A stretch of DNA of 64,000 bases. It comes from Asterochloris sp. CNOR1. Its lineage: Eukaryota > Chlorophyta > Trebouxiophyceae > Trebouxiales > Trebouxiaceae. The notes under the pieces were generated by a model, which searched no databases, was not told the DNA's origin, and worked only from the letters and a program-made list of their open reading frames with translations. Made by a program: the position numbers and the translations under genes. Shown piece by piece: positions 1 to 64,000 of this stretch (its first letter is position 1; the number at the start of each line of letters is the position of its first letter). Location: NCBI GenBank assembly GCA_963969365.1, contig OZ017747.1, positions 2,604,001 to 2,668,000 of the forward strand. The letters are read 5' to 3'.

Positions 1-3000
1 GCAGGGGACGCAACAGGACTGTCGAGTACCCAGCATGCAATCCTGTCCTGTGCACTGGTTCGATGCGGCTCAGGCGTCCAAAATCTGCATTCGGCCTGCT
101 GGCGCAGATTGGGACTGGTCACGGGGCTTTAGCCTGGACAGTCCGGGGGACATGTTCATCAAAATTCGATCCAACGAGTGAGAGCCACGCACTGCTGTGA
201 AGATTTGTGATCCCTGTCTCCAGGGGGTGTGAGTTTCCTTTCGGCGCCAGATTGGCCTGCACCCTGCCATGCACTGGCTTGCAGTGAGTGGATGCTGCCG
301 CGATTGTGCGATGTGCCAAGCACAAAGCACTGGGATGTGCAGACTCAGCTGCTGTGCCAGGAGACTGTCAAGCACCAACCCGCACAGTGGTCTGCTGCAT
401 GTCAGCCGACTCGTGGTGCAGCGCTGTGAGTGCATGCAGGACCCTGTTCCATCCACCAAGTGCTGGCCTGCAGGTCAGCCAGCGACAAGAGGACCTGCCT
501 GGCTCGCGTGGAGATCAGCCTGACTGGCAGGGCGGGGGAGGTCATGTCCATTCGACTGAGCTCCCAGGCCGTCGATGAGCAGCATGGTGGGAGCGCCAGC
601 AGCGGCTTTGCCCCGTATGGCCTGGACAACCACACCAGCCTCTACCTTGAGTACAGGTGCAAGGCTCTTCAAGTGTCCTCTGCCAGTGTGTGAACCTGCT
701 GTGCACCCGCAGTCTGCTGTGCAAGGCATGGTGGGCTCCTGCAATCAAGTTGTCTCACTTGCTGTGACATTGCTGCATGCACAGGCCTTTCCAGCCGGTG
801 GCCTGCGCCAGCGTGTGCGTGTGCGTGTGCTGCTGCTGACCATTCTGTTTGCATGGCAGCCCAGTCTGCATCTGCAGCATGTGCCCTTGCCCGCATGCAG
901 GCAGCGGGACTTCATCAGCCAGACAGACCTGCTGCAGCCCTCTTCTCGTGCAGCCTATGCCTGGGATGAGCCTGAGCAGGCCCACATGCTGCAGCTGGGC
1001 CTGGACGGCCGCATCCTGGCAGACTGCCCCCTAGACCAGGCAAGGTGGCCGTCCAGCTGCATCCAATGATATTCTTTGGTGTTGCAGTCGCTGTGTGACT
1101 GGCTCGTGGACAGAACACCTGAAGCTTGCTTCTCCATCTTGACTCTTGTCCTTGTGCGTCTGGATCTGTTGCATGGCCGGACTGCACCCTCGACGAGACA
1201 AGCTGTCAACCAGCTGGAGCCGGCTCTGATGTTGCTTTGTCTGGCTGTTGCACGATTCCCCAGATCTGCCTTTGCCTGCCGGCCCTCAGTCCAAACTCTA
1301 TTGAAGCCACATGTATGGTCACGAGCTTGCCAACAGCACTGTGTCCGCACCAGCCCTTTAATCATGGAGTAGGCAGCTGCCACCTTGCGCCCCTCCCCGA
1401 TGGCGTGCTGTGCATCATGCTCACCATCCAAGGCGACCCCCTGCTCCTGTGCCTGTAGGTGGGCTTCACCCAGCTGGTGACAGCTCCAGCCAACGCCATC
1501 AAGCAGCGCGCAGCAGCCACCCTGCGCCTCTCAGTCGTCTCTGACGGCGCGCGGCGGGTGCTGCGCATCATGGACACCAGCCAGTATGCCGACAGCACCC
1601 TGGCAGGCTCCTCGCTGCAGTCCCTGAGCCCAGCACCAGCCTTCTCAGAGTGGAGCAGAACGCTGAAAGCAGCCTTCAGGGCCATGGGGCAAAGGGATGC
1701 CTGGGCCAGTGATGCCGAGGGCAACAGCGGCGGCGGCGGCCCAGCCACTGGCTCTGGGGACAGGGTGGACCTGCAGCTACGGCTGGCTGGCATTGGCATG
1801 TCTCTGGTGCACAGCGATGCAGAGCTGCTGTACGGACGCTTGGCAGGGCTGCACGCCCATGCAGTGAGCAACCCTGTAGCGCACATGCTGGAGCTGGCGG
1901 TCGCTCAGATGCAGGTGAGCAAGAGTGGCTTTGCTCTGGACCTGCAGCGGCGGCTTGTGGGCACCGCTGGTGCCTGTGGAGGCAGAGGTGCTGTATGGGC
2001 ACGTGGCAGGGCCCCAAGGTGTCAGCAACACTGTGGCGCACATACTGAAGCTGAGCCAACTTGGGGTGCCACGAGCTTGAGCGGCTGCTGCAAGCATGAG
2101 CGCCCAATTCAAGTCTGCTTCCTCCACAGTGCTGGTGAGGGGTTCCTGCAAACCACTGCAGCTGTGCATTGTGTTGTCAATTGCGCCTGTATGACAGTTT
2201 ACCACAGTGGGGTCACTGTGGTAAACTGTGCCCAGGCATCAATGTGTGCTCCAAAGCACTCTGTGCACTGTTGGGAAATTGTGTCTCATTGCTGCAATTG
2301 TGACTGCAGGTGGCTGTCACACCATGCTCCAGGGCTTTACAAGCAGCATAAAGTTCCTGTTCTACCCATACAGCTTGCCTGCAGGTGGACAACCCAACCT
2401 GCTCCGAGGTTTACGCCCGTGAGCCCCAGTGGCGGGCTGCCCGCTACCCTATCCTGCTGACAGTGCCTGGAGCACACCAGCGCAGCATCATGACCACTGC
2501 TGCAGCCGCTGTCACCAGGGCAGCTCGCGACAGCCCCTCCCAGGCAGCTCTGTGCCTGCAGGTGGGTCCACTGATATGAGTTCACTCAAAGATCTGATGG
2601 CCCCCCGGCGCTTCTTTCCAGCATGATACAGCCCTGTTTCTGGGTTGCTGTGGTGCTTGTATAGACACATGGCAGTCCTTAGCCTGAGGCTGTCCAACTG
2701 CAAAGCCACCCTTCTGCAGGGCGGTGCACTGCCTCTTGGCCGTAGCACCACCCCGAATATAACGAAAGTGGCCACCCTGTGCATGCAGCTGGCAGTTTGG
2801 AGGGAGCGCCCAGAGGGGGTTGTGTGTGTGCAGCGTCTGTCGGCCATCGTGGCTCCAGCAGTACTGGAGGTCGAGCAACAGCACCTGACCTGGCTGCTGA
2901 ACTTCACAACCCTTGCCAGCCGCCAGCTGGGCATTGCTGGGCGGGACCGGCGCAGGTTGGAGTATTGTCCAGCACCATGCAGACTGAATATCTGCTGTGA

Positions 3001-6000
3001 GAGCTTGCGCAACTGTGGTCCGTGCTGGCTCGGCAAGCACAGCCACCATGCAGACCCCAGTCTCGCTGGTGTGGGCATGCTGCATGGCTGCCAGCAGCGC
3101 ATGCCACAGCGAGGCTGACGCCAGTTGCCCAGCTCTCGCCCGCATTAAAGTGTACCAGCCAGCCCCATGCATGAGCCCAGGCAGTTCTGCCTGCATGCTT
3201 AATGCCTATTTACAAGAATTTGTGCCTGCCCTCTTGCAGGATGCATGATCACCGGCCAGACCTGGCCCTGGTTCAGGCTGGGTGCCCAGCTGAGCAGCTG
3301 CTCAAGGTCTACTGGGAGGAGCTGAGCGTCTCGCAGCTGCGCATCACCTTCAGCTTCTCACCACTGAATCTAGGTGCCTGCCGTACGTGCTACCGCCTGC
3401 ATGGTGCAACTGCAGCAGTGCATGTCAGTCCGCTAGCCTTTGCAGGCCTGAGACTTGACTGACAGCCTGCTGGCATGTGCCAGGCAGTTCATGTGGCCTC
3501 TGTGTTGCAGCAGGCTGGCTGTCAGCCCCAGTAAAGCTGCAGTCCAACCTCAGTTGCGGGCTTTGCTATGCTCTATCCTTTTAGGCCATAACACGTCCGC
3601 ATGTGCCTCTGCACCCCTACAGGCAAGTGCACAAAGCCGGACCCCTTCCCGATGCCATCAGGGTCGTCAGGCACCCTGCTCTCAAATAGTCTGGCAGCCG
3701 CAGCTGTCCTGCTGCTCAATTAAGCCCCTGTCCTGCCCTGTGCAGGGGCCTTGGGCGCCCTGCAGCGTGTGGTGGCCCTGCTGGGGGAGCTGGAGGGCGT
3801 CAGCCTGACCCTGCACCCCCTTCAGGCGCGCTTCAAGCTGCTGGGCTTTGGCGCGCTGGTGCAGCTGGTCAACTCCCACTACCTGCGATCGGTGGTGCCC
3901 CAAATGCCAAAAATCCTGGCGTCTGCCAGCGTATTTGGTCAGCAGCCTCTAGGCAGATGCATGGCACATGCTGCACAGACAGCTGCCTCCTCTGATGATG
4001 ATGTGTATGGCAGTGATACCCAGCTTGCCTGCCATGGCCATGCTGTGCGACTCTGCCGCTGTGAGCCCATGCTGCATGTTTCTGCTCCTGGATGCAGACA
4101 CGTCCTGCGTAGGATACTTCTCAGCTTGCTGCTCAGGATCTTCAGAAGCCCTTGGATGCACCGTCCGTCACCAGGCAGGGGTGCCCTGTGCCCCTTGTCT
4201 GCAGCGTTGGCAACGGACTCACTGTGACTGGATGAGCTGCCTGCCCACCAGCCTGGTCGCCTGCATGCCTGCCTGCAGGAGACCCGGTGGGGAGGGGCCC
4301 CCGACGCGTGCCTGCCTGCCTGCAGGGGACCCTGTGGGGCTGATCCACCACCTGGGCCTGGGCCTCCGCGCCTTTGTGGGGAGCCACAGCCGCATGCTGA
4401 CCCAGCAGGACAGCGGGCTGGCCAGGCTGCAGGGGCTGTACCTGGGCCTGCAGATGCTGGGCAAGGATATAGCCCTTGCTCTCAGCAGCTGGGCCGCCAA
4501 GGCCAGCGGCACCGGGCGCAAGGCCCTGGCCATGCTGGGGCTGGACGCCGGCCTGGCAGGTGGGCATCGTAAGGGGTTGTCCTGACCCCCTTGGGAGCCA
4601 GGCTCACCACCTGCTTGACCTTCGGGACCTGCTGGATGAGGATGGTGCCCTCATCCTTAGCGACTGGGCAGCCAGAGTCGGCAGCTCAGGGCGCTCGGCT
4701 CTCGACCCCTGCTGGTACTTGACGCCGGACCTGCAAGCGTGCGCTGCCTGCAGGGTGTCTCTTGCTGTGCACTTCACAATTTGGTGAGCTGGGTATAGCT
4801 TGCAGCTACCTGACTGGGTGAGACGTTTTGCCTTTGTGCTGGCCTTGGCTGCCAAGCACAGCAGGACGGCGCGCTTGACACTAGCCATGCTGCAGCTGGG
4901 CACTGCATGGGCATCTTCTGACTTGCACTGCACACCTTGGTGAGCTGGCTTCTGGCTGCTGACTTGCTGGCTGTGCCTGGCACGGAGGAAGGAGGCGGTT
5001 GCCTCTGTGCTAACCAGCTGCCAAGCACCCCAGGTGCGAGGCATCGGCCATGCTGGGGCTGATTGCCAGCTCTGCAGGGGGGCGCTGCCTGGCAGGACAC
5101 TCCTGCAGTTGACCGGGCACTTGAGCAAAAAAGATCTCATTCTGCCTGTGCTGCTGGCCTTACCAGGCCAGGAGGCCGCTCTGTTGCTCCACAGCTGGGT
5201 CACAAGGTCAGCAGCACGGCGCAAGGCCCTGGCCATGCTCAAATTGGTTGCAGCCGCTGCAATTTGGGACTGCCTTACCTGAGTTCAAATTTGTCCTTTT
5301 AGTTCCTGCTGTGTGAGCTGCTTGATCAACGCCAGCAGGCCAGTGCCACTCTGCCTGCTGTGCACGCTGTTTCACGTGAGCTGTACAGCCCCTGTGTGAG
5401 AGCTGTCTGTGAATCTGCAGGGGATGGGTACTCAGTAAGCATCCTGGCCGCAGAACCCTGTTTGTGCGGCTGGGGGCATGCATTACCTCAGCCAGCGGTG
5501 CTGTTGCAGGCGGTGCGCTGGAGCAGCAGGTTCTGCGCTTGAGAGGGGAAGAGCGGCGCCTGATTGGCAGTTGGGCGCTGGTGGGGACCCTCATGGATGC
5601 TCTGGGTGGCATCCTGAGGGAGCCTCTCTGGTGAGCACAGTGTGTCTCTTGCTCTGTGATCCTTGCAGCTTGGCCCATGTGTCAAGGATGCCAACCCGAC
5701 TGCGAGGCTCACTGGTGTCTGGGGCACCTGAACTGATTTGAGGCCTTGGTCAAGCAGACCCCAGCATGCTGTGGGTAGGCAGTAAGCTCCTGTCACAGTG
5801 CAGACCATAAGATGCAATATTTGGCTGTAATCAACCCATGGTTGTGCATGTGCCCCTGCCGGGGCTGGGCCCACACCGGCTTGCTGGGCGTCGTCGGCAG
5901 GCTGTTACTCAGCCTGCCACCTCATGTTCCCCCGTTGCGGTCACAGGAGTCCGTTGTGCCGCTGCAGGGGCTGGAGCCACGGCGGCCTCCGGGGTCTGGT

Positions 6001-7978
6001 TGCCGGCCTGTGGCATGGCCTCAGCGGGGTCTTCCTGCGCCCCCTTGCCCACCTGTTGGAGCTGGCTGCCCACCAGGCTGACAGCATACGCGCCCGCCTG
6101 GTGGGGCCCGCCATGCTGCCGCGCACGCTGCGTCCTCGGCGCCACGTCTCCGCTCTAGAGCCACTGCTGCCGTACAGTCAGTCTGAGGTGAGTATTTCCC
6201 AGTGCTTGGTGGTGCCATCCTGACAGCAGGCGGCAGCTGGTTGTATAAGACATGAAACTGCGTACATCTGGGCCTGCTGCACACAGCCACAGCGGCGGTG
6301 TCATTCTGGCATCAGAGCTGCAGGCGATGTGGCAATCCACCGCGACCCACAACATGGCCTCCTGCCTGCGCTGTTGTTGCACTGGCGTGAGATGGTGTGC
6401 GACTTCATCCCAGTACAGAGTGAAGGGGGATGACTACCTTGGACCCACACAGGCTGTTGATCATCTGCTACCATGCTGCACTGCGGCTGCGGCCCTGCCA
6501 CCTCTTGCTGGCCACATTGCACCTGCCCAGCTGCAGTCTGTCTTTGCCTCTTGAATTGCAGCCCACATAATGCAGATACTCACTAGGTGCACCTACCTGC
6601 CCCACAGCCAGTGGGGATCCTCAAGGTTTGTCTGTGGGCCACCTCTTGCTGAGCCGGTTGCACCTGCCACCCTGCAGGCCGTGGGTCGCCTGCTCATGCG
6701 CAGCACAGCAGGTGGCGCCTTTGCTGGACAGGAATTCCTTGCCTGCCAGCAGCAGGACGAGCCAGGCTCGTTCCTGGTTCTGACAAGGCGCTGTGTGCTC
6801 GCTGTGGCCGCGCCCAACCTGCAGCAGGAGTCTGCCCTGCAATGGAGCCTGGAGCTGGCCGACTTGGAGGAGGTTAGCTGGGTGTGCTCTTGAAGCCTGG
6901 TCCCTTGCTTATAAGCAACGGCCTTTGCTGGATCACATAGCGGACCAAGGTGAGTGTATTGGTGGGGCATAGCCTTATTTTGCTGTGAGACCAGTCACAA
7001 CCGCTCTTCTACCAGGTACCTCTTTCACATCAATGACCCTGTGATCGGAGCAGCTGGCTGCCTGCAGCACAAGCAGCCAGGCTGTGCACAGCCCACAGTG
7101 CCGTCGCAGCTGAGCAGACTGCCGCCATCACCTGCAGCAGGCCACACAAGTGGACATGGTGCTGCCTGTTCGCTGGCCTGTGGGGCTCAGCGGTCGCCAA
7201 CCTGCGTAACGCTACTGATCTAGAGCCAGACTGCAGCTAAGCTCTGGAGGCACAGCAGCAACCAGCCAGGCCTTTAGTGTTTCGCTTTTGATCTCAAACA
7301 AGTTGTTGCTGCTTCAGCATGTCATGGGGTTTGTGCAGGTGGCGGCAGATGGCCAGGAGCTTGCCCTGTTGGCCATGCGCCCAGAGCAAGGGTTAGTGAC
7401 TCGACCAGAGGATGCTCTTGTCAGGCTGGCAGCGCAAGCTGTGGCTGGCAGCAGGGCCTCGCCCTGGGAACTCCACCTGGTAAAACTTCAGGTGAGGTGC
7501 AGTGCTGCAGCTTTGCAAATGTGATTGTGGATGGCAACAGGCGTCGGCCTAAGGGCTGCATCTGTCACACTCCAATCAGGGCTGCTAGCTGACCTTGATG
7601 ACTCAATAGACTGCTGGAGTATACAGCATCAGCCTCACTGCAAAGATGGTCTTGCTTGGTGTGTGCCCTTCCTATCATGCATGATGGAACATGTGTTCAC
7701 CACAGCCATCCTGACTTGCCCTACAGACTGAGGAGGCTGCAACGGGCATCGCCAGCCTGGTGTGTCAGGCAAGGCCTCGTGCCCTGAAGCAGCGCTCAAT
7801 TCTGAGGAGCAGCATTTTAGGAGGCAGCTTCTGGCGTGATGCTATGATTCAGACCCCTGTATCAGTCCCCGGCACCACCAAAGGCTCTTCCAGACCAACA
7901 ATCAGACTCACAACATTGTTAGACCAGATCAGACACGTTTCTGAGGGCAAATATGCTGCTGCCTTCCAGGGTCTGTAA
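1..7978 (+). CDS. VPS13: VPS13-family bridge-like lipid transfer protein, C-terminal part (5' end outside window)
   Basis: VPS13 proteins are long hydrophobic-groove proteins that move lipids at membrane contact sites. Readable exons are 474-656, 901-1039, 1459-1914, 2385-2561, about 2765-2960, 3240-3373, 3745-3937, 4326-4559, 5510-5630, 5968-6187, 6678-6872, 7339-7491 and 7727-7978; a further one may start near 7018. Recognisable family stretches are PYGLDNHTSLYLEYR and AYAWDEPEQAHML (the VAB/SHR-BD region), RLAGIGMSLVHSDAELLYG, LLKVYWEELSVSQLRITFSF, and the ATG2/VPS13 C-terminal core GGDPVGLIHHLGLGLRAF, then GLRGLVAGLWHGLSGVFLRP and a PH-like end. Phases close across most junctions, including a GC donor at 1040. 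The TAA stop lies inside a TGTAA, the chlorophyte poly(A) signal. Two introns carry decayed copies of neighbouring exons. The gene continues left of base 1, and 1-473 is unresolved (intron or weak exon). The family is clear; some exon edges are not. Confidence 0.85.
1939..2075 (+). repeat. Decayed duplicate of the preceding VPS13 exon end, inside an intron
   Basis: The last 147 bases of the exon ending at 1914 begin GACCTGCAGCTACGG at 1768. A related GACCTGCAGCGGCGG begins at 1939, 171 bp later. It continues through matches to GAGCTGCTGTACGGACG, GTGAGCAACCCTGTAGCGCA and CATGCTGGAGCTG, and then fades. The copy lies in the intron that starts at 1915 and no longer keeps a clean frame. I read it as a tandem duplication of exon sequence that was absorbed into the intron. 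Confidence 0.7.
2194..2229. repeat. Perfect 16-bp inverted repeat with 4-nt loop
   Basis: ACAGTTTACCACAGTG at 2194-2209 is followed by the loop GGGT and its exact reverse complement CACTGTGGTAAACTGT at 2214-2229. It lies in a VPS13 intron. Its transcript could form a stable hairpin. It could equally be a remnant of a small inverted-repeat element; no target-site duplication is obvious. Confidence 0.9.
4635..5265 (+). repeat. Four decayed tandem copies of the VPS13 exon 4326-4559 within its downstream intron
   Basis: The exon has GCAAGGCCCTGGCCATGCTG, with CATGCT at 4531. Related cores recur near 4707 (strongly decayed), 4886 (CTAGCCATGCTGCAGCTGG), 5049 (ATCGGCCATGCTGGGGCTG) and 5234 (AAGGCCCTGGCCATGCTC), at steps of about 176, 179, 163 and 185 bp. 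Translated pieces resemble the exon: exon LALSSWAAKASGTGRKALAM against GALILSDWAARVGSSGRSAL (copy 1), LALAAKHSRTARLTLAMLQL (copy 2) and LLLHSWVTRSAARRKALAML (copy 4). Frames are broken by stops and indels. The exon at 4559 splices in phase to 5510, so these copies look unused. Confidence 0.8.
6495..6690 (+). repeat. Short duplicated segment ahead of a VPS13 exon acceptor
   Basis: GCCACCTCTTGCTGGCCACA at about 6498 and GCCACCTCTTGCTGAGCCGG at about 6640 are each followed by TTGCACCTGCC and a CTGCAG. The second CTGCAG is the acceptor used for the exon at 6678. This looks like a roughly 142-bp tandem duplication of an acceptor region with only one copy in use. Confidence 0.5.
7974..7978 (+). terminator. 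TGTAA poly(A) signal overlapping the VPS13 stop codon
   Basis: TGTAA at 7974-7978 contains the TAA stop. TGTAA is the usual chlorophyte polyadenylation signal. The assignment rests on the motif and its position only. Confidence 0.45.
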
Positions 7979-8144
7979 ACCAGGCTTCCGTTAGGGTTTG
8001 AATGTTGTTATGCTTTTGATCCATTTCATTCCCTTTGGCATCTCGATGCCATTCCTCAGGCATCTCAATGCCCTTGTAATACTGTGCAGTTGCCTCTTTG
8101 CAACCAAGCTCTGCCGCAGGGGTCACAGGCAGCTTACAGTGCTT

Positions 8145-11100
8145 TCAACTGGAGAACTCTGTGTCATGCAGAGGCAGGCTGGCAGCCCCTGAGTGGCGCT
8201 GCTGCATGAGTGTTTTCAGCCAGGCGTCATACTGGGAGACCAGCTGCTTGTTCTCCTTTTTGTAGGCGGTGGCCTTCCGTTTGAGGGTGGATACAGCAGC
8301 CTGGGATGAGGAGAAGGCTTCCTCTGCTCGCTGCTTGGCTGTGTGCGAGTCTGTCAGCGTCAGCTGCAGGGCAGAGGGCATAACAAACATGAGAGCCCAT
8401 GACGCTGCGAAGGCAGCGAATTGAAGTTGGCTTGGTGGCATGCTCTAGGATGGTAAAGGCAAGACAGCTCTCTCTGCAGACAACGGCAGTCTTCAGTGTG
8501 CAGCCTGCCCTGCACCCTTGCTTGACAGGAGCACTGGAGGACAGCTGAATCCACACAAGCTGTCACAGAGGGCCAACCTCTCTTGCTGCAACTCATGGGC
8601 TCCACAGATGTGCCAGGGGTGTCACCAGCTTACGAGCCTGTCTGGCACAGCATGCTCTAACAGCTGTCTCACCTCCAGCTCAGCCAGGCGGGCACGGTAG
8701 ACGCGGGCCTCGTGCTGGGCGTCCAGTTTAGCTCGCTCCTCTGCCTGCATGGCTGCCAGGACGTCCTCCATCACCCGCGCCTTGTTCTCAAGCTCCTGCA
8801 GCAGATCTTAAAACCGTCTGCAAGCTGTACATGCAAGACTGGGTGATGCTGTGGGTGCATCGTGCGGCTTCATGGAAGGCAGGGACTCCCTTGTAAGCTC
8901 TGCTTACCACCCAAGCTGGGGATGAAACACAACATAGCCGCACAGCATGTGCATGCACCACCAACACAGCAGGCAGGGACCGCCCTTGTAAGCTCTGCAT
9001 ACCACCAACTTTCGGAATGAGATACAACACGATGGCACAGCACGTGCATGCACCACCAATCAGGCCATTGCACCTTGACATGCCCGACGCTGGTGGTGCT
9101 GACTTCGGCGCGCAGCTTGGTGCAGCGCGCCTGCTCATTGGCCAACTCTGATTTGAGACGCGAGACCTCGTCCTGAACCAGGGACAGCTGGGACACAGCC
9201 TTGCTCCTGCCCCGCTCTGCAGCCTCAGCACTATCCCTGCAGGCGTGAGACGGGTGATGGTAGCTCCAGCCCGCATCCGGCACCCGGCCAGCCATACTGG
9301 GGGAGTGCAGCACAACCCAGAGCAGCCATGCCACCCAGTAGTGACAGACTGCTGTCTGCCGAGGCCAGCTGTACACTTTGAGATGGCTGCCGGTGCTGCG
9401 GGCATGCTCGCACATGTCACTGGGGGGCGTCAGATTTCACCCAGCAATCAAGATAAGCAGCATGCAGAGCAAGCCCACTGAGCCCAGCTGCGGGTGCAGG
9501 CTGCCTGCGTGCAGCAGCAGCTCAGCTCAGCTGGGTGTCGGTGCCCTTCTTGTGCACACAGGCACACAGACAGTACTCCTCTGGTGGCTCAGGTCGTGCA
9601 GCAGGCAGAACAAGCCCTTCAAGCTACACCACGGCTGCAGGCAGCCTGCAAGCGGCGGCAGCCACCTGAGTTGGCCAGCGGTGCTTTGCGCGTGGCGCAG
9701 GCGCCCCTCCAGGTCCTGCACAGTGTGCTCCAGGCGGGAGCGCTCCCCATCTGCAGCGGTCTGCACGGTGCTCAGGCGCTCGCTCACGCTGCGCAGCATG
9801 TCCGCCAGCTCCCGCACCTGCCAGGCACCGCAGATCAATGTTGCCGGGGCTGCCTCTGTGAAGGACGCCGGGTTCCTCATGCACCTTGGCACCAGGCTTG
9901 TCTGTCAGGTCCAACACCTGCCATAGCCAGCAGGACATTAAGGCTGCACTGCCTCTGCAGGCAGACATCTGATGCCTCATGCACAGTGGTGCCAGCTCCC
10001 TCGCCAGCCAGCCAGAGCAAACCAGATGTGGGCCCAGGCAACATACCGGCACAGCCATAGCAAGCTCACACCAGGCGCCTCGTACATATGGTGGCCAGGC
10101 GCGGCACAGCCAAACAGGGTGCATCATGGTGGTGGCACCTCCGCTGTCTGCCAGGCGCAGCTGAACAATCTCGGGTGCACTGCCTCTGCAAGCGGGCGTG
10201 AGGTGCCCCATGATTTTGTTGACAGCGCTCTTGGTGAGATCTGCGGCCGTACCTTCATATCCCGCTTGGCTATGTCGCGCTCGCGGTCCTCCAGAAGGTC
10301 TGCATAGCTAACGAATTGGGCCTTGAGAGCGCCCAGGGCCTCGCGTGTGTGGGCAGCCTCCTGAACAGCAGCCCATTGCCATCAGACAAGCAGCTAGCGA
10401 ATGTGCAATGCATCAAGCCCTGAGCATGTCAATTGATGTTGTGTGCATGCAGGCAGGCCCCTGCACAGCAGCTTACTGCCTTCAATCACTGCTATTGGAA
10501 AGGCAGCCAGCAAACCTGCAATGCAGTAGGCAGTGAGCCCCAACTAGCCTGATGTCTCTGCAGTCTCCTGCACACCAGGGGTCCAGCAGCGACGGAAACA
10601 CATGCAGCAGAGACATACCAACTTGAATTGAGCTTGCAAAGTGATACGCTATGGGCTGGAATTGCTGATGTGCATGAAAAGCCCGCTGTGCAAGCTGCTC
10701 ATGCTGCTGCACAGCAGCGCTCACAGGCTGCTGCCCACTGCCGCTGATGCAGCAGGCTGCATGGCTGCCGGGCGTGCTGTCTACTGAACCCTGGCCCACC
10801 CTGCCGTCCTCCAGTTCTGGCGGGTTAGAGCAGCTGCGCAGGCTGCTGCGGGTCCCCCCACCGCCCTGTGGCCTCACCTGGGCCTGCGCCTCTGCAGCCC
10901 GCACAGTGTCCCGCAGGCGCCCCAGCTCTGCAGACTCCTCCCTCAGCTGCAACAGCTCCCGACTCTGGCGGGTGACTCGCTCACGCAGGGCCTGGCACTC
11001 ATCCTGCACACCCCCACAACAGGGCCATCTGATAAGGGTGCCCCTGCCCAACCTGCCTGTCTGCCTCAAGGGATAGAAGCGCTCTGCAGGGCCTGGCATG

Positions 11101-14100
11101 TGTCCTGCACAGACGCTGGTCACAGCAGGTATCCTTCCAAGTTCAAGGTGTGTGTGTCCCCCCACAGGGGAGGGGGCTCACTGCAGAACCCGGCCCCCCT
11201 GCAGACCACCCTTCCAATGCCCCACAGCAAGTCTCCAGGCAATCAAGGCATCTGGGCAGAACATGTGGTTGCCATGTTTTGCAGCACAATGAATGGGCTG
11301 CACGGCCCTAGCTCATGCAGTCTGCACCGTGAGCTCCACCCCACACATGGAGATCCTGCTGCGGCAGACCATCTTCACAAGTCTGAACCCCAGCCACAGG
11401 CCTGGTCAATGTCTGATATGCTTGGCAGTGGATGGACTGCCCACCTGGAGCTCCTGCTGCTGACTCCTGGCAGCCTCAGCATCGGCACGTGCTGCCCCCA
11501 ACTCCTCAGCTGCCTTGACCCGCAGCTCATCCAGTTTGGCCTGCGCACTGGCCGCGCTGCTCTGCAGGGCCTGCACAGGCGCAGGCATGTCGAGCACCAT
11601 GCTACCAGACCACCAGTGGTCGTTGCTGGAAGAGGGGCCAAAATGGTAAAGCGCACAAGGCTTGCTGCCAGCCGCACATTCATCCAGCCCCATGAACACG
11701 TGCAGCCCCATGAAAGGTTGGCTGGCAGGTGCACCTGCCACGCCCTGTTGCAGGCAGATGAAAGGGGTATGGGACGGCAGCATACCTGCAGTGATTGAGT
11801 GGCAGCAGCAGCCCGCGTCTCAGCTGAACGGTGCTGCTCCTCGCTGCGGTCCAGGGCCCGCCGCAGCCGTTCCACATCGTGCTCAGCCTTGTGCAAACTC
11901 TTGCGTGTCCGCTCAGACTCTGCCTGCAGCAGCGTGGGCACTTCATGGGCTTGTTCTGAGGCCCGCTGCATGCAGGAATGCAGGCTGCTAGCTGCCCAGC
12001 AATGCCCTCCTGCACACGCATGCACCCCACCTTCCACCCCAGTCAAGCTCACAACAAGTGCAACAAGCAGACACAGTGACATATCACACAGTATGCAACA
12101 GCAAGGCGTGCTGGGAACCACGTAGTCCACACCCATTTGCCGAGCAGCTTGCCTGGTGAGCTAGGTGCATGGCCTCGGCTGCCTCAGCCTCTGCTGCCTG
12201 GCTGCGCAGAGCCTCCACCTCCCCCCGCGCAGCCTGCAGGGCAGCCCGGTCAGCTTCCCCGGTGTCCTGCGCTCGCTGCAGCTGAGCTTCGAGCTGGGCC
12301 ATCCGCCCTGCAGGCGGGGGGCACACACTGTGACTTGTCAGGTGCAGGTAGTGCTTCCTGACTTGACGGTCAACAGCCTCCTGAGCTACACAGATAGAGG
12401 GGGCTTCCAGCAGCAGGGTGTGACTTCTGAGCACGGCGGACTGGCACAGGGATGCACAACTCATGCAGCTTTGCTGTGACACTGCTCGAACAGCTGCAGC
12501 TGCATTGCCAGACAGCCAGCACAGTCCATCAGGTGCAGGCCAGATCAGAGGGACAGGTCAGGCAGCTTGCAGCAGACAGCACTGGTGCCGCCGCACCTTG
12601 GGCAATGGAGGCCTCTCTCTCCCGGCTGTGCAGGTCAATCCCCAGCTTGCTGTTACGCTCGCTCAGCTTTGACACCAGCGCCTCCAGCTCGCTGTGTGCC
12701 TGAGACAGTTTCTGGCGGGCCGCCGTCTCACTCTCCAGCCTGCAGGGCGCACAAGCACGTCCAGCACTCTACAAGGCCTAGCATTGCATTGCAGACGTGC
12801 CTCTCGTGTCCCCTAAGCTGTCCAAACCATCACACAGGGGCCGACCCTGCTGCTGTGGAAGAACTGCCTCTGGAGCACAGGGACCAGCATTCTGGCCGCA
12901 GGGAGCCCACATGTGGTGCTGCCCTCCCTGGCACCTGCTGTCCCAGTGGAAGAGCTGGTGCTGGTCCTTGCTGAGGCACTGTGCAGACTTTCTGGTTCAC
13001 AGCATGTCCCATGCCGCACCACTTTTCAAGTTGCTGAACTGTTGCAGGACCTCTTCACACACATGCAGCAGCTGTCGACTATGCCCTTTTCTGGCCTGCT
13101 CTTGGCCGGGCACACCTTGGTGAACATTCTAGGTGATTACGAGGGGATGATGTTGATAGGGTGCAACTCAGCTTTTGATGTTACGATCCTGCCGCTGAGC
13201 TGGCGCAACGCCCGCGGCAGCACCCCTTCTATGCAATGCACATGATGGACCCTCCTGCTCTCTGTGCGTTTGAGCTGTCACACAGCAGGTGCCAGCATGA
13301 CCTACGTGGCAGCGCTGCCCTGGCCTTCCTGTTCCTGTTGCTGGGTTGGCGCTGGGTCCGCCAACACAGGCAGCGACAGCACCTCAGGGGTGACACGTGG
13401 AGTGACCTTACCCCTGATCTCTGTGCTGCTCATCTGCTGCACCGCTCATTGTTCAGAGAAAGGCATATTGCACAGTCAGTCCTCAGGAGCACTGCTGTGC
13501 CACCAGGTGGCATCTGCCAACCACCAGGCAGTGCGGCCTCCTGCCCCACCTGCTCTCTCCGCACCTCTGAAGGGTCGCGGTGATTGCCACACGGGCAGCG
13601 ACAGCACCAGCGCCTGATGCACAGGACAGCCCCACCTGTTCTCTGCGCTGCTGAGCTGGTGCCTGGCTTCGCTGTGCTGCCGCCGCTCGCCCTCCAGGTC
13701 GAGCGCCAGCTGTGCGGCGCGCCCCTGCTCTCCTATGGCGGCCTGCACCTTCTGCTTCAGGGCGGCCACCTGGGCCCGCATGCTGCGCAGCTCTGCCTCG
13801 GCTGTGCCCCGCAGGGTGTGCTCGTCCCGCAGCCTGCATGAATGCCCCAAAACACAATTGCATGGCTACTAGATGGTGCTGCAGTCCTGCCTCCAAGGGC
13901 CAGCTGCAGGCTGCTTGATGCTCAGTGCATCAGGTGCTGGATTGCTATGCCTAATGCTACATGAGCTGACAGTGATCTCGTGCAGTGCACAGTATACCTG
14001 CAGCCTGCATGCAGGTCAGCACACCTTGCTGGGTCCTGTTCAGTGGCGACAGGGGCTGACCGCATCCGAAGGCAGAGAGGCATTCAGCGTGCCTGCCAGG

Positions 14101-15948
14101 TTGGCACAGTCCCGACTTTGCAGCCCGTATGAGGCTGCCAGAATGGGGTCGTCAGGACAGGCGCTGCATTGGCAGAGCAGGGCAGGCACGCCAGTGCTGG
14201 AGTCTCCCACCAGAACGGGCAGAGGGCAGCAGCGGCGCTGCCACACCCCACCTGCGTTGCAGCTCCATGACGCGCTTGCTGTGGGCCCCCTCTATCTGCT
14301 CACGAGCCGCAGTCTCCTGCGCCAGGCGCTCGCGGACGTCCATCTGCGCCGCACGAGGCTGGCAGGGTCAACGGAGTGAAAAGTGCTGGCAGGCCTTTCA
14401 GCACTGCTGTGCTTCAGCCAAGCAGGTTGGCAAACATGTCTGCAGGGACCCCAAACCCCCGTCCCCACCGGTTGGCTGCAGCTATGATGGTGGGCATAGC
14501 TTGCTTCAAACATGGCTTCATCTGTAAGAAGGCAGTTCAGCAACCCACCCCGCGCTCCTGCTCGTGCCTGAGCTCTGCAGTGTGGGCAGCCAGGTCTGCA
14601 CGCATGGCCTCCATGTCCTGCACCAGGGCAGTCAGGAGCAGAGGTCAATGCTTCTGCTGGGCACAGCAGGCGGCGTCGCAGGTGTGTGGTCAGATGTTCA
14701 GGTACACGCACAGGTGGCCCTGGGCAGCCAGTCGTGTGTGGGTGGCCGCCCTTGAGCCAACATGGATGGTGCTGCGGCTGCAAGCCACAAAGCAGGGCCC
14801 CACCTTGGTGCTGGCCTGGCGCATGCGGGTGAGCTCCATGGCGAGGGCAGCGTTGGCACTACGCAGGTCCTGCAGAAGGCAGCAGGCAGCAGCCAGCTTA
14901 AGGCACACGTACACAGAGGTAGGCCCCTTGGCCACAGGGCTGCCCTCAAGCAACCTGCACTACACACCTTTGGCACCAGTCGTTATCAGCTGTGCTGGTG
15001 GGGGCTGCCCATCCCCAGAGGTTGCTGAATTGAGATCGATGCAGGGGCTGACACCAGCCGAGCAAGGTATGCTTGGGAATGGGATGCCTGCCACGGGAGA
15101 CAGTGCAGCAGAGAGTTGGGTGCAGCATGCACTGTCACAGGCAAGTCTCCCCGCACCCAGGTGCAAACAGAGCATTGACACCGGGACTGCACATGAGCTG
15201 CGCTGCAAGTGCCTGGCTGCTGCTAGAGGCTACAGCAGCTTGCAGCCCTGCCTTGATGGCTGCCTTGTTGAGACTGATAAGCTGGTCATCGCGTTCCCGG
15301 TCCACTGCCCGACCACCCCCCGTCATGAGGAAGTTTCGCGGATTTGGGATAGTGCCCATGCAAGAGGTGCCGCCAGAATGAGGCCTGCGCTTTTTGTGTA
15401 TGTACCCTGCAACAAAAGCGCTCATGGCAGAAGGCTGGAAAGGCTGCTGGCGGGCCAAGACTGCAGACCATGCTGAAATACCGAATTCTTCAACTTCATG
15501 AACCGTTGCAGGGTGCCCTGCAGGGGGGACTCACGCTTCATGCGGACTTTGGTGGGCTGCTCCAACTCATAGCTTGTCTGGGTGGGCACCACAATCAGAC
15601 ACGGGCTGGTGTCTCCGCCTGCAGCAGCTCTGTGGCTCATTTCTTGCCCTCAGGTACCGTGTAGGGTGGCTGAGGCTGTTAGCAGAGGGCTGTGCCTAGC
15701 TGCGGGACATTAACATGCTAATTCCAGCAGGTGGCACGGATGGAAAAGAGCAGCGCAGCAGCGCCTGCATCTGGATGAGCACGAACCAGAGAGACAGCCC
15801 GAAGCAATTGCAGATAAAATTGCCGCGAGCCGAGATGACTGACTTGACCTGAATTTTGAGCTCTCAAGCTGCTTCGGTAAGGTGCTTTGTCAGCCACAGA
15901 TCCTCCAAAAGGTTTAAAAGAGGAGAAGCTCGCACGCCAGATCTGCAC
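8145..15948 (-). CDS. Long coiled-coil protein, function unknown
   Basis: At least 16 small exons on the minus strand encode almost continuous heptad-rich helix. Likely exons lie near 15849-15948, 15535-15640, 15252-15406, 14810-14874, 14556-14636, 14252-14360, 13636-13834, 12596-12738, 12150-12308, 11788-11940, 11440-11570, 10878-11007, 10254-10373, 9680-9820, 9068-9240, 8672-8812 and 8145-8365. Examples are LRDTVRAAEAQAQ, RRALDRSEEQHRSAETRAAA and ELRSMRAQVAALKQKVQAAI. The N-terminal part (VRMKR joined to YIHKKRRPHSGG, then DRERDDQLISLNKAAIK) is basic and not coiled. The first exon at 15948 is tentative: it joins in phase to 15640 but through a poor acceptor; otherwise the start is the ATG at 15640. 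I do not recognise the family. A centrosomal, cytoskeletal or Golgi tether would fit, but that is a guess. It is convergent with VPS13, with 166 bp between stops. Confidence 0.6.
8879..9065. repeat. Tandem duplication, about 95-bp unit, two copies in an intron
   Basis: GCAGGGACTCCCTTGTAAGC (8879) and GCAGGGACCGCCCTTGTAAG (8974) start two units. Both contain CTCTGC(T/A)TACCACC, a GAAACACAAC/GATACAACAC variant and GTGCATGCACCACCAA. The pair lies in an intron of the coiled-coil gene, and the divergence is modest. Confidence 0.8.
13345..13690. repeat. Duplicated exon-flank segment in the coiled-coil gene
   Basis: CAGCGACAGCACC occurs at 13371 and 13596. Each is followed at similar distance by CCTG..TCTCTGYGCTGCTSA and a further weak match into exon 13636-13834. 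The period is about 225 bp. The upstream copy is intronic and decayed. Confidence 0.5.
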
Positions 15949-16242
15949 TTTGTGCTGGTGAGTTCACTGCCTTGGTGTCGAGCATTGGAGCTGCTGGCAA
16001 TGCCCTGAGAGGTCCCAGGGGAAGTGCCTGACCCTCATTGGCTGGCTGGTGTGCCATGCAGGGCGCATCACCCTCCGTTTGACATAGCGCGCCTCAGGTG
16101 CGCTCTGTTGCTGACACCAGAAGGTGTGCTGCAGGCCTGCTTGGCCACACACCAAGCTTGGACGCTGCTTCTGCAGGGCCAATCTCATAGGGCACTGCCT
16201 TGCTGCAAGTCCCCTTAGCCTCCGGGGAGGACTGCAGTTGTT
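15949..16242. promoter_or_regulatory. Divergent promoter between the coiled-coil gene and the E2 gene
   Basis: The 294 bp between the two predicted start codons must hold both promoters. No clear TATA box or repeated motif was seen. Confidence 0.35.
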
Positions 16243-17339
<1,097 letters not shown>

Positions 17340-17652
17340 AATACACAGCCCACAGCAGAGTGACGCGCTGGGAACTTCTGCCGCAAGCGTTCAGGCTCAG
17401 CAGTGCAGCTGCTGCCCTTGTCTTGATTATTGGTCTGACCCTTGGCCCGCTTTTGCACATGATATGCCATCATTGAACGCGTAAGCACTCTTTCTGACGC
17501 CAAGCACTGACATTTCATAGACCATTAATCCGGCCTGGTGGTGCACTCAAGCTGCATGCATTTACGGAAAGGATCCCTGGTCTATGTGGGGAAAGGCAAG
17601 CAGCTAAACTAGCTGTACAGCATGGGTCAAGTAAAGCATGCCCTTAAAACGT
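17340..17652. other. Short convergent intergenic gap
   Basis: This 313-bp stretch lies between the stops of the E2 gene and RPB4 and must hold both 3' ends. No TGTAA was found close to either stop, and nothing else was seen. Confidence 0.5.
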
Positions 17653-18301
17653 TCAACCTGACAGATTGTGCTCCAGCACTCGTTCCACAGCATCTGTCAC
17701 CTCCTCATTTGCCAGCCTCTGCAAGGGCAGCGCAACCTGACGCAGGGTGTAGCAGCGAAGCAGCTCAGGCATACTTACAGATGGAAGCATGACTCACGTC
17801 CAGACTAGGCAGTAGCGCCTTTGCCTCCTCAGCTGAGTGGGGATTGAGGTTGCTGACGCAGGCGCGCTCAAAATCATTCAAAGGTGTGGCTTGCAGGGCC
17901 CTGCAGGGAAGGCAGACGTGCTTGCTTGCAACTGTGACCTGCAGAATGCTAGGCAGAGATTGGGCACTGCAGATTCTCACCCTTGCAGGGCAGTGGCATT
18001 GGCAGCATTGCCCTGCACATTGAACTGCTTCAAGTAATCCCAGGTCTTCCTCACACGCTCTGGGGCATTGACAACATCCATGTTTCTGGCCTGGAACACC
18101 TGACTCAAGATATTCAGAGCGGCTGTGTTGCTGAAGGGCTCTGCCTCTGAGAAGACTGTACTGTGGAGTTGAGGGGTCAGGGCCAGGCATAGGTCCTCAA
18201 ATATAATGGCAAAGCTGCAAATGCAGGAGACATTGCTCACTTAGGCCAAGCTTTCCCTCGACAATGTTTTCCTCCTCTTCAGCTGGCTCTCCAGAGGCCA
18301 T
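17653..18301 (-). CDS. RPB4: RNA polymerase II subunit RPB4
   Basis: RPB4 forms the detachable stalk of RNA polymerase II with RPB7. Exons 18241-18301, 17981-18155, 17798-17900 and 17653-17718 close in phase to 134 residues, the usual size. An acidic N-terminus (MASGEPAEEEENIVEGKLGL) leads to NILSQVFQARNMDVVNAPER, KTWDYLKQFN, then LNDFERACVSNLNPHSAEEA, KALLPSLD and RLANEEVTDAVERVLEHNL. The order matches RPB4: the YVKxF helix, the EFExxxLxNLxPxxxEEAxxLxPSL signature and a short final helix. RPC9 of polymerase III is less likely because the AEEAKALLPSL block and the acidic N-terminus fit RPB4. The gene starts 135 bp from the divergent bL36 gene. Confidence 0.85.
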
Positions 18302-18436
18302 ATCTACAGACTAGGCTTGGCCCAGAAGGAATGGGAATGTTTTGTTCTATCAATGTGACACTCGAGTGTCCTCCCAAGAATCAGACAATTGTTCAGCAAG
18401 GAGCCTGCAGGGCTTTGAGTACGTCAGCTGCCCACA
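18302..18436. promoter_or_regulatory. Divergent promoter RPB4 / bL36
   Basis: Only 135 bp separate the ATGs of RPB4 (minus) and bL36 (plus), so the two genes must share a promoter region. AT-rich words such as AATGTTTTGTTC occur, but there is no clear TATA box. Confidence 0.5.
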
Positions 18437-18835
18437 ATGAGGGTCAGATCAGCTGTTCGCAAGTTATGCGAAGCCTGCAAGTAAGCAGACTGCTCATAGA
18501 TGTGTAGGTCACGTCTGCTGCATAGCAGTTGGCCATCCAGGAGCTTTCATGCTGTGCTCTGCAGGATAGTTAAGCGCAGAGGAAAGGTGTATGTCATCTG
18601 CAAAAGCTCTGGCAAGGTGAACGACTGCCATCTTATGTCGCTGCCATCATCCCGTGCATCCTGCAGCGGTGCACACCCCACTGGAGATACACGAATGGTG
18701 TTCTGCTGCATGCAGCACAAACAGAGACAAGGATTCCACACGCAAACTGCAGCCCAGACAGAGCAGGCAATGCAGCAGCAGAGGCATGCACAACAACAGC
18801 GCACTGGTGTGCTCAGCGACAACATGGTCAGGTGA
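18437..18835 (+). CDS. RPL36: Ribosomal protein bL36, nuclear gene (probably mitochondrial)
   Basis: bL36 is the smallest bacterial-type large-subunit protein and folds around one zinc. Exons 18437-18480, 18565-18616 and 18716-18835 close in phase to 71 residues. MRVRSAVRKLCEACK is followed by IVKRRGKVYVICKSSGK and HKQRQG, the whole bL36 core with the CxxC...C...H zinc ligands. A 33-residue Gln-rich tail (containing QAMQQQRHAQQQR) follows the normal end HKQRQG. Plastid bL36 is usually plastid-encoded, so this nuclear copy is probably mitochondrial, but no N-terminal presequence is visible and the address is inferred. The first and second exons are too short to show as a long open frame. Confidence 0.85.
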
Positions 18836-19378
18836 GCTCTTTGCTTGGTCATCTTGCTTGCCGTCAGATATCAGCTACAATTCTTCATTGCCTCTTCCGG
18901 GTGAATGACCAGCATTCAGTTGCATTTGCCACATTAGGCATCGCCTCACTGCTTTGATACAGTGTCCATGCTTGCAGAGCACAAGCGCCTCAACAGCACA
19001 CCTCAAGCCTGGGCGAAATGCTTTGGCGGCAGAAGGGATTTTGATAAGAATGGAATGTCGGAGTTGGGTTCACCACTGCTTGTCAAAGCATTGGCATGTC
19101 AAGACATACTCATCAATTCATCATATGATTGGCAGCCATGCTGTGCATGAATGCTTTCAGCACAGACATCCAGCAACTGCAAAGTTGCCCTGCACAGCAC
19201 AGCGGCCGGCAGGTCCTGTGTTCGTCATGCCTCTCAAGCTTGAGCAGCCTGAGCCATGGTAAGTGCCACCCAATCTGTTCACCACATGAATCGACTGAGT
19301 CGTGAGCTGCAACTCCACTGTGCTATTTGCCATTCTCCAGTTGCAAAAGTGCCAGTGCCGCTGCTGCACCACCAGCTG
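18836..19378. other. Convergent intergenic gap
   Basis: 543 bp between the bL36 stop and the DPM3 stop. I found no frame, repeat or RNA with support here; it should contain both 3' untranslated regions. Confidence 0.5.
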
Positions 19379-19794
19379 TCACAAGATTACCAAGCCTTTA
19401 GCTTTCAAGTCTGCCCTGGCTTCCATGATGTCCTGCACGGCATGTGGCTGTCGCGTCAGGCACCTGCTGCACACACAGGCAATGCTGCAGCACAGAACAA
19501 TACCTGTTGCAGGAGCTTTGCTTCAGCAGGCACAGTCCTGAATGTGAGCACCCCATGAACCAGGCTTGCCAGGCAGTAGAGGGCAAATGCCAGCACCATC
19601 AGCACTGGTGCCTGCAGGTCATAGGCATACATTAGCAGCATCCATTCCTCTGAGAGGATGCTGTGCAGCTCCAAGGGGGTGCATCTCACCAGTAAGATCT
19701 TGTTGAACACATCGCCCTCAACATATTGCAGAAGGGCCACCCACACTGCAAAAGCTATGAGTGCTGCAACGAGCGCTCGTGATCCACGAGACAT
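19379..19794 (-). CDS. DPM3: Dolichol-phosphate mannosyltransferase subunit 3 (DPM3)
   Basis: DPM3 anchors and stabilises the catalytic DPM1 at the ER membrane, where dolichol-phosphate mannose is made for N-glycans and GPI anchors. Two exons (19504-19794 and 19379-19432) give 114 residues. There are two hydrophobic helices (ALVAALIAFAVWVALLQY and APVLMVLAFALYCLASLVHG), then LTFRTVPAEAKLLQQ and the family signature DIMEARADLKAKGL near the C-terminus. Length and order match DPM3, with a longer lumenal loop (about residues 26-58) than in animals. The start at MSRGSR places the first helix directly after a short basic end. Confidence 0.85.
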
Positions 19795-20051
19795 GTTTGT
19801 TGCAGGTGGGTCAAACCTTTTACAGCTGTTGACCACGCAGTGATCTCCTGTGCCGAGGGAGGCAAGATGTTGTGGGCTGGGTATCAAAAGATATATAGTA
19901 GCCCACATATGTCTGCCCAGGGCTTGACTGCACATGCCAGGCTGCACACTGACCAGCACAGCATTGGCCGAAGAACAATAGCCCTGCCACTGCACAAAAC
20001 TTCAAAGTGAACTGAACAATAGATGTCCAAGCGCAGCAATTTTCAGGGGCC

Positions 20052-20689
20052 CGGACAGAGCAGGTTGATGGCTGTGGCAATGCCCACAGCAGAGAAGTGC
20101 CTCAGGCAGTCCAGCAGGGGCAGCAACACCACACATTGGGTCACCTGGTCCAGGAAGATAGGTCACGATATCTTTGTCAGTGATCCAGACTGCATCACAT
20201 CCTGCTAGAGGCGCCACAAAGTCACAGCTGCCACACCATAGGAGCTGATGGCAGCCTGTCTGCCCAAGCAGTGCCAATCATGCAGAGGCCGCACTCTTTG
20301 AAGTAGCACTCAACTGAAGGAATGGCTTTCAATCTGGGTCCCTCAATCTCCGCGTTGACCCTATGGTTGGTCCCCAGCAACAAATAGTACTGTGCATTCT
20401 GTTCTAACGGGATGTGTCAAGGCCAACCACAGTTGTCTGGAGCCAACACCGTTTGCATATGTCCGCTCAATTGAAGTGCATGCAAATTCATGAAAACAGC
20501 TGCAAGGCATCATTGACCTGCTGCAAGCACATCTGGGATGACAGTCTCAATGACTACAGAAAGTTCCTCCTCTGAACTGGTTGCTGACTGATCGGGTTGC
20601 GGAAAGGCACAGGACACCTTGCTGAGACAGGTCAGGATTCTGCTGGATACTCGTCTCTGGCAGTGTTCACTGCAGTAAGCGGGCAGCAT
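20052..20689 (-). other. Unassigned coding-like sequence between the NOS-globin gene and DPM3
   Basis: Several minus-strand stretches have gene-like codon use. One begins MLPAYC at 20689 and includes SATSSEEELSVVIETVIPDV. A second near 20290-20400 reads YYLLLGTNHRVNAEIEGP and RLKAIPSVECYFKECG. A third ends in TQCVVLLPLLDCLRHFSAVG, IATAINLLCPGP and a stop at 20052. The last two can be joined in phase (donor ATG|GTGTGG near 20245, acceptor near 20147). I could not make the first join, do not recognise a family, and cannot exclude that these are 3' exons of the NOS-globin gene or the start of a small membrane-protein gene. Confidence 0.25.
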
Positions 20690-20715
20690 CAGTGTGACGC
20701 ATTGTCATTTGAGCA

Positions 20716-21956
20716 TCAGAGGCTAGGCATCAACCTGTCTCCACATGCAGTGTTTTGGCAAAGAGAGCTTCCAAGACATCCAGAAAACTTGCCTATCAAA
20801 GAAAATACTGCAAGCCATGCCTCCCGCTCATCGAGGGACCACCGCTTGCCCATGACCTGCTCAAGAGTTCTAAGCAGGCAGGCGCCCAGCACCTGCATGC
20901 ACGCACGGTCAGAGGTCAGCATCAGCTCTCATGCTGCTTGCAACCACCTACCCAATTGAGGCACGCAACCCATCTGAAGCACTGTGAGTGGTGCACAGTG
21001 CAGCCAGTGACATGCAAGGCTGACATCCTTGGGGTTTTGAGGACATCAAGAGGCACTGGCAGCTGGCCAGATTTGCCTCAGCACAGATACAGATTGCATG
21101 CAAAAATTGTACGTGCCAGCTTTGCTGTCACTGTCGGGGATTGCACATCTTTCGCTGGTGCTTTGTCCATGCAAACGAAAGGAACCCACCATCAGGCTCC
21201 TAAGCAACATTCAGCAGCAATGTGGAGTTTTACAGCCATAGCGCACAGCTGCGGTTCCTGATGGCTCAACTTGTTTAGAGAAGTTTTAGAAAGCAAAGCC
21301 ACCCACCTCATACTCCTCCAACTTGACTCCATAGCCAATGTGGCGGCTGGCGAGGTCCTTCAGCTGGGGCACAAGCTTATCCAAGTCATGGAGCATGGCA
21401 ATGACATGGCCCAGCATCTGCATGACCTTCTTGGCATGTTTGCGGAGTTCCTGCAGGGCAGTGTCACAATCAGGGAAGGTGCAGGGTGCAGGGGCTGCCA
21501 GGCAGGGGCCAAAAGCAGACAGGCAGGCATTCCTCACTCACGCTGCTGCACCAGCAGGGAGATACATGGGATGCCATGCAGGAGCGCACAGCATGCGGAT
21601 GAGCACAGTTCATTGCCAAGGAGGTGCAGGCGCTCACTGAATCGACTGGCCGCCCAGTGCTGTCCTTGAAGGGGAACAGCTTGAGCAGGCCAGGCTTCAT
21701 GTCAAAGAGGTGGTGAAACAACACTACCCCTGCAGCATGGTAGGGCACAGACTCAGGCCTGGTCCGGCCTGGTCTGCAGCATGGCATGGCAGGTGCTGGA
21801 GATTGTTCTGCTTTTTTGGTGACATATGTTGTGCTGCCACTGACAACCTGCACCATACTTCCCGAGAAGCACACCGCACAAGTCTGTCTGCTTGCAGCTG
21901 AGGATGCCGTGCATGTCTGTAGGAGGCTCACCATGATCTTCAAGCTGACGCTGCAG
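20716..21956 (-). other. C-terminal globin domain of the NOS fusion
   Basis: Exons 21932-21950 (or from 21956), 21638-21729, 21307-21450 and 20716-20892 give a complete globin fold. RQLEDHGVVLFHHLFDMKPG and LLKLFPFKD cover helices A-C. ELRKHAKKVMQMLGHVIAML is helix E with His in the distal E7 position. DLASRHIGYGVKLEEYE has the proximal F8 His. VLGACLLRTLEQVMGKRWSL and DEREAWLAVFSLIG are helices G-H. It resembles single-domain haem globins of the neuroglobin, plant haemoglobin and flavohaemoglobin class, not truncated globins. The stop at 20716 assumes the last exon is not spliced at 20793. Confidence 0.8.
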
Positions 21957-24900
21957 CTTCCCAGGGTAAGAGTCGCCTGCAAGCCATCCCCATCTGCACA
22001 GCAGGTTCCCACAATAAGAAGCTGCCTGCTGGGGAGTGGTGCAGCTCAAAGCATTGCCCTACGTGGGCTGCTGCAGCTTGGCGCACAGAGGGACCTCAAA
22101 CCACTGTGTGTGGCTGCACACTGACCTCACGGTGGCCCTCTGGTGCCCTACTGCTCACCCTGCCTGGACGCGGCTGATCTTGGCGGTGTCCAGCGCCACT
22201 GCCTGGGCGTCTGCCCTCCCCTCGTTGGTGGGCTTCCACCCCTCCAGCATGGGCCACATGACCGAGAAGTCAGTTTGGCTGGCCGTCAGGCGGGCGCCCC
22301 CAGCCTTGAGCATCTTGACCATCCGCAGGCGCTGGAAGGTCAGCGCAGCCTCCAGGGGGGTGTGGCCCCACCTGCAGGACCGTCATGAGCGAATGGGGTG
22401 AGGCACAGCCAGAGCCCAAGCGCTGAATGACCAGGTGGCAACGCGGTGGTGAAGCTCCACCTACGAGCACCAGACACCAGCAAGTGAGATGCGGCACGGA
22501 CAAGGCTCAGGCGCTGGAACATCCAAGTGGCCCTGAAAGGGCTAACCTGCAACGCTGTTCAACATCATATGAGACCAGCAAGAGAGAGAAGGCACAGGCA
22601 GGAGCCCATGATGCGCTGGGGACAGAGACGCACCGGGCACCCCTGTCCCCTGTCAGTCACAGGTGCTCAGACAGCTTCAGCGTCGAGGCCCTGCTGGTTC
22701 CGTCATGCACGCCTGGTCATGCTTGCCATGAGGGCAGGGGTGCCCTGGGAAGCAGGGCCTGGCACAGAGTGGGTATCTTCAGGCGCTTGACGGCACACCT
22801 GTCGGGTTGGGCAGTGCCTTTGCACCTCTTCTGACAAGCATGTGCCAATGAGAGATGATCACACAAACACAACATGGAAACCTGAACCTGAGTGCAGGCA
22901 GCTCTGACCCACAGCTTGATTCCTCAGCCTACCTGTCGGCCATGTTGACCTGCGCACCGCGCTCCAGCAGCAGGCTAGCCGGCTCCAAGCGGCCAAAGCT
23001 GGCTGCCATCTGCAATGGCGTACAGCCATAGTAGTCCCTCTGCAGGCACAGTTGTGACGTTCTGAAGGGGGTTCAGCCCTCGGCAGGAAGCAGACTGCCA
23101 TCAGGCAGAGCAGGCAGGGCAGCACTGCAGGGATTGAGCAGGAGGCTGGGGCCCATCGCAGGGCCTTGGTGCTGCAGCCCAACAAGCCCCAACAAACAAG
23201 TTGACATGTGATGCACTGCTGCCAGATACAGCAGCCTGAGCAGCAGGCCAGGGAGAGTCAGCATGGCATGGCACCTGGTCCACGACAGCTCCCTTCCGCA
23301 GCAGCTTGTCGAGGGCGGGCATATCGTTGTTCATCGCAGCGACATGAAGCTGCAGCAAGCAGGCTCTGGACTCAGCACATTGGGCGCAGCAAGCCACAGC
23401 TGCCCAGCTTATGCTGTTGGCAGCCTGAAAGCACGTTCCTCGCCCGGAGGGAAGGCTACTCTGCTTGATGTTGTGGGGGGCCGCATTGTATGGCATTCTT
23501 ACCAAGCAGAGCCAGATAGCAGGAGCGCCTTGTGGGGTGCACATGCATTGTGCAGCATTGCAATAGGTCATGTCATCCGTCAGTTGTGCCAAGCTCGCTG
23601 TACAAAATGTAGTGAACATGCGACATGCAAGCTGAAGGTATGCATGCTCTCTGCAGGTCTGCCGAAAGCCGCGCTCCATGTGAGGCCGAGACGCCCACAG
23701 CCAGATGGCACTAGTCCTGCAGGTGCGAGGCAGAGCAGCGCCTCACAGGGTAGAAAGAGGCGTGCATGCTGGAGTAGAGCTGGCTGTGGTTCATCTCCGT
23801 GACGACCTTGCCATGCCCCTTGATGGTGGCCAGGGCAGCAGGGGTCAGGTTCCACGTGTTGATGACGTTGGGGGTGGCGCCCCGAGCCAGCAGGACCTTG
23901 ACCAGGCTGACCGAGCCCGAGTCGGCGGCCACATGCAGCAGCGTGTTGCCGTCGTGGTCTGCCCCATTCACATCCAAGCCGGCATCCAGCTTGTCCATGA
24001 GACCTGCACAAGCAATTCAAGGCGGTGTGCCGGTGCAAGCCAAGGCCCTGCAGCATGAGGCCACTCTCTGTATGCACGAGCAGTGCTGGTGTGTGAAGCC
24101 ACCACAATCGTGCTGCCTGTCATTACAGGTCCCATCCTCTTGAGCTGGACGGGTGCCTACTGTATGGAGGCTTCAGCTCCACAGTTGAGCAGCAGACGGT
24201 GCCAGGCAGGGGGCCTGCTATTTACCAGGCTTGTGACAGGTGGCCAGTCCAGCTTGCGTGCTGGGGCAGACAGACATGCAGAATGCTGTTGCCTGCCATC
24301 CAGAAGCTGGCAGGCCCGTCGACCAGCTTTGAGGCAGGACAGCACACTGCACTCAGAGAGAGTTGAGGGACTGTGCAGGACTGTCAGCCGGGAGCCATGG
24401 GAGCAACCCCAGCTCACCGTTGAGGTCTCCCGCCTGCGCCAGCTTGAGCAGCTCCATGTGTGCTGCCCGGACCTGCGCCAGCTTGGCGCCGTCGCGCACA
24501 ATGGACTGCTGCCCCAGGGTCACCCCAAAGACATCCTGCACCAGCAGGGTCGCGTGTCAGCCCCTGCTTCACATGGCTGTGACCACTGAGTCCCCTGGCA
24601 GCTCCCATGGTGCAGGGGGTGGGTTAGGGTGGCAGTGTCAGGGAGCGACTCGCCAGCAGTACACAACTGACCTCGTGATATCTACCCCTGGCCGCCAGCT
24701 CAGACATGGAGGCGTGCCCTGCAGCCACAAGCATACCTGCCGGCGTGAGCGCCAGAGCACAGGCAGGCACCAGTCTGACCACAGAGACAGCCACCAAATG
24801 AGCCGCGGTGCAGTATGCCCGGGACTGGAGCTCACAGCAACAGGGCAGCTCAGGCTTGCATCACAGCCACTCACCTATGATGCCGGCAAAGGCAGCAGAG

Positions 24901-27900
24901 ACTGCTGCTGCCATGTTAGAGTCACCGCAGATGTAGATATGGGAGTTGGGAGCTGCTAGCATCTCCTTGAGAGTACCTTGCTGCTCCAACACCGTATCCT
25001 GCAGCATGGGAGTCAAGTTGGGAGCTGCCCCTGCAGAGTGGCACAGCTCCAGTGGGGAAGCTAGCTTGCACTAGACTGCAAGGGCTTGGCAATCCCTTGT
25101 CTGGAGGCAGGTTCCCAAGTGCCTGGCGGCTGAGCCATCACCGACTTGCTCAGAGCTCTCAGAGCTGCCCACCTGGACATACTGCTTCTTTTGCCCAGGC
25201 ATCCGCGAGTACGCTACATACACCTGAGTCAGAGCCCCCTTCTCCATGGCAGCATTGATTTCATCCCTGCATGCCAAGCAAGGGGCTCAACTGGGCTAGC
25301 CCACTACTGCATGCCTGCAGCTGCAGAGCGTTCCAGGCTTGCAGATCCATTCCATACCCTTCTCAACCCACGGCTGAGGCTGGCAGAGGCGTCATGCCCT
25401 GCAGCTGGCTACTTGTCTGCAGCAGATGGATGCACAGCAAGCCTGGCACGGCGCTGCCTCGCAGGTGATATGGCAGCTGCCTGTGCTGAGCAGCGCTAGA
25501 TTTGAAGATGCAAGGGCCCACAGCCAAGCTCACTTGAAGAGTGAGGCAGCAGGCGCCTGAGCAACACCCAGCAGTGGGGCGGCAGGGACCGCTTGACACT
25601 CACTTGCAGATGAAGTCAGCAGGAGAGCGGCAGCCGAAGATGAGGATGCAGGGTCCCACAGGCCCACGGCTGAGCAGGCAGAGGCGCTGCTGGATGAAGC
25701 CTCTGCACGGCGCCAGGCCTGTTCCTGCTGCCACCATGACAACACCGCCCATGGCATTCATGGGCAGCCTGAAGGTGGGGACCTGCAGGAAGACAGGAGC
25801 ATCATTGATGGCATTCAGCTTGACAGATCTCAACCCTGGGCACCTGGAAGCCAACATCAGAGGGTGTGTGACCACGTAACCCAGTGTTGAAAGGCGCAGT
25901 GTTGCAAAGCACCATGCAGGGGAAGAGTGCCTGCGCAGCCCTCCTGACAAGTCCACCATACCCACAGCCTTCAGGCAATGGGACCAGCTACTGCAAGGCC
26001 CATGATGGTGCCACACCACACCACACCAGGCCTTGAGACTGCTGACCCCTGGGAGCCAGGAGAGCTTGCCTTGAGGACCCTGAATCTGACTTTCTCCCCA
26101 GGACGGAGGTGGTCCAGGTAGCTGCTGCAGTGCCCCTCCCGCTTGGTCCCATCTGGCAGCGCATACTGCACTGACCCCACTATTAAGTGCACCTCGTTTC
26201 CCACAACCCACGAGCTGCTGGCTATGGAGTAGTACCTGCAGCACCGAGCGTGAGTGAGTGCTAAGACTGATCCTGGGACTGATGCTGATAGTCTGGTGGG
26301 CATGCCAACAATGACTGCTGCCTCAGAGCATTGCTGCGCACTGCATGAGCCCCCTGACAGCCTGTCTGCTGCCTGCGAAGTGGCCTGACGCAGCTTGAGG
26401 CAGCAATTCCCAGGGGATCGCATATGACAAAATGGAAGCATGACTCTAAAGAGCAGTGATCATCCAGCACTGTGTGAAGCCTGTGACCTGCTGCTGTCAG
26501 TCCTCACCTGGTGTGGATGAGGGGGCACAACTGCAACAACACTGTGAAGGGCAGCTGCCCTGACAAGGACGGGAACTCGTCAAAGAGATCTATCCACCTG
26601 CAGACATCAAGGGACCTTGTGAGGCACTGATGCTGGCAAAGCCAGGGTCACTCCCAAGGGCAAAGCGATGGGCCATGTGTGGCATTCAGGCCAGCACAGC
26701 AGAGTCTCTCATGCCAGCAAAAGAGAGGTGCAGCAGATGCAAGCACAGCTCCTGGTAACTGAGGTGAAAACAACACAAGTCTCCACCCAGGCAGGTCTAT
26801 GCAGCTGCAGCAGCCTCCCACCCGGCAGGCAGTCACATTTGGGACACAGGCAACCTCCAAACTCCCTTGAGAGTGCTCAACCTGACCTGCAGCCGCTGGC
26901 CTGTCTCCACTTGGCATGCAGGGTCTCCCTTGTGCTGAGCTGCTTCAGCTCGTCTTGCTCGCGCGAAGCAGCTGCAAACTGCAGTAATAGTGCCGTGCCA
27001 TCTAGTTAGTATGTAGGCAGCCTCAGTGCAACAGCAGCTGCCTGCACTGCACTGTGATATGCACAGCAGGTTTGCCCTCAGCACTGTAGTCTTCTCAGAT
27101 GTGCTCAACACCTGTCACAGGCCATCACAGGCCTGGAGGCTCACTGCGCAGGCTTGTGTCACCAGACTGCTACCATCACCTTTGCTATCAGTGAAAGGGC
27201 GGCCTGAGATGGAGTCTCTAAGAGGCCGACGTACTCTGCAGGGACAGTGCAGGCGACGTCAGCAGATGAGGGGATGCAGAGCCGCTTGCTACCAATCTGC
27301 TGAAGGGTTGTGCCAGCAATCACTGCAGGCGGGCAGTGCTCACCTGAAAGCACTGCCTCGTACGTATTGGGGAGGGGGAAGGGCTTGACTGGCTCATGCG
27401 AGCCCTCTAGGAGCTCCAAGTCAAAGACGTCTGACAATGGGGTGATGCCCAGGTGGCGCCCAAATCTGACTAGCTGGTCATGCGTGATGTGGTGGGTGTT
27501 CTTGGGCAGGACGGCCAGGTGGTCGCCTGCAGGTGCACAAAGTGGGTCAGCACCCTGCTGGCACCGCAGAACACGCGGCACCAGCCAGACCTGGACATGC
27601 GGTCAGCATCCTGCGGGCACAGCACGAGCTGCTCAGCGGCCAGCACACATCCTGAGGCCTTGAAGCCACCGCGCAATGCAGCACCAAAAGGCTCCAGAGC
27701 TTTTGACCAGCAGGTGCACCTCAGCTGCCAGCACCAGGCCAGCTCTGCAGGAGCACCAAGGTGAGCCGCGCCAGACAGCACTCGAAGCCAAGCCTGTGAT
27801 TCACATGTAGCAGGCCGGCCAGCAGCTGCCCACCTGACTGGTACTGCACTGGGGCTTTCTCATTGAGCTTGGCCAGGTCCAGCTTGATGAGCTTAGTGGC

Positions 27901-30900
27901 GCGCGGCCGCTCAGTTTTGTTGAGTAGGTCCTGCTGCGACAAAACGGGCGCCTGCAGGTACTGGTCATCTTCTGCCAGACGCTTGGCACCTGCAGTACAG
28001 CAGCAGCTTGGAGGGATGGTGTGTGCTGTGAAGGAGGCTGCATGGTGAATGCAGCGTAGCACAGCAATAGCAGCTCCCAGACAGAAAGGCTGCTCAGGGC
28101 CAGCGACAGGCCTTCCGCAGCACACAGCACATTTACAGTACAGTGAGGAGGCTGCAGGTTGCTTGGTGCTGGGAGCACAGTGCACAGTGATTGCAGGCAT
28201 TGCATTGCACACAGCATGGTGTACAGGGCTGCAGGAACGTCCTGTGGCTTCTCTACGATTCATGCATCTGCCCAGGTTCAGCTTGAGGCAAGCAAAGGTC
28301 AGAAACCAGATGACTACAGACGCTACCTTAGCTGCTGGCAGGAACAAGACTGCAGGAACAAGCCTGAAGGGTCACCTTGCAGCCTGATGAGGTTGTAGGC
28401 CGGCTTGAGGTCACGCACCCTGACAGTGCTGTCCTGGGCCAGTGTGCTCAGCAAAGCCTCGCACTTTGCAGCTTGGGGCGCAAACTGTAACAGGATGTGG
28501 ACAGTGGCAGTCAATACGTGGCTGAGGCCACTGCACAGGCAGGCCTGCACACGGCTGCAGCAATGATGCTGTTGTTCACCGCCTGTCTTGAGCAGGTACA
28601 TATTGAAGCCAGCTTTGCTTGCTGCTGCAGCTGCTACTGCTGAAAGAGCTGCTGCTGCTGAGCTGTCTGCAGTGAAGGCATGCTGTAGAGATCCAAGGCT
28701 GATCACTGCTGCCAAGAGGGTGCTGCCCACCCTTTTGGCTGTCCCCTCAGCTCTGGCTCAGGGCTTGACCAACATGCAGCTGCAACTGCAAGGGGCTGCG
28801 CACAGCAGTGATGCCACCCACCTGCTGCCTGACAGCATCCAGAACGCCCATTAGCCAGAGTTTGAAGGACTGCTCCTGCCCCCCCAATGCATCGCCCTTG
28901 CCCACCCCGTGCAGGGGCACAGCCCCTGCTTGCAGCATCATGCTGTTGGTGAGGTCAGCAGCGCAGCAGAAGCGGGGGTAGCAGCTGCTGCCCAAACCAA
29001 AGACACTGTAAGCCTTCCCAGCAAAGGGGCCTTTGCCTGTCTCCTGGGCAGACAGCCACTTGAGGAACCTGCAGGCACCAGCAGCAGCACTGCAGAACAT
29101 GCAGCCAATGAACTGGGTGGCGACAGCATAATGCAAAGTTGGGCAGCAGTGCAATCATGGCAACAATCTTGCATCAATCAGAGGCTGCAGGAAGGCCCAG
29201 GTAGGGCCAGATGTCAAGACGGGCATGGCTGCAGCTGCTGCAAGGAACACGCATGTAGCTCTGGATCTGCTCTGGTGCTGTACATATCTCAGTCTGCCTG
29301 ACAGCCCAAACTCACGCGACGGCTGATGCAGGGGGGGCGCCTGAGCCGTAGGTGCTGGTCAGCAGCAGCACCATGTTGTAGCTGCCCAGAGTACGCTCGT
29401 CAGGGTTCAGTGTCTCCATGTTCTCTAGCTGGACGCCAAACTCCCCTTGAAGCACCTTGGTCAACTGCACAGGCAGCACCACATTGGCACAGAGCAGCAT
29501 CGTTTCAAAGTATGCAGCAGAGTGATCCCCTGGCAGCACCTCTGTCATCCGAAGAGGCAGCGCCACATTCGTAGGTGTGGCCACTGTGCAGTGTGCAATG
29601 CATGAGCTCAATGCTGCTGGACCTGAATGCAGGCGACTGTGAAGCAAACAACATTGCAGAGCTGCTGAGGGAGCAGCTCCATGTGCCACAAGGCAAACTT
29701 TGCGGAGCCGCTCAAACATCAGCTGCTGTTGGTCTTGATGTGCAGCTGCGTGGCTGCATCACAGACACAGCCTTACCTGCATGGCAAAGTGCTTGGCTGT
29801 GCCAGACACTGTGGCGTACAGCACCAGCACACGCAGGCGCCGCCGAAGGACCTTGCGCCGCAGCCTGCCCACCAGCAGGGCCACATACGGGTTCAGTGCC
29901 CAGCTGGTGAACACGCCCCTGGCCTGCATGGGCCCCTTCCAAGCTGTCAGGTACCGCTTCCAGCCTGGGGAGTACCTGTGGGCATGGGTTCGCCTGTCAG
30001 CCTGCTGTTGTCCACCAGCAGGAGGGGCAGAGATTGTGGGTGCTGATCTGCAGCGTCCACCAGCAGCAGAGCAGAGAGCACGCCTGTCGGTCTGCAACAT
30101 CCAGTGGGCGACAGCTCAGGCACCTTTGACTAGTTGTCTGAAGCACAAGCCAATCTGGCTAGCATGACATGCGCTGCTTGTGCACCGGGCTGCAGCCCAT
30201 GTCGGGACCTCCAAACCCCACAAAGTGCCTGGCAAGGCCAACTCAGCTCAGACAATGTGGGCGCAGCCCGCCCAATCTCAGCGCAGACACAGAAGCAGAG
30301 TGCTAAGTGAAGCCAGATTGACAGCAGGCAACAGCATCCAGGGCCAGATGGGCAGCGCAAGGCACCAAATGCTGGCCAAGCTGCTGCTATGCAGATTGTT
30401 GAAAAGACATGGGAGCTCACAGGTAGGCAGGCTTAAGGGTGTACTCTGTCATGCTATTCAAGCCCAGGTAGCAGGGAGACGTGTGCGCTGCGACTGCAGC
30501 AGGCGGAGGTGTCAGCAAACAGATCAGCCTGGGCAGCAGACAGCTTCAGACACTGTTGCAGGCAGGAGCCACTCTCACCAGGTGGGATGATCCACTTCCA
30601 GTTGCCTGGAGAGTATCCACGCTGCTTCTTTTCTGCCTGCAGGGTGGATAGCTCGTCATGATAAACAGCGAGCACCTCCAACGTCAGACATGTCCGGCAG
30701 AGCACTTGAACAGCCAGCCAGGTCTGACGAATGCTAATGCAGCAGGACATGCAGCTCTGGCAGGGTCGCATCGGCAGGTGCAGCAGATGTCCTTGACAGA
30801 GCCACTGCTCACATTCCACCAGACCCAAAATGAGGACATGAGGGTGTGGTGGTCCACCATGCCCATGCAGGCCACCCGGAATGAGTGGGTGATGGCCTGA

Positions 30901-33900
30901 TTCAGCACCAGCAGAGCCGCATCCCGCCACCTGCAGGGAGCACGGAGTGATGCAGCAGTCTGTGAGCGGTGGCAACTGCGAAAGCTTGGCCAGGCAGGCA
31001 GAGCCTGCAGAGCACACACCAGGGATGCAGCAACATGGCCATGGCGGGCCGCCCAGGGCAAAGCACGGCCAGGCAGGCAGCTCATGCAGGGTGCAACCAG
31101 TCATGCAGCAGCGTGCCGCAGCAGGGTCACATGGCCAAGCTGGCAGCTCACATGTTTGCGTTGTCCCTGATGTTCAACCCCAGCTGCTCTGCTATGATTG
31201 GCAGCTGGTTGTACCGTCCCTCGTCAGACAAATTTCTGCAGGGCAAGACGTGTGCTCTGGGCGCAGGACAGGAGCGCCAGCAGCTGCGGCCACAACCAGC
31301 TCAGCATAGGCAGCCCACAGGTGCAGAGGTGATTCACAAGCTGCAGCTTCATGCAGCTCAGTGCAGGCAGCTCAAGCGTGACCGCAGATGCTCCAGCGTC
31401 ATTGCAGGGGACATAGCGGTGTGCCTGGGCTGCAATGGTTCAACTACAGCCTCAGACAGGGGCACTCACCGCAAGATCTCAGTGTCTGCATACCATCCAT
31501 TGAAGGGGCAGGCTGTGAAGGTGATCCCCCCCACGCTCAACTCAATGTTGGACACCACAGGGATGCCGTACCATCTAAGGCCCAGGTTTGCAAGCCAGGC
31601 ATGCTTTGGGTGCAGGATGGGGACCTCTGCAGGGCAGTAGCCACATGGGTCAGGTGCTGGGGGGGTACCAGCACAAGGGCAACCGTGATCAGCTCAGGTG
31701 GGCCCACAGCGAGCTGAAAGCTGTAGCAGCATGGCGGTTGGTTTCCGATTTTCTCAGGAGACGCCTGGTGGACGTGACGGCGTGTTGCACAACACACCTG
31801 TGATGTACTGCTCGGGGATCTCGAACAGGTCAGGCTTGCTGGCGGGCGAGGCTTGCAGGACCAGGGGCAGAATGTCGAACCTGCCCGGCCCGTCTGCAGA
31901 GCAGCAACAGCAGCGCTCAAGCGTTCTGTGCACACACACACGCACGGCTGCAGGCACGGCAGCCCCGTGCACTCTGGCAGCGCATGCTAATTGCAGCTCG
32001 CAGCACCGCAGGCCAGCTCAATAGCAACAGCGGCAGCCAGACCAACTGCGCAGCTATCCGCGCTCATGGAGCCCCTTGCGGCAGCCCAGTACTTGCCGGG
32101 TCAGCTGCACAGCTGCAAACAAATCCAAACAGTCAGCAGGACACGTGTCTTGCAGGCCGGCTCAGCAGCACCAGCTGCGGTCACTCTGACTGCGTAGCTG
32201 TCCAGCCCTCTGGCCCTCGAGGTAATCTCACTCATGCACACGTCGGCAGCTCACTTCTTGGTCTCCAACCAAACTCCTGCTGGATCATCTGGGTGAAGGC
32301 CAGCTCAACAGGGTCCCCTATGATTGACATGTCCTCGTGCCTGCAAGAGGTTCAAAGCACTGCTTGGGACAGCTGAGTACCCCTGACACCTGCCCTGACT
32401 CTTGATACATCCAGCAGCGTCGCAGGAGCCCTTTGGCTGCCTTGCGCAGGAACACCTGTGAGCAACTTTCCTGACTGTGCAGCCCTGTGCATATGCTGCC
32501 GCTCACCTGTGGCCTGCATACCGCAGCAGCTGGCTGTTCCACACGCGGCTGCCTCCCTGCTCGGTCAGGGGGTTCTTTGGCTGGAACACGGTGATCCACG
32601 CCTCACTGGCCCCGCTGACAGTCGCAGCCTCTAGGTGCTCCAAGCAGGCTTCAAACATGCCCTGCATTGACCCAGAGTCCAGCCATCAGCTCACAGCACT
32701 TCAGCGCAGCTTGGGCCAGGCCTGCATTCATGCACGCAGTCAGACTGCTGGCGGTGATCAGACTGTCTTGCCCACCTGGTTTGTTGTGACATTCCTCTTG
32801 TCAAACAACTTGAGCTCATTCCAGAACTGCAGGTGGACACAGCAGAGCCTCAGGCACCACGTGCACTCAGTGCACCAGACTGGCAGTGGGTTTTGGGAAC
32901 TGCAGTAGAGCGTTGGCAGAAAGCTCCGATGCACCTTTCGATTGGAGCACTTGGGTGCATTTCTCCAGGCCAGCCTGGCACCATATTGAAGCTCGTTGTA
33001 GGCGAGCTCATATGTGCCGTTCCTGCGGATCTGGTCAAGCACCTGCTCCACCCTGGCAGCCTTTGTTTCTGATGTGGAGCCATTTTCTGCATGGTAGATG
33101 TCCTGCAGGCAGGGTCGCAGCTGTTCGGACCACCTGATAGGGCTGCTCCTCCCAGAGGTGGTTAGCCATGTGAAGAGCTGCTGAGGAGATGCCAAAGCAC
33201 AGCCAGCCCCAACCCAAGGTTGCCAGCAGCTGTGCAGATGGTGCCGCTGGCAGACAGCAGGTGCCTCTGATGGTGCAGGCAGGCCACTGAAGCCTGCGCT
33301 TCCCCTGCAGCAGCACTGCTGCCTCTGTCCATTGAACTTGCCTGAAACTCCAAGGCCTCCCGCACCAGGATCTCTGCAGGCGACTCCTCCTCGCCCAGAT
33401 CCGGATCTGGCACACATCCCCGGGGGCAGATTTGAGGATGCCGGCCATGCACATACCCTGCATCATTCAGTGTTGGCCTGGTCTCGTCTCACAGGGCAGC
33501 ACTTGTGCAGCGCCAGGGCCACTTGCTACTCTGCCTCTCAGGTGCCAGTTCATCAGCACGCCACATCTCTTTGGCGTGCAGGGAGCCAGCTGCAGGGTGT
33601 CTGCTTAGAGGCCACATCAGATGCAAGACGCGTTTTCATAGCACAGCACCTTCAGCTGGGTTTGCTGAGGCCCTCGTGCAGCAGGCCCACTCACCTGGGT
33701 AGGGCTTGCACCCCACAGAACCATGCAGGAAAGGGCACAGTCCAGGGGCTGCCATCGGCAAGGCTTCAACGCTGCGCCGCCCATCGCTGCTCTTGCCGCT
33801 GGGCTCTACAGCATTACCAGCACTGTGGCTGTGAGTGCTGGACTGCACGCCGCTGGTGCTGACCCTGACGCTATGCTTCTTGCCGTCTGCACTATCCAGC

Positions 33901-34067
33901 AGCTGGGGTCTGCGTGGCTGCATAGCATCCAGGGCCCCCTTGAGCCCATTCTCATGTGTGGCCTGCTGGCTCTGCCCGCTGCTGTTGCTCAGAGATGGGC
34001 TCACAATGCTGTCATGGCTGTTAGCAATGTCCTGTGGGGGGTGGGTCACATTGAGTTGTCGAGACAT
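20716..34067 (-). CDS. NOS: Nitric oxide synthase with C-terminal ankyrin repeats and globin domain
   Basis: NOS makes NO and citrulline from L-arginine, O2 and NADPH. About 35 exons run from the ATG at 34067 to a stop at 20716 and would encode about 1,546 residues: NOS oxygenase, a basic linker helix, FMN module, FAD/NADPH module, NOS tail, about five ankyrin repeats, then a globin. I followed the phase through every junction and all close. Key exons: 33695-34067, 33342-33457, 32935-33102, 32507-32661, 31470-31626, 29777-29975, 28822-29068, 27344-27526, 26070-26235, 25604-25782, 24418-24535, 23747-24003, 22164-22371, 21638-21729, 21307-21450, 20716-20892. GC donors occur after 33342 and 26070. 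The ankyrin-globin junction needs another GC donor (22164) and a 19-nt exon (21932-21950). The 3' end is uncertain: a GC donor at 20793 could extend it. Confidence 0.8.
22164..24535 (-). other. Ankyrin-repeat segment fused to the NOS tail
   Basis: The exon 24418-24535 carries both the NOS tail and the first ankyrin helix (ELLKLAQAGDLN), so the fusion is within one exon. It continues in phase to LDAGLDVNGADHDGNTLLHV, AADSGSVSLVKVLLARGA, TPNVINTWNLTPAALATIKG (23747-24003), LHVAAMNNDMPALDKLLRKG (23275-23349), YYGCTPLQMAASFGRLEPAS (22933-23039) and WGHTPLEAALTFQRLRMVK (22164-22371). This is about five repeats, the last irregular. Ankyrin repeats bind protein partners; the partner here is unknown. 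Confidence 0.85.
24418..29975 (-). other. NOS reductase domain (FMN, FAD, NADPH)
   Basis: FMN module: LYATVSGTAKHFAMQ, LLLTSTYGSGAPPASA and GKAYSVFGLGSSCYPRF. Linker and FAD module: APVQYQSGDHLAVLPKN, WIDLFDEFPSLSGQLPF, then YYSIASSSW (RxYSIxSS) and GHCSSYLDHLRPGEKVRF. NADPH module: MVAAGTGLAPCRGFIQQR, LIFGCRSPADF, VAYSRMPGQKKQYVQ and HIYICGDSNMAAAV. The tail reads ARGRYHE joined in phase to DVFGVTLGQQSI, which aligns with the YHEDIFGVTLRTYEV tail of animal NOS. That identifies the whole as NOS rather than a P450 reductase fusion. Confidence 0.88.
29500..29595 (-). repeat. Decayed copy of a NOS exon start with its acceptor, in the intron upstream
   Basis: The FMN exon starting at 29464 is preceded by CCAATGTGGTGCTGCCTGTG, then CAG and TTGACCAAGGTGCTTCAAGG. 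About 82 bp upstream (minus sense) is CGAATGTGGCGCTGCCTCTT followed by CGGATGACAGAGGTGCTGCC. Translated, NVVLPVQLTKVLQGE matches NVALPLRMTEVLPGD. The upstream copy lacks the acceptor AG at the matching place. Confidence 0.65.
29777..34067 (-). other. NOS oxygenase domain and putative calmodulin-binding helix
   Basis: After a Ser-rich N-terminus come LCPFLHGSVGCKPYP and CPRGC, then the haem Cys motif in ARLAWRNAPKCSNRK (usual form WRNAxRCxGR). Next are RVWNSQLLRYAGHR, MSIIGDPVELAFTQ, GRFDILPLVLQASP, RWYGIPVVSNIELSVGG, the substrate loop ACPFNGWYADTEI with the arginine-binding Glu, EGRYNQLPIIAEQLGLNIRD, MGMVDHHT and GNWKWIIPP. The exon 29777-29975 ends the domain and contains FTSWALNPYVALLVGRLRRK followed by VLRRRLR, a basic amphipathic stretch exactly where NOS enzymes bind calmodulin, directly ahead of the FMN site VLVLYATVSGTAKHFA. 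Catalytic groups are present; the haem loop is divergent. Confidence 0.88.
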
Positions 34068-34604
34068 CTGGCAGGAAACACATGCTTGCGAAGGCAAGCA
34101 TTGCAAGTCCTGCAGCTGGGGCCTCAGGACTCGCCTGCGAGTTGGTGTGGACAAGGCGGCCTAGAGTGCCATTCAGCAGGCTTTTCATGTGTGGGCAGGT
34201 GCCCTATCCGAGTACCATCTGCTTTACACCTTCTGCAAACTGGGGCCTCTGATGTCAGCTGGCTGGCTGCAGCCAGATAGACACCAGTGTAAAGGTTGCC
34301 AGCATGGTTGGGACACTTGAGGTGAATGCAGCACCATGCACTTAGACTTGAGCTGGAGTGCTGCACGGGGAGAGGTCCCACCACGTTTCAGTCCGTGTCA
34401 CCTGTAGGTGCAGGTCGCGATGACGCGAGAAGTTGCACGGGAAGCTTTCCACGATGGCTGCTGAACGGGCAGGACGCAGAGCGCTTGGCCATCTAGCACA
34501 TAAACATTGCGAAGTTTATGTGGGGGGCTAGGGCATGGACAGTCAAGCATACATGAAGGAGTGCTCAAACTATGTAATTTACACCCTGGCCATGCATGCT
34601 GTCC
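34068..34604. other. Gap between the apgM 3' end and the NOS start
   Basis: 537 bp upstream of the NOS ATG, which should contain the NOS promoter and 5' leader as well as the apgM 3' end. The NOS frame stays open up to about 34154 but with no further ATG. No motif was recognised. Confidence 0.45.
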
Positions 34605-37109
34605 TCATCCATTTGGCATGCTGCAGGCAGCCCGTATCATTGGCATGACTTGGTTCCCTGGAAAGCGTCCAAGGACGCCCCTTGCTGCCTCGGTCTCAGA
34701 AAAGCTGGTGACAGCATCTCCAAACTGCAAGGCCGCATCCGCTTGCCATGCACTACCGCGCCGCTGCACTGCCGCCTGCGCCACCTGCTGGAGGCCAGGC
34801 TGCTGCTGTGGCCCCTGCTGGTGCGGCATTGCGCCTAGCTGGACAGCACTTAGCGCTGCCTCTCCTCCCATGCAGGCCACCTGCAGATAAGTGTGGTGCC
34901 CCGCTACATGCAGGAGGCCATTGCAGTGCCTGCATGCAGCACCAGCATCCGGGTGCAGCTGTGAGGCCCTTGCAGTGCTCACATGCTGTTCAGTGCAGCT
35001 CAAGGCTCACTCACCACATGCTGAATGTGAGCCAGCGCAAAGGGGACAGGCTCGTGAGAGTGGTCCCCGGTGAGCACAGGGGTGCTGTGGTCCCCAGTGA
35101 TGCAGATCATGAAGCGTTTGCTGCTGGCCTCCTCAGCTGCACACAAGCGCTTGATGAGCTGCTGCACCATCAAGTCCACCGACTCCAAGTATCTGACCTG
35201 CAGAGTGTCAGCAGGGCGACTGGCTTCACCAGTCACTTGTGCAAGGCATGGGGATTATAAATGCTGATCAGCCATGCAACAAATGAAACTCAGACCGGTC
35301 TGCCATGTATGTGCTGCACAAAGAGCTAAGACTAGGGGGGTTGGATAATTGCCAGGGGGCTTGCCTTCATCACGGGCTGTCTGTCGTGACCCGCATCATC
35401 AACAGCCTTGACATGCAGGAAGCCAAAATCATACTGCCCAGAGGACAGTGCCCTGGCAATGACCTCAGCCTTCACATGTAGCTGCGTCCCATAGTCCCCT
35501 GCAGCAGCAAGGCTGCCCTTCACCACAGGCAAACCGTACTACCCTAGGGTGCAGAACATGGCAGCTGAGGGAAAATGTGTTCCTGACACACTGTGAATGG
35601 AGACAGGGCCCAGCTGACCTGTGGTGCCAGGGGCCTCCAGTCTGTCAATGCCCAGTGACATGCCCAAGCCTGCAATGATTTTGGTGGGGGCCACCATGCA
35701 GGCACGCATGCCATGCTTGTCCTGAAAAGGCTGCACTGCAATCCTGCAGGCATCAGCAGACCCTTCAGGTAGCCAGAAAGGTTTATGGCCAGCAATGTGC
35801 CAAACGTCTGCTCACCTAGAGCCACAGCCTCTGAGCAGCACCACATTGGCAGGCCGCTTGCCCTCGGCCTGGCGTCTAATGTTAATTGGATGGGCTGCCA
35901 GCACCTGCTGGATGCAGCTAGACAGCTCGTTCACCACAGCTGCAGTGTGTGCAGCCTCTAGCGACTCGTCCAGAGGCTTGGCTTCCTGCAGGGGGCCGGC
36001 ATGAGCTTAGTTGTTGAAGCGAGAAGCGTTGCAAGGGGGGCAAGCCTCAGCTGCAGGCTACGGTGCTGCAGGCAGGCACCGGGGCAGACCTGGAGGGGTA
36101 GGTTATCCTTCAGTGGGTCTGTGCCAGAGATTTGGTCAGACAGGCCTGTGCCGCTGACCACAACCCCACAACGGTGCTCTGTGGCATACTTGACGCTGAT
36201 GCGATATCCAGGAAAATTGGGTAGCCTGAGTCCTGCAGGAGGCACACCGGTGCTGCATGGATGAAACGGGCTAACTCTCACTGGCTGCCTGGGCGGTGGC
36301 AGCCCACAGCAGGTAGTGCATGGGACACTGCACATGTTGTCAGCACTCACCATCCAAGGCAGCACACAGCATTGGCCCTGCCACCTCAAAATGGCGGTCT
36401 GCCCTACGCTTGAGGACCACCTGACTTGCTGGCTCCACAACTGCAAAGTTGCACTTGAAGGCAATGTCGCCTGGCACCTGCAGCTCATGAATTGCCGCTC
36501 TCAGGTTTTGTTGTCGCACATCACGTCCTAGCATGCTTTTCTGTGAGGCCCACCTCACCATATTGATGCCGGCACCCATGCTCTCAAATGCCCCACGCCC
36601 TCTGTAGTAGCTGCAGGCAGTAGCAATACGCATGAGGAAGGCTCAGTGCCGGCCGCAGCAGTTGCTGCATAAGCAGAATCAGTGCATATGGGTATGCAGA
36701 TGCTAGATAGTGTTGCCGCATAGTCATGACGCAGCCGCTAAAACATTTGCCGCCAGAGTGAGATCGGCGCATCTCACATCCTAGGATCATAGCCAAAGAT
36801 GGACAGGTGAGCTGTGTCACTGCCACAGGCCAGGCCAGGCTCCACAGGATCTAGAAGGCCATTCACTCCTGCCGCTGCAGGGGCACTGGTGCATGTTCAG
36901 GCAAGGAGGGACAACTGCCAGAGCTATGTGACTGCAGCTGCAGGCTGACCTGCTGTGGCATCCATTGCCTTGGTGTCTGCAGCTTCCAAGGGAGTGAGGT
37001 GGTTCAGATCAGGCAAATGCACATCGCCCAAGCCATCAATCAGGACAAAGGCCACAGCTGCCTGTAGCTCAGGTGCATGAGCTGTTGCTGCCTCTGTGTG
37101 CCGCACCAT
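34605..37109 (-). CDS. apgM: 2,3-bisphosphoglycerate-independent phosphoglycerate mutase, apgM type
   Basis: This interconverts 3- and 2-phosphoglycerate in glycolysis and belongs to the alkaline-phosphatase superfamily. Ten exons (36950-37109, 36778-36868, 36559-36610, 36351-36477, 36090-36232, 35816-35985, 35619-35743, 35365-35498, 35015-35197, 34605-34724) close in phase to 434 residues. Motifs: FVLIDGLGD (metal site), [116 protein letters not shown] (metal and catalytic block) and [15 protein letters not shown] at the end. The exon ending at 35365 uses a GC donor (AAG|GCAAGC). An in-frame ATG at 37139 would add ten residues. The apgM family is mostly archaeal and bacterial but known from algae; no targeting peptide is visible. 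Confidence 0.9.
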
Positions 37110-37220
37110 GTGCAGATGAGCAGAACAAAACAGCACCATCCAGGAAAAGGTCCAGGAATATAAACGAACAGGCAAACCCTGAGCTGCGCACACAACTGTA
37201 GAGTATATATCACTGCCAAT
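37110..37220. promoter_or_regulatory. Very short divergent promoter apgM / plastid protein
   Basis: 111 bp between start codons. It contains TATAAA near 37156 and TATATAT near 37204 (plus sense). The second lies only 17 bp before the plus-strand ATG, so the first is the more likely TATA element for the plus gene. Confidence 0.45.
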
Positions 37221-38150
37221 ATGCAGACAAGTACATCGATGCCGTGCCCCACGCAAGCTGGATTATTGCTCGGCAAGCCACGCCTGTCCAGGCCGGCTTC
37301 CTGCACAAGGATCAGGAGCACCAGGCTGGTTTGCAATGCCAGCCAGGACCACCAGAACCCCAAGCGACAGCTTGGCGCCAGCCTTGCTGTCCCCATGACA
37401 GCAGTGCTGGCCGCAGCACTGATGTTCTCAGCAGCTGTGCCGTCTGAGGCACTGGCAGCGCGCTCCAGCGGCAGGGTGGGGGGCTCAGCTTTCAGGTCTG
37501 CCCCTCGCGCTGCACCGCGGCCTTCTGGTGGCGGAGGAGGCGGGGGCGGGTGAGACATGCAGGGTCTGCGCATTGTTCTGCATTGTGCACAAGGCCTCCT
37601 GCCAGACACAGGGAGGCACAGAATGGCTGTAGACTGGACCTATAGGCCTCGCACTGCATGCTGGCTTCTCCTGTGTGCGGCTGGTGCGCCTGCAGGGGCA
37701 GCCCGGACAAGTGCCCTTACACATCCTCAATAGCTGCCGGTCTATCTGCATAAGCTTTGTGCATTGACTCTGTGCACCTTCTTTGCAGTGGGACAACTAT
37801 CAACCGCAACTACAACTACAACAGCTACTCAGCACCTCCCCTCCTCGGCGGGTACGGCGGGGGCTTCAGCCCATTTGGTGGCGGCTACTATGCTCCGTCT
37901 CCTCTCTTTGGGTTTGGTCCAGTGGTGTCAGTGCCGGTGAGCCTCAACCCGATGGACTGCAACCTTGCAATTGTCACATTTGTGCTTGTCCAGCGCTGCT
38001 GCCCCAGCCAACTCCCAGCTGCTGTATATGCAGTTCATTGGCGGTGGCGGCTTCTTCTCTTTCATCTTTGGCCTCTTCGTTGTGACCACTGTGCTGAATG
38101 TTGTGAGGAGTGTTGTGAGTCGCCGCGGGGATGACGACGACGAGTTCTAA
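37221..38150 (+). CDS. Glycine-rich plastid membrane protein, DUF1517-like
   Basis: Exons 37221-37549, 37789-37936 and 38034-38150 close in phase to 197 residues. The first 40 residues are rich in Ser, Thr and Arg (MQTSTSMPCPTQAGLLLGK...RSTRLVCNA), which fits a chloroplast transit peptide. A hydrophobic segment (VPMTAVLAAALMFSAAVPSE) with ALAA before ARSSGRVGGSAFRSAPRAAP looks like a thylakoid transfer signal and cleavage site. Then come a Gly/Tyr/Asn-rich stretch, FGGGYYAPSPLFGFGPVVSV, a membrane helix (GGGGFFSFIFGLFVVTTVLN) and an acidic end DDDDEF. ARSSGRVGG followed by YYAPSPLFGFG is characteristic of plant and cyanobacterial DUF1517-type proteins, but the protein is too short to hold the whole domain. 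Function unknown. Confidence 0.75.
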
Positions 38151-38262
38151 ACCCCTCAGTGGGCATGCTTTCACAGGCAGCTCAATCATTTGAAGACATT
38201 CAACTCTCCAGATGTGATACTAGTGATACAAGATACAACACATCTCTACACAATGAAGAGTC

Positions 38263-39511
38263 CTAAAGTTTGCTCTTTGCGTCAGTCTGCTTGCTTTTCC
38301 TCTGCTCCAAGCTCCGCCCAATTTTTGCAAGTTGATCACGGGAAGCGACAGGTTCCTTGTACAGCCAGTTTGCCCCGTCCACCACCAGTGTGTCCCCGCT
38401 GACCCATCTGGCAGCAGGCGAAGCCAGGAACAGGCAGGCCTGCGCGATGTCCCACTTGCTGCCCATCTTGCCCAGGGGAATGGACCTGGTGGCACTCTCC
38501 TCCTTCTGCTTGTCACCCAGGAAGGCCAGCTTGGCCATGCCCACAGTGTCTGCAACAGGTCCAGGTGCCACGCCGTTCACCCTAATGCCATAGGTGCCCC
38601 ACTCAAGAGCCAGGCTGCGGGTCATGGCATCGACACCAGCCTTGGCTGCTGCTGCGTGCGTCTGCCACCAGGTGGCTCCGTAGTGCAGGGTCATGCTGAT
38701 GTTGATGATGCAGGAGTCGCCGGCAGCCTTTAGCGCTGGGAAAGCTGCGCGGCTCATAGTGAAAGTGCCCAGGGCGTCAATCTCCAGCACTGCAGGGCCG
38801 CACAGGGACCTTGTTGATGTCAACACAACGATGCAGCAAGAACCTGGGGGCATTGGGGGTGGACAGGAGAACCCTGTGCAGGTCAGGCCAGCAGAGCCAT
38901 GCAAAGTGCCTCCATCAAAGTGCTTGATAAACAGGGTCAACATGGGCACTTGCAGTCCATCCCATGTAGCAGGCTACCGTAGGGGACACCGTGCAGGCAG
39001 GGGCACCCTGTGCAATTTGGGCCAGCTAACAATCAACACCAAATTGTTGCCAGCAATGACAATGACACAAAATGGCAGCAGAGGATGGCTGCAGCAACCA
39101 GGCCAATTGTGCAGCTCTGCCTGCTGCGAGGATTTGCAGACATCGATGCGTACCTGTGCGGAAACCATTAGGCGTGAGCACCTCTGCAGGCGCCAGGAAG
39201 TTGCCTGCGGCACAATTAACCAGGATGTGCAAGCCGCCAAAGGTGGTGCGGGCATGTTCCACTGCGCGGCTGCAGTCCTCCAGCTTGCGGACATCTGCCT
39301 GTGCTTGGGCAGCCTTGATGCCGTCTGCTGCCAACTTGTTGCATGCCGCCTCCAGCACTGCCTGGCGCCGGCCTGAGACGATGATGCTGGCTCCATGCAG
39401 ACCCAGCTGCCTGGCAATCTCGAACCCAATGCCAGAGCCCCCTCCAGTGATCAGAGCTACTTTGCCTTGTAGGCAATCCTTCACGAAGGGGCTGTTACCA
39501 TCCTGAGCCAT
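38263..39511 (-). CDS. DECR2: Peroxisomal 2,4-dienoyl-CoA reductase (SDR family)
   Basis: The enzyme reduces 2,4-dienoyl-CoA with NADPH so that polyunsaturated fatty acids can be beta-oxidised. Two exons (39154-39511 and 38263-38789) give 294 residues. Motifs: KVALITGGGSGIGFEIARQL (Rossmann TGxxxGxG), LHILVNCAAGNFLAPAE (the NCAAGNF signature of DECR), IDALGTFTMSRAAFP, THAAAAKAGVDAMTRSLALE (Lys of the active site; Tyr of the usual YxxxK replaced by His/Ala, as in DECR), WGTYGIRVNGVAPGPV and LVVDGANWL. The protein ends DAKSKL, a perfect PTS1 peroxisomal signal. It is convergent with the plastid protein, with 112 bp between stops. Confidence 0.92.
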
Positions 39512-39760
39512 CAGAGCTCAGTTATCCTGCAGAGCTGGGCACCATCATATCAGCACGCAGCGGGTTCGCCACCAGTGCCAGCATTGAGAAAACACTTACC
39601 GCCTTGCCTTGGAAGCTCCAAAAAAACCGGGCATGAGAGAGCTGACTTTTTTTTCTTTCCGAGCCGACTGAAAGACATCTGACCTACTCACTACCCTTGC
39701 GGCTACCAACCATCAGTGCAAGCCTGTGAACCGGTGGGCTGCGGGAGGCAGCGAGGAGCT
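39512..39760. promoter_or_regulatory. Divergent promoter DECR2 / eS6
   Basis: 249 bp between ATGs. Contains a run of eight T followed by CTTTCC near 39650, a pyrimidine-rich tract of the kind found upstream of ribosomal protein genes, at a suitable distance before the eS6 start. Confidence 0.45.
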
Positions 39761-42109
39761 ATGAAGGTGTGATCTGCGGCTGCCGCTCGGGGAGTCCATC
39801 TGCTGCATGCTGCAGCATGGGACTGACCACGCTCTCCTGTGCAGCTCAACATAGCCTACCCGGCAACAGGATGCCAGAAGAAGCTGGAGATTGACGACGA
39901 TGCCAAGCTGTGAGGACCCTGCTGAATGAAGGCCGCCAAGGCATTGCTTGCCAAGCCAAGCAGCCTTTGCTGGTCAAGAGACTCTTTGCAGCACAGGCTG
40001 CAAGTGGTTTTGCAGGACCGAAAGCATGTCTTCCGGCCATGGCTGCTCTGAGCACGTCAATGCTGCAGGCGTGCCTTCTATGAGAAGAGGCTGGCTCAGG
40101 AGGTGGATGGGGAGGCCCTGGGCGAGGTCAGCAGTGCACCTTTTACATGAAGCACTTGAGAGGCAGTGAAGGCACAATGTTGTTTGAAGTGGTGTTGCCT
40201 ACCTGCTATCACCTGCTCTTACAGCAATGTCAGCTGCACCCTCTGCATTGCACTCTATCTGTGCTGCAGCTGCCCACCAAGGCTGCTAGATCCTATGTGA
40301 GCAGAAGCGGGGGACAGCAATTCCAGGCAGCACCCTCTACTTTGGCTGTAGCTAACCACAGCAGCTGGGGAGCAGGAACACTGCTAGGCCATGATGCCTG
40401 CGTCCCCCTTACTTGAGCAGCTTTCAGCATTGGCTTTGCTGCCTCCGTGTCAGTGCAGCAGCAGCTTGCAAGCAACATGGCTGCTGCTGGTTGGCCCAGG
40501 CGCAGGCAGCCTGGTACAGCCTGCTTCAATCCTCTCACCTCTCACGCAGGAGTTCAAGGGCTACGTGTTCAAGATCATGGGCGGGCAGGATAAGCAGGGC
40601 TTCCCCATGAAGCAGGGTGTGCTGGTGCCTGGGCGCGTGCAGCTGCTGATGAAGCCTGGCGACAGCTGCTTCAGGGGCTTTGGCCGCAGGAAGGGCGAGC
40701 GCAGGCGCAAGTCTGTCCGCGGCTGCATTGTCAGCCAGGACCTCTCTGTGCTCAATCTGATGATTGTTAAAGCAGGTAGGTCTCTGCAACGCCGTCATGC
40801 CGTGCCTCCTGCACACTACATATGCCATTGCTGGCAGGCCTCATCACTGGCAGCAGCCACAGCGGTCCCATGAGCAGCCTGCAGTCAGTTGCAGTTGTGA
40901 TGCTCTCCCTCTGGTATGTTCAGCACATTGCAGCAATGCGTCTGGGACTTACTCAGCCCATACCTGGTTTGGCACACCGCTTCAGAGCATCTGGCAGCCA
41001 ATGGCCCAGGGAACCGACGAGCTAGCTGAATTTGCAGGGCCTGGCACCCTGCCCGGGCTGACAGACGACGAGAAGCCTCGGATGCGCGGGCCCAAGCGGG
41101 CCAACCACATCCGCAAGCTATTCGCTCTCAGCAAGGAGGATGACGTCCGCAAGTGAGTGCAGCCTGCTGCCCACAGAGCGCTCTGCATGTGGCAACTGTT
41201 TGCAACGGCAGAGATTGCTACTCTGCATGCTGCAGCTCACAAGCAGCAGCACAACTTGCAGCGCTGCATGATGCACCTGGACTGTGTCAGCTGACTCAAA
41301 CCAGAGAGCCTGCCTAGAGGGAGCACGTTGGCTGTGACAGGGACATGCATACACAATACTTGGTGCAGCCCGCAAGCACTCTGCTATCAGCTGTGCTGCA
41401 TGGCTTGCTTGCCTGTGGGTGGCTGCAATACGTCTGTCAGCTGAAGAGAAGCAACATGGCGTTCTGTTGTTCCCCAACCCATGTGGGCTGACACAGGGAT
41501 GTGCATGCTGAGGATTCAGGTGTTGAACACCTCCAGTGACTTTGCCATTGCCATACTGCGGCCTAAACAATGACATAACTGCCGCCTGCAGGTACGTCAA
41601 CACATACAAGCGCACCTTCTCCAAGGAGGACGGCAAGACTCACAGCCGTGCCCCCAAAATCCAGCGCCTGATCACCCCCCAGCGGCTGCAGCGCAAGCGC
41701 AGGGCTAATGCCCTGAAGACACAACGCATCCAGAGGGTGAGCTTGTTGGGAGCTTGGTGGCTGCTTAACCCTTTTCAAGGTTCCGGAGATGCTGTGCAGG
41801 TTGTGGCTCCTCCCTTGCTGGGCAAGCGAGCTGTACAACGTCGAGCAATGGTGCACCGCCTGCATTCTGGGTGGCTCTTGCTTACATGTTCTGTGGTTGC
41901 CGCCTGCATTCTGGGTGGCTCTTGCTCACATGTTCTGTGGTTGCCTGCAGAAAAAGAATGAGGCTGCAGAGTATCACAAGATCCTGACCACCCGCCTCAG
42001 GGAGCAGAGGGAGCGCAGGTCTGAGTCCCTGGCCAAGAAGCGCGCTCTGCGCATGGCCTCCCAGGCATCCAGGGATGAGGCAAAGACCGGCCGCACTCCT
42101 GCTTCATAA
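39761..42109 (+). CDS. RPS6: 40S ribosomal protein eS6
   Basis: eS6 is a small-subunit protein whose C-terminus is phosphorylated through the TOR-S6K pathway. Seven exons (39761-39766, 39845-39909, 40069-40126, 40550-40775, 41038-41152, 41592-41736, 41951-42109) close in phase to 257 residues. The first exon is only ATGAAG. The sequence runs [99 protein letters not shown] and [19 protein letters not shown], all typical of plant eS6. The C-terminal basic Ser-containing tail is kept. Introns are short; one holds a 44-bp tandem duplication. Confidence 0.96.
41857..41946. repeat. 44-bp tandem duplication in an eS6 intron
   Basis: CGCCTGCATTCTGGGTGGCT at 41857 recurs at 41901, and each continues to CTTGCTNACATGTTCTGTGG TTGC. 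There is one difference in 44 bases, so it is recent. It lies directly ahead of the acceptor at 41950. Confidence 0.9.
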
Positions 42110-42343
42110 GCCCGAAGTGTCTACATTTGCTGTATGGATGGTGACCAACAGCATTCCTGAAGCCCATGAATTGCGTCTAAAAAAGAAGCAGGAGAATCAA
42201 TGGGGGTGTCAGGCGATCAATCGGGACAGCTTGAGCCGCGCTGACTTGATAGGTACAGTCGCTCAGAGAGTAACGTAGCGAAAGCAGCCTGTTGGCCAGC
42301 TGCAAGGAGGGCATTGCAGTAGAGCCCACAGGAATTGGGCAGC

Positions 42344-43384
42344 ATGCGCCCAAGCCCAAGCCTGCTGGCCCAAATTGGCCGCCTGGCCACACCAGCTGAG
42401 GCCTCGCAAGTTGTGCATGGCAAGGCGCAGGACTTCTTCAGGGAGGCGCGTGCTGCTGCTCTCATGGCATGTCGCAGCCTCAGTACAGGCTTTGCTGGTG
42501 CCCAGCTGCAGCATCCGTGCATCAAGGGTTTCCCACATCTCTTGAAATCTCCAGTGTCAAGGTGCACATCAGGCTTTGTTGTTGCAGGTGTGTCGCGTGT
42601 TGCCCTGGGTGGTGAGCAACTACAAGCTGGACGAGCTGTCCTCAGTGCGGGAGCTGCGCCGCAACATAGCGCTCCTGTTCCGCAAGCACTCCCACGTGAC
42701 AGCGCCAGGGGTGAGACGTTGGGCCTGCTGCTGCAATTACTCTGCCGCAACAAGCAGTGCTGCTCTGCAAGCTTGTGCATATGTCAGGCACCTGGCTTTT
42801 GCCATCTTGCTTGCTCCTGCGGCAGTGGCTGCCCAAGACTCTATGGTGATCAACCTCCATGCAGGTGGTCGACATCCTCATCTACAAGGGCCGGGAAGAG
42901 CTTGAGGTTTGTCTGCCTGCTGTGCTTCAACTTGGTTGCTGCTGTCAGTGATTGGGACACTGAGGGGCGCAATGCCTTGCCTGCAGATGGTGGTCTTGCA
43001 GCATAAGCAGCGGCACCACATTGTGAGTGGTTGCCCTCCTCCTGTGGCTTCAGCATTGGTTGCCTGCCTGTATGCAGCTAGGCGTGCCCACACTTGCCTG
43101 CACGCAGTTGCTTCGGCTCTAAACTGAGGCTTCAAATGTCTGACAATACCTTGCTGTATTGCAGATCACAGACTACGTCAATGCCCCCAAACAGCTGATA
43201 CAGGACGAGAAGCGGCGAAACAGAGAGGCCCTGAGCCCGTTTATGGAGAGATTTTATACTAACATAGTGAGCTTGTGTGTGGCAGTGTCAGACAGCCCTG
43301 CCGCATGTGCAGTGGCACGCTGCACAGACTGGACTCCTATGCTGATTTTGTCTTTGACCGCTGCTGCAGGGTGCCTATGCCTAA
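42344..43384 (+). CDS. NDUFA6: NADH:ubiquinone oxidoreductase subunit NDUFA6/B14 (LYR protein)
   Basis: An accessory subunit of mitochondrial complex I that binds acyl carrier protein. Exons 42344-42445, 42588-42710, 42865-42906, 42987-43022, 43165-43266 and 43370-43384 give about 139 residues. After AQDFFRE comes VCRVLPWVVSNYKLDELSSV, RRNIALLFRKHSHVTAPG, VVDILIYKGREELE, MVVLQHKQRHHI and ITDYVNAPKQL with PFMERFYTN near the end. NAHVTDPxVxDxLxxKGxxEL and KQRxH are the plant and animal B14 signatures. The first junction is the weak one: phase requires the exon to end after GAG at 42445 with a non-standard GC donor. The last exon, giving GAYA and a stop, is short but in phase. Confidence 0.82.
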
Positions 43385-43489
43385 GAGTGGCAGGCCGATG
43401 TCAATTTTCAGAACCATTACAGACCTGCTGAGCGTGAACATTCAGACAGGAGCGTCACTTGTGAGCCTTGTTATGATGCCAACTGGTGC

Positions 43490-46400
43490 CTAGCTCTGCT
43501 GGACTTTGCTGCTGCCTTTAGTGGGCTTAGTCTGAACTGAAAGTGCTTCAGCAAGCAGGGGCAGGCCTTGCTGATGTGAAATGTAACTCAACATGACCAA
43601 GGCATCCACCCAGGCCTCAGCTTCATCCCCCAAGTCAGCCACAAAGAACATGCCCTGTGGCTTGCTGTGCAGCGAGACCCAAAAGGCTGCCCCCAGGGGC
43701 AGGCTGGGCTCGTTGCACATCTTCACGGCTGCAATGTCAGCAAGCGGAATGCTGTGCCCTCTGCCATCCTGAGGCTGCTGATTGCTGCCAGCTGGGGCCC
43801 TCTGAGCTCCCGGCGAGCTGGCTCGGAAGCCTTCGTGGTCGAGCACAAACCAACTGCGCACCCACTTCTCCTGCGGGGTGCCCTGCATGACCACGTCAGG
43901 CGCCAGCAGGGGTCCTGCTCGGAGGTGCGGCAGCGGCAGCAGCTGCTGGACAACCTGCAAAGCAGGGGAGCATCCTGCCTTCCAGTTAGGTGTGAGCCCT
44001 CAATGGATGCCAACAAGTAGCGCTGCCTCGTTCAGCACCACATGGCGGCATGGTGGGTGCTGTTTCCAGCAGCATTTGCAGGTGGGGCAGGTCATGCACG
44101 TCACACACGCGAGCTATATTCGCCTCAGCCAGCAGATTCACACATAGAATCTGCGAATCTCATAGCAGGCAGGGCGGGCACTGCTTAAGGATGCGCAAGA
44201 ACCGCCGTGCTGGCAGCTACCTGCAGGGACTTGCGGTACACCTCCTTGCTGGGCTGTTGCACATAGGACAGCATGATGTACTGCGCAGCCTGCGCGAAGG
44301 TGCGCCGCGTGTGCTGCTCGTCTGTGCGCTCGCGGTCCTGCGCTTGAGGGTCCTGCGATGACACTGGGGTGATTGTGAAACTTGCCAGCAGAGAGCAGCT
44401 GACCCTCTATATTTTAGGCACATATAAGCACTGGCCACAGGCTGGCTGCCGACACACTACAGCTGATGTTGTCCATGCATGGCAGACGACCACCAGCTGC
44501 AACAGAGTCCATCAGCAGTCTTGATACATGAATATGATCAGCTAGGACTGGGCATTGCTGCACGTGGGGACGCTCGACATGAGGTTGCGCGTCAACGCTG
44601 CATGCTAGCAAGCTGCAGGCCAGCAGGCTAGCAGTCCATCTGGGTCTGCAGGGAGGCAGGTGCTGCTGGGCCTGCTGCACAGACAGCACAAATGCCAGTG
44701 CTTGCCTGGGTCAGCTGGGAGGACAGGTGCTGGGATGCGTCGCTCTGCAGGGCGCAGGCATAGGCGTACAGCACAGTGCCCAGGTTGTAGCAGGCGCGAT
44801 CGAAGTCTGGACGTAGGCGCACGGCACAGTGAAATTTGGCCACAGAGTGCTGCACCAGGTAGTGGCGCTCTGCGGGGGGACGCATGCTGGACAGCTCTTG
44901 CAGGACGAGGCCCCAGTTGTTGAGAGCCTGCAGCACAGCATAGCGTGTGAAGTCAGGACTGGGGGGGGCACATGCTTGGCAGCTGTTGCAGGACGAAGCT
45001 CGGTGACATCGCAGATGAAACCGATGGTTGTGTGCCTTCAGATGCCGCTGCATGCACAGGAGGTGGGGATGCAGGAGGTGGGCCCTGCAGGCCGCTGACC
45101 GCTATGCCTCGCGAAGCTGAGGCACACAGGCCACCAGGCAGGTGATGTCGTTTTGGCAGAGAGCATGCAGGCTTGCTCGCAACAGATGCAGTTGCTGGCA
45201 GGCAGGTGTGGAGAGTGCAGAATGTGCTGCTTCTGGCAGGTAGCTGTAATGCAGGACCAAACTCATGAGAACTCCCTCAAGGGGGTGCTGCAGTCCCAGT
45301 ACAGCAGAGCTCACCTGTAGGATGTCTGGGCTCCTGGCAGACAGCTGCAGTTGTGGCCTGCTGCAGACTGGGCATCACCCACATATGTTGCAGGGACTCC
45401 AGCTCAGCCTGAAGTGTCTTGCAAGTTGCTCAGTGCACCCTGATAGCAAGCCTCACCTGGGGGTTGTTGGCGTTCCAGTGCAGCGAGGTGGCATACTTCT
45501 CGGCTGCCTTGAGCAGGCACTGGTATGCCTCGTGCTCATCCGTGCGCTTCACCAGGCGCGCCATGTCGCTCAGGGCCACACCCCAGTTGTACAGCGCAGC
45601 ATGGGAAGCGTGCTGCAGGCGCCAGGCTGCCTCGTAGCGCCCACAGGCCTACAGGCAGGCGAACATGGCGCAGCATGGGCAACGTGATGGTGGACAGGTG
45701 GCGCTGCGCCCGTACAGGCCATGCACTCAGCTCCAGACAAGGTGGTCTTTGGTCAACCACCTGCTGTGGGCGGTAACCATGCCAGCTCCTGGCTTTCAGC
45801 ATGCAGATGGTACAGAGTGTACTCTTGGGAAAACCAGCAGCAGCAGTCAGACAGCTGTCTGGGGATAGCTGATGGGCACCATTGCTCAGAAAGGCATGGT
45901 CTTGACCATTTTACCTGGTTCAATAGATCAAGCTGCTGGTTGGGCGTGCCACCAGCCCTAGCTGCCATCTCCTGCAGGCAGAGGAGTGTATTGGGCAGGC
46001 TACGTGTGGGCAAGTATGCAAATTGCAGAGGTTGGCATCTAGGCAGGCTGACAAAACACAACATGGGCACACCTGGAAAGCTAGGCCACCATTGTACACA
46101 GCCTCAAAATCGTCCACTGTCTCAGGATCAGGCGGACTTACTGGCTGCTGGGCCAGACGATCCTCCCGAGGCAACTGCTTGCTCAACATGGGGACTTTGC
46201 CAGGCTGCATAAGCAACATCTGGGTTCAGATGATAGAGCACTCACAGCAGAAGCTTACAGAGCTGGAAGTTGCAAATTTGCAGGGTGAACTTCCTGTTCA
46301 GGAGCGTCTTGCCAGGCCGGCGCATTAAGGCTGGGCTTCACAGGCAGAAAGTCTGTACATCGCTAGACATTGAGTGGAGCAACTGGGCTTCTTGTTCAAA

Positions 46401-46612
46401 GGGGTGCCCACCTCAACGTCCAGCACCTTGAAAGAGGGAGCAGACAGGGCTGCTGCAGCCCTGCGCAGCTCATCGCCTCCAGTGTATCTGAGTCCTGGCC
46501 CCTGCACCACCCCAGTGCATCATACACTGCATCATGCCGGCAGGAGGCTCAATGCTGAGAAACTTGGCAGCAGAGGGTCCGACTGTCATACCACAGTCTC
46601 ATCCTGCGCCAT
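43490..46612 (-). CDS. HLB1: HLB1-like TPR protein with C-terminal PH-like domain
   Basis: Plant HLB1 is a trans-Golgi/early-endosome TPR protein linking actin and vesicle traffic. Eight exons (46592-46612, 46412-46501, 46073-46204, 45915-45971, 45457-45648, 44706-44927, 44221-44352, 43490-43954) close in phase to 436 residues. TPR-like motifs: [77 protein letters not shown] and [20 protein letters not shown]. Then come [20 protein letters not shown] and [12 protein letters not shown], followed by a PH-like end ([53 protein letters not shown]). The exon ending at 44706 uses a GC donor. The first two exons are inferred from phase and codon use and are less sure; without them the start is 46219 or 46189. 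Confidence 0.78.
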
Positions 46613-46941
46613 GCCGCCTTGGCGCATCATTACATGCAGAGAGACAGAGATTACACTGATTTACTGGTCAACCATTGAGGTCAAGCATGGCAGTTGATCT
46701 ACTGTGTCCATCTGCTGTGGGTCAATGCCATGCTGGATGGTCAGCCTGCCCCTTGAGGCCTGCCGTCTTCAAGGGCTTTCAGATCTTCTCTAAAGCTCGG
46801 CATTTACGTCAGAGGACCCAGTCCTCTCTCCCAAATAGACACATCAGGTTTTGTAAGACTGGATACTTCGTGCCTCACACAGGCAGAGCTGAGGCTGAGC
46901 CTGAAGGTCATGTTCCGACCCAGTTGCACTTCAGCTGCAGG
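46613..46941. promoter_or_regulatory. Divergent promoter HLB1-like / acylaminoacyl-peptidase
   Basis: 329 bp between start codons. The peptidase frame is open upstream to an ATG at 46690, and that upstream part (basic, Ser-rich, containing HLRQRTQSSLPNRHIRFCKT) could be an alternative targeting extension. Confidence 0.4.
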
Positions 46942-49900
46942 ATGTCTTCCACAGCAGGAGGGGCTGACCTGTCCTCCACAGCAGGGCCTCGAGAAGTGCC
47001 TGAAGGGATGCAGGAGGAGGCCCATTTGCTCTACGACCTCTGCAAAATCCCTACCATATCAAAAGTCTGGTGTAGAGGGGCTGGCACGTTGCAGCTGACA
47101 GTGAGTCTCCCCTGGCAATGTTGCAGGGAGCCTGGTATGTTGACCTGCTGCCTCCATTGCAAATCACCTTTGGCAGGGCTGACCTGTCTCCTTGCCTGTC
47201 CTCAGGTCCAGCAGACGCAGCACAATCTGGCAAGTAATAGTAAGCGCAACTACATCAGGGCATTTCAAGTAGTTGCCGGCCAGGAAGATACTGTTGCCAG
47301 CTTCCCTGTGGAGCAGCAGGGGGTGCAAATGATGTCTGTCTCACCATCAGGTGACACTCTGCTGTGATGCCCAGGCAGCGCATCCTTTGCTATTATTGCC
47401 CCGACTTTGCATGCAATCAATGAAGCCCCCTAAACCCTAAAGCTTTTAGAGCCCTCAGCTGCAACAGCCTCCAATACCTGCAGCGACTGAGCAACGGCTT
47501 CAGCAAGTGCAGCCGCCCCAAGATCATGTCTGACTCTGGGTGTCCCGTGCTCTGCATCAACATTGACGTCCAGCGCTGGCATGCAGGCAAGCGTGTCCTT
47601 ATTGTGAGGGCTGGCACAGAGGGCAGCAGCGCCATGCTGGAGGTGTGGGACAGCAACCGTATTCTGCAGGAATTCGCGGTGCCCAAAGACCTTCATGGCT
47701 CCATCCTCAACGAGGCCTGGTTTAGCAACGGCGCTGCCTGGACGACAGACGAGTCCCGAGTGGCTTATGTTGCAGAGGTGTGTAGAGCTTTGAATGATGC
47801 CTGTGCGTTAGGGCGCAATATTAAGCCACGCTGTGGGCAGTGCTGCTGTTGCCAGGTGACATGGCAAGCCCAGCGCCTGGCTCTTGAATGAAACCATCGT
47901 ACTGAGCCCCTGTAGGCTGCTCCATTGGAGAAGACCCCTGAGTGGGGCACAATGCCTAACCAGTCCAGGAAAGGCACGGATGCCAATGGCGAGAGCAAGC
48001 CAGCAGAAGCCAAGCCCAAGACCTGGCGTGGGGTCGGGGAGTGGCAGGTCAGCCTTCAAGCATCTCGCCTGCAGACTGGCAGCCAGATGGCCTCTCAAAA
48101 AAAAGATAAGGGGCTCCTGCGCTGGGTCAATTGTTGCAGGGCACAGGGCACAGGCCTCCAAGTTGAGTCTGGCCTCCAATGGTGTTGCATGTTTGCTGCC
48201 CATACAAGCGGGCGTAGAGGTGTCCGGTTTCTCCTGCCTTGCTGACAGGCAGTGTGTCAGGCAGGAGGCTTCCAGGCTTTCTTGAGCCAGTCCCCTGTGG
48301 AGGTCCCTGCTTCCTAGCTGCACCCTGCCCAGCAAGCAGCGTTCTGTGCAGGAGGACTGGGGTGAACTGTACACAGAGAAGCGGCCGCCTGCCATCTTTG
48401 TGCTGGATCTCAAGAGGTGGCACGTCAAGCCAGTGGCTGGCCTGCCCAAGGATGCCAGCTCAGGGCAGCCGACCTGGACCCCTGATGGTGCGCAGGCTGC
48501 ACATGGCTGTTGCACCTGCAGCAGCCTGACTGCACCTTGGCTCATGCACAAGTCTGCACAAGGATGTGAGGGCCTCGCAACCAACTGTGCATGAGCACCT
48601 CTGCGTCTTGAGCACCATGCATGCTGGGAGGCAGTGCCTGCAACCGAGTGGGCGCTTCTGCCGTGCAGGGAGGTCGCTGGTCTTCACTGCCTGGCCCCAC
48701 CAGGTGTCCAACTTTCCCAACCTGCGTCAGCGCCTCGGCATCGTGTATTGTATGAACAGGCAAGTGTCAGCCGCAGATGAGCATGCTGTACTGCCGGTGA
48801 TGGGGCCAGGAGGAGAGCCTGCCCTACAGGTGCCATTCAGCACCTGGCTTTGCTGGCGGGTCCCGCACATGAGCCCCCTCTCCTGCAAGACTGACCCCTC
48901 CTAGGTGCCAGCTGCCTCTCACTTGAAGCTCACCCTTGGGACACTTGCATCTGTCACCTTGAGCCCGCTGTGCAGCCCTGACGTCCTCTGCAGCCTTCAC
49001 AGCGGTGACGGTGATGCTGTGAACCACCGTGATCTCTTCCTGCACCGCAGGCCCTGCTCCTTGTACCAAGTGACAGTCCCCTTCAGCGGCTGCAAGAACA
49101 CAGCCAGCAGCAGCAGCCAGCCAGAGAGTGTGTGCCTCACGCCGGGCTTGCCCAGCGCCCAGAATCCCACCTTCAGCCCAGACGGCGACCAGCTTGTCTT
49201 CCTGTCTCATGCTGCTGCTGTGAACAGCGGAGTGCACGCCGCCACTGTTGCGCTGATGAGCCTGCCCTGGAGCCAGGGTGTGCTTGCATGGCCGCACTTG
49301 CACCACATGCACCCTGCTGCAGTTGATGAGCAGGCATGCATCACCCATATGCAGACTTGGTTCTGTTTGGGGAGCCAGGCGCTTTATTGCCCTGACGCAG
49401 ACCTGTTGTGGTGCCTGCCTGCAGATGGGCTGGGCAAAGCAGAAGCCAGGACCGTGGTGCCAGTGGTGCAGAGGACAGCTGCGCCAGAGGAATTTCAAGG
49501 CCTGTACTGCGACAGTCTGGCACAGGATGCCTTCTTGGGTGAGCCAACAGTGCTGGCCATCAGCCTGCCCTTCCCTGTACCTGGAATCATCTGGCAGGAC
49601 TGACCGCGGCCCTAGCCAGACTCTGCTGTGGTCTGCGAGGCCAGCTGCGCATGCCCTGCGGACACCTCATGGACTTTGGCTGCTGCAGACAACAACACCC
49701 TGCTGGTGACTACACAGTGGCGCAGCGCAGCAGCGCTGGCTGCTATAGACCTCACCAGCGGGAGAGTGCAGCGGCTGGGTGACGTGTGGAAAGAGGCCTC
49801 GTCTTGGTCTTTTGCAGGGCAGTCAGCTGGTGAGCGGTTTGATCTGCACAACTCAAAGTGTTGCTGCTGAGGCAGACAGCAGACTTGTGGCTGTGATGCA

Positions 49901-52245
49901 ATGTTGTGCCAGGCTGCAGTGGCTGCAAGCCGCTGCAAGGGTCCCCGCCCTGCAGCCCTTGCCAACTCACCCTAGGCACGGTATGATGCTCTGCATGAGT
50001 GTGCAACCCCCCGAAGAGGTCTGTGCTGCTGCAGGTTGGATTGCTGCCATTGCCTCCAGCCCCAGCTGCCCTCCCCAGCTGCATGTGGCGCAGACGTCTC
50101 AGGGGTTGGGCCAGCTGTCGTGGCGGCAGCTGCCCCTGCAGGGCAGCACGCCCTACGACAAGGCTGTACAGGAGGCACTGCAGAACATCTGCCATACAGT
50201 TTTGCAGGTGTGCCTGCTGCATTGTGCCCTGCCGCAGTACTGTGTAGGAGTTGCCACCAGTTGGCTGTGATGCCGCTGCCATCAGTCTATCAACTCAGCA
50301 AGTTCCCCTGCCATGCTGCCGCTTAGCCGCTGCCATAGTATTCCGGCATGATGCTGCTGTCTGATCTCCTCACAAGCTAAGGCTGAATACAGGTCAGCGA
50401 AGCTTTGCATGAGGAATGATTCCCCTGCACCTGCACTGCAGGTCAGAGCCACCACCAAGGCTGGAGCTGACCTCCCTGTGGAGGCCATTTTGCTGCACCC
50501 GGCTGCAGAAAAGGCTGCACCAGGGCCTGCCATTCTGTGCCCCCACGGCGGGCCGCACAGCGCTTACCCCGCAAGCTGGCAGCTGTCCTTTGCGTTCTTG
50601 GTGGGAGGGCTGGGGTACAGGGCTGTGCTGGTCAACTTCAGGGGCTCCACAGGTGAGACACACAGCCGAAGGCGACGGCACAGGTTGAAGTGCCTGCAGC
50701 AGGCTCCTGCTGTGAGCGCAGTCGCCTTCAAACCGTGTGCATGTGCAATGCAGAGGCTGGAGGGTCTCAGATGACTCGTGGCTCCAGCAGCCAAAGCTGA
50801 GCTGCCTGCATTTCTTAGCTAACAACATATGCTGCATGCGTGAGAGGCCTGAGGCCCAGACTGTGGCAATGTTCCTCACCATCAGTGGCAGCCCTGGCTG
50901 GGCTGCCTGCAGCAGAGGCTTCAGCTGCAGATGTGCTCAAATCCACATCACATGTGCTGTAGGCTTTGGAGAGGCCGCGCTGCAGTCCTTGCCAGGCAAT
51001 GTTGGCAATCATGATGTGGCAGACTGCATGGCATCCTTGGACGCTGCAGCAAAGACAGGTCAGTGGCCTGCATTGACGTAGGTGCCTGGAAACAGCTGCG
51101 CAACCTCACCAGCAACAGCAGGACAGGAAAGCGTTGTGCCACACTTTCACCCAACTCTCACTACAGCAGCTTGGGAGCCCTGGCATGAAGACAGTGCTCT
51201 CACCTGACAAAAGTGTGCTGTCGTGCAGGGTGGATCAGTAAGGACCACGTGGGCATCATGGGTGGCTCTCATGGAGGTAAGTTGTTACACAGCAGAATTT
51301 GTGAAAACACATTACTGCTGCTGGCTGATACTGTGCTCGTTACGTCTGCAATGTACAACTGCAAGGCACTGTCTGCATTCCTCCAGGACCTCCTGTGCCA
51401 CTTGTGCCCTTGTCAACCAACATTGCTGGAGTAGACCCCCAGAAGACAAGCAGCTGTACAAGTGCTGCTGCCTATTACTGTGCCGTGCGCATCTTGTGAG
51501 GACGCCTGCATTAGGCAAACACGCGCGACACCTGCAGGGTTTCTGACGGGGCACCTCCTGGGGCAGCATCCCGAGGCATTCCGCTGCGGCATCCTGCGCA
51601 ACCCGGTGCTCAACATCGCGCTGATGGTGTACCAGAGCGACATCACTGACTGGTGAGAGCCTTAAGCAGTACTGACCACTTCTCAACTCCAGCGCTAGCC
51701 GTCAAAGCGGCTCAGTCACACCTGCAGCGGGGCTCCTGGAGTTACTGTTTTGCGAAAATCCGCCAGTTGGTGGCAGTTAGCATGGGCGAGACCAGCATCA
51801 CGGTGGCACTGTTGGCGCAGCCCCTGGCCGAATGCGGAGGCTTACGCTGTGACCCAGGTTCAAACCCTCATCCTTGGCTGCTGGCATGCAGCCTGCGGAG
51901 TGGTCAAGTGGCTGCAGGTGTTTTGTCGAGACATGGGGGTCCCAGGAGGGCAGGAAGCGAGCAACAAATGCACCCACTCCTGAGGACATGGAGCGCTTCA
52001 TGGCTCACTCTCCGGTCAAGTACATCACCAAGCTGCATGCTCCCATGCTGTTCTTCCTGGGTGCCAAGGACAGGCGAGTGCCCCTAAAGGACGCACAACA
52101 GTTCATCTATGCTCTGCGTGAGCAGCCTGATGCCCCCCTTGTGAAGACCCTTGTGTTCCCCGAAGACACACATGCGTTGGACAAGCCGCAGACAGAGTTT
52201 GAACAGTTGTTGAATGCAGCTAACTGGCTGCAGAATCACATGTAA
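46942..52245 (+). CDS. AARE: Acylaminoacyl-peptidase (acyl-peptide hydrolase, S9C)
   Basis: The enzyme releases N-acylated amino acids from blocked peptides and clears oxidised proteins. Fifteen exons (46942-47100, 47206-47350, 47587-47777, 47916-48047, 48352-48487, 48669-48759, 49051-49277, 49425-49538, 49689-49829, 50035-50207, 50442-50652, 50963-51058, 51229-51276, 51538-51652, 51918-52245) close in phase to 768 residues, the family length. A beta-propeller half (EVWDSNRILQEFAVPKDLHG, EDWGELYTEKRPPAIFVLDL, NPTFSPDGDQLVFLSHAAAV) precedes the hydrolase: CPHGGPHSAYPASWQLSFAF, VLVNFRGSTG, GIMGGSHGGFLTGHLLGQHP (Ser), FFLGAKDRRVPLKDAQQF (Asp) and FPEDTHALDKPQTEFEQ (His). The exon at 48759 uses a GC donor. 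Plant AARE is found in cytosol and plastid; here the ATG at 46690 would add a possible targeting region. Confidence 0.93.
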
Positions 52246-52270
52246 GCGTAGCAAGTGTTTGTACAGTTCG

Positions 52271-52275
52271 TGTAA
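52271..52275 (+). terminator. TGTAA poly(A) signal of the peptidase gene
   Basis: TGTAA lies 25 bp after the stop codon, the usual chlorophyte position and motif. Confidence 0.6.
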
Positions 52276-52680
52276 AGAATTCGGCTTTGGCATCAGCAAG
52301 ATAACAGCGTTTCAAGGCATTGTGCTTCCTAAATGTTTGCGGAGGGGAGTTCATAGGGATCGCAGTGAAGAGGCTGTCCTCATGCGCTCGCGACATCAAC
52401 ATGATTGGTGAGGATCTCCCCACTTGCAGACCTCAGGCCCTGCCGTGGTCCAACACACAGCAGTGCTACACGTCTCCCGCGTGATGCAATGTAAACGCAG
52501 ATGTACCAGCTATTAGGAGCTTAGCTCTAATCATTCACAAGTAGAGAGCTCCTATGGAAGCATGCCCCTGACTACCTTTGCATGTGGGAACTACACTATC
52601 TCAAAATGCTGGGCGCCCGCGAATCTAAGGTGAATCTGTGCAGTGATATTGCGGACTTAAGCAGCTGGGCCTGCCGCACT
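52276..52680. other. Convergent intergenic gap
   Basis: 405 bp between the peptidase 3' end and the stop of the small coiled-coil gene. AT-richer than the surrounding genes. No feature recognised. Confidence 0.45.
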
Positions 52681-53370
52681 TTAAGGTGGGCCGGCCAGGA
52701 GGCTAACTGGCATTGTGAGTGCTGATCTGGAGGCAGGGGGGACCCCGCTCTGCGGTGTCACAGCGCCGCCAACTGCCGGCAGCTGGGGCCATGCGGCCGA
52801 CAGGGCAACGCTGTGCGGGTGCAGCCCTGCTCCATGCAGGAGCAGCTGCAGGCGCAGGCGCTCATTGTCTGCCACAATCTGCCGCCATGCCACAGCCAGC
52901 TGCTGGCACAGCCCTGCAGGGTTATTGCCACTGTTTGACGGCCGCTACATGCTGTCATGCCATGACCAGCTGTCAGGCCCCCCCAGTGTTAAAAAGGCGG
53001 GCGCATCAGGCCACATGGTCCTGGAAGAGCACACATATGCTCCACGATGTGTCACACACTGGCTATCTGGAGCTCTTCGCATGACAAAGAAGTCCGCCAG
53101 CCACTGCAGTGAGTTGGAGGGCAATAGAGCACAGCCCTGACGTCATTCACCCCTTGCTCAGTGTGATGAATGATTCATGCATCCCTCACCTGAGAAGCCA
53201 GCCCTCAGGACTTCCAGGTCCCTCACCCTGTCGCGCAGCTTGCGAATGGCCCCTGACTCACTTCTGAGCCTGTCTGCAGGACGCCAGGCAGCCTGGCGCC
53301 TGTGCAAAACAAATGGTGGGCTGTCAGCTGAAGCTGAGCGATCATTTCACTCTGAGCTGCAAAAGGGTGC
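52681..53370 (-). CDS. Small coiled-coil protein, 3' exons, function unknown
   Basis: Two exons fit well. About 53186-53290 encodes RLRSESGAIRKLRDRVRDLE and VLRAGFSG. It joins in phase to about 52681-52920, which encodes LCQQLAVAWRQIVADNERLR, LQLLLHGAG and a proline- and alanine-rich tail ending LLAGPP. A possible upstream exon near 53320-53372 reads QSEMIAQLQLTAHHL. The heptad pattern and strong codon bias support a real gene, but the 5' end was not found and no family is recognised. It is not a bZIP: no basic region precedes the helix. Confidence 0.4.
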
Positions 53371-53881
53371 TCAGGGGTGCTCAGGGGTGCCAGCACCCTG
53401 CGCTATGTGCTGGTCCCTTTGGACCGCTCAGTGTCCAGTCAAGCAGGCAGTGCCCGGACTGCTGCCCACCTTCTGGCATGGGCCCTAATTCCAGTTGCTG
53501 TCCTTGGGGCTGATGATCTGGCCTTCATGTATCTCACCCGGCCTCAACAGGCCTGCAACAGGGCGCTTACAGCTGTAACGGGGGAGCAAGCCCGGCTGGA
53601 TGTTGTGCTGGAACGGTGAGGAGACGTTTCAGTTCATGCAGGGCCAATCAGAAGGGATCGGAAACGCCCGCACGCCTCATAAGAGTAATTCCGTGACCCA
53701 CCTGTGTCGAAATGTTATTTATCAATGATAGAGGACAAAGAACAGGGAATGGAAAAAGGGGGGTGTCTGCTGTTGCCAGCCAGGCTCATATGGACCCCGT
53801 GGCACTATACTAAATTTAGTCGAATTTGACGGAAGGGGAAATATCACCACAGCCATTCACCTTTGCCTAGTTCATTCTGCC
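53371..53881. other. Intergenic stretch before the SAM-domain gene
   Basis: 511 bp. Contains two tandem GGTGCTCAGG units near 53367-53390 and an 80-codon plus-strand open frame at 53377-53619 with no recognisable content. It should include the promoter of the gene starting at 53882, but no TATA box was identified. Confidence 0.4.
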
Positions 53882-56800
53882 ATGGGCTGCCAGACATCTA
53901 AGCCTGTCCTTCAGGGTGCGTCTGGAGTCGCATTGCTGCATACATGACATGAAAAACCTGCCAACAACTGATCTGTGCGCTTGCAGGCCCTGCTCTGGCT
54001 GACAGCCTGCACAGCAGCACTGCAGAATGGCTGACATCTATTGGCCAGGGAAAGCACATTCCTACCTTCAATGCTGCAGGTCCTGCAGGCCACTCTCTCA
54101 TGTCATTCTGCCTGGCAGGGTTATCATGCTGGGCCCTTTGCCATGACCAGGGCTAGTCTGCTGCAGGCTTCACAAACCTTGCCACCGTGGCAGGCTTGAA
54201 GGGCCAGGGCCTGAGCAAGAAGGAGCTTGCAGAGATCGCCCTCTTCTCCACACAGGGCATGAACAGCACAGATCAGAAGGCACTGCAGGCTGCCTCGCAG
54301 CGCTTGGCCAGGCAGCTCTCCAGCATCAAGCCTGGCAGTCCTGCCACTGGCAGCAGCAGTGGTGAAGCAGGCGGCAAGCCCCTGAGCAGTCACCCTCTGA
54401 GTGCAGCTGAGGTGGAGTTGCCCATGGCCTCCCCCACCGTGGCAGCGATGAAGGGGTCACCGCCAGGTGGTGGGGTGTACTTGGCTGCAGCGGCCGGGCT
54501 GTCTGCAGCAGGTGATGCTGCAGCAGTGAACTGGACTCACCTGTCTCCCTTCCTCGCTGTATAGCTTGTGCCAGACAGTGCTGCGTGGGGTGTGGTAGAT
54601 CTGCTGCACGGCGGAGCTCCCCAGCCTCTTTGGGGTTTCAACATGACATGGCTGCCATGTTGATGCCGGTCCCCTTGTGCTTCAGATCAACCTGCGGACA
54701 CAGACCTGGCCTATGCCAAGCGCACAGGAAGGCAGATCCAAGAGGCAGCAGCAGGGGAAGCAGCACAAGCTGGAAGTACAGCTGCGCACCAGCCTGCTCC
54801 ATGCAGCATATTGTGTAGCAATGCTAATCAGCCTGCTGACGGCCTGCACTATGCCAGGCGCACAGAGGCGCAGCTTGAGGAGGAAGTAACAGGGGCAGCA
54901 CTACAGGGTGGAGTGAATGCTGCACACCAGCCTGTGCCGCGCAGCACATCGACCAGCGATGAAGCGGCAGTACTGCTGGAGCTGCCTGGGGACAGCCTCA
55001 TGGTCAAGTTGCCCCCAGCACAGAAGCAGCAGCCTGCGCCAACTGCAGAGCCAGTGTCTTCCATGCAACAAACACAGGTGGAGCCAGAGCATCCGGTGCG
55101 GCAGCAGGAGGTGGAGCAAGTTTCTCCTGTGCAGCAGCAGAAGGTGGAGGAACCAGCCATGGCCGTGCAGCCAGCCAAGGGCGAGGGCAGCACACAGGCA
55201 GCTGGTGCTGGTGGCAACAGGCCTGAAGGTGCGCCGCCTGTCCCTGCTCAGGCCGCACCAATCCTCCAGGCAGCATGCAAATTGCATCCAGGGGTCGCAT
55301 GGTGCTCAGGTCGGGACTGCTCATATGTGCTGAGACTACTGCACCCCGCCATGCTGCCCTTGGAGGAGGCGCTGTTCAGCTTGATGCGCTCCTGCATTCC
55401 TGCGATGCAGCCATGCTGGCTGCTAAGCTGGGGTAGTTGGGTAGTGCCCCACCTTTTTACCGCTGCTGTTGCATGCAGAGGTGCACCCCTCTCCAACAGA
55501 GCAGCATGCTCGAGCGCGGCTGCTAGTCAGTGAGGCCAGCTGCGCGCGCCAGTTCCTTAGGCCCCTAGGCGGAGCCCAGCAGCGTGACAGGGATGGCCCT
55601 AGTGCTGGTGTAAAAGACGCCTTTGTCCCCGTCAGCACCAACCTGCACATTGTGCCTCAGGCAAGCAAGGCAATAAGCCAATTCCAGGCTGTCAGCCAGT
55701 GCCTTCCCCCACAGGCTAATGCGCTCACACCAAACCTGTGGCTGGACGCTTCACTCTTGCTAGCGGCCTGGAGTCCTGCAGTGCTGCATGGCAGACTCGG
55801 GCTCTACAGTGCCAATGGGCAGCTTCACTGCAGGACGCAGGGGACAGGCATCTGCTGCCACGGCACAGCACAGCAGCATTGTCACGAGATGAGAGGCAGC
55901 TCCCCGCTGACTCTACTCTGGTGAAGGCGACACAGCCCACGGGCGCGGCGGGGCCGGGCACCACAGGTGTGTCCTGGCCTGAGCAGCATGTGGCCAGCGC
56001 AAAGATGTCCCAGGCGGTGAAGGTCCCAAGCCTGAGCAGCATGAAGGGGCCAGCGGGTCCCCAGTGGACAGGCCCTGCAGCTCTGCACGGTGGGACCATG
56101 CACCGCACTGACTGCTAATCCCCTGGCATCCCACAGTGAGCGGCAGCATTGTGCAGTCCAGACTGCACAGCTTGCTGCTGCTGTTGTGCACTGCTGCTTT
56201 TAAGATGCTGTTGTGTTTGCAGAAAGCTTGTACCTTGGACGGCAGCACTCCTACAGCTCTTATCGTGAAAAGGCTTGCTGGATCCCCTGTAGGTCCCATA
56301 GGCTTCACATCACAGGCAGCCAGAGACATGGCTCGTGAGGCAGCAGCTGCAGCAGCAGACAGAGCAGCACGACGTGCAGCAGCACAGCGTGCGCCGCCAG
56401 AGCTTGCCTTTCAGTCATCCCCTGGGGCCAGAATCAACCCCCCACAGCCACACCTCCAGCACACTGCAGCTACACTGCCCGGTGCCATCAGCCCTGGAGC
56501 GCAGAGCAGCCCTGAAGCCTTCAGCAGCAGACTGCAGGCAGGTTTTCCTTGCAGAGGAGCAACCCAGCTCGCCCCTGTGCCGCTTGCTCACCAGACTCCG
56601 CTGTGCAGGGGCCCCAAGCCTTCGCACACCAGACTGCAGCGGGAGACTCCATGGTGCAGAAGTCTGAGAGGAAGCCAGTGAGCGAGTGGCATGCCCCACC
56701 CAAGGCTGGTAGTGCCTGTGACGCTCCCTGCACAGGCGTGCCAGAGGAGAAAGATATCGTCCCAGCAGCAGCGGGCTTGGTGAAGGACGCCAGCGGCCCT

Positions 56801-57107
56801 GGCTCCAGCCAGACAGAGCAGCTGGGCACCACCGCTGCCACCGCTGAAGCACTGCGGGTGATCAGGGGAGCCAAGCGCCTGAAGTCCCAGGGCACACAGC
56901 AGGAACGCATGGAGGTTGCAAGGTGAGGCTCATGCAGTGAATGCCTCAGTTCCCTGTGTCAACTCTGCAGCTGCCCTGACCTTCAACCAGCGTGCCCTGC
57001 AGGGCGAACTCAGCTGCTGGAATGAAGCAATTGAATGATGTGCAAGCTGAGGTGCAGCGCAGGCTGGAGTCCCTGCAGCTGAGGGTTCCCTACATGCCAT
57101 GTCCTTA
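53882..57107 (+). CDS. SAM-domain protein with N-myristoylation signature, low-complexity middle
   Basis: The first exon (53882-53915) encodes MGCQTSKPVLQ: Gly2 and Cys3 with Ser6 fit N-myristoylation plus palmitoylation, so the protein may be membrane-bound. Exons 53987-54079 and 54167-54511 encode EWLTSIGQGKHIPTFNAAGF, TNLATVAGLKGQGLSKKEL, a SAM-like fold. From 54685 to about 55229 runs a Gln/Pro/Ala-rich region with an internal repeat, containing VEPEHPVRQQEVEQVSPVQQ and QKVEEPAMAVQP. Later exons (roughly 55920-56105, 56223-56540, 56640-56925) are less certain. The last (57001-57107) joins in phase as MEVAR to ANSAAGMKQLNDVQAEVQRR and ends PYMPCP, after RVIRGAKRLKSQGTQQER. SAM domains mediate protein association; the function is unknown. 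It lies 243 bp upstream of CAS on the same strand. Confidence 0.65.
54685..54960 (+). repeat. Internal protein-coding repeat, about 141 bp, two copies
   Basis: DQPADTDLAYAKRTGRQIQE followed by TAAHQPAP is echoed by NQPADGLHYARRTEAQLEEE followed by NAAHQPVP. The DNA units start near 54685 and 54826. Unlike the intronic copies elsewhere, both copies stay in frame in one exon. Confidence 0.75.
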
Positions 57108-57349
57108 ACTCTAAGATGCAGGGTTGCGGCACATTGCACCAGGCACTGGGCACTGGGCAGATTTTGTCGATAGACTTGAATGCGTGCGAAGTGTTGAGTG
57201 AGGTGATCAGCGGATGAGGCAATTGTTAGGAGTCAGTGCTTAGGAGTAGTACAGTGAAGAGAGAGTTGCTCAGTTTTCACAGATCGCCAGTCATACATCA
57301 CCTTGACTGGAGTCAACCGTCAAGGTGGATCATAACAGATCGAGGCCAG

Positions 57350-60300
57350 ATGTGGCGATTCTTTAGTTCCGGCAGCTCTGGCAATCACCCTTACCTGCAC
57401 TCTTTGAATGACAATCAGGGCAGACAGACTTGGGAATGGGATGAAGCAGCAGGTGCCTGCTGTTTGCACTCATTGATCTGCAATTTTTCTGTGAAGGGAC
57501 AATGCTCAGCACATCAGGCACACATCAGAGCCTCTGCTCCACAGCTGACCAGCTGAAGCAGCTGTGGTGCCTGTGCAGGCACGCCAGAGGAGCGCAATGA
57601 GGTGGAGCGCCTGCGGGAGCAGTTCACTGCCAGTAGGCATGAGCAGCAGCACTCTGCAGATGAGCTGCTGCGCCTGCAGTCTCGCAAGCGACGCCGTGCC
57701 AATGTGTTGCCGCCACAGCAGCCCAATGGCAGGCAGCTGTCTGGCGACGATGTGCAGCAGTCCCTACGAGCCGCCATGGCCTTCTATGAGACGCTGCAGC
57801 AGGATGATGGGCACTGGCCAGGTGGCCATGCAGCTCTTTGCATGATGCAAAGGACACAGGCTATCCTGCTGCCTTGTCTGCCCCCCTCCAGCCTGTTGCT
57901 GCCCCTGCACTGCTGCCTGCCATGTGTCCTCAGCTTCTGTGCTCTGCTTTGCAAGTCCTTCTAGAACTCATGGAAGTGTACATGAGCAGATGCAGACTGC
58001 AAAACCTGTCATCCTACATGCAGGTGACTATGGGGGCCCCATGTTCCTCATGCCTGGCCTCATCATCACACTGTACACAACAGGCGTCATCAACAAGGTG
58101 CTCAGCCCCCAGCACAAGATGGAGATGCTGCGCTACCTGTGCAACCACCAGCTGCAGGATGGTGGCTATGGGCTGCACATTGAGGGGCACTCCACGATGT
58201 TCGGCACTGCTTTGAGGTGAGCTGCTGCTCTTAAACGTCAAGCAGGCAGCAGCCTGCCTCGTTCCATTCGCGTTCTCACCCTTCTGGGGGAGGCTGCTGC
58301 TATACGCCCTGGTCTGTCACACAAGCAGCACCCTGACCTCATGCCTTGGCAACAGCTGCCTTGGTGTCAGACCTGCAGGCAGCAAACTGCAGCATGGTTG
58401 TGCGCTGCCCTGCCTGCGTGCTGAGCAGCAAACTCTCCATGCTGCAGCTACGTGTCCATGAGGCTGCTGGGAGCAGATGCCGATGATAAGGCCTGCCAAG
58501 CTGCACGCCAGTGGGTGAGCAATTCACGAGGCTGGACAAGTCATGGCTGGCAGCCTGGCCCTTGTTTTGTGCAACCTGGCATCTGCTGCTTGGTGCTGCT
58601 CTATGGACAGCCGCTACTTTCAGCTCCACCCCCCCTTACGCGGCGGATGCAAGAAACAAAGGTTGTTGGGGAATGCCTAGTGCTGACAATGGGCATTCTG
58701 CCTGGCATGCTTTTCGACAGACGGTCTGACGCGAGCCTGCTGGGTCTGTCTGCAGGCCGCCACCTACCATTTCATGCCGTTGGTGGCCATTGCCTTCAAC
58801 TTCTTGTCTGCTTGCGCATACTTTCAGCCACTGCACATGCAGGAGAGGAGGTGGCTGGCTGGTCACGCCTGCCGCTGCCACCTTGCCCTCCGGGTGCCTC
58901 AAGCGTTTTACTGGCGCTGCAGATGCACGAGAGAGGTGGTGCCCACTCTATTGCGTCCTGGGGCAAGTTCTGGTTGGCAGTGCTGGGGGTGTACTCGTGG
59001 GAGGGGATGAACCCCCTGACACCCGAGATGTGGCTGCTGCCCTACAGCTCCTGGACCGGCATCGGCCTCTTCCACCCTGGACGCTTCTGGTGCCACTGCC
59101 GCATGGTCAGTGCTGTGCTCTGTCTGTCCCGCATGCTTGCCACGCTTTTGCCCTGCGGGACAGCTTTTCAAAGCAAATCATGTGTACAGAGCAGCAGGCA
59201 AAGTGTGTGATCTCTCCCCTTCAGCCCAGCCCGTGGAAGCCTCGAGTGCGCAAAGCTTTCCTGCATCAGCACTGCTCTGCACTGTGGCTCGCCTTTGAGG
59301 TGCCAGCAGACCCATGGAGCACTGCTTTGTTGAACAGCTGTGGTTTGTCTGACAGGTACCAAGAGACAGCATAAGGACACTGCTGCACTCAAGTTCTGCA
59401 CTATTTGACTGTTGAGCCCTACACCAAACGTGCCTGCAGAGTGCGCAGAGAGCCGGCTGCACTGCAGGTCTATCTGCCCATGAGCTACATGTACGGCATG
59501 CGGGGCACCTGCAAGGAGACCCCCCTCACGGCAGCCATCCGCACAGAGTTGTACACACAGCCCTACAGCAGCATCGATTGGAACGCCGCCCGCAACCTGA
59601 TTGCTAAGGAGGACCTGTACTACCCCCACCCCATGGTGCAAGACGTGCTGTGGTGGACGCTGTACCAGGCGGAAAGGTTGCTGAAGGGATCCCGCCTCAG
59701 GAAGGCGGCCCTGGCGGAGTGCATGAAGCACATCCACTATGAGGTTGGTGTGGGCAGCGACTGCAGGGCTGAGGAGGCCTGCAGGGGATGCTTGGGAGTC
59801 TGGGGGTCTGCCTGCCTGCAACCACGTGCACAGTGAAGGGGCTGCATCAGGCAGCGGCAGTGGTCTGGGGCTTTGGTGCATGATGTGCTGCTGCCGCCTC
59901 GGCTTCATCCACGACTGTGCATCAGCATGCTCTGCCAGCGCTGGCACTCTGGCTCTGCCTTTGTCGAGGACTCTAGTAGCTTGGCAGCCCCTGTCTCGCG
60001 CTCTCTGACAGCTTCTGTGTCAAGAATGTGCCACGCTCAAAATCTGCTTTTTGCTGCCACAGGACGAGAACACGCGCTACGTCTGCATTGGACCAGTGAA
60101 CAAGGCGCTCAACATGCTGTGCTGCTGGTTTGAGGATCCGGAGTCGGAGGCATTCAAGAGGTATGCACAGCGCTGGCTACGCAGGAGGTGACGTGCTCAC
60201 CACAGTGAATTGTCAGGTGCCAGCAGCGCAGTCTGGTGCCTTGTGCTGGTCTGTGGCTCAGTGGCATAGTTGCAGAGCAGGTGCAGCATGTGGTGCACAG

Positions 60301-63119
60301 CCGCTGGACGCCTGCCCCTAGAAGAGATGCTTGCCTTACTGCAGCTGAAGAGGGCTGTGCTGCTGGCCTGCAGGCACATCCCAAGGGTGCACGACTTCCT
60401 GTGGCTGGCAGAGGACGGCATGAAGATGCAGGGCTATAACGGCAGCCAGCTGTGGGACACTGCCTTTGCAGTGCAGGCCATCAGCCACACTGGCCTGGAG
60501 AAGGAGTTTGCCCAGTGCCTGCGGTGGGCGCACCACTACATTGATGCTACCCAGGTGCGCAGCAGGGGGGGTGCATACTTGATGCAGACAGTCAGGCCAC
60601 AGTGCAAAGTCCTGCCGGCCTGCCATGGGAAGGCAAGGCCCTCCCTGAGGAGCAAGCTCCAACTGCCCCAAAGGTCACCTCCTCTGTGGCTGCTGCATGT
60701 TGGGCAAGAGCCTCCAGGCAAGCTGGTGGTGGCAGCACTGAGCGCTGCTGTGCTGCCGCAGGTTCTGGATGACTGCCCAGGCAACCTGACTGAGTATTAC
60801 CGCCACATATCCAAGGGGGCATGGCCCTTCTCTACCCGGGATCACGGCTGGCCAATCTCAGACTGCAGCTCCGAAGGCCTCAAGGTGAGCCGCATGTCCT
60901 TAGCCAGCTCTGCAATCGCAGGCGCACTCGCCCAGCTGGGGCCTGCAGGGAGGCAGGTGAGCGCTGCATGCTGCCTGTGCAGTGGCAGTGTGACAGGCAA
61001 GCTGCACGCCTTCAAGTCCGTGCTGATGCAGCATGCTGCCTGCTGCCGCCCGCCCTGCTCTGGCCCTCACAGGTTGCTGTGGCCAAGCCAAGCTGCATTG
61101 CCATCAGCCATCTGTGCAGACTAGGTCTGCCTGGCCAGATGCATCCCACTGCAGGCCATCGCCGCCTGCTGCACTGCATCATGCTGCCTTCACTTTGGCA
61201 ACGTCACACACACTGCATGTGCTGCAGGCAGCTCTGATCCTGGCCAAGCTGGATCCTGCACTGGTGGGAAAGCCAATCCCCAAAGATCGCCTGTTTGACT
61301 GTGTCAACGTGATTCTGTCCTATCAGAACGCATGCGGCGGGTGGGCTACTTATGAGAACACGCGGTCATATGCATTTCTTGAGGTGAGCCTGCACTGCAG
61401 TCTGTGGCGCCCCCTGGCGAGGCATGCGCACACAGTATGTTGCCAGGCCTCAGTGCGAACTGTACCCTTTGCAAGCATTGCAAAGCTGGGATCTTGATCC
61501 CTGACTTTCTGCCTGGTGCAGCTCAGTAACCCCTTACAAACTATGGCTGGCTGTGTCAAGCTGCACATGACTAAGGCATTGACCCGTGAACCCTTGGCCT
61601 CCATTGCAGCTCATCAACCCCTCTGAGACTTTTGGCGACATTGTGATCGACTACTCATATGTGGAGCTGACCTCTGCCTGCGTGACAGCGCTCACAGCAT
61701 TCCAGGAGCGGCATCCAGCCCACCGCACAGATGAGGTGTCCCGCGCCTGCAGAGAGGGCAAGGCCTACCTGCTGCGCGAGCAGCGCCCTGATGGGTCCTG
61801 GTATGGGTCCTGGGGCGTCTGCTTCACCTATGCAGCCTGGTTTGGGTGAGTCCTGTGTGTCAGCCATGGCTGCAGCTGCTGCCTGGCTGCTGGCATCTGC
61901 CTGAGGCGACTGTCACCAGCAAGCGACAGCAGGACTGGGGTCCCTGATGCTCTGAGCATCTGTGCTGCACAGGCAGTGCCTGCACAGCTGCTGAGGATGC
62001 CTTGGGAGGCACACATGCTGCCCCTTGTATGCCAGCCGCCGTCTAGTTTGCAACATTTTGCACAGGCAGGCAGGCGCCGGTGTGCTGTTCCTACACTGCA
62101 TTGTTGCTGCCTGCTGGTGACTGCTGTGCTGTGCTTGCCACCATCTTCAATCTGTCCGTGTCGACCTGTCCCTGGCTGGCAGCCAATCGCAGTGCAGTGC
62201 ACAATGCGCCCACCTGGGTCTTGCTGCACCTCTCAATGTCTGCAGCTGCAGTGCCTGCAAGCAGCCACCACCCTGCGCCTGCTGACTGCCAAGGAGCTAT
62301 TCCCCATGGCTGGCAGGTGCGAGGGGCTGGCGGCCATGGGCGACACAGTGGCCAACTCACCCGCACAGCGCAAGGCCTGTGCCTTCCTGCTGGACAAGCA
62401 GCGCAGCGACGGCGGGTGGGCAGAGTCCTATCTCTCCAGCCAAGACAAGGTGCTCTCCCCTCTGTGCATGATCTGGAGTGCATCTGTGGGCATCTGCAGA
62501 TAGCACGGGCTGCTCAAAGGTTTGCAATCGTCCCTGCTGCTTTGAGTCCAGGGGCCGTGCCTTCCAGCCCATGCTGACTCTGCTGGCGCCCTTCTGCTGA
62601 CTGTTTGACTCAGCTGGTGGCACCTGTGGCATGCATGTGTAGCGATTTCACTGCCAACGCACTACTCCATGCAGGTGTACAATGCTATTGCCAGCGGCCC
62701 CTCCCACGTTGTAGACACAGCCTGGGCCCTGATTGCCCTGCTAGCAGCGGGGTACCACAAGCGCGACTGCGTGCCCCTGGACAATGCAGCGCGCTTCCTG
62801 ATGAGCATGCAGCAGCCCAGTGGGGACTGGCCGCAGCAGCGCATCAGCGGCGTGTTCAACCGCAACTGCATGATCACTTATGCCAACTACAGGTGCATGT
62901 ATGGAGATGCTTGAGGGCCAGAGCTGCAAACACGGGACTGCAGCTTGCAGGGCAGCACTGAGGCTGCTTTGTCGTCAGGTGCCTACAGGACTTGCATGCC
63001 AGGCATGCATGTCTTGGCATCAGCACCTGAGGAACGGCAGTGCCGCTTGCAGGAACATCTTCCCCATCTGGGCTCTGGGCCTGTACCGCGAGAGCGTCCT
63101 GCAAAACGGTGTGCAGTGA
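57350..63119 (+). CDS. CAS1: Cycloartenol synthase (oxidosqualene cyclase)
   Basis: CAS cyclises 2,3-oxidosqualene to cycloartenol, the first plant-type sterol intermediate, at the ER. Fourteen exons (57350-57452, 57579-57821, 58024-58216, 58448-58514, 58923-59105, 59468-59743, 60063-60160, 60374-60554, 60762-60884, 61228-61383, 61610-61845, 62317-62449, 62675-62892, 63053-63119) close in phase to 758 residues, the family length. Motifs: [147 protein letters not shown] and [14 protein letters not shown]. In [12 protein letters not shown] the catalytic Asp is kept, and His and Ile match Arabidopsis His477 and Ile481, which favour cycloartenol over lanosterol. DCSSE replaces the common DCTAE. 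Confidence 0.96.
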
Positions 63120-64000
63120 GCACTTTGAACGCCCCCTTCCCGTTTCAAATTGAATGGCTCGAGCAGCACCCGATGATGATTGCTGCAAGCGTGCTGAGTT
63201 GAGCGCCCAGCAGCCTACTCAGAGGTGTTCACCTGGCAACTTCACTCGTGGACCTCATGCATGAGCATGTCTGGCCTTTGTTGGCACAATTACAGCCCAG
63301 CCCTTCCTTTGTCTCACCACATCTCAGCTTAGATCAGGCCTGACAGTGGCAACCAGTGTCCACCAACCCCATCCCCGAAAAATGGTGTACTTCCATTACC
63401 ACCATTTGCAATGGTTCTTGTGCGAAAGCATGTGTCACAGTAGTGGCACAGGTGAGTGTGGCAATGGTTGCAAGTCATAGGCGAGCTTAGTGTTTTTGAA
63501 GGGCAGAATTGCAGCCCGCTTCAGGATTCCCGAAGCTGACGAGCAGCCTGTTGTTGGGCTCACTTAGGCGCTTGCAGCACTGGTGGCTTGTTACAACTGG
63601 GACACGCAGCAGCCTGCATGTGACTACCTGTGCAAATGATCAAGACAAATCTATTTCAGCCTGCCCTCAAGCTCATTGACACTGCTTATCAGCTGCCCGG
63701 TTGACTCTTGCGATCAAAGGACAGCAAACGTCCCCAAACTCTGGCCTCTGCCTTTGCTGAACTCACCAAACGGGGCAACTCATCGAGCCTGCCCCCTGCT
63801 GAAGGCAGTGCAGGCACTGCTGACATCACTACTACTATGTGTGTCCGTCGGGGGGAGATGATGACCCTGTGACATAGTCATCCCACAGCTGTGGACTGCA
63901 GTGCCATCTTCTCCTTGGCATCACCGGCCTGTTGTCAACATGAGTACAGCTCACAGGCCCACCTGGGCACCAGCCAAGGGAGGAGACAACGATGCTCAAG
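63120..64000. other. Right-edge stretch with no recognised gene
   Basis: 881 bp after the CAS stop. It contains a short inverted repeat (AAATGGTG at 63380, CACCATTT at 63400) and no exon with recognisable content on either strand. The CAS 3' untranslated region should be here, but no TGTAA was found near the stop. Confidence 0.45.

Follow-up and report, generated by a model that had tools for sequence, protein, structure and literature searches.

The window analysed here, i.e., the whole stretch of 64,000 nucleotides from Asterochloris sp. CNOR1 (contig OZ017747.1, positions 2,604,001 to 2,668,000), has a GC content of ~0.59. It holds an intron-rich gene on the minus strand, with a coding span of 20632..34067 in a single reading frame, whose translated aa sequence displays a nitric oxide synthase (NOS), a series of ankyrin (ANK) repeats and a globin. 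Pieces of a metalloenzyme-superfamily gene are found upstream at 35000-35538 (Pfam, one piece above and one below the cut-off). Downstream are DPM3 at 19.5-20.0 kb and an RPB4-like gene at 17.6-18.3 kb, both detected with Pfam. These three neighbours are also on the minus strand, and none is a nitrogen-metabolism gene. A promoter and terminator scan remained at chance level; the models used were bacterial and not made for algae.

Exons were joined by hand-reading of the minus strand, and the joins were then checked by script. A model of 35 exons runs from an ATG at 34067 to a stop at 20716 and yields 1562 aa in phase with no internal stops; every intron has a GT or GC donor and an AG acceptor. 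Exon 1 (33695..34067) encodes, as an ORF reading, a Ser/Thr-rich N-terminal region. The ATG is the first in its open stretch, and a further upstream exon is possible. The last exon of this model contains a donor-like sequence, ATAG/GCAAGT (slash at the junction), which would splice to an acceptor before 20669. A corrected model therefore adds a GC-AG intron, 20670..20792, on the basis of splice signals and globin score, and has 36 exons and 1549 aa. Exon 36 (20632..20669) encodes the end of the globin H helix and the stop codon TGA at 20632-20634. The protein then ends in EAWLAVFSLIVNTARDEYPAES, an unbroken H helix, whereas the 35-exon model ends in GKFSGCLGSS. The globin profile score is 72.7 bits with the 36-exon model and 70.8 bits with the 35-exon model, and the match extends to position 115 instead of 113 of the 117 profile positions. 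By this small margin, the 36-exon, 1549-aa end is probably to be preferred over the stop at 20716. The original prediction of about 35 exons with no stop thus stands as to the in-phase joining and the absence of internal stops, but its 3′ end at 20716 is probably intronic and the exons probably number 36.

GC donors are found in three of the 35 introns of the corrected model, and 32 of the 35 would introduce an in-phase stop if retained. Stops occur in the intron sequence at 2.4-3.0% per codon, depending on the frame, such that approximately 37-47 would be expected in 1549 codons; none is seen. It should be noted that the splice sites were picked by eye with known families in mind, and thus the stop count is support and not a blind test, and the domain scores are the stronger evidence. 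The longest intron, 561 bases, separates exons 30 and 31 and lies inside the ankyrin array. A pseudogene was ruled out, as there is no internal stop and the catalytic residues are retained.

A Pfam search of the spliced 1562-aa protein gave, in order, NO_synthase (PF02898) at residues 153-514 (E 4e-123), Flavodoxin_1 at 563-699 (E 9e-21), FAD_binding_1 at 756-978 (E 1e-36), NAD_binding_1 at 1010-1119 (E 6e-18), Ank with its best stretches between 1194 and 1363 (E 6e-21), and Globin at 1429-1537 (E 5e-18). The Pfam globin family, PF00042, is taken here to stand for the M-family globins. The search bears out the earlier reading of a full NOS followed by ankyrin repeats and a globin in one frame, and the three parts are, as read from the DNA, one gene in one reading frame.

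The NOS oxygenase is encoded by exons 2-13 (29969..33374). It is preceded by the motif CPRGC at residues 135-139 (33414..33428), a putative zinc site of the CX3C type. In alignment, the oxygenase retains the haem Cys215, the stacking Trp, the arginine-binding Glu398, and the pterin Arg and Trp; the haem Cys and arginine Glu had both been read before. It is 43% identical to an eNOS chain. A basic linker, residues 515-562 (29825..29968), lies between the Pfam domains and sits, by its inferred position, where animal NOS bind calmodulin. The FMN (flavodoxin) domain, residues 563-699, is found at 28855..29824, and the FAD and NADPH domains, residues 756-1119, are at 24897..27963. Among solved chains the best match of the reductase is nNOS. 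Query residues 79-89 of the reductase align with residues 79-128 of nNOS, and a long insert present in nNOS is missing in the alga. In a comparison with eNOS only, the helical lariat shows a two-residue insert after PCY, which corresponds to PVF in eNOS. The CX3C site and the helical-lariat insert are described as marks of algal or non-mammalian NOS (PMC8728061), and the Asterochloris gene displays both core marks of the green-algal enzymes, CX3C rather than CX4C and the lariat insert. The sequence is that of a complete NOS of animal layout, catalytic residues included, and the protein is a putative NO synthase.

The haem-gate position was compared in a 25-row oxygenase alignment. The algal NOS has Val, as does eNOS. 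Ile is found in all 10 rows grouped as N-terminal-globin NOS and in seven further rows, one of which is from an IMG/VR contig. Six bacterial NOS have Val (L010, L011, L012, L027, L030 and L031). Ile at this position is stated for all bacterial NOS and is linked to slower NO release (PMC6104048). In a tree of the same number of oxygenase rows, the algal protein is on a long branch (1.3) beside eNOS. This may be a long-branch join, and for this reason no descent is drawn from the tree.

Exon 27 (24418..24535) carries FGVTL (residues 1151-1155), the tail, and a helix, from His1174 onwards, that matches the beginning of an ankyrin repeat in alignment. Thus the NOS does run into the ankyrin repeats within one exon, as originally read, and the YHEDVFGVTL tail can be read directly in the translation. 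The ankyrin repeats extend over residues 1174-1365 (22278..24460), as assessed by Pfam and alignment, and form about six units by eye. The final ankyrin repeat and the linker behind it are encoded by exon 31 (22159..22371), in which the globin A helix also seems, by eye, to begin.

The globin domain, residues 1396-1549 (20635..22187), was delimited with Pfam and alignments. Alignment with neuroglobin places Phe1430 at B10, Phe1444 at CD1, His1461 at E7, Val1465 at E11 and His1493 at F8. The closest solved relatives are the Methylacidiphilum globin 3wfw (1e-14), the neuroglobins (4e-14) and the plant class 1 haemoglobins (3e-11). Among the chains listed, the Methylacidiphilum globins (3wfw and 3s1i), the class 1 plant haemoglobins and the neuroglobins are not fused to a NOS. 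Phe at B10 and His at E7 are common to the algal globin and neuroglobin, whereas 3wfw has Tyr at B10 and Gln in the E7 column.

A different picture is seen with the globins of bacterial NOS. The algal globin scores 57 bits against 3wfw and 55 bits against neuroglobin, both chosen as its best PDB hits, but 9-24 bits against the globin pieces of nine bacterial N-terminal-globin NOS, a set that does not include SyNOS (Synechococcus PCC 7335) itself. The L020 globin, one of these nine, has scores of 43-73 bits with the seven others that are not near copies of it, and reaches 32 bits with 3wfw and 28 bits with neuroglobin. Position B10 is Tyr in all nine, and His is absent from their E7 column. With such low scores, a bacterial N-terminal NOS globin was ruled out as close kin. 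The gene does not have the N-terminal, SyNOS-type globin of the SyNOS-type fusions, its globin being C-terminal. By sequence, the algal globin is closer to the neuroglobin type than to the bacterial N-terminal fusions.

Intron 34 (20893..21306) is a phase 0 intron between residues 1504 and 1505. It is situated eleven residues past F8, at G6/G7 by the neuroglobin register, and we take it to be at G7.0, where vertebrate and plant globin genes have an intron. The algal globin has no intron at B12.2, the other classical position. With five introns in 154 globin codons, the chance of one hit at a named position is approximately 1%, and the G7.0 intron is therefore modest evidence that the domain descends from a eukaryotic globin gene.

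Searches of the alga's own genome covered 56.4 Mb in 21 contigs. PF02898 gave four exon matches, all within the gene described here, and thus one NOS gene was found. A profile search for a second PF00042 globin in this genome found none. An exon-by-exon search found no H-NOX, PTPS or truncated globin at E 0.001; these negatives are weak, since exons were searched singly and the same type of search caught only four exons of the NOS oxygenase itself. If true, the absence of these genes would leave no obvious NO receptor of these kinds and no obvious biopterin route of this kind. The genome is read as that of a green alga from its light-harvesting genes. It has 31 chlorophyll a/b-binding exon matches, and the one at L040 matches, among solved chains, first an LHCI chain of 9vfj and then LHCII. 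An animal contaminant was ruled out on this basis.

The novelty suspected for the C-terminal order did not hold up against the published record. KnNOS2 of Klebsormidium nitens (GAQ90485.1) is described as the “NOS-Globin model”, with a NOS, an ANK motif and an M-family globin, and a C-terminal globin on NOS is counted in seven algal species (PMC8728061). The Gonium case is credited there to Santolini 2019, and Chlorokybus, Mesostigma, Chlamydomonas incerta, C. schloesseri and Edaphochlamys are added (PMC8728061). In this source the NOS-Globin form is described by domain content and tree (PMC8728061). On its domain order, the Asterochloris gene is almost certainly a further example of the published NOS-ANK-globin arrangement. 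It has the features of the KnNOS2 form, i.e., a complete oxygenase and diflavin reductase, an ankyrin extension, and a C-terminal globin with both His. Compared by description, both genes have the order NOS, ANK, globin. The C-terminal extension of KnNOS2 is given as ~380 residues, and 394 residues follow FGVTL in the Asterochloris gene; the KnNOS2 globin is described with distal and proximal His (PMC8728061), which correspond to His1461 and His1493 here. In Gonium, C. incerta, C. schloesseri, Edaphochlamys, Chlorokybus and Mesostigma, also compared by description, the globin is likewise C-terminal. The NOS core is also common to OtNOS (Ostreococcus tauri) and KnNOS1, and the available text mentions no ankyrin repeats or globin for either. 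KnNOS2 is stated to be unrelated to those NOS of Edaphochlamys and Chlamydomonas that carry a globin, and independent origins are suggested (PMC8728061); members of the NOS-globin group may therefore differ in function. Beyond PMC8728061, no NOS with both a globin and ankyrin repeats was found for algae in the open literature, a search with subscription journals mostly outside it. No report of such a NOS gene in trebouxiophytes, Asterochloris or lichen algae was found among titles and the opening lines of abstracts.

SyNOS also has a NOS and a globin in one chain, but its globin is placed before the oxygenase. Scanning with patterns turned up 27 bacterial loci with a NOS, together with one IMG/VR contig, and one ORF from each of 26 of these 28 loci was searched with Pfam (L033 and L035 were left out). 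A globin was detected in nine of the 26 ORFs, always N-terminal to the oxygenase. No ankyrin repeats and no C-terminal globin were detected in the 26 at E 0.001, and in this the bacterial ORFs differ from the algal gene, where ankyrin repeats are present; four of the 28 NOS ORFs (L013, L019, L022 and L036) are cut at the 3′ side by a contig end, and a C-terminal domain could be missed in these. A globin model of our own, run on every ORF of 80 aa or more from the 28 loci, adds L019, a weak match before the oxygenase in L018 (E 2e-5), and a flavohaemoglobin-like ORF in L037. Seven proteins had further matches to this model, most of them short. Two such matches, 29 and 13 residues long, are after the oxygenase and were taken for noise. 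The longest, at 64-158 of L024, precedes the main globin and might be a counterpart of the SyNOS pseudoglobin.

Several of these loci display arrangements of their own. In an Acidobacteriota MAG (L018:4471-8469, plus strand), the NOS ORF groups with the N-terminal-globin enzymes and has a weak globin trace at 437-505, possibly a lost or decayed globin. In four loci (L011, L027, L031 and L036), cyclic-nucleotide-binding, BFD-like iron-sulphur and FAD domains, with or without NAD, are followed by a C-terminal NOS oxygenase. In an uncultured Pleurocapsa (L010:3189-6743, plus strand), an EF-hand pair, a BFD-like domain and FAD/NAD domains are found ahead of the oxygenase, and the EF-hand pair is a possible direct calcium switch. 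The IMG/VR contig, of 165 kb, has an ORF for a flavohaemoglobin-like protein of 442 aa with globin, FAD and NAD domains, and this ORF shares four bases with the start of another that encodes a stand-alone NOS oxygenase of 376 aa (L037:4628-7083, plus strand). Judged by their domains, an NO maker lies here beside a likely NO oxidiser. The contig is filed as viral; an HNH endonuclease is nearby, and most of the other ORFs scanned had no match. In the search of viral contigs for globins, eight stretches matched a pattern and none was confirmed.

As to function, electrons from NADPH would pass through FAD and FMN to the haem of the oxygenase, where NO would be made from arginine. The C-terminal tail and the ankyrin arm would hold the globin near the reductase. 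In its reduced, O2-bound form, the globin would oxidise part of the NO to nitrate, and the chain would thereby set how much NO escapes. The ankyrin array would position the globin and may also dock a partner protein. A single chain that produces NO and also oxidises or senses it, as suggested, is reasonable by analogy with SyNOS, whose globin acts as an NO dioxygenase that oxidises NO to nitrate (PMC12922734). By cryo-EM, the C-terminal tail of SyNOS holds the globin and the FMN domain together and mediates the contacts between them (PMC12922734). The algal globin hangs on this same C-terminal tail, and a similar spatial placement is therefore plausible. The function of the SyNOS globin is not simply transferable, as the algal globin is closer to another globin type. 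The overlapping ORFs of the IMG/VR contig, in which a NOS and a globin again occur together, also favour this scheme. We consider the making of NO and its partial oxidation to nitrate within one chain to be the best explanation overall, and a somewhat probable one.

That NO dioxygenation is the main role of the globin has approximately even chances. The pocket, with Phe at B10 and His at E7, is by sequence of the neuroglobin type and not of the Tyr B10 type, which argues against this role; neuroglobin-type globins may be six-coordinate and slow. Reduction of the SyNOS globin, for which the FAD-bearing domain is probably responsible, proceeds at 0.22 per second (PMC12922734), a slow rate that by analogy would also speak against it. 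In addition, the animal-type Val at the haem gate may favour fast NO release over capture (PMC6104048).

The main rival explanation, which we regard as possible but distinctly less probable than oxidation of NO within the chain, is that the globin is a sensor or gate. Binding of O2 or NO, or the redox state of the haem, would move the C-terminal tail by way of the ankyrin arm, and the flow of electrons to the oxygenase would be switched with little NO consumed. The neuroglobin-type pocket is in keeping with such a role, although we know of no sensor globin of this kind on a NOS. The point of fusion is the C-terminal tail, which matters for the redox flux of NOS (PMC12922734). However, SyNOS, the nearest NOS-linked globin that has been tested, is an NO dioxygenase (PMC12922734).

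It is also conceivable, but improbable, that the main task of the globin, at low oxygen, is to reduce nitrite to NO or to store O2, and that it extends NO output in this way. This is compatible with everything in the sequence, and nitrite reduction belongs to the chemistry of hexacoordinate globins, but the attached oxygenase itself requires O2.

Least probable, and very unlikely in our estimate, is that there are two transcripts or genes, one for the NOS and ankyrin repeats and a separate one for the globin, joined only in the gene model. In its favour, TGTAA, the algal poly(A) signal, is found in introns at 28137, 24127 and 21234 but nowhere from the stop at 20632 to position 19824, which speaks mildly against a tidy gene end, and the exon 31 linker that leads from the ankyrin repeats to the globin has in-frame Met codons that could act as a start. 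Against it, exon 31 stays in phase from the last ankyrin repeat through its linker to what is, by eye, the A helix, exons 31 and 32 are separated by just 165 bases of intron, and the published KnNOS2 has the same domain order. The estimate for this alternative was raised slightly, from one that was lower still, because of these Met codons and because exon 32 is where the alignments with solved globins start, the A helix in exon 31 being a by-eye reading.

With the reading of one gene and one chain, the Asterochloris sequence adds an apparently intact NOS-ANK-globin gene whose introns are all mapped; the searches of its genome turned up no further NOS and no further PF00042 globin. A broader and more tentative reading is that NOS and globin were joined on two or more occasions, the globins differing in type and sitting at opposite ends of the NOS, with both haems at the reductase tail and, in the alga, calmodulin replaced. 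If this were true, bacteria would have the N-terminal SyNOS-type globin, and green algae a C-terminal, neuroglobin- or phytoglobin-like bis-histidyl globin of eukaryotic descent, attached by way of ankyrin repeats. An NO-consuming haem would lie against the C-terminal tail of the reductase in both fusions, and in the alga the tail, ankyrin arm and globin would replace calmodulin as the switch between NO and nitrate. The contrast in globin type, together with the common attachment near the C-terminal tail, makes the repeated origin of NOS-globin fusions testable; such a repeated origin would concern the coupling of NO making and NO removal in one molecule.
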